Assembly (NCBI GenBank): GCA_036940085.1
Contig: JALLBK010000017.1
Location: 1-64,000, forward strand
Direction of reading: 5' to 3'
DNA: 64,000 nucleotides
Origin: Discostella pseudostelligera
Lineage: Eukaryota; Bacillariophyta; Thalassiosirophyceae; Thalassiosirales; Thalassiosiraceae
Every line of letters starts with the position of its first letter. Position 1 is the first letter of the stretch. Shown piece after piece: positions 1 through 64,000 of the stretch. A model generated the notes under the pieces. It saw only the letters and a list, made by a program, of their open reading frames with translations, was not told the DNA's origin and did not search any database. Position numbers and translations under genes: made by a program.

Positions 1-211
1 GACAGAAATCTTGCCTAAAAAATCTTATCGAAAAACACAAAATATTAGCTTGAGACGTGGAAGTCATCAGAAATCTCCGCGCGCGACGCTTTCCCGCCAA
101 ATCACTTCCTCGTGGAAGTAATTTCAATTGGCAAAGACTCCCAACAAATCAAAATCGTCTAACTGGCGTCGGGGTCAGGCTAATCAACGAACACAAAGAT
201 GTTAAGATGTT
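1..211. promoter_or_regulatory. Upstream region of the TMCO4-like gene
   Basis: No gene is visible here. A TTCCCGCCAAAT word lies at 91-102, the first of many TGGCGGGA-type words found between genes in this window. The rest is AT-rich and presumably holds the 5' UTR and promoter of the gene starting at 212. Confidence 0.4.
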
Positions 212-3200
212 ATGATTATGACCACGGCGGCCGAAATCGAAATAGCCCTCTATCATGCGCGTTGCCACCATAATATGATGTCCATGAACTCCGCACACTC
301 GCATCCACAAGGAGTATCAAGTCGTCCCGGTGAAGGTGGCGAGGAATCGAGCATGTCACGCCGCCATCGCGACACCCATAGTGGCGGTAGCATTGGGAGT
401 CGACGATACCATGCATCTGAAACCGACGACGCTCCCATATTGTTTTGCACCGGGACGGATGACAACTCTGAGACTAATAGTCCTACGAAAATATTCAGCC
501 ATCCCCCTCTAGGCAATAATAAGTACGACAGCTCGGACGAGTATCGCGATGCTGAGTCTACAAGCAGTGACAACAAATTATTGGAAATAGATCGACGACG
601 CCGACGAATTCAGATGGAGGCACAATTAATGAATGACTGCTGGGAGGCAAATTTACCCGACGAGGGCAGTAGTCATGAGGCAAAGGACGATATACAGCTA
701 AATCAACAAAGGGGAGAGCAAGATTTACTCGATGAAATGTTGCCGAAAATGGATTTACAAATTACCAGTTCCACCTCCTCCAGCGACATTAAACCCAGTA
801 CCACTACTTCGAGCAATGAGTCAGTAATGAGTTTACCTGAACAAATATTGCAACAACGTCTTCAGAGGAAACCACAATTATCACTACACAAGCATAATCA
901 TGGACAGTTTGTTCGGTATGACTCGAGGTCTCCAGAACAGCGGCGGAAAGCTCTGCATGCAACAATAACTGGATACACTTGCGATGCACCTTTACCTTTA
1001 GGATCTCCCCCGTTTGCAGAGGAAGATCAAGAGTTTGAGAACGATAATGCAAGTACCGTCGCAAGCTCGAATGGGGCTACTAGTAACGTCTTCTCTGATT
1101 TACGACGAAAGCTCAAATTGCACGAGAATGGCCACCAGTTGGATGCTGACGATCAACAGGATTCTTCTTCCCCACTCGCTTCTCTACCACAAAGACCGAT
1201 ATGTCGTTTCCCAGAGGAGGCGGATAGGAAGCGCATTATAGGATGTTTGGCTATAGTTTTAGCTAGTTCGTATGCTTACGAGACTGCACCGCATTTATTA
1301 GTGAAGGAAGAGGCCAATGACATGTCATCGAGAGTCGATGGGTCGGATGTTGAAGGTTCTGTCACAAGCACCGTTCCAAGCGATAAGTTTGCACAACAAC
1401 ATGATATCGATACCAATGGAGACACTGATTGTATTGGTGACCTAGTTTCCGAAGAAGAATCCTGTCGCACATCATCACACCCGCATTTACAACAACATAA
1501 AAAGCAACAACATCTGATTGAGCAATCGAGGAAGCAGAAAAATAAATCGACAAATCATGCAGCAAAGAAGCCTCCCCCCGCATCAAATTCATTTTCATTC
1601 AATACCAATGCTGCATCACGGATATTTGACAAGGTAGGGTCACAAAATCCACCGCCTTCATTGACGACAGAGTTGGCGGAAATCCGACATCGAATACGAC
1701 GACATGCAATTCTTTCCGAGCTTCTCATTTCATCGGCGGAACTGCTATTGTTGGATCCAAGTCATGCAAAAGCATTCCTTCCCATGTTGGATGGATTACT
1801 GACCAATGTTGCATCGTCCAACAGCACGGATAGAAGTTGTCACGAGAGTGTACATTTCGATGGTACGAACAAACAAAGCTGGAAGGGACGAGGATTTGGT
1901 GGGGGTGGATTTGCTGTGGCAGCGAACATAGGTGACGAGGAAATATCTGTGCCATCATCCCGTCCAACCACGTCGATTTCTGATATTCCACCTCGGATGA
2001 CGCAGCCAACTCTGTCAACGTCATTATCATCAACTTCCGATGTAGTGATTGGCGGATCATCTACCGATGCTCTTCCAAAACAGTCATCAACAAATTCTAT
2101 CGAAGGAGGACGAGGGCTTGAGAACTTCGACGAACTGGATCCGTCTTCTTCAAGAGTCAAGTTATCTGCCAAAGCTCAAGACAATAACAACCCAAATCGA
2201 CCTGCTACTGCATATGCTCCTCTGGATACAGTGATCATTGAGGGCGATCTCGCCGCTCCTTTCCTACAAACGCTAACTCCAGGTGCTGGCTTTCGGTGCA
2301 TTGCGTTGCTCTTATTGAACCATCTCTTGCGTGACGGACGTGGTTACGATGCTAGAGTTCGACACGCGTTCAAACGATTGGCAGTAATTGTTATTTCTCA
2401 CGAATTGAAGGTGGGCGGTATTCTATGTTTGGATTTAGACGACGAAGAAGACCTGGATGCACTGCTGTGGGGCGACATGAAGACTCAACCTGGGGAGAAC
2501 GAATCCTTGCATGATGCCGACGAATTGGCTCTACTTGCCACAAGGAAATTCGAGGCTTTGGAACATGCCATTGCAGCTAGATTGATATCACTGTCTGTTG
2601 ATAATGATGCAGGCACGCAAACTGCCAAAGCTAGGAGTAACGACCACAAGCAATCACCTCGAGTCAGAAGAGCGGCGAGTTCAGCATCATCTCTTTCATC
2701 CAGTACTCACGGTCGCATCGCTTTGGCGCCCAAGGAGACCCCCTCACCATCGCAATACGGTATGTCGAGAGAGCAGATATTGCGCGGAATAAAAGTGGGC
2801 ACAGCTGGGGCCGTTGGTGCTACTCTCTTCGCTCTCACAGGTGGACTTGCGGCTCCTGGAATTGCAGCCGGGCTAGCAGCCGTAGGTGCGTCTTGTTGTG
2901 GTTGCTTGCATTGGTTCACGTGCATTATATCTCACGTTTCCTTTTCGCTTTAGTTGGAACTTCGGCTATTGCGGCAGGTGTTTCCACCGCCCTAACAAGT
3001 GCTGCAGCGATCACTACAATATTCGGTGTCGGGGGCGCAGGTGTGTATTCATTAATTTGCACCTTGTTTCATCACAATGATCTAGTCACAACTTAACCAT
3101 GTTTACTCCTGACAGGTTTAGCGAGTTATAAAATGCATCGGAGGACGAAGGGGCTAACGGAATTCAACTTTAACAAAGAAGAAGTGGGAGGCAAGGACTC

Positions 3201-4870
3201 CGATGCAGAGTTATTTAGTACTGTTTGCATTTCTGGATGGCTAAGAGATACACGAGATTTTCAACGCCCGGTATGTTCTTTCATAATTGAATAATTGCAT
3301 ATGTTGTAGTAGAGGATACTCTCTCAACCACATGTTTTGCGATTATTTCCTTTGTTGTTCAAAGTGGGGAGTCTCGCCATCACACCCCAGAATAGTCGAC
3401 AAACAGGAATTGCTGGAGCGATTTTACTTCGTACACAATCCAGACAATGTTTTTAGAGTCGGCGAAATTCTCAAGCATTGGAAAGGAAGATACTTTCAGC
3501 TGTGGCGAGCTCTTGGACAAAAATACGGACGAGATCCTAGCAATTTATTTCCATTAACTGTGGGACCTAGGATTAGCGCAGAACTCACTCACGAAGAAGT
3601 AGAGGCAGTAGATTATCTTCTCGGCGAATTGGGCTACACCCATCACAAGAAAACCGCTAACGAGCCTTCAATGTTCGGAGCCAAACCAGATCTCACAATC
3701 AATGACGAATCTAAGAAACCGAGAGGATCGCCCCCCGCTGAAGCAAAAAAGTTGCATTCAGCTCAGCAGATACTCAAAGAGTCAAGCATGAGACCAAAGA
3801 AGTGGTTGCCCAACGGTTCAGACATAGCGTCTTCTTTATCCTTATTCTCGGAATCAGAAACGAACAGTATGCATGACAATTCTACTCACTCAGCAACCAG
3901 TGCGTCAAGCATAGGGTTCAAACCAGCTGCAGAACAAGGAGCTTCCCCGCCACCAAAACACCTATTGACTGTATGGGACTACCACGCCAATTACGGTGGC
4001 GAGTTGTACACTGTGCAATGGGAGAGTGAACTGCTCATGGAGCTATGCGATTCAGTGACGGACCAAATGATCGAATGGGGGATTAGTGCGACGAGGACCA
4101 TTCTTCACACCACTGTATTTGCTACATTGATGACTGCAGTGACAATACCGTATAGCCTAGTACTGGCTGCAAACACCATCGATAGTTCCTGGACAATGGC
4201 AATGGAAAGAGCAGATCGAGCTGGCATCGAGCTTGCAAAAAGTTTAATTGATAGCATTGCTGGCCACCGACCAGTAGTCCTTGTTGGATTTAGTATGGGC
4301 GCGAGAGTCATTTACTCATGCTTGAAAGAATTGGCTAAACATCAAGAGATATGGGAAGCACATCAACAAAGGAAACGGCTGCCTGTCAACAGTAGACGGA
4401 AATCAAGTAATAGACAAAGAGAAGATAGTGGCGAAGATAATCTGAGATATGTCAGGGAACCAGCGAGCATCATTGAAGACGCAATCCTGATGGGTACACC
4501 TAACCACGTTAGTATCCAGGGTTGGGAGGCGTGTCGACGAGTTGTTGCGGGACGGATGATTAATTGTTACTCTCGGAAAGACTACATTCTATCGCTTATG
4601 TTTCAATTAAAGCGATTCCAAGGGATTCTTCGTCCAGTTTGTGGTACGAGTCCAGTGGCCGTCAATGGTGTCGAGAATTATGATGTTACTGAATTGGTTT
4701 CCACCCACACAGATTACTGTTTGGTGTCTGGAGAGATTTTGAAGCGGATACGACATGGGCAGCCGCAGAGAGCTTCTGAGCTCATGACAGAAGTGTCTGC
4801 TATGGTGACAACAATAAAAATTACGGACAGGGAAATTGATGGCTTGCCTATCTCTCAGACGAAGTGTTAA
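212..4870 (+). CDS. TMCO4-like DUF726 membrane alpha/beta-hydrolase
   Basis: Four exons (212-2885, 2954-3040, 3116-3270, 3365-4870) give about 1473 residues. The first 840 residues are Ser/Asp/Gln-rich and probably disordered. From about residue 851 a Gly/Ala-rich hydrophobic stretch (TGGLAAPGIAAGLAAVG and onward, encoded across introns 1 and 2) forms the family's membrane hairpin, followed by ASYKMHRRT. The C-terminal alpha/beta-hydrolase domain has the nucleophile elbow GFSMG with Ser at about 1282, then LMGTPNH and VVAGRMINCYSRKDY, all typical of TMCO4/DUF726. The biochemical activity of the family is not well known; yeast and animal members are endomembrane proteins. The start is the first ATG. 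The long N-terminal extension is much larger than in animal TMCO4. The family assignment is firm; the substrate is unknown. Confidence 0.93.
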
Positions 4871-5083
4871 CGTACCTATTTGTAGGGGGAGCGTTGAACC
4901 TTCATGAACCGCTTGTTGAAACGCAATACACATCCAGATGTACATATTATGGCAAATGGAATTGCTTAAGCGTTAATACAGATTTAGTGCAACTCCTACT
5001 TATTATTGATCTCAGCCGTAACTCCTTCTGATTGGTACCTGCTGTATTACGGTATTTGGTTAAGAAGGTCCCCGTACCAACAC

Positions 5084-8000
5084 TCATCCGAACTCAGTGT
5101 GGCGAACTTCAATATCATGCAACTCTTCCACAAATGTCTGACCCAATCCTATCGAGGAATTGATGCTCTCACTAAATTTCAATGGCATTCCAGTATCAGC
5201 ATCCACCGTAAGCACTGTAAACCGTAATTCACATGTGAGGAAGGCCGCTCCATCAAGACGCTGAGGATTTGCCGCGACGACACACCATGCGCTGCCCGTA
5301 GCTCTATGCGGCAATGTCTTGAGTGGAAGCTCCATTGTAGGAACGAGCGCGTCGTCCGATGATTCGGCAATGACGAAAGCTACATTTGCCAGAGTCCTAG
5401 CGTAGTTTTGGTCTGTCATCGACGTTGCGGGGTTGTTTGTCACTTGCGCTTGAATTACAAAATGTCTCGGAAAGAAATGCTTTGTCAACAGAACATCAGG
5501 ATAGTGGAGCGATGCTGCATGAACAGGACGCGCTGCCACTGATTTCGAGGAATGTAGTAGAGCGCCTAAATTCAACCGTTGTAATGCCGGGGAGCTGTGC
5601 AATGATGCTTGAGACTCAAGCTGAGCTTCCACCAGCTTCTTCTTGAGCTGAATCATTCTCGACCGCAGCAACGAGGACGCGATGGTCAGTCTGCGGACTT
5701 GAGATTCGTCCTCGACCACAGCAGGTATCAAAAATGGACGAACAAGTGATGACATGGGTGTATTCTTCGGAAGAAGTCGTACAGCAGCCTTGTCAATTCT
5801 ATCACGACGAAGGGCCAAAACCTTTATTGCTGCGGCAGTTCCTCTGTCTATATCGGGGTCCATGCTCAGCGCGACCTTAACAAGAGGAATGTACGCGCAT
5901 TGATTTGGTGCTACCCTCCCGCGTGGCCCACTTCCAGGAGCAGCGCCACTTGCCTTTGCATCTTCCATCTGCGCCTGCTGTCGCTCATGTCTCACGTCGC
6001 AATATTCCAGTGCTAGGTCAAGGCTCTTCTCCTGAAAATATAAAATCTGAAGCGCATCCTCGTGCCGTCCCAAACGCCCGAGCACTAGTGCATGCTCACG
6101 CAAGAACGACAATGGCAGCGCGCTCAAAATTCTCTCAGATCGAATCCTCAAGTCAGGCCAACTCAGCAGTCGACGAAGCTTAAATCTGTAAATTGCGCCG
6201 AGGTTAGAGTCAACTCCTCCATCATCGTCACCCCGCTCTGAAATCACACCCTCAAGTAGAAGGTAGGACAGTTCGTCGTGCACATCAGCCTTGCGTTCGT
6301 CAATTTCATCGCGAGACGACTTCGTCCGATATGACGACGGACTTGTCAACGAATCCGGGCTATTACTTGCATTGGTAGGTTGTCGTCCTGTAGCAATTCC
6401 AATCGCAGACTCAAGGTACGAGACCGCCAATGCTCGACCCGAATTCAAGGGTAGTATTTCAGACCACGGAGAGAAACTAGAAAGACACTCTATCGCACCA
6501 GGTTCATGGTGCACATCAACGCCGCCCCCGCCCCTACCACTTGACTGCTGGGGTGATATAGATTTGAGCAATTCCACGACCTTCATCGGGTAAAAGGGAT
6601 GGTCGAGCGGGTCATCTTCGGGTTTCATCATTTTCCACTCTGTCTCATTACGGGGATGTATCGTGGTGAATATGCTTAGCCCCAAGGTTGGATTGCGCGA
6701 AATCAAATCTCGCGTTGCGGATGATTCGAGCACTAACTGCCGGCATTGATCGTCGTTACTGGACCATAATTCACCAAGATGGGTTGCGAGGTAGCTGTCG
6801 AACTTGATCTGTGACCAGCCTCCTCCGCCTCCTGTACCACCGATGGAGCTGCTGCCACTAAGACCTTCGCCCATAGATGCATTGCGAAATGCTGGAGAGT
6901 TCATGCGCTCCTGTAACACATTGATTGCCTTCTCGTGACATCCACACGATCGCAAAAGCCAAATTGCAGTTTCGACAAATTCCATGGTAGCAGCCGCCAG
7001 AGAGGCACGATTACCCCAGGAGGTGGATGAATTAGATACTGACGATGATGCGGTCAAGAGGGAAAAATTAGAGGATAGTGTCGACGACACTTCCTTGAGC
7101 AGACGATCGGCTACCAGTTCACACACTGTCACAGCTGTCTTGGATACAATACCCGAAGAGGAGGAAAATGAAGAGTCTTTGTCGGGATGCAGGACAATGC
7201 CCACAGCGGAGGCGCAGGCCCTCGAGGCACGGACGGCAGTAGAGCCGTCGGGCGGACTTAGTTGAAAGCTGACCAAGCAGAGCAATGCAGTGCATGTCAG
7301 GAGGGCATTTGCACCCAGCGACGAAGCGAAGGATGGAATTGCATTCTCGTTCATTCCCTCGTAGTAGCGGTCGATTGCCTCCACTTCCACATCACCGCCA
7401 TCCCGTCCATCCTCCGACAGTACAACCGAAATATTACTAATGTTGCTCTCCAACTTACTTGCCGTAACGACCGCCGATGATGACGATGTTACCCTCTCAA
7501 GAATATCATCGGCCAATCCCAAGACGCACTCCAAAAATTGCTTCAACAATGTTCGTTTTTGATGATACTGCATCAATGTCGTTGTGGTCATCGATGACGT
7601 TGACAGCTCCTGCTGTACTCCTCCACCCCCACTTCCGCCGTACGACGTGGCCAAGAATGTAGCACCCAAGGATTCGGCCAATTCCAACCGAGGAAAACCA
7701 TTGGAACCAAAGGCATCAATGCACAGTCTCATCAAACGATCGGCAAAGTCTTGGGATGATTCAGTATCGTAAATGGAGATTAATCTCGATTCTCCTCCAT
7801 AACTTGTCGCGACGATGGTTCTATTTTCTTGACTATTGCTGTTATTGGCATTCAGTGCAAGAGTGGATGAAAACGATTGCAGCGTCGATAGTGTGAAGTA
7901 GTCGTTCAGACGAGTCCCCACCTCTAAGGAAGTCAATGGTACAGCGTAGCAGAGTGGCGAGCGGATGTGCACTAACCCATCAACGGTAAGGAGGGCGATC

Positions 8001-9934
8001 AATGGTCCCGATGACAATCCGCTGCCACCGCCGTCACCATTAGTGGATTGCCGCACCGGAGGCAATGGGGCCGCAGCCAAGATTGGGCTTGGTAATGTAG
8101 CCATACCATGTATTTTCGAATGTGACATGGATTTGATAGTGGTGGATAGCACCATACCGCCTCCAATGCTGCTGCTGCTGCTGGCAATTACCGCGGATTG
8201 GCTTCTTGCACCTCCATCACCCTTGTTTCTATCACCACCAGCACCACTTCCTCCTGTCGCTGCTCCTGCTGAATTATCGGGTATCGATGTAATCTCCACA
8301 GTAGTGCACTCCCGTCCACTTGCCAAAAAGACGAGACTTGTTACGGATCGAATATATTTGGATATGACCCCTTCCAAGCTTAGGAGTGAGGAACGATCGT
8401 GGTTAATCATTGTTTGTATCGGAGGGGACATAACAATCTCCACAGCAATTACCGGATGGACCTGTGAACTTTGTGCAAACGATGCAATTTTGGTGGCCGA
8501 AACATTTGGCAATGTGGATAGCAATTGCGTTGGAATCACTGAAGCAGTCGATGATGATGACATTGAATTTCCAACTGCCGTTACTGCAATGCTCTTAATG
8601 GCATTCACATTCAAATACGCCGGCACTGCATAAAACGCATTGGCCACAGCCACGATCGCCACTCGACCCAGACATGCCAACGTCATATTTTGATGTCCGC
8701 CCGAGGAGGAACATCGTACTCCTGGCATGGGTAAGGCGTGATGACAATTGAGATAGAGTGCAGTGGGGGGCATTGGTTTTACGATGGATGATGATGATGA
8801 TGGAGTTGGTGGTGCCGAGTACGGAGTGGGATGGTGCACACCCGATGATGAGGGTGGAGGATGATGCCGCCGCTGTGCTTGTTGATGACTATAATTGTGA
8901 TAATCATCCTCTTCGTCATCACCACCTTCATGACGATAATTCTGCTGTGCATGACTATTCATCATTGAAATTGCCAACCCCTCCATCACAGCCAACGCCG
9001 CCGAATTGGGCAACCCATACACTCCCGTTCCAGCAGCATAGACATATCCTGTTTCGGGATGGTGCACCGCACAGGACATGCGTGGCAATGGCACTCCCGA
9101 GGATTGGGTAGTATTATTGTTAGTTTCATTGTCCTTCAATTGATTATTGGCAATGTTGGGAGTATTGTGTATCTTTCTTCCCAATCGAGGACTCTGTTGA
9201 TGACCAGTCGATGCAGTTGCTGTTGTTGTAGATTTGTTCTTCATAATTCCATCTGACAACGAGGAAGACATTGATGAAGTAGTAGTCTCAGCTCCATACG
9301 GGGGTAGTTTGTGAAACGAGCCATTCCGTGCCGTGACCAAGTGTGCTGCATATGCTCCGGAATTGTGTTGTTTTGGGGAAGTTGAGGTTGACAACATTGT
9401 GGATCCAGCAGACATACCTGCAGTAGTTGTCGACGCAGATGTTGCAGTTCCCCGATCATCATCGACTAACAATAGAAAAACCGGCGATGATGCTGCATTG
9501 GAGGCATTAGCAGTGGCAGTTTCACTGGGAGAATGATAGCAACATTGTGCATGAACAATATTGACAATGGATCCCTTCACGGCGCCTTGTAAATTAATCT
9601 GATCAGTCGGCTCGATGCATATCTGCGATGGGTCCACTGATCGATGACTGCCTCTGCCACTACCACCAGCACGACTACTACTGCCACCAACCCCATCAAA
9701 GGAAGAATCTGCCGTCAATAACAGTGGGTAATTCCGGTAGTGCAACGAACCGCGCTCAGTGCCAAATGTTACACTGTAACCAGCTACAGTAGCTGTGTCT
9801 TTGCCCTTTCTCGCCGTTCCATGGTGAGTTGCAGTAGTAACATCAGCAGCAGGGGCGGTGGCGAACACTGTGAGACAACACGGCGAGGCATTGTTGGTGC
9901 GTAGGCTCCAGGACGGACCGAGGGAGGCCGCCAT
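5084..9934 (-). CDS. VPS39/TGFBRAP1-like HOPS/CORVET tethering subunit
   Basis: This is a single 1616-residue reading frame. The N-terminal half looks like a broken-up citron-homology beta-propeller with long Ser/Gly/Asn-rich inserts. The C-terminal part carries the family signatures: a helical repeat GRLGRHEDALQILYF...ALEYC at about 1285-1315 (Vps39 domain 1) and LLPKNTPMSSLVRPFL at about 1383-1398 (Vps39 domain 2). Members bridge Rab GTPases and SNAREs at endosomes and vacuoles. Animal TGFBRAP1 and VPS39 are under 900 residues, so this protein is nearly twice as long, mostly through low-complexity inserts. A further ~190 residues follow the Vps39 domain and look beta-rich, with no assignment. 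I cannot separate VPS39 from VPS3/TGFBRAP1 by eye. Confidence 0.82.
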   Translation of the reverse strand: MAASLGPSWSLRTNNASPCCLTVFATAPAADVTTATHHGTARKGKDTATVAGYSVTFGTERGSLHYRNYPLLLTADSSFDGVGGSSSRAGGSGRGSHRSVDPSQICIEPTDQINLQGAVKGSIVNIVHAQCCYHSPSETATANASNAASSPVFLLLVDDDRGTATSASTTTAGMSAGSTMLSTSTSPKQHNSGAYAAHLVTARNGSFHKLPPYGAETTTSSMSSSLSDGIMKNKSTTTATASTGHQQSPRLGRKIHNTPNIANNQLKDNETNNNTTQSSGVPLPRMSCAVHHPETGYVYAAGTGVYGLPNSAALAVMEGLAISMMNSHAQQNYRHEGGDDEEDDYHNYSHQQAQRRHHPPPSSSGVHHPTPYSAPPTPSSSSSIVKPMPPTALYLNCHHALPMPGVRCSSSGGHQNMTLACLGRVAIVAVANAFYAVPAYLNVNAIKSIAVTAVGNSMSSSSTASVIPTQLLSTLPNVSATKIASFAQSSQVHPVIAVEIVMSPPIQTMINHDRSSLLSLEGVISKYIRSVTSLVFLASGRECTTVEITSIPDNSAGAATGGSGAGGDRNKGDGGARSQSAVIASSSSSIGGGMVLSTTIKSMSHSKIHGMATLPSPILAAAPLPPVRQSTNGDGGGSGLSSGPLIALLTVDGLVHIRSPLCYAVPLTSLEVGTRLNDYFTLSTLQSFSSTLALNANNSNSQENRTIVATSYGGESRLISIYDTESSQDFADRLMRLCIDAFGSNGFPRLELAESLGATFLATSYGGSGGGGVQQELSTSSMTTTTLMQYHQKRTLLKQFLECVLGLADDILERVTSSSSAVVTASKLESNISNISVVLSEDGRDGGDVEVEAIDRYYEGMNENAIPSFASSLGANALLTCTALLCLVSFQLSPPDGSTAVRASRACASAVGIVLHPDKDSSFSSSSGIVSKTAVTVCELVADRLLKEVSSTLSSNFSLLTASSSVSNSSTSWGNRASLAAATMEFVETAIWLLRSCGCHEKAINVLQERMNSPAFRNASMGEGLSGSSSIGGTGGGGGWSQIKFDSYLATHLGELWSSNDDQCRQLVLESSATRDLISRNPTLGLSIFTTIHPRNETEWKMMKPEDDPLDHPFYPMKVVELLKSISPQQSSGRGGGGVDVHHEPGAIECLSSFSPWSEILPLNSGRALAVSYLESAIGIATGRQPTNASNSPDSLTSPSSYRTKSSRDEIDERKADVHDELSYLLLEGVISERGDDDGGVDSNLGAIYRFKLRRLLSWPDLRIRSERILSALPLSFLREHALVLGRLGRHEDALQILYFQEKSLDLALEYCDVRHERQQAQMEDAKASGAAPGSGPRGRVAPNQCAYIPLVKVALSMDPDIDRGTAAAIKVLALRRDRIDKAAVRLLPKNTPMSSLVRPFLIPAVVEDESQVRRLTIASSLLRSRMIQLKKKLVEAQLESQASLHSSPALQRLNLGALLHSSKSVAARPVHAASLHYPDVLLTKHFFPRHFVIQAQVTNNPATSMTDQNYARTLANVAFVIAESSDDALVPTMELPLKTLPHRATGSAWCVVAANPQRLDGAAFLTCELRFTVLTVDADTGMPLKFSESINSSIGLGQTFVEELHDIEVRHTEFG

Positions 9935-10764
9935 GGTTGCTGCAGGTTGCCGCCAGTCTGCAGAATGCAGTTAAACGAAGGGGCAGCAACTCCCAAACTC
10001 CGAGGACTCCCATTTTAGCTAAAATAGAGAAACGTCATCCATTGGAGCAGTTCAGAACTTCGAAGAAGTGCTATTATATGAAAATAGCTACTGCTCCGAA
10101 CCTCCCGACGGCGACCTCGCTTCTCGCTTCCTCCCGACCATGAAGATGGAGCGAGAAGTGAACATTATTTCCGCGGTAGATATGTTTGGTACGCACCTCT
10201 CTCTCTCTTCTCTCTCCAAGCTTACGAACGCCCAGTAATGACGTTTCCAGAGCGTGGTGGTGGGTCAGGATATAGGAAGAATATGCCTTTTCAATTGCCA
10301 TTCGATGGCGGATGTAGGTGTAGGCTCTGGGCTCGTCTGCAGCTGGGTCGCGACGGTGGACGCTATGAAAATTATTTTTGATCATTTGAGGCACTGATGG
10401 ATAGTGTGTCTATGGGGAATAGTTGATGCTGGAGGCTCTCCGACGCTGATATAGGTAGCACCGCCGGCTACCACGTTGAATATATTGATGTGAAGTGTGT
10501 AGAGATATTCATATGATGTGAGAAGATAGGAAGATTTCTGCAGCAGCGATGCTCCTGCTTACCAATGCTGCCCATTGCCCAAATGTAATTGGCATTCGCC
10601 GCCATAACTAAAATTCTTTGTCTTTGCTTTGTCCTTCCTTCATCGTTGAATTCCCATCACAGATAGAATTACAGTATGCATCAAAAATAATTCTGGGGTG
10701 AATGAGAACAAGACAATATTATATCGGGTGAACTTTCTGTTTACAGCAATCCATTCATGAAACA
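9935..10764. promoter_or_regulatory. Divergent intergenic region, VPS39-like / HMG gene
   Basis: I see no convincing gene in these 830 bases. A CT-rich run lies at about 10196-10220, and a very short upstream reading frame starts at 10757 (ATGAAACAATGA), overlapping the region just before the HMG start. Both flanking genes point outward, so promoters for both must lie here. Confidence 0.45.
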
Positions 10765-12242
10765 ATGACGGTCGTTCCAAGGGATGGAGATATGGATTCA
10801 GAGACTGCTACTACCATTTTGGTCGATTCGTTACCAACCCAACAACCACCGCCAGCAGCGTCATCCGCAGCTCCCGATGGTGAAAATGCTTATGAGTGCA
10901 ACAACAACACCAGGGAGGAAGAGGAAGCAGAGGAAGTCGATCCCGACGATGACAGTAATAGTTGTTATGGCGATCCTAGTACGACCTTCTACCTTCCTCC
11001 TCCCGAAGAACAACCCTCCGATGTTATTCACCATCGAGAAATAATATCCAATTCCATCCCCCGAACGGAACTAGAAGTGGCATTGCATGCCGAATATAAT
11101 CGTTTGCTCAAGGCCAATGCAATACTAACCTCAGAATGTGTCAAATTGCGACGATTCATGACGAAGCGGAAACAGACCTACAAACGCAAACAGAAAGATG
11201 AGAGTGCACCACGGAAGAAATTATCAGGATACAATCTATTTGTTCGTGAGAGATTCGCCAAATTAGCGAGGGAGAATGAGGATGCTTTGAAAAGTGCAGA
11301 TAACTCTGCTGATTTGAAGAGGATACCTCCATCGAGGAATATAGCGTCGAGTGGCAAGGCGTGGAGTATGTTGAGTGCCGAGGAGAAGGCTAGGTATAAT
11401 GATATGTGAGTGACCAATGATGCATAGTGTGTATTGTGAATGTGTTTCAATTGTTGATTCTCGCTTGTTTTGATTCCTCATATTGTTGTCTTCATTGCCA
11501 CAGGGCCAAACCCGACGAAGACCGTTACCAAAAGGAAACCGCGAGCTATCAAGCTCCTGGTCGCCCAAATACTAATTGCAAACACAACAACACGATGGGG
11601 TACAATCTTTTCTTCTCTGAATATGTCCAAAAACTGAAAACAGCCAAGAGCGAAGAAGGTAGCTTGTTCACCGTCTCCGTGGAACATGGCTCTATTGCAC
11701 AGTTAGTGACAGATGCATGGGAGCAAATGAGTACTGAGGAGAGGGATAGGTATGAAAACGATGCCGAAGGATTGAACGCAACGCAAAATGTACAAGAGCA
11801 TCATCATCAGCTATCGAAATCGCAAGATGCGAATAATTTGCGATGCGTCTCATCATCGACATCCGATAGTAACGAACAGGTCGATTCTACGACGACTGAG
11901 GGCGTGCCACCACCACAACAACAACAACAACATTCGAATATCATGTCATCTGTGCCTACTGGCATGCCGCCCTACCCGGCCAACGCGTATGATGGTAGTG
12001 GTGGATATGGCCCTATTCCTCCCGTCCTCTATCAACCTATGGGGTACGACTGTTTCGGTGGAATGCCTCCTCCGTTTGATGTGTTTGGGTATCCGTACAA
12101 CCCTATGCAAGGTATGCTACCACCTGGAATGCCGCCGCCGCTGCCTCCGTTTGGTCCTCCTCCACCGCAGCCTCTAAATTTTCAAGGTCCAACTCACCCA
12201 CCACCTCCTCCTCCGTACATGAATTTTCACGAATCTGGATGA
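10765..12242 (+). CDS. Double HMG-box protein
   Basis: Two exons (10765-11405 and 11504-12242, joined within an ATG codon) give 459 residues. An acidic N-terminus and a short coiled stretch (EVALHAEYNRLLKANAILTS) precede HMG box 1 at about 150-222 (KKLSGYNLFVRERF...SSGKAWSMLSAEEKARY) and box 2 at about 243-310 (TMGYNLFFSEYVQ...VTDAWEQMSTEERDRYEND). The intron falls at the end of box 1. The tail is rich in Pro, Met and Gly (GMPPPLPPFGPPPPQ). HMG boxes of this kind bend DNA or bind chromatin in the nucleus. The basic stretch TKRKQTYKRKQK just before box 1 could serve as a nuclear localisation signal. The target genes are unknown. Confidence 0.88.
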
Positions 12243-12768
12243 TCCACTACCTTCAAAAGCGGGTTTGAGAACCAATGTTCAGTTACTTCAATGACGTAAA
12301 ACATGAACATGCTACACCTACTTATCTTTACAGAATGCCGAAGGACCATCCCGATATCATCAGATTCTTTTTCAATTTGCACCCCAGTATCGAACGAAGA
12401 AGTCTCGATAAATAATCCTTCGTTGAAAAAGAGACCTCGCGCGTCGGCTGTCGGAGATTCTGTGAATCGATGTTCTTTGCCCGTGTTCTCTAAGTGTGGA
12501 AACGGTGCAATAATTTTTAAAGTTGTGTGGCAGCAAGTTGTTGATGCTCAACCACGACGAATGGAGATCCTCTGACGTCTTTGAAGCACGGGCAAATGGA
12601 AGACAATTAGCATGCAATTGGCCAGTATCCATGAGCAAGCAGCGATTAGAAGATTCGGGAGAAAGAAGTTTCGAATAAAAGGCAGAGCAGATTGCATAAC
12701 TGAACGTCGCTTCGTCCTTTTCTCGAGGAGCTCGCTCCAAGCTTGGAGCGTAAGCAGCCGCGCTTGTC
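12243..12768. promoter_or_regulatory. Intergenic region upstream of the MOK kinase
   Basis: These 526 bases hold the 3' end of the HMG gene and the presumed promoter and 5' UTR of the kinase. Open frames here on both strands have no recognisable protein features, and I see no repeat. Confidence 0.35.
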
Positions 12769-14467
12769 ATGAGGAAGTATCGGATGATTGCTAAAAAGGG
12801 CGAGGGAACGTTTAGTGAGGTGATTAAAGCACAGAACATCATGACGGGAAGTTTCCACGCCATCAAATGTATGAAGAGCTCCTTCAAAAGTGCAGACGAG
12901 GCGAGTATCGCTTGTGCATATGTTATCACTGCCATCGGTTCATGTTGGCTCATGAGTTTGTTTTCCTTCCTCACCAGGTAAACAGCCTTCGAGAAATTCA
13001 AGCTATCAAACGACTTAGTCCGCATCGAAACATTATCGTGCTAGAAGAGGTGCTATTTGATCCTCCTAGCGGAAGACTGGCTCTGGTGTTCGAACTGATG
13101 GAGGGTAACCTATATGAATTGATGAAAGGTGAGTCAGTTGCACACGTAGAAAATCATCACATAAGTTCACTTCACTAATTCTTCTACAAGATCGCAGCCA
13201 TCCATTTAGCGAAGGAACCGTCAAGTCGTTCATGCGTCAAATCTATACTTCGTTGGATCATATGCATGTGAAAGGAGTTTTCCATCGAGATATAAAGGTG
13301 CGCATCAATTGCTAACAATTTAATCTAACACTGCCCTTCCACTCAACCCTGTTTGTTGCTCCTCTAGCCAGAAAATATACTTGTAGACAAACTAGGGAGG
13401 CACTTGAAGCTTGCGGACTTTGGTTCGTGTAGAGGAATACATAGCAAACCGCCATTCACTGAGTACATCTCTACCAGATGGTATCGACCACCAGAATGCT
13501 TGTTGACGAGTGGGATGTATGGAATGGAAATGGATATTTGGGGGGCTGGCTGCATACAATTTGAACTCACATCTCTCTATCCACTGTTTCCTGGTTTGGA
13601 CGAAGCAGATCAAATTCATCGAATACACAATATTCTAGGCACTCCCAAGGCAAGCAACGTCGCAAAACTTCGTGAGCATGCACCGCCTAACGCGAATTTT
13701 ATGTTTCCTGCGCAATGTGGAATCGGCCTGTCGAAACTGCTACCGGATGCCACCGAAAGCTTTTTAGATCTGTTGAGACAATCGGTAGCTTATGATGCAT
13801 CTGAGCGTATATCGTCGATGCAGGCGTTGCAGCATCCTTATTTCACCGGCAATATTATCTCGATTCCATCCGGCACAACAAAGGTTGCAAATAATGTTGC
13901 CAACTCTCGGTTAGCAAAGATCACTCATGGAATGCCGCCATCAAGTAATGTCCAAACTGGCCCCATCAAGGATGCCGCACAAGAGAGCAAATCGGGTCCT
14001 GGCGATTCTAAGACCGACGCACAAAGAATGAAGCAAAGATCCATGGTCTCAATGTTGTTAGCGCGGGTATGTGTTAGTCTTGGTATGTCTCTGCATTTCA
14101 CTTTCTTTGACTGTTCTTAACATTACTCCGTTTGCTCTATCAGAATAATAAGAAGGTGATCATCGAAGAATCAAAAGCAAGGAACAAAACTTTTTATAGG
14201 AAAGGGGGGAATAAGAATAATGACTTTGCGACGAATGACGAAAAAGCTAGCAACGGAAATGCTTTTCCAAAACTCAAAGTAATGATTCCAGAAAACTCCT
14301 TCCACGATGAAGAACCAAACTATAAGAAGCCAATCAAATACAACAACCTCCGATCTTCCGGTTATGGACCTTCTAAGCCAGCATCTCGTATGCGAGAGAG
14401 CGATCCTGTACCTATGAGTAAGACAAAGGGAACAAAACTACCACCGTTGCGTCGAGATTTTAGATGA
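12769..14467 (+). CDS. MOK/LF4-type MAPK-related protein kinase
   Basis: Five exons (12769-12900, 12978-13128, 13191-13297, 13368-14066, 14144-14467) give 470 residues. The kinase domain has the Gly loop GEGTFSEV (11-18), Lys33 in FHAIK, HRDIK (126-130), DFG (147-149), a MAPK-like TEY activation motif (161-163) and STRWYRPPECLLT. EVNSLREIQAIKRLSPHRNII and DFGSCR point to the MOK branch of the MAK/ICK/MOK family, whose Chlamydomonas member LF4 limits flagellar length. The tail from about 300 is basic and disordered. Intron 1 begins GC rather than GT (GAG/GCGAGT); only this donor keeps the frame and gives the family sequence. A flagellar role is inferred from orthology. Confidence 0.9.
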
Positions 14468-14638
14468 CACATGATGAACGTGGTACTGGTATTGAGTGAA
14501 CAAGTCTATTACCTACGCACACTGCTACAACGTAAAAGAACTAACTACTTGACACTTAATATCTAGGTGTTCAAACTCAACGCGCCCTATAAATTTCAGT
14601 TCGCATTGACACCTCAGTTGGAGCCGTCCGAAGACAAA

Positions 14639-15223
14639 TCAACTTGCCGAAGTGACTCGACTCTCCTCGACCTTTCTGGAATTGGCACTCTTCGCAAAAA
14701 GAGCAGCGACAAGGATCAACATCGCCGAAACACCAGCGACGAGACTTGCCATGACAAGCTTACTTCCAGTGCTACTGCCATTGTCTATAGAAACGGATTC
14801 AACTTCAGGAATGTCTATCAGTGAGGGCATCGACATCGATAGCGATATTGACATCCAATCAAATTCTGACTCGTCGATGGACATGGAATAATCTATTTCA
14901 TCAATGGATGGCATGGACATGTCGAGAGCATCGAGGGGCAACGACAACGACATGGAGAGTTCCTCCACCGACATCTTCCTCGTCCTCTGTCGGAGATTTG
15001 TCTTCCTCACCTCCCTTGCGGTGCTCGTCTTCCGCTGCTTATGCGATGGATGTTTTCCAAATCCACCCTCCGAAGATGTGTTGTCGTGCTTCCCAACTTT
15101 GCCATTTTCGCTACGGTATCGTTTGGGTAGGGTTGAAAGCTGAGCTTGCGTAGTGGAGCACGCCATGAGCAATGCCGTGAAGCAGAGGGCGAGGTTGATA
15201 TTTGATTTGGATTGAGAGACCAT
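14639..15223 (-). CDS. Secreted/type I membrane SMS-repeat protein, pair 1
   Basis: This 194-residue protein starts with a signal peptide ending near TTQAQ, followed by LSTLPKRYR. A central Ser/Met/Asp-rich region repeats SMS(L/M)P-like units (SMSLSLPLDALDMSMPS, SISLSMSMPS). A C-terminal membrane segment (VMASLVAGVSAMLILVAALF) precedes a short basic tail. The same order of parts, the AQLST(L/I)P(K/R)RYR sequence after the signal peptide and a similar membrane segment occur in the protein at 40867-41484. It diverges from the SMS gene starting at 15692. I know no characterised family with this layout. It is probably a cell-surface or secretory-pathway protein; the function is unknown. Confidence 0.75.
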   Translation of the reverse strand: MVSQSKSNINLALCFTALLMACSTTQAQLSTLPKRYRSENGKVGKHDNTSSEGGFGKHPSHKQRKTSTAREVRKTNLRQRTRKMSVEELSMSLSLPLDALDMSMPSIDEIDYSMSIDESEFDWMSISLSMSMPSLIDIPEVESVSIDNGSSTGSKLVMASLVAGVSAMLILVAALFAKSANSRKVEESRVTSAS

Positions 15224-15691
15224 GTTGTTGTCGTGGGTAATGATTGATTGAACCGAGAATGAATATGAAATGGAATGAGATTGGGTGGGTTATCGTAGAC
15301 TTGAAGGTGGAGGGAAGTTCTTTTCATCGCTGGGAGGAAATATATGAGACATTAAATCTTTCTCAATTTCAGAAACAATTCAGAACAAGGTCCTACGTAA
15401 AAAGTGAGAAAGAGTCGTTATTTCCCGAAAGATACGCATCGCAGTATTGTTACGTCAGCAAGAATCCGAACTTCATTCGCCCAAACTTCTCCCGCCCACC
15501 ATGATCGCCTGCACCATCACCGACCATACCTAGCTAGATAGAGATAGACACCATCACCATCGTTCCGTCGGTCGTCGGTGCCGCAGAGATAGATAGAGAT
15601 ATCCTCCACCTCCATAGTATCGTGATCCATCCAGATCCTCGCTCTCGCGTTCTCAAACAGGGGAGATAGATAATTGGCGGAAAGCAATAAT
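15224..15691. promoter_or_regulatory. Shared promoter region of SMS pair 1
   Basis: These 468 bases lie between two divergently transcribed SMS-repeat genes. The second SMS pair has a 492-base equivalent at 41485-41976. A GATAGAGATAGA-type repeat occurs near 15537-15550 and again near 15588-15600. No gene is visible. Confidence 0.45.
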
Positions 15692-16126
15692 ATGGTGAAG
15701 CTTATCTGGATCGTCGGGCTCAACATCATCGCACCTACATTGGCGCAAATTGATACAATTCCTCAACGATTCCGACACGGCAATGCCATGGAAATGTCTT
15801 CAGCAACGACGCATGGTGATGACCTCGGCCGCACCAGCAAAATAAACAGCAATTTGAGAAATAATCGGGAGCTCATCGGTAGGAGCCTTCAAGACATGTC
15901 AATGTCTATTCCCCACATAAGCCCTCAAGACATGTCAATGTCTATTCCCGACATTGCTCGAGATGAGTGGAACTTCGGTGGTGGCGGTGATCCATCCTCG
16001 GATTTGCCCACGTACTCACCACTTCCCGCGCCGAATGGTGAAGGAATGTTCGACGTCGACGAAGTTGTTAGCTGGATATGTCGATTCTGCCCTTCGTCGA
16101 TATGCAGTAATTGCCCTTCCGCCTAG
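15692..16126 (+). CDS. Small secreted SMS-repeat, Cys-tail protein, pair 1
   Basis: This 144-residue protein starts at ATG 15692 with the signal peptide MVKLIWIVGLNIIAPTLAQ, followed by IDTIPQRFR, which resembles the sequence after the signal peptide of its divergent neighbour. The middle has a perfect-looking duplication (QDMSMSIPHISP / QDMSMSIPDIAR) preceded by GRSL. The C-terminus has four Cys (ICRFCPSSICSNC) and no membrane segment. The partner at 41977-42411 has the same length (144 residues), an R-S-L-Q lead-in to SMSMP units and a Cys-rich end. It is probably secreted; the function is unknown. Confidence 0.68.
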   Translation: MVKLIWIVGLNIIAPTLAQIDTIPQRFRHGNAMEMSSATTHGDDLGRTSKINSNLRNNRELIGRSLQDMSMSIPHISPQDMSMSIPDIARDEWNFGGGGDPSSDLPTYSPLPAPNGEGMFDVDEVVSWICRFCPSSICSNCPSA

Positions 16127-16868
16127 AGTTTAACGCAGTGGTGTGGAATGTAAATAGGTGACAATCTACAATTCCGTTAACAAAAGTTGCTCCGAGTGAA
16201 TGTGAATATTATGATAATATGCCAGTCTCGTAAAGATCGATGTAAATTAGGTCACGTGTACAAAGCCATCATATGATTTCGGACTACAAGTGAAGATGTA
16301 TTGTTGATTTTGACCCGGTAGTAGTCGATGTTGATATCGCTGAGTGTGGCGTCAAACAGAGTTAAACCATTCAAAGATTCTGTATCTAGGCCTCCTGCAA
16401 AGTAATGCCGATGATACTCGAATTCGATTCGACACTCGACAAAAACTTCAAGGAAGCATAGATCATCGTTCTCTTCTTACATGCGCCATATCATGCTTCC
16501 ACATGGAGCAATCGCCACAGTATCAATCCATCTCGCTCACATGTTCAATTATTGGTAAAAGAGCTACCACCACTATTATGTACTATTCCCCGGACCGCCA
16601 CCGCACTGCTGCATCGAGCGCCGGATGTGTTACCGTTGGCAGAGATATTTTTGGCGGGAGACATTCCGGTTCGCGGTTCAGCTCCCGCCACTTTTGCTGA
16701 CTCGAGAAGACGACGTGGCGCCACCGCGAGCCGGGAAGAGGATTCACCCGCTGACTCGAACCTACTCCTATTCCGTAAGATACACTCTAGATATTATTCC
16801 ATTTGCTACCAGGGACGCGTTGCACGGATCATTTATTGAGTTAGCAGTCGAATCGAAATATTTCAACC
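16127..16868. promoter_or_regulatory. Intergenic region upstream of the ABC1 kinase gene
   Basis: No gene could be supported in these 742 bases; the open frames have neither start context nor recognisable protein sequence. Two TGGCGGGA-type words lie close together in opposite orientations, TTTGGCGGGAG at about 16650-16660 and CTCCCGCCAC at 16682-16691, about 210 bases before the kinase start. Confidence 0.4.
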
Positions 16869-19800
16869 ATGAGAATACCATCCTACGCAATCGGCTTGCT
16901 GTTAGGCACCCTAGCCCTACCGACGACAACTACTTTCGCCTTCCAAACCCCCAAATCGAGTCCTCAACTCTTACAACCTCATCGTAGCATCAACACTAGC
17001 AAAACAAACAACAACCATGACATCACACAACTCCACTCGACGAAAGAACGCGGTGGTAGTGTTTCAGAACTTACTCAACAAATGCGATCTATGCAATCCC
17101 AAATCATGTCGGAAAATGAAGACGCTCAACTCATCATGCAGGCACTGCGTGGCAAGAACATTAATGATGATGATAGACAAGTCCAGGGTCTGGAGATGAA
17201 ATTGATAGAGTTTGATGATGTCGATGGTGTTGGCGATGTTACCACCGCTGGTGGAATTGGCAGTGACGTCGGAGATCGCCTGCCCTACGATTATGATCCA
17301 GTAGCACTTGAGAAATTCTTCTCGAAACGACCACAGTTGATTCTAGCGCGGGTGGTACAAGTATTGAGTACGGGGGGCACTGTGTTATTTAATTTTGCAT
17401 TCGATTCGTTGAGTGGAAAGTTTAAGAAGGATCCTGAATGGGAGGTGAAGAGAGCGGGAGAGTTGAGGGATACGATTACTAGTTTGGGGCCATTCTTTAT
17501 CAAACTTGGTCAGGTATGAAATACTTGTGCCCTTGCTCGCTCATCCTATTTCTTCTGAACCGATTCGCAAGTCTCAATGTTAGTTCTTTCTATTTCTTTG
17601 TTTGTCAGGCACTCTCTATCCGACCAGATATATTAAGTCCTAGGAGTATGGTCGAATTGCAGAAGTTATGCGACAAGGTTCCGAGCTATGATTCGAAGAT
17701 TGCATTCGCCACTATGGAAAGAGAGTTGGGTAGACCGGTGGATGAGATTTTTAGTTTTATTACTGACGAACCAGTTGCCGCGGCGTCTCTTGGACAAGTG
17801 GTATGTGTTACTGCATGTCGAGTTCAACGCCTTCATTTGCTTCCAATTAGTTACAGTTTTTACCAACCGTTTTGCTTGACTCTTTGTCATATAGTATCGA
17901 GCTACCCTACGTTCCACTGGAGAGACCGTAGCCGTCAAAGTCCAACGGCCCAAAGTGTTGGAAACAGTCTCACTTGATTTGTACCTAGCTCGACAATTGG
18001 GATTATTCATCCGAAAGTTCCCCGCCCTCTCCGATCGATTGGATGCCGTTGCCCTACTCGACGAGTTTGCATATCGCTTTTATCAGGAATTAGACTACAA
18101 TCTCGAATGCTTAAATGGTGAAAAAATGAAAGAACAGATGAGTGTATTGCCAGACGTGGTCATACCGAAAAATTATCCAGAGTTTACATCGAGGCGTGTT
18201 CATGTTGCGGAATGGATTGAGGGAGAGAAGTTGAGTCAGAGTACGGCTGATAATGTCGGGGCGCTAGTGAATTTGGGAGTGATCACCTACTTGACGCAAC
18301 TACTCGATTTTGGTTTCTTTCATGGTGAGATTCAATGCTGATGAACGTGCAAAAATTCTTTTCTGACGAGAGTAGTAACTGATGTGACCTTCATTCCCCA
18401 AATAGCTGATCCGCATCCAGGTAAGTTATCTTCTACCTATAAACGCACAACTCATATCTGTTGGGCGCTAACGTCATTCGCTTTTAGGTAATATGATGCG
18501 AACTAAGGATGGAAAACTGGCTATACTGGACTTTGGGTTGATGACCGAAGTTACCGATAATCAAAAGTACGGAATGATCGAAGCTATCGCACACTTGCTC
18601 AATCGAGATTACACCGAAATTGGACAAGACTTTATCAATTTAGACTTTATCCCCGAGGGCACCGACACACGCCCGATTGTCCCGGCTTTGACGAAAGTGT
18701 TCGATGCAGCGTTGGTTGGTGGCGGAGCGAAGAGTATTAACTTTCAAGAGTTGGCGGCGGACTTGGCAGAGATCACATTTGAATATGTAAGTCCACTTAT
18801 TTATTTGGAAAGCAACCAGCATGCATTTCAAATTCTGTTTACTCAACGGACTATTCCTACGCCACCTGCCTATTCTTTCATAGCCGTTCAGAATACCTCC
18901 CTACTTTGCGTTGGTTATTCGTGCAATTGGAGTGGTACGTTCTCTGATGTTCAACTTTTGCTCTGAACCTTGAATTGTCTATTCACCACAGTGTTCTTCT
19001 GCCGTCGAATCCAGTTGGAGGGTATTGCTCTCGTAGGAAATCCCGAATTCGCCATCATTGATGAAGCCTACCCTTACATAGCACGGAAGTTAATGACAGA
19101 CGACAGTCCACGGCTGAAGGCTGCACTACGCTACATGGTCTACGGCAGCGAGGGATCTTTTGATGCTGAGAAGTTGATTGACTTGCTCCAGGCACTGGAA
19201 AAGTTTACAGCCGTACGAGATGAGGGCGATGGATCAGCTTTCAAGGTCGATGGAGTACGAGGATCGACAAACTTTGGCAAGGCGGGTGATTTCTCTGGTA
19301 CTCAGCAACTGGCAAAACGAGAACCGGGTAAAATCAATCTTCAAAGTAACGATGGTGGATACTCGGAGGTTATGGGAATCAATCTTCGAGGAGATGGACA
19401 GAAGGAGCGTGATCAGCGTACTGTTCGCGAGGCACTGCGATTCTTCTTCTCACTGGAGGGCAAGGTATTTCGTGAGTTTATATCTGAAGAAATTGTATCG
19501 TTTGTGGATGCATCGGGAAGAGAGGCCAGTCAGGAGGTAATGATGGCATTGGGATTGAACAATCTGCCGATGCCATCTCTCATTCGAGCAATGAATCCTA
19601 CACTGAGTGCTGAGGACAAACGGGTGAGTTCGTTGGCCAGGAAATCAAGCAAACTGTGCTCTTAATGCAGATTTCACTATTTGATCCACCGAATCTCTCT
19701 TACCATCGCCATTTTCTGTCTTTCATCGTATTGCACAGATGGTGCAACAAATGCGAAAGCTATCTCAATTCTTAGTAGGAGATTGGGATGGAGCACTGTC

Positions 19801-19978
19801 ACCCACCGGTGATGGACTGCAGAGAAATAGTAAGCGATTACGCGAATTGATCCCGGTACTACGCGAGTACTCTCCACAATTGCGTGAATTTGGAACAATG
19901 TTGGGTGTGAGGTTGAGCGAGAAGGCATTATCACGGGGATTGAATTGGGCATCGTCGCGTCTCCTGGCGAGGCAGTGA
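16869..19978 (+). CDS. Plastid-targeted ABC1/UbiB-family atypical kinase
   Basis: Eight exons (16869-17513, 17609-17800, 17895-18324, 18406-18420, 18488-18786, 18884-18934, 19015-19623, 19739-19978) give 826 residues. The N-terminus MRIPSYAIGLLLGTLA...TFAF/QTPKSS is a signal peptide with an ASAF-like site, so plastid import is likely. Family motifs are in order: IKLGQALSIRPD (KxGQ, split by intron 1), the Ala-rich loop AAASLGQV, VAVKVQRP with the conserved Lys, ADPHPGN and LDFGLM. ABC1K proteins influence prenylquinone metabolism and stress responses in plastids. The ADPHPGN motif is encoded across a 15-nt exon. The C-terminal 250 residues match the extended plant-type ABC1K architecture. The direct substrate is not deducible. 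Confidence 0.93.
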
Positions 19979-20071
19979 GAGAGTAAAATAAGCATCTTTA
20001 ATTTTTAGTTTGCCTTTGTTACAGTAATCACCATTTGATCAACATTCGACAACCAGCCTCTCTACGAATAT

Positions 20072-20830
20072 CTACCATCCCCCACCCCAAAACTTACGCT
20101 CCGTAACGTCTCCCGCCGCCTGTACAATCGAATTCACCCATGCTTCCACATTAATACTGTCTGCCTCCTCCACTCCTCCGTCATTGCCATCACCCTTCAT
20201 CTTCTCCTCATTCTTGGGATAATAAATGTGATTGGATATCCATCGTCCACTTTGCAAACATTCTCTTGCCGTTTGAAAGTCGGGGCATGCTACCGTCATG
20301 ATTGTACTACCAGTATCCCCATTGTCATCATCGTCGGTGGATTTTGGTTTGTTTGGAAGTTTCCTTCTATCCTCCTCCTTCATATCTTTCGGTATGCCCA
20401 TATGTTCATCTAATTTATCAAGATAGGATTGCACATCGATATGATTTGTGAAGCAGACTATGTCAGCTCGTTGTAGCAGAGATAGATTTTCGTTTGTCCA
20501 CAATGAAGATTCTGTAGACGATGTTGGAGCAGTAGTAATTGGTAGGGTGGATAAAGCGAGTTGTACGCCAGTCATCTTAGAGAATTCATTGGTCGCAAGT
20601 AGATGTGACATATCGTTGAAATAGTCATCATCATTGGTTGTCATAGTAGCAATGTATGCAATATCGATGATCGATGTGATTGTGGGCGCATCATCTGTGG
20701 AGGATGATTGCAGTAGATGATGTGCACGACAGGCGAAGGCAGATGGTGCATGAAATGCACATGTTGATGACATCAAAAATGAACCGAGAACTAGACAAAT
20801 TGAGTGAACGAAATATGCATTGCGCTGCAT
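20072..20830 (-). CDS. Plastid-targeted protein, possible uroporphyrinogen-III synthase
   Basis: This is a 252-residue single-exon protein. The N-terminus is a signal peptide leading into STCAFHAPSAFA, a good ASAF-type plastid targeting site. The C-terminal part (TVACPDFQTARECLQSG...HIYYPKN...VEAWVNSIVQAAGD) resembles the end of HEM4/uroporphyrinogen-III synthases, where a short strand, a helix and a YPE...GWVDSI segment follow each other, and the length fits. HEM4 proteins diverge strongly, so this is a tentative fold-level call; it would place the protein in chlorophyll/heme synthesis. The Asp-rich insert around KSTDDDDNGD is probably a loop. It ends about 90 bases from the 3' end of the ABC1 kinase gene. 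Confidence 0.45.
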   Translation of the reverse strand: MQRNAYFVHSICLVLGSFLMSSTCAFHAPSAFACRAHHLLQSSSTDDAPTITSIIDIAYIATMTTNDDDYFNDMSHLLATNEFSKMTGVQLALSTLPITTAPTSSTESSLWTNENLSLLQRADIVCFTNHIDVQSYLDKLDEHMGIPKDMKEEDRRKLPNKPKSTDDDDNGDTGSTIMTVACPDFQTARECLQSGRWISNHIYYPKNEEKMKGDGNDGGVEEADSINVEAWVNSIVQAAGDVTERKFWGGGW

Positions 20831-20916
20831 TGATCGTAGGCTATGTTGTCGATGGTGAAAGGCTGGGAATGTTGGTGGTGATGGAATGGGCGAGCGAGGC
20901 GAAGGACATAAGTCAT

Positions 20917-21096
20917 TGCACGATAAGTGAGACTTTTCGTAGATGAGACTTTCTAGTAAATGAGACCGGTCTGAGCCCAGGCACTGGTTTTGGCGGGAAC
21001 TAGCATTCGCTAAAAGTGTGTGTGCTTAGTAAGCGAGACTTACCAGTAAGTGAGACTACCAAGCAAAAGTGCACCAGTGGTCTCACTTATCGTGCA
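20917..21096. repeat. 17-bp inverted repeat with internal GAGAC repeats
   Basis: TGCACGATAAGTGAGAC at 20917-20933 is repeated exactly in inverse orientation as GTCTCACTTATCGTGCA at 21080-21096. Between the arms lie several degenerate direct copies of the arm end (TAGATGAGAC, AGTAAATGAGAC, AGTAAGCGAGAC, AGTAAGTGAGAC). I see no target-site duplication. It sits between two divergent plastid-protein genes, so it may be regulatory or a small terminal-inverted-repeat element. Confidence 0.7.
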
Positions 21097-21187
21097 GCAG
21101 CCATGGTTCCAGTGATTTTGTGACGGACGGGCGGGGCGGTGCGTGACGAGAGTGACGGTGAACGGGTGGCGAGTGGCGATGGTTGCC

Positions 21188-21254
21188 ATAAAATGGCGGG
21201 AACACATATGAGCGAGAATGTGGCGATAACAATTTGACAAAAATGGCGGGAAGC
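21188..21254. promoter_or_regulatory. Paired AAATGGCGGGAA motifs upstream of CCB-like gene
   Basis: AAATGGCGGGAA occurs at 21191-21202 and again at 21241-21252, 50 bases apart in the same orientation and about 90-140 bases before the start codon at 21341. The word resembles an E2F/DP-type site and recurs upstream of many genes in this window. Function is inferred only. Confidence 0.4.
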
Positions 21255-21340
21255 TTCCACGTGGTTACTTTGCTGCATCAAACATCAAACCACAACCATG
21301 GCGTCTCGCGTCTCCATGTCCTACTCCTAGCAAATAGATC

Positions 21341-22573
21341 ATGATGTATCGAGCATTATTCTCCCTCCTCCTTCTTCTTCTTCTTCGCCAGAATAATTTT
21401 GGACCATCGGTCGAGGCGGCACCCGCGTTTGCGTTTGTCACCCCGTCAACGCCGACGACGCCGACCTTCGCTACCGGAGGACGACGATGTCCTGCAACGG
21501 CATCGACGACGGCATTAAAATCATCATCTCGACTCAACTTGTTACTTTCCAATCGCCATATGAATAATCTTCCATTGGCATGCTACCAAAAATCATGTAA
21601 ACGATGCACATCATCATCGACGCTCTTGTCGCTTTCCTCCTCCAACAACAACAACAACTCTGACGAATCAATTACTAGTACTAGTAGCACACTCTCCAAA
21701 CTATCAACATCATCATCTGCACGAGAGCGTGGAATATACGCACGTCCATCAGCGGCCATTGAACGAGGATCAGGATTCTTCATTCCGGGGTTGGAAGGAT
21801 CTCGGATACGATTTGTGTTTGGAATTTTGGTAGTAGTGCTTGTATTTGTCAATCACTTCTTCTTCTCCATGGATGATGTTGGTGGTGGAGCGAGTGGTGG
21901 AAAAGAGTATGGAGGAATGGTACCTGCTGAATTGATATCGGCATTTTATGGTATTATGCTGATATTGCAAGGTTCAATTGATTTTGGTGTGGAAAGAAGT
22001 AGTAGGGGTGTAATGGTGGGATCGGAGAATAGTGGAGAGGGTGTTGATGCATTTGATGGCAACGACGATGACAATCTTCGTAGCAAGGATAGGCATGGCG
22101 GTAAAGCAAATGGGAAATTTGGAGAATTTGCATTCGAGGATGCATTGCAACGAATCTCACGTGCTCTGGTAGCATACACCCCCGCTACGGAAGTTCGACT
22201 AGTCTCGGAAGATCATGGAATACTGTATTCTTTTGGAGTTACAAATAGGAACAATAACGAAAGAACACCAACGACTGCCGATGGTTCCAAAGATCAGAAA
22301 CAACTGATCAAACTATGTCTGGATGCAGTATCCTCAAGCCGTGGGGGTAGCAGAGTGGCACTATCACCGGATCACCCAGCATCGAAACTACTTCCCGTGG
22401 AGGCAACACGATGCATCTTAGTTCAGAAGGTGGATGATTATCGTAATTCACGGACATGCATTATTGTTGGATCGGATAAGTTACTGCCATCTTACACGAA
22501 GAATGATTTACGTTGGTTGGGTCAGCTTGCTCAATACAATAATCTGATGGTTGCACAACGTGAGGCAACCTAA
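21341..22573 (+). CDS. CCB2/CCB4-like cytochrome b6f heme-attachment factor
   Basis: This is a 410-residue single-exon protein. A signal peptide rich in Leu leads into APAFAFVTPS, an ASAF-type plastid motif, followed by a Ser/Thr-rich transit region. Two membrane segments follow at about 155-175 (FVFGILVVVLVFVNHFF) and 193-212 (LISAFYGIMLILQGSIDFG). The rest is a soluble domain (LQRISRALVAYTPATEVRLVSEDHGILYSFG...KNDLRWLGQLAQYNNLM). Two hairpin helices followed by this GAF-like segment match the CCB2/CCB4 (DUF2930) pattern, proteins that help attach heme c(i) to cytochrome b6 in thylakoids. The call rests on architecture and a few motifs, not alignment. Confidence 0.62.
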   Translation: MMYRALFSLLLLLLLRQNNFGPSVEAAPAFAFVTPSTPTTPTFATGGRRCPATASTTALKSSSRLNLLLSNRHMNNLPLACYQKSCKRCTSSSTLLSLSSSNNNNNSDESITSTSSTLSKLSTSSSARERGIYARPSAAIERGSGFFIPGLEGSRIRFVFGILVVVLVFVNHFFFSMDDVGGGASGGKEYGGMVPAELISAFYGIMLILQGSIDFGVERSSRGVMVGSENSGEGVDAFDGNDDDNLRSKDRHGGKANGKFGEFAFEDALQRISRALVAYTPATEVRLVSEDHGILYSFGVTNRNNNERTPTTADGSKDQKQLIKLCLDAVSSSRGGSRVALSPDHPASKLLPVEATRCILVQKVDDYRNSRTCIIVGSDKLLPSYTKNDLRWLGQLAQYNNLMVAQREAT

Positions 22574-22714
22574 ACTACACCGCACAATTTTAGTTTGTTA
22601 CTGTCCGAAATAACAAGTAAATAACAAGTTCATTTATCGCTTATAAGTCCTCGACATATCTGTCGGGGGTCGGGGTGTTTCCTCTCTCGCAACTCTCGCT
22701 TCACTCACTATTCT

Positions 22715-23833
22715 TCACAGTAGCATGTTTTCGACCTTTACTCGAATAATCTGACTCGATGATAATTGCACATCATACTTGTTGCTATCTCTAATCCACC
22801 CTGTAATTGTACCCCATTGGCCATTCAATTCCGGTCGACTTTCTAATCCATTCACTCGGGCTACCACACCCGATTCTAGAACGACATTTCCCGGTTTGAG
22901 ACTAACTACCTTCTTCAACGAGGAGACATATATGTTGTACCGTTCTTTGGCAGGACACCAAGTGATGACTGTGCCCGTTTGTCCATTTAATTCTGGTTGG
23001 CTTTGAATATCATGAATGGTCACATGGACGTGTTGCAGCATGTTCTCGGGCTTTACACTGAGTGTCTCGTCGGAATCTTCCAGTTCGACAACATAGCGAT
23101 TGGATTGGGGTACATACTGCTTAATGACACCTCGATCACCATTGTATTCGGACTTATTGACCAGGCCCTTCAATGAGACTATTGTACCGCGGGGGATGAT
23201 ATTGTGTTGTTTTTTTGTGGGTGCTTGACGACGCATACTACTGCCACCCATGCCTCCCATTCCCGAGCGCAATGATTGTCGTCCACCACCGCCCATGGAA
23301 CTTCCCAAAAAGGAAGCAAATGGATCCCCACCTCCAAAGGGATCACCACCACCACCCCCTGACGAAAATCGAATGCTTGGTCCACCACCCCCACCTCCCA
23401 TATTCATTCCAAACATTCCCCCAAATGGATCATTTCCACCAAATGCCGCGGAAAAGAATTGTTGTGCCTCCTCTGGGCTCATGTGATGCACTCCACCTCC
23501 TCCACCTCCACCCCCGGGGAAACCACCAAATCCACCAAACCCCCCTCCTGGCATACCACCTCCAGGAGCATCTGCCCCAGCCTCGGCAGCACGGACTCCA
23601 TCTAACCCATATTGATCATACATTTGTCGTTTCTTAGCATCGGACAATATTGCGTAAGCTTCGGATACTTTTTGAAAATTTTTAGTGGCCTCTTCATTAT
23701 CGGGATTTTTGTCGGGATGCCATTTGACGGCTAGTTTGCGGTAGGCTTTTTTGAGAGTAGCGTCGTCGGCATTGCGTGGACAGCCGAGGATTTGGTAGTA
23801 GTCGGTTGAGTTGAGATTGGGTGTGGGTGCCAT
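22715..23833 (-). CDS. DnaJ (J-domain) protein with three KOW-like C-terminal repeats
   Basis: This is a 372-residue protein. The J domain at about 11-75 has HPD at 39-41 and the usual [10 protein letters not shown] and YDQYG. A Gly/Met/Phe-rich linker follows (about 85-205). The last ~160 residues hold three repeats of the form N-G-x-x-G-x-(I/V)-x(6-9)-(R/K)-Y-x-V-x-L...V-K-P/V-E-N ([36 protein letters not shown]). Such repeats resemble small SH3/KOW-like barrels seen in algal proteins. The J domain should stimulate an Hsp70; the repeats may bind clients. The absence of a zinc finger and of the class I/II substrate-binding domain makes it a class C type. The first 212 coding bases are duplicated at 28428. 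Confidence 0.88.
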
Positions 23834-24260
23834 TTGATTTTATTTCGGATAGGCGATGAAAAGAGAGAATACGTGTGTTTTTGTTGGTATATCAAGAATA
23901 TTATGATACGATGATGATGATGATGATGACAACGATAATGATGAGTGTGATGCTGTTTGCTACTGCTGATACTGGCTGATGCTATCTGGTACTATCTACT
24001 GGGGCTCTTGATGGCTGCCGCTGCCGCTGATTTTGTCGTCATGGTCAGTGAGGAGAGAGCTGATAATGGGGGCTTCTGATCTCCTACGAGCTCCTACGTG
24101 AAGCTCATTATTTTATCGCTGTTATATGGCGGTAAACAAGCGATAAAGATATCGATGGAGGGTGACGTTTTGGCGGGAGAGATGGTGCACAAGCGCTTGC
24201 TTTGCGGGAGACATATGAATCTCTCATCGTCTATCGATTGTTCGATGCCGATGCCCGCCG
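23834..24260. promoter_or_regulatory. Divergent intergenic region, DnaJ / PIG-F
   Basis: There is no gene in these 427 bases. An ATG/GAT trinucleotide microsatellite covers about 23911-23929, and a GTTTTGGCGGGAGA word lies at about 24167-24180, some 80 bases before the PIG-F start. Promoters of both outward-facing genes are expected here. Confidence 0.4.
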
Positions 24261-25072
24261 ATGAAGACCATGACCATGGCGGCCATAACGGCGCTCCATT
24301 CCATGGGGAATGCGCTTCTTCTTCAGAAGACTGTATTTCCCTTGCTTGAAAATGACTCGGTGCTCATGGTACGTCGTACCATAGCGAAGAAGGGGTGGTG
24401 TGCCGCGTGCGGTTCAGTTTCACATATTCATCTGATTCATCTCAATCTCGTGTTCATTTCTGAATCCTCTCTATAAAACATCGGTTGGACAAGGCTCACG
24501 TGGATCCAAGCATCATCATCGGCACGCCGCTCCCACTCGAGAACTTATTCTCATTTGTGGCATTATCCCTAGTATGGAGCTTCGTGATTGCCTGCATCGA
24601 AAAGGCAGCGATGAAAAGAGATTCACAATATGATCACAATGGGATATTTCATGCGGCAATGATTGTTGTGGTGCATACCGTCATTATTCACTTCATTTTC
24701 ATTCTGTGTGGCATCCATCCGACAATATTTCCCTTGCATACTCTACTATCGGCATTTTATGTTTCATTCAATACGCCACAATCAATCCATCAATTCGTGG
24801 CCGCCAATTGGACTTCGCAGAATCAACCACTAGTTCCAAATGAGCCTGCAAAACGGCAACACTACATTCAGCGGAATTCAACTAGATTACAACTCCACTA
24901 CCAATTCACGACTCTTGGGATGATAATTGGCATGGTTGTCATTGCCATCCTGCGTGTGTTAGACCATGGGATGCAAATCCAAAGATATCCCATACCAATT
25001 ATTGTCGGAGCTACGTGGGGAAGTTGTGGAGGAGTGGCAGTAGCTGCCATTTTGGCATTTCTTGGATACTAA
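24261..25072 (+). CDS. PIG-F/GPI11-like GPI-anchor ethanolamine transferase subunit
   Basis: Two exons (24261-24368 and 24494-25072, phase 0) give 228 residues, close to the usual ~220 of PIG-F. The signature GTPLPLENLFSFVALSL is followed by hydrophobic segments (HAAMIVVVHTVIIHFIFILCG, LGMIIGMVVIAILRVLDHG) and the family ending RYPIPIIVGATWGSCGG. PIG-F is a polytopic ER protein that stabilises the PIG-O and PIG-G enzymes adding ethanolamine phosphate to GPI anchors. The second exon has no ATG at its head, and the 125-base intron (GTACGT...GGACAAG) restores the frame with an upstream ATG. ATGs at 24270 and 24276 in the same frame are alternative starts. Confidence 0.8.
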
Positions 25073-25208
25073 ACAATAATTTACTTCTTGACATAGTATT
25101 CTGATGACGATTCGAGCGCTTAGATTTTTCATGGTGGGGATATAGTTTGGGATGTGAATGCTTAATACATATCATGGTTAGGAACAGAGGCCGCTCGGTG
25201 ATCAATTA

Positions 25209-27639
25209 CTACAGTGAAGCGCAACACAAAACATGCAGTTTCTTCTCTTTGTTCGTTCCATCCAATCCCCAAGAGGGCTCCGACCCATTCAAAATTCCAT
25301 ATGTTAGACACTGAGAAGCTTTGTTATGACCGTGCATCCCGACTAGAACCCAACTGTTTTCACCGGTTGACATTGGTGCCCATTGTTCTGTTTCGTCACC
25401 ATCGACAGTCTTGTAATTTCCCTCATATGGTGGCTGGCTCGGTCCGGAGGGGCAATATGCATGATAGGGGCAAATTTCCATCCTTTTGCCATTGATCTTT
25501 TTCATGGCACAAAAGTGTACGGCATCGTCGTAAGTTCCAGCATTCCAACCACCACCGTCACCGACACGGAACCACGTCGACGTCATTGGACCAGTGTCCG
25601 TTTCATCTACTTCGTTGTCAAAATTAGTCTGTTGTTGAGAGATGGGGGATTGCGATGTAGTACTCGCTTCTCCTTGCACTTCTTGGGAGTCCGATGTAAA
25701 TGTACTATCCGTACAACAAATGTGTCGTTTCAATCCTGGCTCGGATCTATCCGACCCCCAGGCTGGCTCACTTCCATTTAACATTTTATAATCCCTGCAT
25801 AGTCTAGACTCGTTGGTGTCCAAAGACCCAATCATGAGCCAGTGATTTGGTTGATCAATTACAGGTACCCATTGCTCAGATACCTTATCAGCACCGGAAA
25901 CCCAACCCTCAATTGCTGGAAAGGTTGGTCCTCTGGGACAAACAACATTTCGTGGACATAGAGTGTGGCCTTTCTCGACACAGAACTGAATTGCATCATC
26001 GTATGAACCACCTGTCCAACCACCACTGTTGATACTGTACCAAATCGGGTTGAGAAACTTCGCCATTGCACTTAATGTATCAGAGGGCGGTGATGAATTG
26101 CCTTCTCCAACATGGGAACTAACCGCCGTTGTGCCAGATGCGCCAGGCATTCCTACCGAATAATCCACGCCTACTTTTGGAGAATTTTCTACTGTGGGCG
26201 CCACTAAAGAAGTAACTTCATCCAGCGGCTGATCGAGACAACACATGATTTGGCTGGAGAATGCTTCAATGTCGGCTGCATTAATTGCTCCAAAGTCCGG
26301 CGTTTCATTGAATGTTTCCGAGTAGGTGGTGCATTGTGTTACAATATTACCCACCTGAACCCACTCGTTCCAAGAATCCTTAACAGGTGCCCAAGAATTA
26401 GTTTCTTCAAATATCTCGTTGAATATTAGCTTCCCCGCTTGTCCAGGACAATACCTAAATAAAGGAAAACGCAGTTAGATGACGAATCATTATGATCAGC
26501 ACGAGTTTCATCGTACGCAACGCAATCATATTCGCGTCAACAACTCACACTTCGTACGGACAGGGGACAAAATTGTAATGTGACTTGCAGAATTTAACCG
26601 CCCCGGCGTATGATCCACCATTCCACCCCGTAGATTGATCAAACCACATAGGGAGAAAGGCATCTGACAGAGAATAATAAAGCTGATCAAGCTCATCCGG
26701 TGACAATCGCTTGCTATTATCAATCGTTCTTGATCCTTCTGGAGCAATTAGGTCATCTGATTCACCGTTCTCTTCTACCCACCATGCTTTGCCTGCTTGC
26801 TTTTTCGTTTCTTCTTCCGTTACCCAGGCTGGATGAAGTAAATGATTCCGTTCCTTAACATGATCAAATCCCTTGGTAACTGCAGATGCTACAATCAAAG
26901 CTATGCCAGCGAGACAGGTAATAATGATGCAGTAATGACACATCGTCGAGCGTACTATTGATCCGGGTATGAGTTGATATCGTCGAGTAGTGCGCAGTAA
27001 TTGCGGATGAGAGAAGTCTTTAATGCCCAACTCATCACACAATTCACTAAAGTCATCCATAATGCTTTCCCCTTCCACTGTCTGATTTATTGGCGTTCGT
27101 TGGGCCGTGTTCGAGGCGAAAGAGGAATGATTGTTGTACTTCGTTTCGGTGTCCACATTGTCAGAGTATTTGTTACCATTCCATTCCCCCCCTCTGACCT
27201 CTCGGTTGTATAGTGAATATGATTCCTGATCTGAGGGCCCTACTCCACCACCCACTTGCCCAGTACCAGCGTCGAAGATTCTATCCACCTCTTGACTTGC
27301 AATGTAAGTAATGTCGGCACCACCGCTAATCTTTTTGCGCCGAACCTCATCGACAATGGCTGATATTGTGGCAATAGTTGGCTTAACTTCAACTGGAGAG
27401 AAAGGTTCAGCTAAAGCGCCATCAGCTGGTAGATTCACTGAAATACCATCAGGAGTATCATTATCAAGAGTTGATGACGATGTTAATGCTGCAGTTTCCA
27501 TAATTATTGCAGCAGCGTCTGTAGCAGCAGGTGACGTGCTTGGAAGAATCTCAGCGTCGGCGTCGGCGTGAAGCAAGTCGGTAGCTTCGTTGACAATTGG
27601 AACTGCATCGGTAGTATCCTTATTTGCGTCACTCATCAT
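25209..27639 (-). CDS. Type II membrane protein with three Cys-rich GW-repeat domains (protein A)
   Basis: Two exons (27639-26549 and 26454-25209) give 778 residues. The first ~230 residues are acidic and disordered. A short conserved stretch FSELCDELG precedes one membrane segment at about 232-253 (CIIITCLAGIALIVASAV); with no signal peptide, a type II orientation is likely, placing the C-terminus outside. Three ~115-residue repeats follow at about 317-435, 492-610 and 653-776. Each reads P-x-W-(F/Y)...G-G-W-x-G-(G/T)-(S/T)-Y-x(2)-A...F-C...C-P...C-P-x-G...W-x-P...W-(V/L)-x-(V/I)-G...C..., ending in CC. The last two also carry a W-G before the CC. I recognise no characterised family. The paralogue with four repeats is at 29065-32945. 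A cell-surface binding or frustule/wall role is conceivable but unproven. Confidence 0.82.
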
Positions 27640-28427
27640 ACACTTGGCTTTAGCAAGGGACGGATAATATCGTGTTCATTTTCACTACCGAAGGCAATTT
27701 TTCATGGTTCATCCATCCATTTTTTGGATATTTTTTGGTGTCGGCTGTAGGTCGCAAAAAAGGGGGGGGCTGTATTGGAGAAATCGCGAGATTGGCTAAT
27801 TCCTATGTAAGATATTCGCCGTGCTGATCGCCAAATAAAGATATCGAATCGCTAGATAGCTTGCACTTACTTCCACGTGGCTAGCTCATTAGAAATACCC
27901 ATTACAATACATAGCAATACATTCAGCCAAGAAGTTCGTCGCAATTAGGGTGGGGGAAAATTCCACTTATGAATTTCGGACTTTTGGAGGCGGCAAAATA
28001 CCGGATCACCGGATCTGGTATTTTGAATCAGTACTATTCATACGTAGGCCTACGCAGCAGTACTACCTTGAGATCCTACTTCCCGCCAAATTACTATTGC
28101 CTCCCGCCAAATTATTACCGTACGTAACACGTGGCTTGGGTGTGACGTCACTTCGTGGAACATTTCTACGTAGAAATATGACGTAGGGCATTTTGCCGGA
28201 ATTTGGCCGGTATTTGCTGGTAGGTATTTGGCCACTTTGGAGCCGGTAATTTCCCCCACCCTATTCGCAATCGATGCTATTATTCCCATTACTCGTTATC
28301 GCGCTCGTGATGATTATGGAAACTAGAGTATTATGCATCAATTAGATGTCGATGTCGACTGAGAGCTCGGCTACTGGTCGCTAAAGAAGTCGGGGCTGTG
28401 CGTGTGGCGTAGTAGGAAGTCGAGAAA
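27640..28427. promoter_or_regulatory. Divergent intergenic region containing a MITE-like element
   Basis: These 788 bases separate protein A from the J-domain copy. A MITE-like element occupies 27946-28264; the remaining flanks contain no gene. The copy's start codon lies 163 bases beyond the element, so the element may supply part of its promoter. Confidence 0.45.
27946..28264. mobile_element. MITE-like non-autonomous TIR element with 7-bp target duplication
   Basis: The 319-base block begins TAGGGTGGGGGAAAATTCC and ends with the near-complement GGTAATTTCCCCCACCCTAT. It is flanked on both sides by TCGCAAT (27939-27945 and 28265-28271), a likely 7-bp target-site duplication. Inside are palindromes (CGTAGGCCTACG near 28034; TTTCTACGTAGAAA near 28163) and two CCCGCCAAATTA words at 28082-28093 and 28102-28113. 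It has no coding capacity, so any transposase must come from elsewhere. Confidence 0.72.
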
Positions 28428-28892
28428 ATGGCGCCCACACCCAATCTCAACTCAACCGACTACTACCAAATCCTCGGCTGTCCACGCAATGCCGACGACG
28501 CTACTCTCAAAAAAGCCTACCGCAAACTAGCCGTCAAATGGCATCCCGACAAAAATCCCGATAATGAAGAGGCCACTAAAAATTTTCAAAAGGTATCCGA
28601 AGCCTACGCGGTATTGTCCGAAGCGAGGAAACGACAAATCTCATCTAGTTTGCAATCCCAAACACGCTTTCAAGACGCCGATGAAATCGAATCGTCTCTT
28701 CTACCTCACATCACCCGCCCCTCGACAAAATTGCATCTCGAAAATTTGATAATGAAGCTGCGCAGGGAGGGCAACGTATTGAAGCGCGTGGAGAAGTCAA
28801 CTGCCAAGGCAAACGGATGCAGCACTGCTGATGATGACAATGATCCGTCCGTCATGGAGCTGGAACCGTTCGATGGATCATCTCCACCCTAA
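28428..28892 (+). CDS. Truncated J-domain protein, partial copy of the DnaJ gene
   Basis: This 154-residue frame repeats the first 60 residues of the DnaJ protein at 22715-23833 without change. Over 212 bases from the ATG I count 8 base differences, only one of them in the first 164 bases. Similarity starts exactly at the ATG and stops after KRQ, before the YDQYG end of the J domain. The remaining ~84 residues ([19 protein letters not shown]...) are unrelated to the parent and unrecognised. HPD is intact, but the loss of the last J helix and of the linker makes normal co-chaperone action doubtful. It may be a young chimeric gene or a decaying copy. It is inverted relative to the parent and lies next to a MITE-like element. 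Confidence 0.65.
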
Positions 28893-29064
28893 TGCCAAAG
28901 TTGTAATACGGAAATCATCGTTGTCCTCGCTGTCATTAACACGGCTCTCCCATGCACCATCCACCGGTACTATCGATTTATTCCTCGCGATGATTTATGT
29001 CATTGTAAATAATGTAAACAAGCATGTTATGTATAAATTACAAACTGCTACAATCATCTTTCTA

Positions 29065-32000
29065 TCATTGCAACGACGAGCAGCACATCAGATGTTGTTT
29101 CATCTCTGTATGTGAGCCATCCAATCCCCATGATGGCTTCTCCCCATTCAATTGGACATGCGTGAGACATGTCGTTGACATATTCTTTCCTTTCCTCCCA
29201 ATCAACACCCAGTGATTCGATTGTCCATACAACGGCGCCCATTGCTCCCCTTCTTCGCTGAAATCGGCATCGTGACCTCCAAGGACAGGCATCGTCGGTC
29301 CCTGTGGACAATATGCAGCATATGGGCAAAGGTTCATATGTGTGCCATGTGATCCGGCAAATTGTTGACAAAATGCAATGGCATCATCATGAGAGCCACC
29401 ATCCCAACCTCCTTTGTCTGCGGTAAACCACATTGGGCTGAATTTGCTAATCACAGAAGTTGCTACTGCTGATGGAGTGTTCGCAGAGCTTTCTGATACT
29501 ACCACTCCTCCATCTGGTGTGGTGCCTTCCACCGACACAGATTGCTCGTTGCTCAATCCTACATCTGACGTGTTTTCTACTGAGCTGTCTACTTCTGGAA
29601 GAACAGTAACGCTACCGCCTTGATTCAAACTGTCTCCGCCTCCCGTTCTGTCTTCGCAACAAAGCACATGCTTTACTACTGCGGGCGACGAACCGTCCAA
29701 ACCCCATGCCGGATCTTGCTGGAAGATCTCTGTGTACGTGTGGCAAGTTAATTCTTCTTCACCCCTTATCATGCCCACCATAATCCATCCGTTCTCCGAA
29801 TCACTGATGGGTGCCCACTGCACATCGTCAAAGGCATCCATCTGCAAATAAAGAGGCTTCGTATCGCGAGGTCCATTGGGACAAACTGCTTCCGATGGAC
29901 ACAAGTGTAACTGGTTGCTATCTTCACGAGGTATTGACTCGCAGAATGCCTTAGCATCAGTGTAGGTTGTACCCACCCACCCCGAATTCGAGTCATACCA
30001 CATGGGTCGATAGAAGTCTGATACATCAATCTCCACATCAGTCAAAGCAAGTGTTGGCATGACCACATACGGTGGAGAAGTTGTTATAACCTCCGCAGGG
30101 CTATCACTAACAGCATCACTGCCAGAAGTTGTGCCATCTGCAGGGCTATCACTCACAACGTCACTGCCAGTTATCGATGCAATGTAAGGCTCTTCGTCGC
30201 AACACATGATATGTCTAGTTATTTTCTCATTGTTCTGACCAGTAATTCCCCAAGTTGGTTGTTCCTTGGCTGCGTACGCATCCAATATTGCAGAACTGCT
30301 TGAGAAATCATGATGGCCTATAAACAAGGAATTCGGCATTGGACTTGGACTTACCGGTCTCTGAGTAAAGATTGCACCTGCCACCCGTACCCACTTGGAC
30401 CCAATCATTCGCTGTGTCTATTACAGCCGCCCATGATTCTCCTTCTTCTTTAACTCCATCAAGGAGCTTCCCTTGTCCTCCAGGACAGTACTATAGCGGT
30501 AAAACCAATAAATGATGCAAAAGAATTCAGCAGCTCCAAGAGTTAGACATAGAAATGAAGAAAGATGATATGTCCTCCTTCCACTCAAGAGCATCTTACC
30601 ACATCATAAGGGCATGGAATGTAGCTCTTAAAGTTTGCACAAAAATCCAACGCCTCTTGATATGTCTGCCCCTTCCAACCGCTCGATCGATCGAACCAGA
30701 CTGGGTTGTACTTTTTCGATACAGAAAAGAATAACACGTCAAGTTCAAGTGATGATTCAGATGACGAAGACTCGGTCGGCTGCTGATGCTGCAGTTGTTG
30801 CTGTTGTTGCTGCTGCTCTCCCTCGTCACCTTCATATTTCGTAGGAGGCACTTTTGGTCGAACCACATACTCATCATCTCCCTTTCGAGGATCATTCCAC
30901 GAACTACCTTCCAGCAACGGTTGGGATCGACAACACATGATATTTCGTGTCACCTCATCCTTGGCACCATTCTTGCCCCATGCGGGATGACTTCCATACT
31001 GCATTGAGTACAACGCACATGGTTTACCACCACTACCTACTTGGACCCATTCATTCTTTGCATTGATAACGGGAGCCCAGCTCTCTAAACCGCTCTTGTC
31101 CATGACACCCGATAACAATGTATTTTCATCCGGGCAGTACACCTCGTACGGACATGGTATGTAGTTGAGATAGGATTTGCACCACGATAATGCCTCATCA
31201 TAAGTCTGTCCCTTCCAACCAGTCGATCGATCATACCACACCGGTCGATACGCAGCCGATACCTTATTGAACAATTCCGTCTTCGTCTCCCACTCCAATT
31301 TTTGTTTCATCTGCCAATCCTGTACGCCCTTCCAATCTGGCAACGGCGGTGCATTCTTCTTCCGCACTTCCTCAAACCCATTCGATACTGCCGATATTAT
31401 GGATACGCTAACAAGTAGAACTAACAGCAGTGCCGCAAAGTAGATCATAGCCTGTTTGAACTTTTTACTTCGAAATATGGGATATCGATATCGAAGCGAC
31501 GGTGGTGGTTCGTAGAAGTATCGCATTTGAGGATGTGTGTTGGGCGTTACACCGAGATCGTCACATAGTTCGTGGAAGACTTCTTCATCTTTGGCATCCA
31601 TCTTCCGTCGGAACGAGGGAGATGTGTCCCGATCAAGAATGTGCATGCCATACACTGCATTTTCACCACCACCATTATCAATTTGTCCATATTCCAAATC
31701 ATCCTGTCGTTCATCTTGCACCCTTCCTCGACCTCTGTTGTTGACTTTCTTCGTTTTTTCGTCGCTCTCCTGACGATAATCTTGAAAATCATAATCATTC
31801 TTTACCTCCTTCATCATCATCTCCTGAATATTGGCCGTATTTGACATTTTATCTCGTACTGCCGTCCCTACGACATGTGCGGCTCGTTTGGCAACATTGG
31901 ATGTTTTTGACGATACCGCCTTGAGCGCCACCTCCGCTTTGAGACGGAATGCGGCAGTGGTGGTTGCCGCCGTGGGTGGAGGAAGTTTGGGTCGAGGAGT

Positions 32001-32143
32001 GGGTGGTGTTCGTCGCTTCTTTCGTGGTTCTCCCAAAGAAGATGCTGCACCATTGGACATCATGGTGTAGGCACCACGGCCTAGATTGCTCCCAGTGGTA
32101 TCATCGACAAATTCCTCTTCACTAATGCATTCATCCTCATCGT

Positions 32144-32177
<34 letters not shown>

Positions 32178-32945
32178 ATCATCGTAGTCCTCCGAGAGCA
32201 CATCCTTACAAAACTTTTGAAGAGTGGCATTCTTAATTTCCATGCGACGATTGTCATGGAAGTTTTTAACCACCTCTCCCTCCTCACTATCCCCATCTTC
32301 CTCCTCATCATACTCATCATACTCGGTATTCTTCAATTCTCCCTCGTGAATGTAATCTTTGTACACGGATATCATGGCAGAAGCACGATCTTGGAGGGTC
32401 AATTCTCTCCTTTTTGTGGTAGAATTTGCTGCTGCTGCTGATGGTGAGGATGTCGGCCCTCCTCCCCCCGACACATCATCATACGATCCCCTATTCATGA
32501 TTGCCTCATCTTTCATTAAGGATGAAATGGCCGCGACAGTGGTGGCAGAGTAGGCAGCAGGTTTCTGGTCCTGATTATTGTCGTAAGTGTCATCACCACC
32601 ACTGTTGTACGCATAGACTTCGTCATCTTGGCCATTGGCAGAATAGAATTGAGGTTCGTCCATGTCGGCAGCATCTAATGCCTCGGCTATTTCTTGAATG
32701 GTGGGGGGAGGTGGTGAGGTGGGAAATACAGTGTCATCGCCGTTGCCACCACCACCATCGACGTCACCCCCGCCGCCGCCGTCGTCATCGACTGTCCGAT
32801 AATTATCATTCGCATCATCGATGCCAGTCGATGAAGCAGTGATAGGAGATGATTCCGATGAGGCCATAGATGCGGATGATAGAGCTAATGATAGTGAACC
32901 CTGTCCGTCGGTATCGATAGGGGCAGTGTCGGTGTTCATGATCAT
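29065..32945 (-). CDS. Type II membrane protein with four Cys-rich GW-repeat domains (protein B)
   Basis: Three exons (32945-30600, 30490-30355, 30317-29065) give 1244 residues. The ~500-residue N-terminus is acidic and low complexity, including a run of about 15 Asp encoded by GAT/GAC repeats near 32130-32185. FHELCDDLG precedes a membrane segment at about 500-521 (IYFAALLLVLLVSVSIISAV), as in protein A. Four repeats follow at about 562-670, 739-866, 924-1048 and 1115-1243, with RSTGWKGQTYDEALSWC-type openings, CP...CP cores and CC endings. Introns 1 and 2 both fall within repeat 2. Intron 2 is only 37 bases (30354-30318, GTAAGT...TATAG); without it the frame stops within a few codons. The function is unknown; it is an apparent tandem paralogue of protein A. 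Confidence 0.82.
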
Positions 32946-33204
32946 GGTGAAGGTGAAGGTGTGGGAAATCCGTGACAGATATCTTTTGATCTCGTCTGTC
33001 CTTCCTTCGAGCAGACGGTCATCGAGTCATATTGGGGGCTGTTCTGAGTCTTTGTTGGAAATGACTCTTTGTGGCGCGCTCGTTCTTCCCGCTAAAATAA
33101 AAATAATTCCGCCACGCTGACGTGTCTGCCTGACCGTTTTCCGCAGATGATGACGTCGTCGGTTGCGCGCGACAACCAACTACCATACTCTCATCTCGTC
33201 ATTC
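32946..33204. promoter_or_regulatory. Compact divergent promoter, protein B / PsbQ-like gene
   Basis: Only 259 bases separate the two outward-facing start codons. TTCCCGCTAAAATAAAA at about 33086-33102 is an imperfect version of the recurrent TCCCGCCAAA word. No gene is present. Confidence 0.35.
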
Positions 33205-34340
33205 ATGGCAATCGGCTCGAGGACCATTACCATGGTGGCCATGACGAAGCCTAGTCTACCCTCCTTCCTGGCACTGGTGCTGTATTTATCCTCTCACCAT
33301 GCCCTATCATTCGTCACGTCACCCGCCGGATTAGTTGGGCGCAGTGGGCGAGTAGGAGCGGTGAACTCTTCTTCTGCACTCAATGCATCATTCTCTGCCT
33401 CCGGGGCATCGTCCGCCGCCGATACCGATGACGAACTCTCGTTATTATCATCTCCACGTCCATCACAACGAATTCAATCTAGACAACAGTTACGTCGTGA
33501 TGTCCTCACATCACTCTTCTCCATGATAACTACAGCAATAGCTACAACTGCCACCTTGGGCAGCACAGCAGCCTACGCAAGCTTGTTGGAAGACTACGGT
33601 GCCGATCCCAATGTGAACAAACAGCCCGAAAAGACAACTAAGAAAGCAAAAGAATTGGCAAGAGATAAGGGCAAGGCTGAATCAAGTATGGAATCTAATT
33701 TACGATCGAATTATTATTACCCTACGAATAAAGGTGAGTTATTGCCATGAGATATTGTTCCTGATACATTGAATTGTTGTAACTAACACAAACACAATCA
33801 TACCATTTCATCTCATCCACATGTTCCAATTCTTTTGCTCTCACATGCAATAATATAGTGAGATATCTTCCTCGAATAAAGAAATGCAGTGACGCCATCC
33901 CCCTCGTAGCCATATCCATTGGCAATGAAGATTGGGATGCCGTGCGTGACTTTGCCACAGTCGTTGCCGATGATACTATCTTACCCATGAAACTTTATGT
34001 TAGCTCCCTAACCGGTGGTGGTACAAATGTCAAGGTTGGATTCGCTAAAGATATGATGACCGCCGCTAAAGCATTTGAGAAGCAACAATCTCTCTTGGTA
34101 AAAAGTGTGGATAAGAAGGATGTCGCGAAAGCCTCGTCGGCGTTGGAAGGCATGGCCGAGGCAATGCTATCGTACCGAACAAGTGGGAAGTTATTGGGAC
34201 CAGATGGTGGAGGTGATATTCCAAGTGTGGATGAAATAAGAAGGAGTACGAAACGATTTCGAGGAGAGGCATTTGAAGCCAAGGTGAAGGAACGAAATGC
34301 TCGTCTCAAGGCTGCTGCGGCGGCGGAGGCTTCGAACTGA
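33205..34340 (+). CDS. Thylakoid-lumen PsbQ-like protein
   Basis: Two exons (33205-33733 and 33859-34340) give 336 residues from the first ATG; ATGs at 33232 and 33241 are also possible. Targeting looks tripartite: a signal peptide ending SSHHALSF/VTSP (ASAF-like), a Ser-rich transit part, then a twin-Arg segment LRRDVLTSLFSMITTAIATTATLGSTAAYA typical of Tat import into the lumen, with cleavage near residue 126. The mature ~210 residues are helical (VRYLPRIKKCSDAIPLVAISIGNEDWDAVRDF...) and resemble the four-helix PsbQ fold of photosystem II extrinsic proteins; diatom Psb31 is another candidate. The lumen location is well supported; identity as a photosystem II subunit is moderate. Confidence 0.62.
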
Positions 34341-34598
34341 TATTATGGTACCGTACCAATGTTGTCAAAGAAGTTGATCTACAAACGGTGGATGCTGGCT
34401 CATGTAATGGAGTTGATGGAGTGATGATGGCATAGTGGAGCAATCGCGACGACTGACCACACTCAACAACAAAGTGTATCTATTCAGCTGATGCTACATC
34501 TAAACCTATGGTAACCATTAACAGCTGTCAACCATCTACTCCTATTGTGCATCATCTCCATACTACTACTACCTACTACTACGCACGGTAAACACACT

Positions 34599-34616
34599 CC
34601 TCTCTCTCTCTCTCTC
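34599..34616. repeat. CT microsatellite
   Basis: A run of CT dinucleotides lies immediately at the 3' end of the dynamin gene, in the convergent gap after the PsbQ-like gene. The rest of the 34341-34614 gap shows nothing further. Confidence 0.8.
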
Positions 34617-37359
34617 ATTTTGCAAAGGAATTGAAGTCCCGAACCTCATTCACAATCTCCAATGCCTTCTCGAGCAAATCTCTCATCTCCAGACATGTCC
34701 TCCTCCTCGTGGCAATATCTTCCGCCTCCTTCATCAGGAACTTCACCTCAGCCTCACGATACAACTCGCTAACCAACTCATTTTGCAATTCATCCTTCAC
34801 GTGATTTACCAAAAAGTACATGATCGTCTTGGGTACCATATCAATGTAATTCTTGCGCACAATGGAGAAGTAACTGTCGATTAACGATTTGATGATTTCG
34901 GTTTCGACACGTTCCCGATCGGTGGGTGGGGCATCCGTTTGGCGCATCGTGTCAGGGACTTGAGGAAGTTGGACAATAGTGGGTGGCCGGTTGCTACTAC
35001 CGCCAACACTGGAATTGCCGTGGTGGTGAGCATTCGTCGTACGCATGGTGCTGTTGTTGGCAAGTCCGCGATTGTTCCAAGAATCTGCTCGAGGTCGTAC
35101 ACCTACGGCTGGTGCTTGGGAGGCAGTACTGTTCCCGCCTCGGAAAATAAAATTCATGATCCCACCATTGTCTCCAGAATTGTTGGACGATGCTACATTC
35201 TGTCGATCGACTACCACATGTTGTGGCGGAGCGCCGTGGTACGACGACACATGTCCATCATCCATGTACTTTTCAAGCGAGGAAGACGATAATGGTGTCG
35301 CACCTACATTTGGCGTATCAGGACTTTCCTTTACAGGAGTCATGGCAACAGCTGGCGGTGCCGCCGCCGCTTGCCGTGCCGCCATCTCCTTCTCGTTGGC
35401 CAACTTTTCCATAAGCTTTGCCACGGCTCGACTACCTCCGATGAAATCGGGATGGTTGGTATTGATGTAGGATAATTCAATCCGAACTAGATTGCTTACC
35501 CACATTTGAGTTGGTCCGACGCTTCGCTTCAGCAATGCTGACACAACGTCCATCATTCGATCACGTAAATTTGGATAGCGTGTTAGTTCCGTCGGTTCGG
35601 ACTGAGCAGCAATACGTTGCAATTCATCATACACCAAGTCGACACACTGGACACCAGGCTGTTCCAACCTACGAATCTGTCGTCGGACGAGTATATCAAA
35701 GCTTATCTCCGGCACGAACAAAGCTGGACGTGTACCATTGGCATTGCCAATTGTAGTGCGTATTTCATCCTCGGAGAGTCCGTCGAAGGCACCCACAGAA
35801 TTGAGCGATCGACCAAAGACTTGATGGAAGATGTACGAGATGCGTGCCCCGCCGTAGAGTTCATCGTAATTGGCACCATTGATGGTGGTGGTGTGCGACG
35901 CAGAGTTGTAGGAACCACCCATGTTCATGTTGGCCATTCCGGAGCCGATACCGCCCATGGAACTACCATATCCCATCATTCCACCACCGCCACCACCTCC
36001 TCCTCCCATCGGCATCATGCCCCCACCACCCACACCCGATGGCAACATGGGCATACCATCATGATGTTGATTCGTGTTGCTGGCCCGGCCATCAATCATG
36101 GCTGCAAAATTCGACGAGAACTTTGATAGCAATCCTAACAACTTGCCTCCCAATCCAGAAGGATCATCACCACCACTCCCTCCCTCGGGCATACCCAATG
36201 CATCCAACTCACTCTGGACATCCCCCATCATATTGGCAATACGTATCTTCAATTCTGGCAAACAGTCACGAATATGATGGATCAATATCCCATTCAAATT
36301 CCGTGCCAAGTTCACAGTACCACATTTCCCAATAATACTTCGATCACGAGAATATACCGGATGTGTTCTAAAAAATCGCTCCTCATTGCGCAAGCCAACA
36401 CGAATACTAAGATCAGCATCAATATCCCGCTGTCCTCGATTGACAACGGCAATATATCCCCTTCGCAATGGAATAACCTTATTCTGCAATATTTCACTTG
36501 CGTCTGTGCCTGGATCCATCAAATCCAATTTGGTCAACACTCCAATAGTCCGTTCACCACGTGGGTCCAACTCTCGAGCCAATTTTAATGCATCACTACT
36601 AGCCAAATCGGTATTGGCGGACGTGACCGCCAATAAGATGGCATTGGGATTACTCCCATATTGGACATTAATTTCATATATCTGTTCTTCGATATCTTCC
36701 GGCTGGTCTTTTACTGCCACCTTGGTCAATCCAGGTAGGTCGACCATGGTCAAACTTAATACGTTAGGGCTGTAGATTTTGAGATGTATTGGTGTGGGGC
36801 TTACACCCTTGGAGTGCAGGCCGGCAAGTCGATTGGTATCACGAGAGATTTCATCACGAATGTGTGCAAAGTCGTAGTAGCGTTTGCCGGGCTGATGGAG
36901 GAATTCACCCCATTCTTGGCCAGATGCTTCTCCATCAGGTGATGGTTGTTGTTGGTCGGAGGAATAGTTATTGGGTCGGTGAGGGTGTTTGCTGTTCTTG
37001 CTGCGTCGGTGTTGTTGAATGTGTCGATGATCTTCCTTCCGTTCCTCGTCGCCATGCTCACCGATCTCGTCGTCATTGAAATCATCCTCCTCTCTAGTTG
37101 AAGCAGCATCATCGCCACCCATCAACTTGGTTCCATCCGGCCCAGCAGTATTAAACAATTGCAACACCAATGGTCTCCTAGTAACAATGCCAGTGCCGCG
37201 GGGTAAAAAGCTCCGCCCGACAACACTTTCGAGGACACTTGATTTGCCAGACGATTGACCACCAATGACGACTATTTGGGGTAAGTCGAGATTGGTGTTT
37301 TGACCAAGTGCGCCTAGGACATCTTGCAGCTTGGAGGCTATGGGAATTAATTCTTCCAT
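34615..37359 (-). CDS. Dynamin-related GTPase, DRP1/DNM1 type
   Basis: This is a 914-residue protein starting at ATG 37359 (MEELIPIASKLQDVLG); an upstream extension has no ATG. The GTPase domain has GGQSSGKSS (33-41), VDLPG, and TKLD. The middle/stalk region follows, with a Gly/Met-rich insert ([16 protein letters not shown]) near the centre. The C-terminal GTPase effector domain reads ETEIIKSLIDSYFSIVRKNY...VNHVKDELQNELVSELY. There is no PH domain and no Pro-rich tail, which matches DRP1/Dnm1 proteins that constrict mitochondria and peroxisomes. A second low-complexity insert separates G1 from the DLPG motif. The organelle it acts on here is inferred. Confidence 0.93.
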   Translation of the reverse strand: MEELIPIASKLQDVLGALGQNTNLDLPQIVVIGGQSSGKSSVLESVVGRSFLPRGTGIVTRRPLVLQLFNTAGPDGTKLMGGDDAASTREEDDFNDDEIGEHGDEERKEDHRHIQQHRRSKNSKHPHRPNNYSSDQQQPSPDGEASGQEWGEFLHQPGKRYYDFAHIRDEISRDTNRLAGLHSKGVSPTPIHLKIYSPNVLSLTMVDLPGLTKVAVKDQPEDIEEQIYEINVQYGSNPNAILLAVTSANTDLASSDALKLARELDPRGERTIGVLTKLDLMDPGTDASEILQNKVIPLRRGYIAVVNRGQRDIDADLSIRVGLRNEERFFRTHPVYSRDRSIIGKCGTVNLARNLNGILIHHIRDCLPELKIRIANMMGDVQSELDALGMPEGGSGGDDPSGLGGKLLGLLSKFSSNFAAMIDGRASNTNQHHDGMPMLPSGVGGGGMMPMGGGGGGGGGMMGYGSSMGGIGSGMANMNMGGSYNSASHTTTINGANYDELYGGARISYIFHQVFGRSLNSVGAFDGLSEDEIRTTIGNANGTRPALFVPEISFDILVRRQIRRLEQPGVQCVDLVYDELQRIAAQSEPTELTRYPNLRDRMMDVVSALLKRSVGPTQMWVSNLVRIELSYINTNHPDFIGGSRAVAKLMEKLANEKEMAARQAAAAPPAVAMTPVKESPDTPNVGATPLSSSSLEKYMDDGHVSSYHGAPPQHVVVDRQNVASSNNSGDNGGIMNFIFRGGNSTASQAPAVGVRPRADSWNNRGLANNSTMRTTNAHHHGNSSVGGSSNRPPTIVQLPQVPDTMRQTDAPPTDRERVETEIIKSLIDSYFSIVRKNYIDMVPKTIMYFLVNHVKDELQNELVSELYREAEVKFLMKEAEDIATRRRTCLEMRDLLEKALEIVNEVRDFNSFAK

Positions 37360-37726
37360 TGTATTTATTTGATGAAGATGGACTGTTTTTGAATTGAATT
37401 GAAGAATTGAAATTGCCAATGAAAAAATGAATGCTTTTGACGGTTCATGAGAAAATGGCGGGTAACGGCCACTTTCAATTTTGAATTTGGGACAAAATGG
37501 CGGGAAGAAGATTTGGCGATGTAATTCTGGTGTTTTGGCGAAAGATCCGCTTCCGTGTATCGAAGATCAACGCCATGACGTCCGCCGCCGGCACTACGCA
37601 CGGCATCACTCTCTCGAGAGATTGCAGTAGCGACATCAATCATTGATTTATCACCCTTCAATTAATTAGAGGATCAGATGTTCCTGTTTCTGATAAGGCT
37701 ATTCAGAAGGCGGAGAAACAGAAACG
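37360..37726. promoter_or_regulatory. Divergent intergenic region, dynamin / phosphatase fusion
   Basis: There is no gene in these 367 bases. AAAATGGCGGGTAAC lies at about 37453-37467 and AAAATGGCGGGAAG at about 37494-37507, both about 100-150 bases upstream of the dynamin start. Confidence 0.4.
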
Positions 37727-40721
37727 ATGACAGTGATCAACCGCCACGGGAACGACGCCATCGACTTCGACGGCGACGAGTCTGAGGCTGAGGTTGATGT
37801 CGATGCACCAACTCCATTGTTCGACGAAGAGCATCTTCAATCTCGTCTCGAAGTTATACGCCAATATGTCGCACAACCCATACCGCAACAACCATGGGAT
37901 GATAATGTGCCGGCACTGATACCATTTCATGATCATGTTGGCGGTGATGATCAAAATGTCGGCGATGCAACTACTTATCATGCAGGGAGTAATGGCAATG
38001 GAAGCAATAGTGGCGGCGGTGGCATCATTATCGGCAGCGCCCGTCACGCGGCAAACATTCCCCTCCTAAAATCATTGAATGTAACTGCCGTTCTCAATTG
38101 TGCCTCGGGGGGCATCCCTCGACTACCCGTCGATGAGCTGGAGGAGAACGGGATACGATATGCCTTTACCAATTGTCGTCAAGATTCCTACACCTATCCG
38201 ATATTGCACAATAAACAACAAGTTGCAATAAGGCCTGATAAATTGGAGAATTCTATTACGGGGAAGAAGACGACGTTTGAGGAACGGATTGTACCCAGCC
38301 AGCATTTGGAGGTTTCCAATTCCTTATTCTTAGAACTACTTCGCGAAAATAAAAGGGGGAACGTGCTATTCTTTTGTTTTGCTGGACAAAATCGGAGTGC
38401 GGCATTGGCAGCGGCTACATTAATGCTGCATGGCATGTCATTGGAAAATGTGCTAAAGTATTGTGCGCAACAACGTCCCTTTGTCTTGGAGAATTTGGGA
38501 TTTCAACGCCAGCTGGTCGAGTTGGAAGCAATTATCGACAAGTTGTTGAATGGCCCGTTGGTATCACGACATGAGATTCGGCATCGATTTAAAAGTCATT
38601 GGGAGCTTATTCAGCAAACGAGATCACCCTCATTGTTGTCGACAATTAATCAATCGAAGCGTGTTCGAAAAGGTAGTAGCGCGACCACCGTAGAGATTGA
38701 GCTATTGATTCCGGGCTTATGCACCATGGAAGTGAACATTCCAGTGGAAAGCACCATACCCAATGTGAAGAAATGTCTGGTGCAGCATGTGAATGACAAC
38801 TTACTCCGTCATGATGAATGTCCGTCACAGATTGTTGCCAAGGCATGGCTAGTTCTGGCTATGTTTGGGAGCGATGATATGTACGATCTGCCGCTGGAAG
38901 GTGAGTACGAAATGTTTTATATGCAGCGGAAATCGATGGGTATAGTGATGTACTCAGCCTTAATCTCTGCATTGCTTCGCTTATTCAGTGGAAGCGGTTG
39001 AACTGAAAGTGCAACTTGAGCGAATGAGATTAATGTTTGGTTTGCACACTAGACTTGTTGGTGAGTTTGAGTGATGTGACAGAAATGAATCAATAGTCGA
39101 GATGCAGCTTTCTCATTTTTCGTTTCCTTTGGGTTGGATAGATGGCGAGCCATATATTACTTGGACTGAAAGGTGAGTTTGGAGCGACTAATAAGAATGC
39201 GACGTTGAGACCCATGCTTCTCTCATCTCGTTCGCGCTCCATGATAGATGCCGCTTTGCCCTGGTCATATTCTCGGTCATCAAATATCCAAAAGATGCAA
39301 CTGATGACAGTATTGACCCTTCGATGCGAACAGATCAGATACCGTGGACATTTGTTCATGAAGAACGTCCTAACGCTCCTGCGACCTTGCTTGAAAACAC
39401 TCTGCGTAGCACACATTTGCGGGCTTGGGATTTTGTCACTGGCGAGTCGCTTGCCTCTAATTTGCCAATCGTATTTTCATTTGCCGAGGATCCTCGAGAT
39501 AGACGAGCGTTTATGATGGTATCACAATCGGCTGGGACACTTCAACAGTTTCATTGTCCAGGAGAAGGTGATATTCTAGGAATGGGTGAGAATGCTATCG
39601 TTCATCGCGTCCAATTAAGCTTCACGCAAGCGGATGGCAGTCATAGAGACGAACATTGGACTAGAGTGAATGTTGGTCTCAGGAATGAAAGACCCGCGAA
39701 CACGTCATCGATCATCAAACACGAAGGAGAAGAACAATTTTGGGATGCTGCAGTAAAGAGGCCATTTAGTTTAGGGAAAATGCTCGTGTTCCTTCAAAAT
39801 TCATCAGAAGCTGGACTTGCAAAACGTCTCCGCCTGGCTAATCTACTCAACTCCGATAAAAGGGTGCTCTACTTTTATGGTCTCGGGCTAGGACTTTCTA
39901 CGAATGCATACAACCAGAATGAGTACAAGTTTGAATTAATGCTGCTGGCGAAGTATGAAGAGGATTTCTCGACTTACACTATGCGATGTTTCATGGAAGA
40001 ATACTTGACAATTCCCAGTTCAGTAACCGATGAAGAACGAAAGGCCACGATTGTGAGAATGCAATCACAATTTTCTATCACTGCAGTGAAAGTCTTACTC
40101 GTTAGCTTATTGAATGGTGAGCTCATTGAAACTTGACGTGCCGATGAACAATTTTTGGAACCTAACATTTATTTTTGTCGAACAGCGTTCAGAGATTTAA
40201 CATTGATGGGTATTCAGGCCTTTGATTTCAATCATTTGAACAATGTGTTAGTATCACGAGACTACCAAAGTGTACGGCTTATTGACATCGATGGCAATGC
40301 TCAGGGCTCCGTGCATTATCCAACTTTGACAAACGGCAATCTATCCCCGAGGCAGCCTGTTCATCCTCCTCAAAAGCCCTGTCTTAATGTCGACTTGAAT
40401 ATATTGCTACCCTCAGTGATAGAACAGTTGATTTTGGGTAAAGGACGCGGCAAAAGTTTTGTAAGCATCACTCGGAGTGTCATATGGCGAGCGAAGGAAA
40501 TTGATGCAAAAGCGATGATTCAAACAATTCTCATGGAGAATTTTTATCCCGGAATGGAGAATGAGGAGACGGACGGTGAAATGAAAATTAAAGTTGAGAC
40601 TCATGTGAAAAAGGTTGGAGAGTGGTTCTACGCTGTCCTTAAGAAGGAATCACCATGGACGAACTGGACAAATGATATTTACGACGTGATGCGCTGCATC
40701 GATCACTTGCCGATATCCTGA
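37727..40721 (+). CDS. Dual-specificity phosphatase fused to a kinase-like domain
   Basis: Five exons (37727-38900, 38989-39060, 39142-39172, 39248-40116, 40186-40721) give 893 residues. The N-terminal part is a dual-specificity phosphatase: GSARHAANIPLLKSLNVTAVLNCA and the P-loop FCFAGQNRSAALAAA with Cys217 and Arg223 (CX5R intact; the usual His before Cys is Phe). The C-terminal half resembles the C-lobe of a divergent kinase or phosphotransferase: a helix (LLNAFRDLTLMGI) leads into FDFNHLNNVLV (Asp729, Asn734 in catalytic-loop positions), then RLIDIDGNAQG (Asp749/Asp751-Gly in the metal-binding position). Exon 3 is only 31 bases. I know no named family with this pairing. The phosphatase call is firm, the kinase-like call moderate, the activity unknown. 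Confidence 0.72.
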
Positions 40722-40866
40722 CCAAGTAGTACTGTAGATTGCACCAGAGGATACAGTGGCCATTTAGACTCTAATTTACCTGTACTGAAACATCAAAACA
40801 TACATTGGACTTGGGTGTTTTGCACATCTGAACTCTGAACCTACTACCCGACACTAAATGTACAAC

Positions 40867-41484
40867 CTACACGGCAACTTCGCAATTCTCAACTTGCACA
40901 TCATGAACAATCCTTGGTTTATCCTCTTCGACTTCACGAGCATGAAGACGTTTCATCTTAAGAAACATTGCCGATGCTCCAATTACCAACGCTGAAAGTC
41001 CTGCAATGAAGCTGCTAAGGATGAGTGTACTAGCTGCGTTGCTCGTTTCCAGGGGGGCCGTCTCTGATTCGGGTTCTGCTTCTATAGTCTCGGTAGGAGA
41101 ATCCTCAAACATGGGTAGTGATAGTGATAAGCTTAACTCCGCTTCTTCCAGTGACAAAGACATGGACCCAAACTCGGATTCATAAAGTGATGGCACGGAT
41201 AGGGATAGGTCGAACGTATTTGTTTCAAGGGCCATGGACATCGAAAGTTCCTCTGACTCTACTAGCTGCCTTGTTTTTCTCATGACAATATTTTCACTCT
41301 CCTTTCGGATTGGTCGTCCAAGTACTACCCCAGCCGATGACGCTTCCTTATCACTAGTTTGGTGTATGCTGCTTGGAGCACGACGATAACGTCTGGGTAT
41401 GGTCGAAAGCTGTGCATCTGCATTATATATCGCACCACATAGCATTGCCACGAGGCAGAGATGACTGAAGGAAGACATCATCAT
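40867..41484 (-). CDS. Secreted/type I membrane SMS-repeat protein, pair 2
   Basis: This 205-residue protein starts at ATG 41484 (two more in-frame ATGs follow directly). A signal peptide ending near NADAQ is followed by LSTIPRRYRR, nearly the sequence after the signal peptide of the protein at 14639-15223. The middle is Ser/Leu/Glu-rich with SMS/SLSLP units (ELSMSMALETNTFDLSLSVPS, SLSLSLPMF). A membrane segment (LILSSFIAGLSALVIGASAMF) precedes a ~33-residue tail. Layout, order and sequence around the cleavage site mark it as a paralogue of pair 1. It diverges from the gene at 41977. The function is unknown. Confidence 0.75.
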   Translation of the reverse strand: MMMSSFSHLCLVAMLCGAIYNADAQLSTIPRRYRRAPSSIHQTSDKEASSAGVVLGRPIRKESENIVMRKTRQLVESEELSMSMALETNTFDLSLSVPSLYESEFGSMSLSLEEAELSLSLSLPMFEDSPTETIEAEPESETAPLETSNAASTLILSSFIAGLSALVIGASAMFLKMKRLHAREVEEDKPRIVHDVQVENCEVAV

Positions 41485-41976
41485 AATGAGCTTGCGATGC
41501 CAATACACTCTAATGAATACCCTACTATCTACTCTATGATAGTCTATGATGTATTCATGGAGATTAATGGCAAAGCAAAGCAGAATGAAGAGTCAACGAT
41601 GAAAGAAGATTGGGAAGATGAGCTTGAAATTGGCGATTGGGTGGAGTGAAGTTCTTGGGCTTTCTTGCGGGCATTTGCATTGTTGCCCCTCTTTTGTTCT
41701 CTGGAGAATTCGAGTTAGCGATAATTCCACAAAGGAATCTGATATTGGCTTACCATAACTCCTTGGTCTTAAATCGCCGTCGCCAGCCAAGCAACAGTTT
41801 CGTCAGCACTAGAAACACACATGACGCATTTGCATATTTTTGACTTCCCTGATCATAATATTATGATGTTATGTTGGATGTTGGTGTTGCATGTTGCATG
41901 AATATGAATTATGAATAGTGAATAGGATCTATCTCTGAGACAATCAATAAATCTCCAACAATATCATTATCCAACT
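41485..41976. promoter_or_regulatory. Shared promoter region of SMS pair 2
   Basis: These 492 bases separate two divergent SMS genes, close to the 468 bases of pair 1. No coding sequence with an ATG could be supported. By eye I see no obvious base-level similarity to the pair 1 spacer. Confidence 0.4.
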
Positions 41977-42411
41977 ATGATTACAGCAGTCATCTCCGTT
42001 ACGTTTGCTATCCTCCGCCTATCGTCGGCGCAGGTCGACCGTGCACGCATCGGTGACTCTGTAACATCGTCGTCAAGGGCCGAAGAAAAGTATTATGGCA
42101 GAACCAACTTCTTGAGAAGGGGTGCCAACTTTCAACGAAGCCTCCAGCTATCCATGTCAATGTCAATGCCGGAACTGTCTGAATTGGATCTGTCAATGTC
42201 GATGCCAGTGGTAGTGGAGTCGGAATTGGCGGTGGAGTCGGTTGATGAATCGACAACCATAGTTAATCCGCATGCGCCTATTGGTTGCATGAGTGACGAT
42301 GATTGCACACTGGGATCATCCTGCAATTGCTGGTTGAATTGCAAATTTTGCATAGCTGAATTTGCACCCTGTGGTATTTGCGAAGCCATTGGCAATGACG
42401 GACCTATCTGA
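41977..42411 (+). CDS. Small secreted SMS-repeat, Cys-tail protein, pair 2
   Basis: This 144-residue protein has the signal peptide MITAVISVTFAILRLSSAQ, then a polar stretch, then RSLQLSMSMSMPELSELDLSMSMP. The C-terminus carries eight Cys (GCMSDDDC...SSCNCWLNCKFC...CGIC), consistent with a disulfide-bonded secreted domain. There is no membrane segment. Its length equals that of the pair 1 counterpart at 15692-16126, which also has RSLQ before its SMS units and a Cys-containing end. Probably secreted; the function is unknown. Confidence 0.7.
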   Translation: MITAVISVTFAILRLSSAQVDRARIGDSVTSSSRAEEKYYGRTNFLRRGANFQRSLQLSMSMSMPELSELDLSMSMPVVVESELAVESVDESTTIVNPHAPIGCMSDDDCTLGSSCNCWLNCKFCIAEFAPCGICEAIGNDGPI

Positions 42412-42633
42412 ATTGGAATTCGGGTAACGAGTCGAGGGTAATTGCTCCAACGCAATAACCGGGTGTAGGTATGATCGACGACGCAGTATATGTGAAGAAA
42501 GCTAGTCTGGATCTGTTGTTTCACTACAAACGATGCAAGCATTAAGATTGGATCTAAATGCGATATCTAATATTTTCAGTATATTGCGTTTGTGCGCACC
42601 ACCAGTAAACAGTAAACATATTTGACGAAATTC

Positions 42634-45351
42634 TCATTTTTTGAAGGACACATTGCCCATCTTGACTTCCATCGGCCTGCCCATGAACTGAACTCCGTTC
42701 AACTCCACAATAGCACGCTTCGCATCTTCGGCTGAATAATACCTAATGAAACCAAACCCCATGCTACGACCTCGACTATTAGTGGCAATATCCGAGCGTT
42801 CAACTTCTCCAATTCTGCAAAAGAAGTCCTTCAATTCCTTCCAAGTAGTATCATATGAGAGGTTGCCGACACGGATATTATATTTCTCCCCGTCAGCCGG
42901 TATGTGTGTCATTCCACCATGAGTCGGCGGTACGTTCGTGTTTACCCCGTGCTTACGGATCTGAGCATTAGGCGCAATCTTTCGCGTATGAGCATTAGGC
43001 ACAACCCTTGTATTCTGTGGAGTAGGCACACCCATTCCATTCTGAGCATTGGGCACAATCTTTTCACGAGGCGAAATCGATGCATTCTGAGCATTAGGCA
43101 CTATCTTTGCATGAGAGTCATGCGGCTGATGTGCTGCACTTTGCGGCTGACGTGCTGCATTCTGGCGACTCGCGCGATTTCGATGATCATTTTGATGCTT
43201 ATTTCCTCCCTGCTGACCACCAGCCGGCTTATTCTGATTACCAACGGAGCCCTTCGCATTTACATTCTTTGAGTTTGTAGTAGACCAAAGCAATTGAGAT
43301 AGGAGTTTGGATAGATCACCCTCTTTGGCCATATCATTTTGCAGCATTTTCCCCAACATACTCTTCGCTTGCTTGAGGCAAGCGGTGATTTTCTTTTGTC
43401 CATTTTCAAGCACATGGCATCCCAAATCGTGAGGGCAATGGCTATCACATGTTTCAAAGGGATCCTCGACACATATTCTCCATAGTTTTGACGACTGGTG
43501 GAGACACGTTTTTTGTAGGGACATTTCACCGAAACGGATGCTGGCGGCCACTGTCTGATGTGGAAAGATGGACGAGTAAAAGTTGAAGTATCCGTAGAGA
43601 AGCATCGCTGGGTTGGTATGAATTGCATGGGGTGCTCGCTGCCAAATATTATTCTTCTTCACATCATCCTTTGTCAGATACAACGTTTGTAGCCCATTAA
43701 TGGAATGCCACGGATTCGACGGGTCATACTGTAGCCCATGCGATTCCATCATCTTGGGACAATTCAAGACCGGTACCATACCAATGCATTGCAGATAAAA
43801 TACTACCAAGTTCAGCCAGGAGTACGAGCTCAATGTTCCCTCGGCGGCGCTTGCAATGCCATTCTTTTTGGCAAATGACTTGACAGAAAGCATCAATAGT
43901 CTCACATTCTTGTCAAACAATGAGTATTCCTTCAGAAGCGACGAGTTGACCACTGCAATTTCATTGAGGAAGCAAAGATCAAAGGCTAAGGACTTTTGCG
44001 CGATCATCGATCCTTTAATGACGGGCACTCTCGCTCTCGTTACGGCAAATAGATTCAAGAATTGTTCCGAACGATAACTCTGTAAGATATCTCGGACATT
44101 GAAGATAGTTTTTCGCATTTTCTTCTCATATTCCGCCGCGGATATCGTACCCCCATCAAAGTCTTGTTTTAATCTATCTAGTTGAGGGAGGTAGATGCTG
44201 ATGTCGACATCATGGGACCCTTCCAATGCAAGGCCGGAGAGACAACTACCATACACGGTGAGACGAGCACCATTAAACCGACGCGATATCGCACGCGTTA
44301 GATGCTGATGAAGTTTGTTGATAGATCGCTGAAGCAAAATGTGCTTGCCGTCACGATCATTATCGAAGCGGTCAATCAAAGCCGCGTTCAGTTTCGATGC
44401 AACTTCCGAATTTAGAGTAGGGAGTTCCATGCATCGGCTCGCTACATGCTCCTTGTTCAGCAACTGCTCATGATTGAACAAGTTCGCCACCCAATCTTTC
44501 GCTGCTAACTCATACCTCCCACCGCCAACTTGTTTCGACATTCTTGCTGTCAAACCTTCTTGCAATTCCTCCAAAAGGTTCTTGTAGGCCAACTTCAATC
44601 GACGCCATCCGTTGGAACTCGCACAAAAGTACACATTCTTCGACAACAGATAATATCTATTCTTGTCCCCACTTATCTGAATCGATGGTCCATTCTTCAT
44701 TTGAAGCCCCAAATCTTGACACTGGGGATGATCTAATATCGGACGAGTAATGTCAATCACAACCCTTATTGAATTGAAAACACCCGCCAACCTAAGCTCG
44801 GGAACCTCAAATTCATCCATGTGATCATCATCATCATCCACAATTTCTTCATCCTCATCTGGTTGCTCGAGTGCTTTTTCACCATCCTCCTGCGTAGTAG
44901 TTGTCGAAGTTGTCATCGTAGATGCCTGCTGTACTAACTTCTTTTGCTCATTCTGTTGTCGCAACCTCCTCTGATTCTCCAACGAAGCTACCTTTCCAAC
45001 GCGATGACGATTCCCTTTGCCACGTTTATTACCCAATCGTCGGATTTCTTCAATGGCTGAGATGATTTTGTCGACAAGACCGACTTGATGTACCAAATTG
45101 TCGAGTGGTTCGACCATGACTACATCGCCCTCGGTGCTGCCTGCGCCTGCCCCGTCATTTGCAGTAGTACCGTTGGTGGTAGAAAATACATCGGAGGAAA
45201 GCGAGAGCTGCAATGCATCTAATAGCCGCTGACATCTGGGAAGGATTGGCTTTTCAATGACAGTAATGCCGTCATTCCCCGCAACTTCTTGAATAATCCA
45301 CCCATTGCTATCCAGAGACAGACGATTGATGTGTAGAGGTGGGCACGACAT
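42634..45351 (-). CDS. Cid1-type terminal nucleotidyltransferase (TUTase/PAP) with C-terminal RRM
   Basis: This is a 905-residue single-exon protein. A nucleotidyltransferase domain at about 355-420 has VYGSCLSGLALEGSHDVDISIY (GS...D-x-D metal-binding pair). The central/PAP-associated region includes LLMLSVKSFAKKNGI, SYSWLNLVVFYLQ and PAMLLYGYFNFYSSIF. A low-complexity linker holds repeats of (K/R)-(I/V)-(V/A)-P-N-A-(Q/H) (about 43110-42955). The end is an RRM with IRVGNLSYDT (RNP2) and SMGFGFIRYY (RNP1). Such enzymes add U or A tails to RNA 3' ends. In animal TUT1 the RRM is at the N-terminus; here it is at the C-terminus. Substrate choice (U6, mRNA or small RNA) cannot be told from sequence. 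Confidence 0.88.
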   Translation of the reverse strand: MSCPPLHINRLSLDSNGWIIQEVAGNDGITVIEKPILPRCQRLLDALQLSLSSDVFSTTNGTTANDGAGAGSTEGDVVMVEPLDNLVHQVGLVDKIISAIEEIRRLGNKRGKGNRHRVGKVASLENQRRLRQQNEQKKLVQQASTMTTSTTTTQEDGEKALEQPDEDEEIVDDDDDHMDEFEVPELRLAGVFNSIRVVIDITRPILDHPQCQDLGLQMKNGPSIQISGDKNRYYLLSKNVYFCASSNGWRRLKLAYKNLLEELQEGLTARMSKQVGGGRYELAAKDWVANLFNHEQLLNKEHVASRCMELPTLNSEVASKLNAALIDRFDNDRDGKHILLQRSINKLHQHLTRAISRRFNGARLTVYGSCLSGLALEGSHDVDISIYLPQLDRLKQDFDGGTISAAEYEKKMRKTIFNVRDILQSYRSEQFLNLFAVTRARVPVIKGSMIAQKSLAFDLCFLNEIAVVNSSLLKEYSLFDKNVRLLMLSVKSFAKKNGIASAAEGTLSSYSWLNLVVFYLQCIGMVPVLNCPKMMESHGLQYDPSNPWHSINGLQTLYLTKDDVKKNNIWQRAPHAIHTNPAMLLYGYFNFYSSIFPHQTVAASIRFGEMSLQKTCLHQSSKLWRICVEDPFETCDSHCPHDLGCHVLENGQKKITACLKQAKSMLGKMLQNDMAKEGDLSKLLSQLLWSTTNSKNVNAKGSVGNQNKPAGGQQGGNKHQNDHRNRASRQNAARQPQSAAHQPHDSHAKIVPNAQNASISPREKIVPNAQNGMGVPTPQNTRVVPNAHTRKIAPNAQIRKHGVNTNVPPTHGGMTHIPADGEKYNIRVGNLSYDTTWKELKDFFCRIGEVERSDIATNSRGRSMGFGFIRYYSAEDAKRAIVELNGVQFMGRPMEVKMGNVSFKK

Positions 45352-45847
45352 TCCGTATTTACTTTATCGAATTGATGATGATGCCGTAAACGTAAAATGA
45401 GACGATCCGATTTTGATGAATGGCGATCCTTAGCGCAATTGTTTCACTCCGAATTCCCGGTGCCAATGCCTCCCGATGGATGGTTTGGCAAGTGTGACGG
45501 TGAAGGGGCAGCTATGGTAGATAGCAGGCTTCTTGCTTGTTGTTGTTGTTGTTGATGGGTGAATGGTTGTGGTATTTCCTCTTTGCCGCCAAGATTCCTC
45601 ATGTTCCCGCCAAAAAAGAGTATCTTTGCGCTCCCGCCAAAATCTTTCCACGTCACTTCTGTCTCCCGCCATTTTTTATGACGTCATCTGCCGTGTTTCC
45701 AGCCAAATGCTGGCACGTGTAAGTTCTTTCTCCGTCTTTACGTCGTCGGTAGAAATTGCTCTTTTCCCGCCACAACATTTGAGCGGGAACGTCGCAGCAA
45801 CATCAACCATCCAACAAGCAACAAGCTACAAGCAAGAGCAATCGACC
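45352..45847. promoter_or_regulatory. Divergent intergenic region with four TCCCGCC motifs
   Basis: No gene lies in these 496 bases. TTCCCGCCAAAA (45604-45615), CTCCCGCCAAAAT (45631-45643), CTCCCGCCATTT (45663-45674) and TTTCCCGCCAC (45763-45773) form a cluster in one orientation, 75-245 bases before the methyltransferase start. This is the densest group of the motif in the window. Confidence 0.5.
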
Positions 45848-48223
45848 ATGAAGATGAAGATGAAGGCCGCCACCCGCTTCGTACTCGTCTCGGCAGCACT
45901 ACTTCTCCGATTTTCATATGCCTTTTCCAGCACACAGTCATCATCATATTATTCATCAAAATCACATTATGATGGTAGCGGTCTCATTCGATTGAGACCT
46001 GGATCTGCCAATGATGAACTACGTCGACTTCTCAAAGAACAACAAATAAATGATATCGAAGGTGACGGTGCAGGGAAATATTATCCGCCGTCGCAGGTCA
46101 TACTTGAGGGTGTGGTGTCGAAGAGGCGTGTTATTGGGAAGCATTTGGTATTTGTTGATGTTGTTCCAATGCAACTGCCAATCTTCCCTACGAGGAAGAG
46201 CACAACGAGGAAAAAGAATAGTACTACAATCTACGACGAGATCGAATCGATTGCACCGGTGCACGCCATTCTGATGAGAGACTATTGGAACCATCCCATC
46301 AATGAAAATTACAATACATCGTCATGCTCATATGACATCTACCACAAAATAATCCAACCGGGTGTACATGTTCAATTGACAGGTCACGTTGGTTCCAGCC
46401 GCAATGATGCCGATGGTGCCATCGTATTCTGCCACACTACCAAGTATATCTTGCTAAACAACAATCCACAACATTTACAAACTGTGTTGAGATATGCCAA
46501 AGAAGGAATGTTAGATATGAATGAGCTGATCAATGCTATTCCATGTCTCAGTCGCGATGAGCTGACAGCTAATCACTCCCTGTCCGAACTTGCAACGGAG
46601 GTACTCGATAGATTTCCAAGGAACTATTTATTTGACCCTTCAAGACTCATGGGGAGTACAAATAGGCAAAAGCTAAATCTACTACCATTGGCTCCTCCTG
46701 AATATATGACGACACCATCTTTTGGAATAGATCGAAATGATTTTGGTGCAGTACACAAAAGTGCACACTTTGAGGCTTCGACGAGAGCAATTACTGTCTC
46801 TGGCATGGTTCAGAATCGAAGGAGATATCAAGGTTCTATCACAGTCCTTACATTGGTTCAACCAGTTTTGCTAGAGGAAAGTAGTGACGATGTCTTGGCA
46901 TTGAGATCAACAGAGGCTGAGAGTCAAAGGTTGTGTGTTGTCTTACATCCGGATGTTCTCACAGCAGGTGATGATAGCAACATCAATAGCATCAAATTAT
47001 CACAAGCTTACGGAAACATGCTGTGTTCAGGTGCTCGTCTTTTAGTGCAAGGATACATGACAGGTGGCTCGGTTGAGAATGCACCAACCATGTGGTCGAC
47101 CAGTTGTCGAATTCTGCAATCAAGTTGGAGACCTAATGCCGTAAGACAGGTCTTGGACATGCTGCATGAAGGGAAAATTGCAGTGGATGAAGCAGCCGAT
47201 GCATTGAAGTTGCCGGGAGGATATAATCAAGCAGAGGATATTGCAAAAGGCACTACATCAGTAACAGAGCGACAATGGTTGGCGGCGGAACTGACTCAAT
47301 CGTTGCAAGGCAAACATTCGCTGCTTGGAAAGGTAACCGCATCAATGGAACAGTCGCTCGTCTCGTTTGCATATGCAAGAGAAAAATACCCCGTTGAGCA
47401 TGTAAGCCTTGAATCTGAGTTTGATTTGCCTCCAGAAGTAAATTCAGTAGTGCAATCAAGTGACGGTAATCATCGATCTTCCACTGGCTCTCGGTGGCAA
47501 CGTGCGAAGGAGCCACAGCTCAAGTTTATGATCAAGCAAATAGGGACAGTCCTGCGTTCCCATCCAGATTATGGTCGAAGGAAGCTCAAGGTTGTAGATA
47601 TTGGTGGTGGCAAAGGCTTACTCTCAAATTTGTTGGCAGAATTGTTCGGTGACACAGTCGAGGTGCAAGTCGTTGATATCTCACAATCAGCCACAAATAA
47701 CGGTATGATGAGAGCGAAACGACGGGGATTACAGAATATTCAGTACACCGCAGCAGACGCGACGGCAATCGATATAGAGGGAGTTGATGTTGTCGTTGCC
47801 CTCCATGCATGTGGGGCACTTGCGGATGTTGCTCTCGGCCATGCAGTGTCCCACGGTGCTGGATTTGTCGTTTGTCCCTGCTGTTATTTGTCCAATTCGC
47901 ACCTTCGAGTATCAGTGCCGAACGCTGATATACCCCGTACGAAGCTCTCCACAGTAGAAGAATGGCTCATGGTCGATCCAATCCAGTATGAACAGCTGAA
48001 GCGAACGGCAGAGGTTCAAGGTGATATCAAACTCGCCAGCGAGGCCATGCACACTGTATGTGGCTTGCGATCACTTGCTGTCCACAGACTATGGCAAGGC
48101 AGTAGATGGCCGTCAGCAGAACTAGGCCTTACCGTCAAGATTAAGAGATTCCCCGTCGCATTCTCAACCCGGAACTTTTGCCTCGTGGGTTCATTCAACC
48201 GAAATCACCCCCCTCCCGGATAG
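45848..48223 (+). CDS. Plastid-targeted OB-fold/SAM methyltransferase, GSTCD-like
   Basis: Starting at ATG 45848 this gives 791 residues; the frame is open further upstream, but this ATG opens a signal peptide (AATRFVLVSAALLLRFSYAFSS) with an ASAF-like site. Two OB-like regions follow: ILEGVVSKRRVIGKHLVFVDVVP...VHVQLTGHVG and ITVSGMVQNRRRYQGSITVLTLV...ARLLVQGYM. Each is followed by a helical segment of the same kind (TVLRYAKEGMLDMNELINAI; QVLDMLHEGKIAVDEAADAL). The C-terminus is a class I methyltransferase: VVDIGGGKGLLSNLL at about 583, and VVALHACGALADVAL with FVVCPCCYLS, the GSTCD/METTL25-type signature. The substrate is unknown; the OB folds suggest RNA. Confidence 0.75.
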   Translation: MKMKMKAATRFVLVSAALLLRFSYAFSSTQSSSYYSSKSHYDGSGLIRLRPGSANDELRRLLKEQQINDIEGDGAGKYYPPSQVILEGVVSKRRVIGKHLVFVDVVPMQLPIFPTRKSTTRKKNSTTIYDEIESIAPVHAILMRDYWNHPINENYNTSSCSYDIYHKIIQPGVHVQLTGHVGSSRNDADGAIVFCHTTKYILLNNNPQHLQTVLRYAKEGMLDMNELINAIPCLSRDELTANHSLSELATEVLDRFPRNYLFDPSRLMGSTNRQKLNLLPLAPPEYMTTPSFGIDRNDFGAVHKSAHFEASTRAITVSGMVQNRRRYQGSITVLTLVQPVLLEESSDDVLALRSTEAESQRLCVVLHPDVLTAGDDSNINSIKLSQAYGNMLCSGARLLVQGYMTGGSVENAPTMWSTSCRILQSSWRPNAVRQVLDMLHEGKIAVDEAADALKLPGGYNQAEDIAKGTTSVTERQWLAAELTQSLQGKHSLLGKVTASMEQSLVSFAYAREKYPVEHVSLESEFDLPPEVNSVVQSSDGNHRSSTGSRWQRAKEPQLKFMIKQIGTVLRSHPDYGRRKLKVVDIGGGKGLLSNLLAELFGDTVEVQVVDISQSATNNGMMRAKRRGLQNIQYTAADATAIDIEGVDVVVALHACGALADVALGHAVSHGAGFVVCPCCYLSNSHLRVSVPNADIPRTKLSTVEEWLMVDPIQYEQLKRTAEVQGDIKLASEAMHTVCGLRSLAVHRLWQGSRWPSAELGLTVKIKRFPVAFSTRNFCLVGSFNRNHPPPG

Positions 48224-48657
48224 CCTGCATGCCATCGTTTCCAATTGAGTCAATCACATCATACGTTCTCCATTGCTTGCCAGAACATAGCCAAATACCA
48301 CCATCGTGGGATGTGAATCTCGGGAATAAAGTAAGAGGGTGGTTCAAGTCAAATATTGAAGCGGCATAGGCTCGGCAGTTTTGAGACGCTTCACACCCAG
48401 TCATCACACAGTAAGGAAATTTAGGTTAGGAGACGATACCCCTTAGTTGAGGATGTCGAGTGAGTACCCTCCTATAACAGTTTTATGAATCCAGATTCAT
48501 TTGCCATCTATAAAGGCTGATTCCGTTGTTGTGGTGCAAAACACTCTCCAATTCTATCGATTGTCAGTGTGTGAATGAGTTGTGGAAGTACTCTCCGAGC
48601 CTATCCACTTCAGAGAGAGCGTGGACGTTCGAAGCTACCCCTGCCTCGTCATCCAGC
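48224..48657. other. Convergent gap without recognisable gene
   Basis: These 434 bases lie between two converging genes. Short frames are present but none has recognisable protein sequence, and I see no repeat. Presumably 3' UTRs. Confidence 0.35.
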
Positions 48658-48957
48658 TTATTTATCCCAAGGAAACTTGAATGCCCCCTTCGCTGCCTCC
48701 TTTTTCACGGGTTTCTTCGGCTCGGGCTTCTTCGGCTCAGATGGCTTGCGTCCCCCCGCCCCATCGTCGAACCACATGGCTGCATCTTCATCGTCGCGGA
48801 TTGTAATTTTTTGGCCTCTGCCTTCGAGGAAGCCACCCATTCTAAGAGCAGATGATGACGCTCTGTGAGAGGACGGAGCGGCTTGGAAAGCTCCGGCGGC
48901 AGTGGCGGTGAGGGCGAGGATGGCTAGGGTAGACTTCATGTTCATGGTTCGGTGCAT
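48658..48957 (-). CDS. Small plastid-targeted protein of unknown function
   Basis: This is a 99-residue protein from ATG 48957 (ATGs at 48945 and 48939 are equally possible). A signal peptide (MKSTLAILALTATAAGAFQ) ends in an ASAF-type AGAF/QAAP site, followed by a short transit part. The mature part is about 60 residues: MGGFLEGRGQKITIRDDEDA, AMWFDDGAGGRKP, then a Lys/Pro/Glu tail ending FKFPWDK. It has no membrane segment and no Cys. It may be a small stromal protein or a small subunit of a complex. The function is not recognised. Confidence 0.62.
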   Translation of the reverse strand: MHRTMNMKSTLAILALTATAAGAFQAAPSSHRASSSALRMGGFLEGRGQKITIRDDEDAAMWFDDGAGGRKPSEPKKPEPKKPVKKEAAKGAFKFPWDK

Positions 48958-49392
48958 AAATAAAAATAGTCGAGGCAGAGTGGCGATGGGTGAACCACGC
49001 ACGTGATATGGTATGGTGGAGCTGTGACTCTGAACGAGGTTGTGGTTGAAGAGGGTTGAAGATTGAAGACAAATCCAAACAGGACCATGGACAGACGCTG
49101 GATACTTACTTCTCCCTTTGATGTATCCAAGCTGGACAGATTGGGAGAAGTCCTAGATTTTCGCGTTCCTTCCCGCGCAAAATTTCTCGTATTCGGACTT
49201 CCCGATTTGTTCTTAGTCTGCACCTGTCTGCACGATCACTACAAACGATCAATAGACTCCGCGATACATATGGTACCATAGGGTTGGATGCTGTTCTCAT
49301 CGCGGGGTCACAGAAGATATTGATGCAATCATGGCATTGTTGCCGCAGTCATTTGCTTTTCCTCACAATTGAACAGACAATCAAAAGAGAAG
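48958..49392. promoter_or_regulatory. Divergent intergenic region, small plastid protein / unknown gene
   Basis: No gene is supported in these 435 bases. CCACGCACGTGATATGG near 48995-49011 contains a CACGTG core. CTTCCCGCGCAAAATT lies near 49169-49184. Confidence 0.35.
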
Positions 49393-50088
49393 ATGAACAT
49401 CATATCGCCATTACACACAAAACGAACCTTGGAAGTACCCTCTTGTTATTATGAAATAATGACAACGAACAGAGACGATCTGGAGCAGGGTATCAGTTGC
49501 CCAGTTGGATTCACTGATGGAGATGTGAAAATGGATGACATAAAGAGCCGATGGTGCGACGAGTGCATGCTCTTTCACATGCTAGAAAGGCAGCGAATAT
49601 CTAAACTTAAGGGACTCTACAAATGCAGTGGTGGGCTCGGGATATCAGATATCGGACACCAAACAGATGCGTTTTCACTCGAGTTGCCTCCGCGGTATCA
49701 GGGTCTCGACCAATCGGCAGAGTGGTTCTTCCAGCAACAATATTTGTCAATACCCAACGAAGGCAACGATGAATGGAAATCTGGACTTGACGAGGCTACT
49801 TTGCGATATCTCGCTGAACTCGCGAAGGTATTGAACGATCGATTCAGTTCTCAGCCTCGACCATCGACACCGGTACATTTGCTTCCGCCAAGTCTTAATA
49901 CTATCACACCACCATCCACACCGTTGTTATTCTCATTTGAAGCATTGGGAATAATATCTCCATCGTCTCTTGACACCGATCCCGAAGCCCGAAGGAAGGA
50001 AGTCGATCTGAGTGACGAAGAGATCATGTCATTGTGGAGTTGTACCCTGCCCTCGGACGACGGAGTTAACTTTGATATGTTTGAATAG
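49393..50088 (+). CDS. Hypothetical acidic protein
   Basis: The 231-residue frame begins at ATG 49393; an in-frame ATG at 49459 (MTTNRDD) is an alternative. The N-terminal half contains KSRWCDECMLFHMLERQRISKLKG, a compact Cys-containing helix-like stretch, and SAEWFFQQQYLSIP. The C-terminal half is Pro/Ser-rich and ends in an acidic, hydrophobic segment (DEEIMSLWSC...NFDMFE) that looks like a short protein-binding or activation motif. I do not recognise the family. It converges with the Fes1-like gene. Confidence 0.5.
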   Translation: MNIISPLHTKRTLEVPSCYYEIMTTNRDDLEQGISCPVGFTDGDVKMDDIKSRWCDECMLFHMLERQRISKLKGLYKCSGGLGISDIGHQTDAFSLELPPRYQGLDQSAEWFFQQQYLSIPNEGNDEWKSGLDEATLRYLAELAKVLNDRFSSQPRPSTPVHLLPPSLNTITPPSTPLLFSFEALGIISPSSLDTDPEARRKEVDLSDEEIMSLWSCTLPSDDGVNFDMFE

Positions 50089-50204
50089 GATTGTTGCTCT
50101 GATAAATGTAATATTGTTGTGCCATTATTTCTGAAGATGTCCTGACGTGGAGACGACATCATTTCCTCTTTCCGTGTAGTAGCTAATTAGTGATAATGAC
50201 ACAT

Positions 50205-51437
50205 TCATTGACAAATTGCCAATGGCTGAGAAGGCGGAGCGTCGTCTTTTCCGTCGTTGGCATTCTCTATTCCTGCTTCTGCGCCTGCTTCTACTAATGC
50301 CACCATCAACGTTTCCCACGCTTCCAACTCCAAAGATGCAAGCTCCCTTTCTTCACTCCCATCCTTCAAACTGTGTATCGTTTGAATTCGCTTCACGCCA
50401 ATAGATCCGATGGAATTCTTATGCTGCATTATTATGTTCGATGCTGGTTCCCCCATGGAAGCTTCATCCGACTGAGGAGTTGGTTTCAGTTGTAACAGCC
50501 GAGACAACATCGAAACACTCATTTCTCTAATCTCCGCATCCTCTTCCCACTCAGCATTAATCCCATGCGTGCAGATATAGGATATGACATCTTGAAATTG
50601 TCCATGCCGTTCAATGGTGGCATTGTCCGACGTTAGGAGCGCCCTAAGAAAGAAGAGTGATCTCTTCCTCAATTGCACCGATGGCTTTGGTGTACTATTT
50701 GGTTGCTGCATACCTAACCCAAACTTCAACATTGCCCTACCCTGTTCGTTCATGCAAAAGATATGTTCTGCCACGGAATGTTCACGAATACTGGCACTTA
50801 ATGCTTGAACTGTCTTTTCACGCATGGAATCATCTCCCTCACTGTCAAAAAAGAGTTGTACCAATTGAGGAATATGCCCTTGTTCCAATAAACTCAATTG
50901 CACTGGAGGATTGTTTTGACACATGGTCGATAGGACACCTAATGCGGCTTTTCGAATCGACTTGGGAATAGTTCTCATAGGAGCAGCAGTAGTCGCAGTA
51001 TTCTCGTCAGCATGATAGGTAGCAATGCCAAGTAAGAATGCTAATCCCCCCATGGCCATGAATGCACGAGCATAATCAATTTGTTCGACAATATCTCGAA
51101 GTTCTTGCAGTAGATCAATGACATCTTCCTCCTCCAACTCTTTGCGCTTCTCTTCCTGTTTGCTCTCGCCAATATCACCACCGCCACCCGATACACTACT
51201 ACTGCTGCTGCTATCCAGCATCATCTCAAAAGTATCCGTCAAATCTGCCAATATACATTTCATGCGTTGACCTTCGTCAATAATTCCCTCGGACATGACC
51301 TTTTCTAGAAATGCGATATCTTCCGGGCTCATGGGTTTTGTGTCCGATGATGGCGCAGCCGTTCCGTCGCTGTAGGCTAGTGACCATTTGAGTAGGCCGA
51401 GCCATGCAAAGGGAGAATTGCCACCGTTGGATGTCAT
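50205..51437 (-). CDS. Fes1/HspBP1-type Hsp70 nucleotide-exchange factor
   Basis: This is a 410-residue protein. The N-terminus FAWLGLLKWSLAYSDGT matches the Fes1 N-terminal motif. An acidic linker is followed by armadillo-type helical repeats (LLQELRDIVEQIDYARAFMAMGGLAFLL, RKAALGVLSTMCQNNPPVQLSLLEQGHIPQLVQLF, EKTVQALSASIREH, LRKRSLFFLRALL), the fold that pries open the Hsp70 nucleotide-binding domain in the cytosol. It is somewhat longer than yeast Fes1 because of Ser/Gly inserts. Together with the DnaJ gene it is the second Hsp70 partner in the window, but the two are 27 kb apart. Confidence 0.85.
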   Translation of the reverse strand: MTSNGGNSPFAWLGLLKWSLAYSDGTAAPSSDTKPMSPEDIAFLEKVMSEGIIDEGQRMKCILADLTDTFEMMLDSSSSSSVSGGGGDIGESKQEEKRKELEEEDVIDLLQELRDIVEQIDYARAFMAMGGLAFLLGIATYHADENTATTAAPMRTIPKSIRKAALGVLSTMCQNNPPVQLSLLEQGHIPQLVQLFFDSEGDDSMREKTVQALSASIREHSVAEHIFCMNEQGRAMLKFGLGMQQPNSTPKPSVQLRKRSLFFLRALLTSDNATIERHGQFQDVISYICTHGINAEWEEDAEIREMSVSMLSRLLQLKPTPQSDEASMGEPASNIIMQHKNSIGSIGVKRIQTIHSLKDGSEERELASLELEAWETLMVALVEAGAEAGIENANDGKDDAPPSQPLAICQ

Positions 51438-51833
51438 TGTAGTATGATTTGTGGAGAGGTTATGGGTAGAATAGGGTAGAATGATGTAATATTATTATGG
51501 GTGGATGATGGACGGTGGGGCCAATGGCATGGGAATTGGGAATGCCAAGCTGAAAAGATCTCCATCGACGGACGGATCGGATAGATGATAGATGGACGTA
51601 CGGTGGTGCACTGGACGGACAGGCACCGTATCTACTTACGTGACGAAGACCCGCGAGACAGTGGAGTACCGTAGGAGGTATGTTTTGACGTAGGAATCAA
51701 TATAAATGGCTTCCTGCCTTTTTCAAAACTGGCGGAAAGTATTGAATCTGTAGGAGTATTTCGTACTGTCTGTGAAAAAGTCCCACCATCATCATTCTCT
51801 CCACTCGCTCTCCACTCTCCACCTCTTCAAACG
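51438..51833. promoter_or_regulatory. Divergent intergenic region, Fes1-like / M50 protease
   Basis: There is no gene in these 396 bases. A GGACGGACGGATCGGATAGATGATAGATGGACG stretch near 51567-51599 is a degenerate GA/GG repeat. AAACTGGCGGAAAG near 51726-51739 is an imperfect TGGCGGGA word. Confidence 0.3.
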
Positions 51834-53022
51834 ATGACGACGATGGCGACGACCGCAATGATGATCCGGACGGCACGGCCGATATTCTTGCAGCGCGGCA
51901 TTATTCCAGTGGCGAACCCAACGATAAACCCAGCGATTGTAAACAAATCTTCGTCGATAATATGGTCTCGTCGACTGCGCCATTTGAATAAATCATCGTC
52001 AGCGTCAGTTGGCACGAAGGCGACGTGCCACCCAAGAATTTCTCCCGCGACGAATCTATTATTCAGCCGCGCAGTGCTCCCTCCCACACTCTTCCATTCA
52101 AGTCAACAGTATGCTGTAGTACGGATCTATTCCTCACAACAAGGTGGGGGGTCACCTCGAAATCGTCTTGTTTCTAGTCTGGGTATGATAGGTGCCGGTG
52201 GCATGTTATTGCTTGGCAAGGGCAAGTATTTGCTTGGCGCATTGAAATTGACAAAATTCGCATCGTTGGGTTCCATGCTGCTGACAGTGGGAGCGTATAC
52301 TGCATTTTGTGAGTGAAGAATATGGCATATTTTTGTATTCGTATGCATTCTGTTTCAATTAATTTTTTACGCTTGATTTTTTCTTTTCAGATGGTCTGCC
52401 CTACGCAGTTGGAATGACTTCCCTCATTTTAATACATGAGAGTGGACACGCATTAGTTATGAAAAAGCTTGGTATACCATTTAGTCCCATGGTATTCATT
52501 CCATTTATGGGAGCAGCCGTCGCAATGCGAAAACGTCCTAAGGATGCCTACGAGGAGGCACTGGTTGCATTTGGTGGACCAGTACTTGGAAGTGTTGGTG
52601 CATTAGGATGTGCCGGTGCTGCTCATGTTATGGATAGTCATTTACTATTTGCACTTGCTGATTTTGGATTCATGATCAATCTATTCAATATGATTCCATT
52701 GGGAAGTATGGATGGAGGGCGGATATGCGGTGCAATAAGTCCATATGCGGGTGTGGTCGGATTGGGGATTGGAGGGATGATGGCCTACGAAGGAATGATA
52801 TTCAATCCAATCTTTTACTTGATTTTGTTGGGTGGAGGATATGAGACATTTATGAGATTTTACGATCCTCTTGGTCATGCTCCGCCGAATTATTATCTGA
52901 TCAAACCTGGGCAGAGAGTGGCTATTACCGGTGGATATTTTGGTCTTGTGGGGGCATTGTTCGCAACGATGGCATGGAATCGTCAATATATGCGGACACC
53001 TGAACAGTTGAAGAGACAATAG
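51834..53022 (+). CDS. M50 (site-2-protease-like) membrane metalloprotease
   Basis: Two exons (51834-52308 and 52391-53022) give 368 residues. The N-terminus is basic, hydroxylated and lacks acidic residues, so a mitochondrial transit peptide is likely. The membrane domain carries the zinc motif HESGH (174-178) and the second metal-site motif LFNMIPLGSMDGGRICG, both intact, with FGGPVLGSVGALG between them. M50 enzymes cut substrates inside membranes. A targeting signal plus a minimal catalytic core with no PDZ or CBS domain is the plain form of the family. The substrate is unknown. Confidence 0.88.
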
Positions 53023-53300
53023 AATGGATCGCAATCACAATTAGGCATAAGTTTGGTCATTGCGGAACAATCTGGAATAATCTTCATATTCGGGATGGAA
53101 ATAAATACTCCTACATGTCAATTCTTTCTCAAGATAGCTTGTCTCCTGCAGCTTGTAGACGTCAGTCGTTTCCATGTCCAGCGTGTAATTTCGACTCATG
53201 ACCGAAAGCTCACAATTTACTTTCTGTGCTTTCTGAGACATCCGACGACCACGACCACCACCTGCCCTCCACCGTAAGGACCCTCTCTCGGTTTATTAGG

Positions 53301-53825
53301 ATGTTGGGGATGTTGGATAAGCGAAGAGATATCGAAACCATGGAACGTGAGTTTGCTGAGAAACTGCTTGCTGTCGTAGAGGCAGTTCAGGTCCAACAAC
53401 TGAAATTGCTGAGCTCTGCTATCACTGAGCAAGAGCAAAAGTATCTTGCAGACATCGAGCTTGCCACACAAGAGTCTGAGATGCTTGAGATATCAAGGTT
53501 AGAGGCGGAGGAGTGGTGCGGGGGATTCGAGGCGGATTCAGCCACCGCTGAGCAAGAGCAAAAGTACCATCGAGATCTCGAGCTTGCTACACAGGAGTCT
53601 GAGATGCTTGAGATATCAAGATTGGAGGCGGAGCAGAGGTTTGAGGCGGATTCAGCCATCGCTGAGCAAGAACGAAAGTTCCGTGCAGCGCTCGAGCTTG
53701 CTACAGAGGAGTCTGAGATTGTGGAGGTATCAAGGTTAGAGGCGGAGGAGAGGCTCAAGGAAATCGAGGAGGATATGGTAGCTGAATTGTTGACATTCAC
53801 GCGCTTTGCGGATGAGGGAGCGTAA
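53301..53825 (+). CDS. Coiled-coil protein with three ~40-residue tandem repeats
   Basis: From the first in-frame ATG (53301) this gives 174 residues. The body is a Glu/Ala/Leu-rich coiled coil built of three tandem units, each with EQE(Q/R)K(Y/F)...(I/L)ELAT(Q/E)ESE(M/I)(L/V)E(I/V)SRLEAE. Repeat starts at about 53427, 53550 and 53664 give spacings of 123 and 114 bases, and the first two are highly similar at the base level, so the expansion is recent. The frame is open upstream to 53226 without an ATG, so an upstream exon or a partial gene is possible. I recognise no family. Confidence 0.5.
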   Translation: MLGMLDKRRDIETMEREFAEKLLAVVEAVQVQQLKLLSSAITEQEQKYLADIELATQESEMLEISRLEAEEWCGGFEADSATAEQEQKYHRDLELATQESEMLEISRLEAEQRFEADSAIAEQERKFRAALELATEESEIVEVSRLEAEERLKEIEEDMVAELLTFTRFADEGA

Positions 53826-53984
53826 GGGAAACAATGTGATTTTGCAACGGGTAGGTGACAGTTAGAGGAGTCCATTTCGCAACACATCTGATAACAGAAT
53901 GCAATGTAGAATGGAAATTTCTAGCTTTCGATAAAGATCTATCGACGTTCTGAGTGCTCTCCACCGTCTTCTGCTGGCACATCA

Positions 53985-56504
53985 TCAGTTTGATTGCGTC
54001 TTATTACCATCCTTCTTTTCTAACTTTTTCATTTGCTCAAGCCCACGCCATTCATCCATTTCTCTCACTACCTCGATTGGGAGCACATCTCGAAAAGATG
54101 GAAGTTCCGCAACGAATAGCAAAGAATGGGCCCATCCAGGATAGTTAGAAAACCGATCACGAAACAAATCACCTACGCGCTTATATATGGTTGGAGTGAT
54201 ACTCTTTGCTCCTCCCAGAACTGTCGAATCATAATCTCGACACGCAATATGCTGGACATGAACATCTACGGGAATTGCATCATCTTGATCCAATGAAAAT
54301 AAAGCAATACAGTCTGCAACTTTCCTGCCTATGCCACTGAACTTAATCAACTCATCTTGAACCGTCTGAGATTCGGGTGTTGTACGAAGCTTTCGCAAGT
54401 AATCATCACCTCCGCACTCTGCAAGTAAGTCCCTAGTTTCGATCAAATATTTTGCCCGATAGCCCAAACCCAGTGCACGCAACTCCTCTTCCGAGGCATT
54501 CGCAAGAGTGTCAAGTGTCGGAAATTGAAATAGTGATGTAGTTGCGATGTCACCAACATCATTGCGTACCGGCAATTCCATCATAAATTTACCATACTTC
54601 TCTCGAAATGATGATAGCATCTTGGTAATTCGCGGTATGTTATTATTGCCCGAACAGATGAAGGAAAACATACATTCGATGGGGTCTTGCCGAAGAATTC
54701 GAACCCCAGGTATGGCCGTAGCAATCTTGGATAGCCTTGCATCCTGCCGTGACCATTCGTCATAGAGTGGAGCAAGTGGTATCTCAAGCCGGAAGTACCT
54801 TTGAAGATCTTCCTTCACGTTTTGCGTCGGTCCACAGAGGACGCGGCACATGGTTGTTGTGGGAGTTTCTCTGATAGATAGAACTCTATTTTGAAGGGGC
54901 CCGACCCACTCGTTGGCATTATGTACTCCCCATGCCGATTTCTGTGGCGATGGCGTGGTAGCAGCCGTGTCCGAATCATTTTCGACTACCAGCCAATTGA
55001 AGCATTGTCCATTGGTAAGTGTAGCCGACGGTCTCAATTCCTGTGGTGGTGCCTCGAGATCGATCCAATCGTTCTCTGGAGTCAACTTTGCAAGGTCGGA
55101 TGAAAACAGGCGAGCAGTAGGAGCTTTGGAAGGAGAAGGAGTTGTGAGTGCCTTTGGACTTTTGGACTTGGTCTGCTTTGTAGGAGTAGCATGAGACTTG
55201 ATCATATCTGGAGTTGATTGGCGCAGCTTCTCACTCCGACCTTTGGATTGGTTCCATCTATGATAGTCCGCCAGTCCAGGATCATAACAACCTTTCTCCC
55301 ATGCATCTCTCTTCTCCAAATAGGTGAAACTGGCTGCCGCGGGAGAAACACTCGGCAAGCATACAACCTCGATCGAATGCTCACAGATGCCATTATTTGA
55401 CCTCTTTGACTTGTTCATAACAGCCTTGAGCACACGTTGTGACATTTCATCATTCGCTGCCCGGAGCTTGCCGTCCATAAACCAATCCGAGAAATGCTTC
55501 ACAAACAGCTGTCCACCGGTGGTACCATTGGCAATGACAATCCTTTTGATGTATAAATGTTCAGCCGTATCAATAATATTTCCATCAGTATTGTACAATG
55601 TGCCCTCGCAAAACTCTCGTATTCGATTAGGAATTTCGTCTTGGATATCATTGTCCAAACTTCCCTCCCTTTTGCATTCGGCCACAATGTCCCACATAGC
55701 AAATCCTTTCGAGACCAACAGTTCCAATTGTTGCGGATACTCTATTATCTTATTTTCATCATATCTTAAATGACTGTGATATGAGGCATAGGGTTTGCCC
55801 GTTGCGGTGGAAACTGCCAATGAGCGTCGAAATCCTAATGCATCCCCGGCAATGTACCAAAACGCATTTTGAGGATGTGCGAACATTTCATTTCTCTCGA
55901 GTGAAGTTGTGGATGGGTGTGTTCCGAGAATGAGAGTGTGTACTGGTGGGAAGGACGCGTTTATTGTTGGTGAGTTATTTGCATGGGCGATGGTGGAACT
56001 TGCAGCAGTAGCAGACGCGGTTGTCGCATGTGCATGAAGTGATGCTCCACCCTTGACTGTCATGACATTTCCCCACCAGGCTGGCTCGAATGATTTGGTA
56101 CGTTTGACAGTGTTTGTTCCTGATGCTGATATTGTCTTTTTCTTCTTCTTACTGCTCGTACTGGCTTGAGATTTTGTCTTGCGCTTAGTGGATAATTGGA
56201 TATTATCATCATTTATAGTCATAGAACTTTTTCCAGAAGAAGGAGACGAGAAGTATCGAGATGTAGTTTTTGATGACACCGACCGGGCTGACGACCTCGG
56301 CGACTGTCGACGTGTGATAGAAGCCATCGTCGTCGTAGCAGCTGCTGCAAAATTAGCAGAGGTACCAAGTCGCTGCACCCGAGCCGAAGAGTAGCGTGAT
56401 ACGCACGATATTACTAGAGGCCTTCCAACTCGAAACAGGCTAATGGAGATAGTCAATGAGAGTAGGTGCGTGCGCAGGATCAGGCTTGGATTGAAGTGGG
56501 GCAT
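53985..56504 (-). CDS. Fusion of hypoxanthine-DNA glycosylase (UDG family 6) and OGG1
   Basis: This is an 839-residue single-exon protein. The N-terminal ~140 residues are basic and Ser-rich with TKRKTKS and KKKKK (possible nuclear signal), although the first 60 residues could be an organelle signal. Residues about 185-415 are a uracil-DNA-glycosylase-superfamily domain: ILGTHPSTTSLERNEMF (192-208), HPQNAFWYI and CLPSVSPAAASFTYLEKRDAW (382-402), the family 6 hypoxanthine glycosylase pattern. Residues about 465-820 are OGG1: LTNGQCFNW, SGNNNIPRITKM, and the HhH-GPD core SGIGRKVADC with the nucleophile Lys728 and catalytic Asp747 in IPVDVHV. Both catalytic sites look intact. It should remove deaminated adenine and 8-oxoguanine in base-excision repair. 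Confidence 0.87.
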   Translation of the reverse strand: MPHFNPSLILRTHLLSLTISISLFRVGRPLVISCVSRYSSARVQRLGTSANFAAAATTTMASITRRQSPRSSARSVSSKTTSRYFSSPSSGKSSMTINDDNIQLSTKRKTKSQASTSSKKKKKTISASGTNTVKRTKSFEPAWWGNVMTVKGGASLHAHATTASATAASSTIAHANNSPTINASFPPVHTLILGTHPSTTSLERNEMFAHPQNAFWYIAGDALGFRRSLAVSTATGKPYASYHSHLRYDENKIIEYPQQLELLVSKGFAMWDIVAECKREGSLDNDIQDEIPNRIREFCEGTLYNTDGNIIDTAEHLYIKRIVIANGTTGGQLFVKHFSDWFMDGKLRAANDEMSQRVLKAVMNKSKRSNNGICEHSIEVVCLPSVSPAAASFTYLEKRDAWEKGCYDPGLADYHRWNQSKGRSEKLRQSTPDMIKSHATPTKQTKSKSPKALTTPSPSKAPTARLFSSDLAKLTPENDWIDLEAPPQELRPSATLTNGQCFNWLVVENDSDTAATTPSPQKSAWGVHNANEWVGPLQNRVLSIRETPTTTMCRVLCGPTQNVKEDLQRYFRLEIPLAPLYDEWSRQDARLSKIATAIPGVRILRQDPIECMFSFICSGNNNIPRITKMLSSFREKYGKFMMELPVRNDVGDIATTSLFQFPTLDTLANASEEELRALGLGYRAKYLIETRDLLAECGGDDYLRKLRTTPESQTVQDELIKFSGIGRKVADCIALFSLDQDDAIPVDVHVQHIACRDYDSTVLGGAKSITPTIYKRVGDLFRDRFSNYPGWAHSLLFVAELPSFRDVLPIEVVREMDEWRGLEQMKKLEKKDGNKTQSN

Positions 56505-56860
56505 GGGTGAGATATCATTGTCCTACTGCTAGCGTCGGCACTTTCATGGCTCATGGCCTCTCGCTCTAGATAGAGGATAGTGGCGGTGGTGGGGTGGTTA
56601 TTTTGTTTTGGCGGGAGCAGAACTCCGCCCAGCCACGGAGTTCTATTAAGGAATCAGTACTTAGAAACTGTCGCGAGAATGGTGTCATGACACGTCTTGT
56701 GCGTCCTCTTGTGGAGGGAGGTACATAAGCTAGGTGCACCTTTTCACTGTCATCGCCCGCGCTTTTGCTTTTGTTTGCATTGAATTGAACCCACCCAGGC
56801 AATGCATTGGCAATGGCAATGGCAATGGCATAAGACGATCACCACCCCTCCTATCCCAAA
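56505..56860. promoter_or_regulatory. Divergent intergenic region, glycosylase fusion / unknown
   Basis: There is no gene in these 356 bases. TTTTGGCGGGAGC lies at about 56607-56619. A GGCAAT hexamer is repeated four to five times near 56799-56829, just before the next gene. Confidence 0.4.
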
Positions 56861-59518
56861 ATGTTCTCCATGAAGTACACCAGTCCGAAGCTGACTCCTA
56901 ATAAAGGAAGAGACAGCGTCCTCCCCCCTCCCCCTTCTCCTTCTCCTCTCTGTGTGGTATTGGATTCACCGTCGCCGTCGCCGTCGTTGCCATTCGCCCC
57001 GCAGGATGGTGCTGCTGCTGACGGTGACTCTGAATTGGTACGCAGCGACAATCATAATGCAACAATAACAACATATTATTCCACGACGACAATTGAGCGC
57101 AATGATGATGTGGATGATGATGCACCACGAAATTCATTAGAGTATTCTAAAATTGATGATTTGGAATCATCGGTTGAGGAGACTTCTAATGACACAAGCC
57201 AATTATTACCACTGTCAACATCCGCATCGTTGGTTGATGTCACGCTATCATCGAACAATCACAGTGAACATCCAGTTGGAAATGATGACTCTGGGGATGG
57301 GTGTGTTGGTTATGATGCACCAGATCAAGTAGATGACACAACATATGCATGGAGCACAGTTGCCGCAGACGATGTATATGTATCAAACATCGATGATGAT
57401 TTCGATGCCATGAATACTGCAGATCGAATTGGAAAAGATTTATCATCCATTGACCTCAGTGGCGTTCATTCTTTGCCCGAATCATCGGGTTCTCATTTTG
57501 GATATCATAGATCAATATCGATGGAGCCCATGTTGCATGCGTTACCAGCCGAGTCCAACACTACATCGGGAGATGAAACTTCATCTAGAATGACATCGAG
57601 GGAATTAGCACATCATGATGCACAATTTGCATTGCCATGGCTGGATGATGACACAAACCCAACTTCTCCTATGGTGTACGATTTGTCAGCTCGACCTATT
57701 GCTTCCACCACGATGACACCTGGGCATGATCCAATTTGCATGGGTTCTCCTTACAGTGGAACTACTGAATCAGATTTCGGAGGCGATGCATACTTCGATA
57801 ACCCATGTCGTCGTCGGAATAATAATGCAAACAGGCAGAGGAGTGATAGCATCGACGAGGATTCCATGCTTCCACCGAGGGTAAATCGAACAACTACGAA
57901 CGATTATGCAACACATGATATTAGCATGCCGTTTCTACCAGGCTACCCAACAGTAGGAGAATCATCATCATTATCATTGACACCCTCACGAATGCCTATG
58001 GATTCATACCCAATACCACCGCCTCGTCAACCCTTCTCGCATACACACTCGCTCCTTGATGATTGCAGCGATGAGGATGAGGATGGGGCATCCTCGTTTT
58101 TTATTGTGGATAGTCCCCCGCGGCACGCTATCCATACCTACTCTTGCTTCCCCCAGTCGGCGGGGAGGCGTGAACGCATCGTCGAGCAAAAAAATCACAA
58201 CATAATCGGAAATTCTGCTACAGGAATCAGCAATGCAACTCTTAAGGCGAGCAACAATATACAAAACGCACTGTTACAGACACGACATCGACGGTGGGAT
58301 TGTCAATCGGCACTGGCAGGGCCGCATGCCCAATCGAAGGAGATGTTGGATATATCAAATCGCTCATACTGCGTGGCCAGATATCACCCTGACAATACTG
58401 ATGGAGTAGCAAGTTCAACTAGACTCTCTGTTTCTGTGGAGGCTCTCCAAGCCGCTGTATTGGCGTCTGGTCTTTGGCGCACTGTACGATGTGTTCGTCT
58501 GCCGCAGGGGCTTTTTTGGTCCCAGACATATGAATGTACATCAAACAACGACGATATCTGGGCCTTGCTCAAAATGCTGCATTCCACCTTTCCGATGCTT
58601 AATCAAATTGATTTTAGTGGAGAAATAGAACGTGCTAGTGCCAGTCGGAGAAATGATATCGTAGCAGGGATAATGGAATGTTTACCAAATATTGCGGCGA
58701 TCGATGGATTTGTCGTCGAACAGTTAGTTAGTGGGTCTGACTGGCAGAGTGTCGACAAGACTACGACAAAGTCAGGAGAATTAGGCGAAGAAGCTCCACC
58801 GCAATCTCCGAACAATGCCAATAGCAGAAATTATTCCGAAACAAGTGATATTTACAATGCAGCCAAAGCATGTGGCGAATGTGAGCCGGTGCCCATGTGT
58901 GGATTATCCGAACTTGTTGGTAGTGAGGCTCTGAATGGTATACTTGATGCTGTTCCCTCGGACAATGATTCGTACAATGATAAAAGTGGGATGTCGAATC
59001 AATCCGAATCACTGAGCGTCTTCGAAGCAGAGTCATCATTGAATGTGACAGGAGCATCATCTTCCTTTCATGCGCAACATGAGGACATATCGGAAAAGAA
59101 TGTATCTCTCGAACACGTGCAATTTCCAACTCATCATCGAGCGCAATCTGAGCCGCCCATCATGACGCAAGACTCTTCCTCTCGCGAATTATCAGACGAT
59201 GAAGTGAGTAAAGTTCCGCACATTTCACCATCATCTTTGACTCTTTCGTCATCCCTCTCTTGGGGAAGCAACGGTAGCGTCGGGAGGGGAAGTCGTCCGC
59301 CAACGTGTCCAAACTCAACCTCCATGAACCGACAACATCCTCGACTTCCAACAATGCCAAAGGGATCATCATCAATGAGAAAGGCTGGTAATATGTTGAA
59401 ACGTCGTGTTTTAGGCTTAATCCCCACAGTATCAATTATGGACGAAGACGATGACGATGAGCATAGCGAGGGATCCGACAATTCTATGGACGCCGATCGT
59501 CACGCGGACATCTTGTGA
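56861..59518 (+). CDS. Large Ser/Asp-rich protein of unknown function
   Basis: This is an 885-residue single-exon protein. Most of it is disordered, rich in Ser, Asp, Asn and Thr. The only segment that looks folded is about 505-630: VARYHPDNTDGVASSTRLSV, VEALQAAVLASGLWRTVRCV, LLKMLHSTFPMLNQIDFSG and MECLPNIAAIDGFVVEQL, with spacing reminiscent of leucine-rich repeats. The C-terminus is basic (RKAGNMLKRRVLG) then acidic. There is no signal peptide or membrane segment. I do not recognise a family; it could be a regulatory scaffold. Confidence 0.68.
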   Translation: MFSMKYTSPKLTPNKGRDSVLPPPPSPSPLCVVLDSPSPSPSLPFAPQDGAAADGDSELVRSDNHNATITTYYSTTTIERNDDVDDDAPRNSLEYSKIDDLESSVEETSNDTSQLLPLSTSASLVDVTLSSNNHSEHPVGNDDSGDGCVGYDAPDQVDDTTYAWSTVAADDVYVSNIDDDFDAMNTADRIGKDLSSIDLSGVHSLPESSGSHFGYHRSISMEPMLHALPAESNTTSGDETSSRMTSRELAHHDAQFALPWLDDDTNPTSPMVYDLSARPIASTTMTPGHDPICMGSPYSGTTESDFGGDAYFDNPCRRRNNNANRQRSDSIDEDSMLPPRVNRTTTNDYATHDISMPFLPGYPTVGESSSLSLTPSRMPMDSYPIPPPRQPFSHTHSLLDDCSDEDEDGASSFFIVDSPPRHAIHTYSCFPQSAGRRERIVEQKNHNIIGNSATGISNATLKASNNIQNALLQTRHRRWDCQSALAGPHAQSKEMLDISNRSYCVARYHPDNTDGVASSTRLSVSVEALQAAVLASGLWRTVRCVRLPQGLFWSQTYECTSNNDDIWALLKMLHSTFPMLNQIDFSGEIERASASRRNDIVAGIMECLPNIAAIDGFVVEQLVSGSDWQSVDKTTTKSGELGEEAPPQSPNNANSRNYSETSDIYNAAKACGECEPVPMCGLSELVGSEALNGILDAVPSDNDSYNDKSGMSNQSESLSVFEAESSLNVTGASSSFHAQHEDISEKNVSLEHVQFPTHHRAQSEPPIMTQDSSSRELSDDEVSKVPHISPSSLTLSSSLSWGSNGSVGRGSRPPTCPNSTSMNRQHPRLPTMPKGSSSMRKAGNMLKRRVLGLIPTVSIMDEDDDDEHSEGSDNSMDADRHADIL

Positions 59519-59626
59519 TGATAGCATGATCATGAGACTAGAACCCTATTGCATTTCCTTTCATTACAGACCGTATCAATCACAAGCACTGTCGTAGACA
59601 GTTAATACCTAAATCTTACGACAATT

Positions 59627-60118
59627 TCATCGAAACAACCGAGTTGGTCTAAAACTGAAATCATCGCATGCAATTTGTTCACCGCTACTCCGTGGACTAG
59701 TATCTAGACCCTCAAACGAGAATGGATCAACCAACGTTGCATTGTTAGTAGCAGCACCACAAGCAAATTTCTGCTGCATGATAACACCAGTATCTAGATA
59801 CAATAATACTGGAGTGCTAGCTTCGTCTGCCACTGCTCCACAACCGCCTTTCCTCTTCACTGGGGTTGTAAGCTGCGCAATCTTTGGAATGAGTGATCGA
59901 GCCTTGTTCCCAATGGTTGTCTTTGCTGAGTTTATTGATGTTGCAACTGCATGCGACATGGACAATCGTTTTGCCGGTGGAGGGGTGGTATAAGATGCAC
60001 CATCAGCTATCGGCAGCGAAGCATAGGAAGTCATCGTCATTGTTGGGCAGATTTGCAGAGGAATATTGTGAGCTTTTCGATACACCAGCCACGTTTTGCT
60101 GTTGGTGGGCTCCCCCAT
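59627..60118 (-). CDS. Hypothetical small protein
   Basis: The 163-residue frame starts at ATG 60118, with in-frame ATGs at MTMTS as alternatives. It contains TPPPAKRLSMSHAVATSINS, a basic VKRKGGCG patch and a C-terminal CDDFSFRPTRLFR. No domain, signal peptide or membrane segment is evident. It lies tail to tail with the large unknown protein. Whether it is expressed is uncertain. Confidence 0.42.
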   Translation of the reverse strand: MGEPTNSKTWLVYRKAHNIPLQICPTMTMTSYASLPIADGASYTTPPPAKRLSMSHAVATSINSAKTTIGNKARSLIPKIAQLTTPVKRKGGCGAVADEASTPVLLYLDTGVIMQQKFACGAATNNATLVDPFSFEGLDTSPRSSGEQIACDDFSFRPTRLFR

Positions 60119-60856
60119 GGTGTTGTTTGGTCAAGCCAGGCGGGCACATGTTCAACTTCACTCTTCACATGATTGTAACCAGTGATAGAGCAAGAGCAAG
60201 AAACCGTCCCCAACGCAATGCCCTCCCGACAAAGATAGCAGTGTAGTGCACACTGGCGCCAAAGAGCCATACTTCGAGTGACTTGACGATGCTATCATGC
60301 ATGACTAATAATTGACTGAGGCGAGGCTACGATGCGGAGGTCGACGTCATGGTATCTAGAGTATCTAGTACTTCTGGTGGTGGTTGCAGTTTATTTAGGC
60401 GGAGCTGATCTTTCCCGCCATAGGGAAATCTTCCATCCGTCATCAGTTTAAAATTCAAACGCGTGATTTCTCGCATTTGAATGGTAAGTAGGAGGTCCTT
60501 TGTGATTTTCTACATACGATAATTCAACGTAGGGCATAAAACGTGTGTGTTTTTAAATCCAAAGTCGAGAAAGTTTCTCGCATTTGAATGTCATGTATTA
60601 GGTCCTATTTTAGATTTCTACATACGAAGCGTCGAAGTAACAACATGGTGATTTCCCGCCATCCTTCCCCAAGTCTTCGCGCCAAAATTTTCGGAGTGAG
60701 CCGTCGCGAGTCGCGATCCAACGCCATGTTCCAATCCGATGCCGACGCGGACGCGGACGATGCACCTTCTCTCCATATCATAGTACTACAATTGGCATTA
60801 CTGCCTCCACTCCATTCCTTATCATCAACTCCCAGCACCTGCATTCTAGCAATAAA
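60119..60856. promoter_or_regulatory. Divergent intergenic region upstream of VAMP, with direct repeat
   Basis: No gene is supported in these 738 bases. TTTCCCGCCATA at about 60411-60422 and TTTCCCGCCATC at about 60653-60664 are recurrent-motif words. A ~54-base imperfect direct repeat is described separately at 60467-60627. Confidence 0.45.
60467..60627. repeat. Imperfect ~54-bp direct repeat, two copies
   Basis: Copy 1 (60467-60519) and copy 2 (60574-60627) both start TTTCTCGCATTTGAATG, share AGGTCCT in the middle and end TTTCTACATACGA. They are 107 bases apart, start to start. Both lie upstream of the R-SNARE gene. Confidence 0.8.
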
Positions 60857-61842
60857 ATGATTCTCTACGCCGTCATCGCTCGAGCCAAAGATGGGGTCAT
60901 ACTCGTGGAATCTACCGTCGCCGGAGTGGGCGGCAACTTTCCCCAAATCACCGTCGAAGTGTTGGAGCGCGTTGTTATGAGCTCGAAGCAGGCGGCAGCG
61001 GTGGCGGGAGGGAGCAAAGGCAGAACCTCATCATCGCCGCCGCCAAATAATGGTGGCAATGCATCGTCTCAGGAAGAGCTGCTCCCATGCGGTGCACGAC
61101 GGACATTCGCCCAGCACCATGAAACGAACACCGACTCCTTTTTCCCTGCTGGATTGTTTTCTGGAATTTCGTCACGTTTGACTTCTCTTGGCATTAATTA
61201 TGACCATGGCGACGATATTGAGTCAAACAACAACACCGACTACTGTGATGATGTAGGGTACTACTTCCACTTATATCGGAAAGACAACAAGATCTGCCTA
61301 TGCATATCAGATGATACCGATGTGCGACAACATGCCATCAATTACTCCTTCCTCGATGATGCCGAGAATAAATTCAGTAAATCCTACGCTGCATTTCAAG
61401 TAACCAAAGCCAAAGCCTACGGGATGGAAAAGAATTTTAGTAAGGAGCTTGGGAAGTTGATTTACTTTTACAATGAAAATCGAAGTACCATGGTCCGGCA
61501 GGAGAAGGTGAATGTATTATTAAATAAAGTGGATGATTTGAAGAGTATAATGGGTAGGAATATCGATATGGTATTAGAAAGAGAGGGGAAGTTGGTAGAG
61601 CTTGTGGAACAGAGTGATAGCATGTTGAAGGATACAAAAGTGAGAAATGAATTCACACTGAAGATGTTGGCAAACCCGCTGCTCATTTCACAAACTCTTT
61701 GATTTGTTTTCTCTAGGTCTTCACTAAACGTAGTTCTAAACTGATGACCAGATCGAGAAGGGAGAACATGGCCTACATTGCAGTCGGAGTTGTGTTTGCA
61801 TTCATGGTGGTATGGATCTTTCTGGAAAGTTTGTTCAACTGA
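60857..61842 (+). CDS. Longin-type R-SNARE (VAMP7-like)
   Basis: Two exons (60857-61639 and 61717-61842) give 302 residues. The N-terminal longin domain starts MILYAVIARAKDGVILVEST and is interrupted by an insert of roughly 90 polar residues before it resumes at YYFHLYRKDNKICLCISDD...INYSFLDDAENKF. The SNARE helix VNVLLNKVDDLKSIMGRNID continues into MVLEREGKLVEL with the zero-layer Arg, then LMTRSRRENM and a C-terminal membrane anchor (AYIAVGVVFAFMVVWIFLESLF). VAMP7-type SNAREs drive fusion at late endosomes, vacuole or plasma membrane. The intron splits the end of the SNARE motif; unspliced, the frame ends without an anchor. At 302 residues it is longer than the usual ~220. Confidence 0.92.
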
Positions 61843-61968
61843 GAAGGTACGAGGTTGATCAGAATTAGATAGGGCAATGTTAAGGCAACCTACTCTTTTT
61901 TGCGACGTGAACGATGTGTCAGATTCGTGTTAGTATTATATTCAACTTAAACCAATTGATGAATTAAC

Positions 61969-63435
61969 TCATATCATTGCATATCCAAACTCTGTCATTA
62001 AATCCTCATCTAGATTCTCCCTCGCATACGTGACATCTCGTTTATCCGTCAATATCCCTTTATTCCTCAACGTGCTGTTCCCATACGTTATTAAACTTGC
62101 TAAGAATCCTGCACTACCCGCATGTGGGCCCTGCTGTCCCTTGGCACTGTTTTTGACGTATCGAAAGTCCCGACGCATCGTCCCTCCCCAGCAGGTGCAC
62201 ACCTTTGCCACCGTCTCCTCGGCATGAAATAACAAGTCCTCAAATCGTATCATCACCCTAGGAAAGGTGGCATCATACCATTCGTGGTACCAAACGTTCC
62301 AGAAATCTACTAATGATTTGTAGGGTATGAGAGTTTTGTTCGATGAATCCGGGATGGGCTCGTTACCATAATGTCTCGTCGCGAACTTCACTTGCAATCC
62401 AATGGTGCTGCTTCCCGTTCTACGACGTCGATCAAACTTATTCGGTACTAAATTTGGGCAATGTTCTCGACTGTGTGGCCATCGAGCTTCGTAGGGGTGA
62501 CGACACATGGATGACATCCACGTGATGGGATCTTTCACCATGACAATTGGGAGGAAATCATGTTGATCAAATTTACCCATTGTAGCCTTCGTTTCATGGT
62601 GCAGTCGCCATGATAGTGGATTGTGTTTCCCCCATGGTGCTTGATAGAGTATACCGTCTGTAAAATTCTTGTACTTTTTCTTTCGATTGACGCGAGCGAT
62701 ATTTACGCAATTGAAGCGGAGGAGATTAACCAGTAGATTGGTTGCAGAATTGAATAGGCCTGCAGGACCAATGAGACGATGTTCTGGATCGACTGAGTCT
62801 CTATATTCTTCACATCGATCAAGACCTAATATATGAGTTCGATTACCGTAGAGAGATTGGATCTCCTCTATAGATGGCAATTCAGCCTCTTTTCGGTGAG
62901 GATGATACCGGAGTCTTTTTCTTCTTGAAGCAAGTGCTTCTCGAACGCTAATTGAGGGCACATATCCTGCAGAATGATTAACCTCTGCCCGGCTTAGAAT
63001 ATCTATTGGATCCATCGAATAGTTTGAATATTTGTCAATCATTTCCATCTGATTCACTTCGTCATTCCAGAACAAATGGTGTTCAAATTCATAGGCAGAA
63101 TTGGCGGCATCATATGCAATAGCGTTCGCCGCAGACATGACCTCGGAAACTTCATCCTCGAATTGATCCAGCTGTAGAATGAGCTCTTCGTGATGTGCTA
63201 TTAATATAACCTGCACGATGAGAGTTACTAGTAAGAGCAGCGAAAGTATCCAAAGGGTTCGCGTGCTATTGAAATTGAGGAGCAGGGAAGACGGCGGCGG
63301 CTGTCGTTGGGCATGAGATTCTCGTCCTCGTTTTGACGCCGCGTCATTGATAGTATAAACTTGATTGTCGTCCAGCCCATTCATCCGAGGGGCTCGGAGC
63401 GGAGCTTTAGCGCTATCTCGTACCATCGCAGGCAT
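61969..63435 (-). CDS. Type II membrane sulfotransferase-like protein
   Basis: This is a 488-residue protein. A short cytoplasmic tail precedes one membrane anchor at about 59-83 (LWILSLLLLVTLIVQVILIAHH), the usual Golgi type II layout. The luminal domain has GPAGLFNSATNLLVNLLRF in the position of the PAPS 5'-phosphosulfate loop, FLPIVMVKDPITWMSSMCRH (3'-phosphate-binding strand and helix) and FPRVMIRFEDLLF, a sequence typical of sulfotransferases. The canonical Lys of the first loop is not evident, so activity is not assured. Likely substrates would be glycans or proteins in the secretory pathway. The C-terminus (NKGILTDKRDVTYARENLDEDLMTEFGY) also fits carbohydrate sulfotransferases. Confidence 0.68.
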   Translation of the reverse strand: MPAMVRDSAKAPLRAPRMNGLDDNQVYTINDAASKRGRESHAQRQPPPSSLLLNFNSTRTLWILSLLLLVTLIVQVILIAHHEELILQLDQFEDEVSEVMSAANAIAYDAANSAYEFEHHLFWNDEVNQMEMIDKYSNYSMDPIDILSRAEVNHSAGYVPSISVREALASRRKRLRYHPHRKEAELPSIEEIQSLYGNRTHILGLDRCEEYRDSVDPEHRLIGPAGLFNSATNLLVNLLRFNCVNIARVNRKKKYKNFTDGILYQAPWGKHNPLSWRLHHETKATMGKFDQHDFLPIVMVKDPITWMSSMCRHPYEARWPHSREHCPNLVPNKFDRRRRTGSSTIGLQVKFATRHYGNEPIPDSSNKTLIPYKSLVDFWNVWYHEWYDATFPRVMIRFEDLLFHAEETVAKVCTCWGGTMRRDFRYVKNSAKGQQGPHAGSAGFLASLITYGNSTLRNKGILTDKRDVTYARENLDEDLMTEFGYAMI

Positions 63436-64000
63436 TGCGTGTTCATGTCTCTACCAGTGCTAATGCCGTCATGGTCATGTTGTCATTGTTGCCTTATTGC
63501 TTGTTGTTATTGTTCATTGTTGTCGGCGTCGTCGGCCGCGGAAATGGAGTCGAGTCATAACATCTCCCGTCAATTATGCCACGTGGAAGATTGGAGTCGA
63601 GTCAGAGCTTCTTCCATAAGGATATGAAATCTATTAGTGTGAAGGTTGTTTGCTCTTGTTGTCAACCACTACATATCACAATTGGCGCACCAGCACCAAG
63701 TGAATACCTCACCCTGTTCAATGTTGGGCAGGAGGCAGGAGGATTATGGCATTTGAGGGTGGTGGTCTCATGATAAATCCCATTCATGTGACATGTGACC
63801 ATGATCATGATGACCAGTGATCCAGAGAGGACCATAGAGTGACGCCGAGTGGAGTTTCGATCATTTGAAACTCACTTCACTGGACGACAGTCCATTGTTT
63901 GTTGCTATCATATTTGACAAGGTGTGTGGGATATCAAATTGGAATTTGTTGTCAGCTACTAGTAGCTAGTAGTGGATATTGAATAGTGAATGAAATTGGA
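63436..64000. promoter_or_regulatory. Window end, upstream of the sulfotransferase-like gene
   Basis: No gene is supported in these 565 bases. Around 63580-63590 there is a CCACGTGG palindrome; near 63956-63975 a CTACTAGTAGCTAGTAG stretch is self-complementary in part. Open frames here lack recognisable protein sequence. Confidence 0.35.

Follow-up and report, generated by a model that had tools for sequence, protein, structure and literature searches.

A hypoxanthine-DNA glycosylase joined to OGG1 in Thalassiosirales diatoms, with a candidate MLH1-docking motif in its disordered tail

In Discostella pseudostelligera, a family 6 hypoxanthine-DNA glycosylase (HDG) and the 8-oxoguanine glycosylase OGG1 are encoded together by one gene. 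The product is probably a double DNA glycosylase that arose from one fusion event in the lineage leading to Thalassiosirales and that carries a candidate MLH1 tether taken over from its HDG parent. This reading draws on the frame, the domains, the catalytic residues, the fold, the clade of fused proteins in the trees, and the enrichment of a tail motif, all of which are seen in the sequence or in a structural model. To our knowledge, each enzyme of base excision repair is almost always a protein of its own and locates its lesions independently; in HDG-OGG1, two enzymes of unrelated folds and substrates are locked together one to one. The protein also shows that eukaryotic genomes harbor the HDG family, whose known biochemistry comes from prokaryotes, and the tail motif suggests a route by which both glycosylases could be handed to mismatch repair. 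A limited search of the open-access literature found no earlier report of this fusion or of the Fpg-UNG fusion described below.

Gene structure and domain arrangement

The gene occupies positions 53985 to 56504 on the minus strand of the window, i.e., the whole 64,000-nucleotide stretch of DNA that was analyzed, with the stop codon at 53985 to 53987; the features of this gene given below lie on the same strand. It consists of one uninterrupted frame of 839 amino acids from ATG to stop, as the initial annotation had stated in calling it continuous and free of introns. The open frame comprises 845 codons, just six of which lie upstream of the ATG. The cDNA check that had been proposed is answered in part, by two proteins from MMETSP transcript assemblies (P0013 and P0017) that are labelled complete and hold both domains; a cDNA from the source organism itself was not found.

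The protein begins with a disordered tail (residues 1 to 125; 56130 to 56504), for which the pLDDT is below 50. The tail includes a leader (residues 1 to 59) and a second in-frame methionine at residue 60 (56325 to 56327), after which a basic stretch follows. The segment in front of the HDG core (residues 130 to 152, KRTKSFEPAWWGN...; 56049 to 56117) is largely ordered in the AlphaFold model, with pLDDT values of about 92 and 86 for residues 131 to 150, and is 55 to 87% identical to that of seven relatives. The HDG domain (residues 186 to 425; 55230 to 55949) is connected to the OGG1 domain (residues 476 to 805; 54090 to 55079) by a linker (residues 426 to 475; 55080 to 55229) that is disordered in the model at residues 431 to 459 and whose identity to seven relatives ranges from 27 to 98%. 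The model reaches a pLDDT of at least 90 at 487 of the 839 residues, and its low stretches are the tail and the linker. Compared with Thalassiosira exigua P0012, the HDG and OGG1 domains are 68% and 74% identical, respectively, and the corresponding values are 29% for residues 60 to 129 and 18% for residues 153 to 185; as judged from the alignments, the tails are much less conserved than both domains. OGG1 is better kept than HDG in six of seven pairs (e.g., 74% versus 59% in P0015), the sole reverse being P0002 (HDG, 95%; OGG1, 90%).

Domain identity and catalytic residues

The HDG domain matches the NCBIfam model of DNA-deoxyinosine glycosylase, TIGR04274, at 85 bits (E-value, 5.4e-24; equivalog cut-off, 80 bits), and each of the 10 proteins that were scanned, of which four are fused and six are lone, exceeds this cut-off. 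The broad Pfam UDG model PF03167 gives 14.5 bits, under its gathering cut-off of 24.3; TIGR04274 and the fold place the domain in the UDG superfamily. In the fold search, the HDG piece matches the Methanosarcina acetivorans structure 2l3f first, with MUG and TDG among its neighbors, whereas the whole model leads to OGG1. The motif GTHPS (residues 194 to 198; 55911 to 55925) is followed by HPQNAFW (residues 210 to 216), in which Asn213 (55866 to 55868) aligns with residue 39 of 2l3f. Asn39 of the N-x-F-W motif of the Methanosarcina barkeri HDG is said to have been found catalytic by Lee in 2011. The motif LPSVSPA lies at residues 383 to 389 (55338 to 55358).

The OGG1 half contains the Pfam domains OGG_N at residues 485 to 612 (78 bits; cut-off, 23; E-value, 8.3e-22) and HhH-GPD at residues 614 to 758 (46.6 bits; cut-off, 26.2; E-value, 4.7e-12), and it aligns with human OGG1 (1ko9) over residues 516 to 805 at 193.8 bits (E-value, 4.7e-56). 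With TIGR00588 (ogg), the score is 223 bits against a cut-off of 397.85, and four other fused proteins likewise fall short of it at 206 to 226 bits; the comparison was made among fused proteins. Lys728 of GIGRKVAD (residues 724 to 731; Lys codon at 54321 to 54323) aligns with the lysine of human GVGTKVAD, and Asp747 of PVDVH (residues 745 to 749; Asp codon at 54264 to 54266) aligns with the aspartate of human PVDVH; we take these human residues to be Lys249 and Asp268, respectively. The diatom domain keeps the OGG_N and HhH-GPD domains and the catalytic Lys and Asp of human OGG1, but it sits behind an HDG and has a histidine in GWAH where the human enzyme has the glutamine of GWAQ. The separate domain searches of the two halves, set beforehand, thus retrieved the N-terminal family 6 HDG through TIGR04274 and the C-terminal OGG1 through OGG_N and HhH-GPD, and both assignments of the initial annotation held, together with its quoted HDG motifs and its placing of Lys728 and Asp747.

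Conservation was counted in 51 fused proteins, leaving out the fragments P0120, P0148, P0187, and P0227. GTHPS is present in 45/45 fused rows reaching it, and Asn213 is present in 49/49. Trp271, Asp272, Arg279, Asp284, Ser387, Pro388, and Lys398 are kept in all 51 proteins, as are Val386 and Ala389 on either side of Ser387 and Pro388. Lysine occupies position 728 in 39/41 fused rows reaching it, and aspartate occupies position 747 in 40/40. Excision of hypoxanthine and of 8-oxoguanine by the respective halves is well supported by the sequence and can be predicted for both.

The domain resembles the family 6 HDG first reported from M. barkeri in exceeding the TIGR04274 cut-off, in having 2l3f as its nearest fold, and in the match of Asn213 to residue 39. 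It differs in its length, about 240 amino acids against 175 to 187 for prokaryote-like proteins in full, and in belonging to a eukaryotic clade, being fused to OGG1, and carrying a tail motif.

Distribution and origin of the fusion

The protein set comprises 234 sequences, namely, that of the window and 233 relatives (the union of the best 120 of 170 and the best 120 of 129 matches). Among these matches, and with the window included, 55 proteins hold both domains, 109 hold HDG only, and 70 hold OGG1 only; a chance match is excluded by these 55 proteins and by the E-values of the domains. The named sources of fused proteins are D. pseudostelligera (89% identity), Thalassiosira profunda, T. exigua, Thalassiosira sp. 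AJA248-18, and Cyclotella cryptica, and four of these species, checked in the taxonomy, are Thalassiosirales. The survey of other diatoms that had been proposed thus recovered the same fusion, in Thalassiosira and Cyclotella. Some of the 55 fused proteins end within OGG1, six of them near OGG1 query position 92-93, and this shared stop looks like a common intron. A fragment from Skeletonema dohrnii (P0190; Thalassiosirales), which covers the HDG part only, has an N-terminal tail that is almost that of the fused P0017. Nitzschia inconspicua (Bacillariales) has a lone HDG (P0141) and a separate lone OGG1 (P0106), and the same holds for Odontella aurita (Eupodiscales; P0162 and P0074, respectively). 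The description of the HDG family as best known in prokaryotes remains true of the published biochemistry, but sequence matches place the family in several algae as well. Some diatoms having HDG genes allow gene knock-out.

For the HDG tree, 15 of the 55 fused and 38 of the 109 lone proteins were picked by hand for spread, and 19 prokaryotic rows were added: 12 bacterial loci (13 chosen of at least 80, one of which was dropped because of a stop) and 7 of the 109 lone HDGs, which we labelled prokaryotic. All 15 fused rows group together in one clade (100/97), which lies within a diatom-type clade of 36 rows (99/97) that includes the lone HDGs of Nitzschia, Odontella, Corethron, and Phaeodactylum, and the 53 eukaryotic-side rows are split from the 19 prokaryotic rows (100/100). 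In the OGG1 tree, which contains 12 fused rows and all 70 lone rows, the fused rows lie on one side of a single branch (100/99), apart from the lone ones. Because the fused HDGs nest among diatom HDGs and a lone HDG coexists with a lone OGG1 in Nitzschia and Odontella, two resident diatom genes were joined, once according to these trees, and a single fusion of these genes is the simplest history.

Transfer followed by fusion had been suggested in the initial annotation. The fusion stands; a recent prior transfer of a bacterial HDG into this diatom was rejected on the topology of the HDG tree, namely the nesting of the fused rows and the split between eukaryotic and prokaryotic rows, and we regard it as very improbable, even though the family occurs in many bacteria (the at least 80 loci noted above) and the first family 6 HDG was reported from an archaeon (PMC8438529). 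Bacterial donation, if any, would predate the split of the diatom rows from the other algal rows. An older prokaryotic donor is possible, the 19 prokaryotic rows being a sample of bacteria near the query, with no archaea. An assembly or gene-model artefact that merged two adjacent genes is a general possibility with nothing further to recommend it, and its probability is negligible: this two-gene reading was rejected on the continuous frame, on the same domain order in relatives from independent contigs, and on the transcript-derived proteins that hold both domains.

A recurrent motif in the tails of HDG proteins

New here is a recurrent tail motif, S-[PRK]-[YF]-F, in HDG proteins, which resembles the MLH1-docking MIP box. 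Among the matches listed, it is found in the tails of 58/164 HDG proteins (26/55 fused and 32/109 lone). Tails of at least four residues were counted, which are available at the N terminus of 45/55 fused and 107/109 lone HDG proteins and at the C terminus of 52/55 and 91/109, respectively. Of the 45 fused N tails, 26 contain the motif, where shuffles predict 0.31, and none of the 52 fused C tails does; among the lone HDGs, it is present in 26 of the 107 N tails (0.5 expected) and in 6 of the 91 C tails (0.18 expected). All 70 lone OGG1s lack it in both their N and C tails (shuffle expectation, 0.52 and 0.06, respectively). Since the tails of lone HDGs carry the motif and those of lone OGG1s do not, it comes from the HDG parent and predates the fusion.

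When the same letter classes were arranged in all 24 orders, the median was 1/164 HDG proteins, against 58/164 for S-[PRK]-[YF]-F. The reordered pattern [PRK][YF]FS was found in 21/164 proteins and is this motif read from its second residue, because a serine precedes every site in all 21. Composition alone was rejected as the source of the motif, which neither the shuffles nor the reordered letter classes yield. Kinship among the sequences inflates the counts; clusters with any motif number 22/49 at 70% HDG identity, 7/19 at 60%, and 2/4 at 50%. The strict motif is missing from 19/45 fused N tails and from 77/109 lone HDG proteins. Some gene models, e.g., P0001, begin downstream of the motif. 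Threonine or serine directly precedes the motif in 48/68 sites, and Arg, Lys, and Thr are common at positions -2 to -4. A PIP box was rejected, as 0/68 sites fit Q-x-x-[ILMV]-x-x-Y/F-F.

The leader was examined with a threshold of 1.5 or more for the mean hydropathy of 12 residues and with a wider form of the motif, S[PRKS][YHF]F. Among 30 listed fused proteins with the wider motif, 11, that of the window included, have a hydrophobic N-terminal stretch ahead of an internal methionine located shortly before the motif. The hydrophobic leader argues little for targeting, because 11/15 leaders reach the threshold where 7.75/15 are expected from shuffling the same leaders; on this ground, it was rejected as proof of dual targeting. 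Two targeted forms, starting at Met1 and Met60, are a guess.

Candidate docking to MLH1

In the D. pseudostelligera protein, the motif reads SRYF (residues 82 to 85; 56250 to 56261; KTTSRYFSS) and sits in the disordered region with pLDDT below 50. MLH1 is present in the same genome, as found by a search of the assembly, and its alignment with the human protein, in which one docking residue was compared, places a glutamate at the docking-site position numbered E669 in human MLH1; the numbering rests on human MLH1, which we take to have 756 residues. Yeast Ntg2 is a glycosylase. The same genome encodes an HhH-GPD protein that also has a SAP domain and comes closest to endonuclease III (TIGR01083, 87 bits, under the cut-off of 211.7; the frame is partial); this protein has TSKYF (SSRTSKYFTQ) before its catalytic domain. 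In FAN1, SPYF functions as a MIP box that engages MLH1 at its S2 site (PMC8424649), and MIP boxes are known in Ntg2, Exo1, and Sgs1 (PMC9243396). SRYF is a candidate MLH1-docking MIP box by its likeness to the motif of FAN1 (PMC8424649) and of Ntg2. What is shared is an S-P/R/K-Y/F-F peptide within a disordered part of a repair protein; the differences from FAN1, Ntg2, Exo1, and Sgs1 are that the motif here is a candidate, that it occurs on a gene of the UDG superfamily, and that, depending on the alga, it lies near one or the other terminus. The sole VRR_NUC frame of the genome, possibly FAN1 and considered as a positive control, has no SPYF-type motif and no NCBIfam match, which counts a little against docking.

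According to the reading that we prefer, a family 6 HDG was joined in one gene to the cell's own OGG1, with a linker between them that is short and flexible. Aided by Asn213, the HDG half would hydrolytically release hypoxanthine, the product of adenine deamination, from DNA; in the OGG1 half, Lys728 would act as the Schiff-base nucleophile in the removal of 8-oxoguanine, together with Asp747. The long disordered N tail that bears SRYF would come from the HDG parent, and binding of SRYF to MLH1 would bring both activities to mismatch-repair sites; both enzyme activities and MLH1 binding of the protein are predictions. More broadly, and tentatively, algal family 6 HDGs may be clients of MLH1 through SPYF/SRYF at either end, the fusion in Thalassiosirales having extended the tether to OGG1. 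If so, deaminated adenine and oxidized guanine would be removed where mismatch repair works. Such a link would be useful at 8-oxoguanine:A pairs, because MutY was not found in the assembly, in which the only matches, both weak, are to the HDG-OGG1 gene and the endonuclease III-like gene.

A different account accepts that both domains are active and takes the tail motif to be unrelated to MLH1, serving another partner or a modification site, with the joining merely co-regulating and co-targeting the two enzymes. This account is a serious possibility that falls a little short of an even chance. The disorder of the tail agrees with it, as does the lack of the motif in many members and in the VRR_NUC frame, whereas the lack of enrichment for any order of the letter classes other than S-[PRK]-[YF]-F, the basic residues upstream, the absence of any fit to a PIP box, and the MLH1 with its glutamate in the same genome speak for docking. 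So does TSKYF in the endonuclease III-like protein, as would be expected from yeast Ntg2 (PMC9243396, PMC8424649). We consider it unlikely that one half has degenerated, i.e., that the HDG is a non-cutting module that binds DNA or regulates OGG1, or that it now acts on uracil or xanthine. The lower conservation of HDG than of OGG1 in six of seven pairs, its inserts relative to prokaryote-like HDGs, and the presence of MUG and TDG among its fold neighbors would suit such a change, but the invariance of GTHPS, Asn213, Trp271/Asp272/Arg279/Asp284, and SPA in the fused rows and the TIGR04274 scores over the cut-off in every protein scanned argue against it.

Other repair glycosylases in the genome

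Searches of the assembly with the HDG-OGG1 protein, with OGG_N, and with TIGR04274 each match this one gene only. Neither a second OGG1 or HDG nor a member of the AAG family was found in the 963 contigs; these absences, like that of MutY, are provisional because the assembly has no completeness figure. Endonuclease V is present, so HDG is not the sole route for inosine.

A second double glycosylase, Fpg-UNG (C88; L014), is encoded by one frame of 659 codons with Fapy_DNA_glyco, H2TH, and UDG domains. Its UNG half scores 230.7 bits with TIGR00628, over the cut-off of 185.75, and its Fpg half scores 90.1 bits with TIGR00577, under the cut-off of 203.3. Diatoms have thus at least twice joined a glycosylase for oxidized bases to one for deaminated bases. 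Fpg-UNG is like HDG-OGG1 in combining these two functions in one chain and differs from it in that the domains are unrelated and that it also occurs in pennate and other centric diatoms. Among the best 120 of 267 relatives, 118 have UDG and H2TH by precomputed Pfam assignments, and those listed include Stephanodiscus, Thalassiosira, Cylindrotheca, Fistulifera, Chaetoceros, and Nitzschia. S-[PRK]-[YF]-F occurs anywhere in the sequence in 1 of the 120 relatives listed, a further difference from HDG-OGG1.

N-terminal leader and residue 619 of the fusion

The N terminus of the protein joining a hypoxanthine-DNA glycosylase (HDG) domain to OGG1 begins with a leader, which is followed by a second in-frame methionine (leader and methionine at window positions 56325-56504, minus strand) and then by the basic segment and by SRYF, the candidate MLH1-docking MIP box. 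This arrangement recurs in relatives, but exceeds what composition alone would give only weakly. In the OGG1 domain, Gly619 (54648-54650, minus strand) adjoins NNN. Among the 43 fused proteins reaching this position, 40 have Ser, two have Thr, and one has Gly, the residue of the window; the near-identical relative P0001 has Ser here.

Related motifs and other repair proteins

The SPYF/SRYF motif is also located in the C tail of six HDGs that lack OGG1 (P0154, P0164, P0170, P0171, P0178, and P0184), and P0170, P0171, P0178, and P0184 cluster with P0188 of Prymnesium parvum in the HDG tree. On contig C175 of the same genome (L013:1949-3211, minus strand), a SAP-domain protein similar to endonuclease III carries TSKYF upstream of its catalytic domain, a segment that resembles the MIP box of yeast Ntg2.

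A single frame of 659 codons on contig C88 (L014:488-2464, plus strand) joins an Fpg-type part (Fapy N, H2TH) to UNG and would be a second double glycosylase of this genome. UDG together with H2TH was found in 118 of the 120 relatives among the matches listed, and the species names noted there are those of diatoms, both pennate and centric. Neither MutY nor AAG (PF02245) was found in the 23 Mb assembly, absences that are provisional; endonuclease V was found.

Frames near the fusion gene

The open frame at 53226-53825 (plus strand), which has no Pfam match, contains two copies of a 114-base tandem repeat (84% match). An M50-type peptidase frame (PF02163, 39.6 bits) lies close to the fusion gene at 52414-53022 (plus strand).
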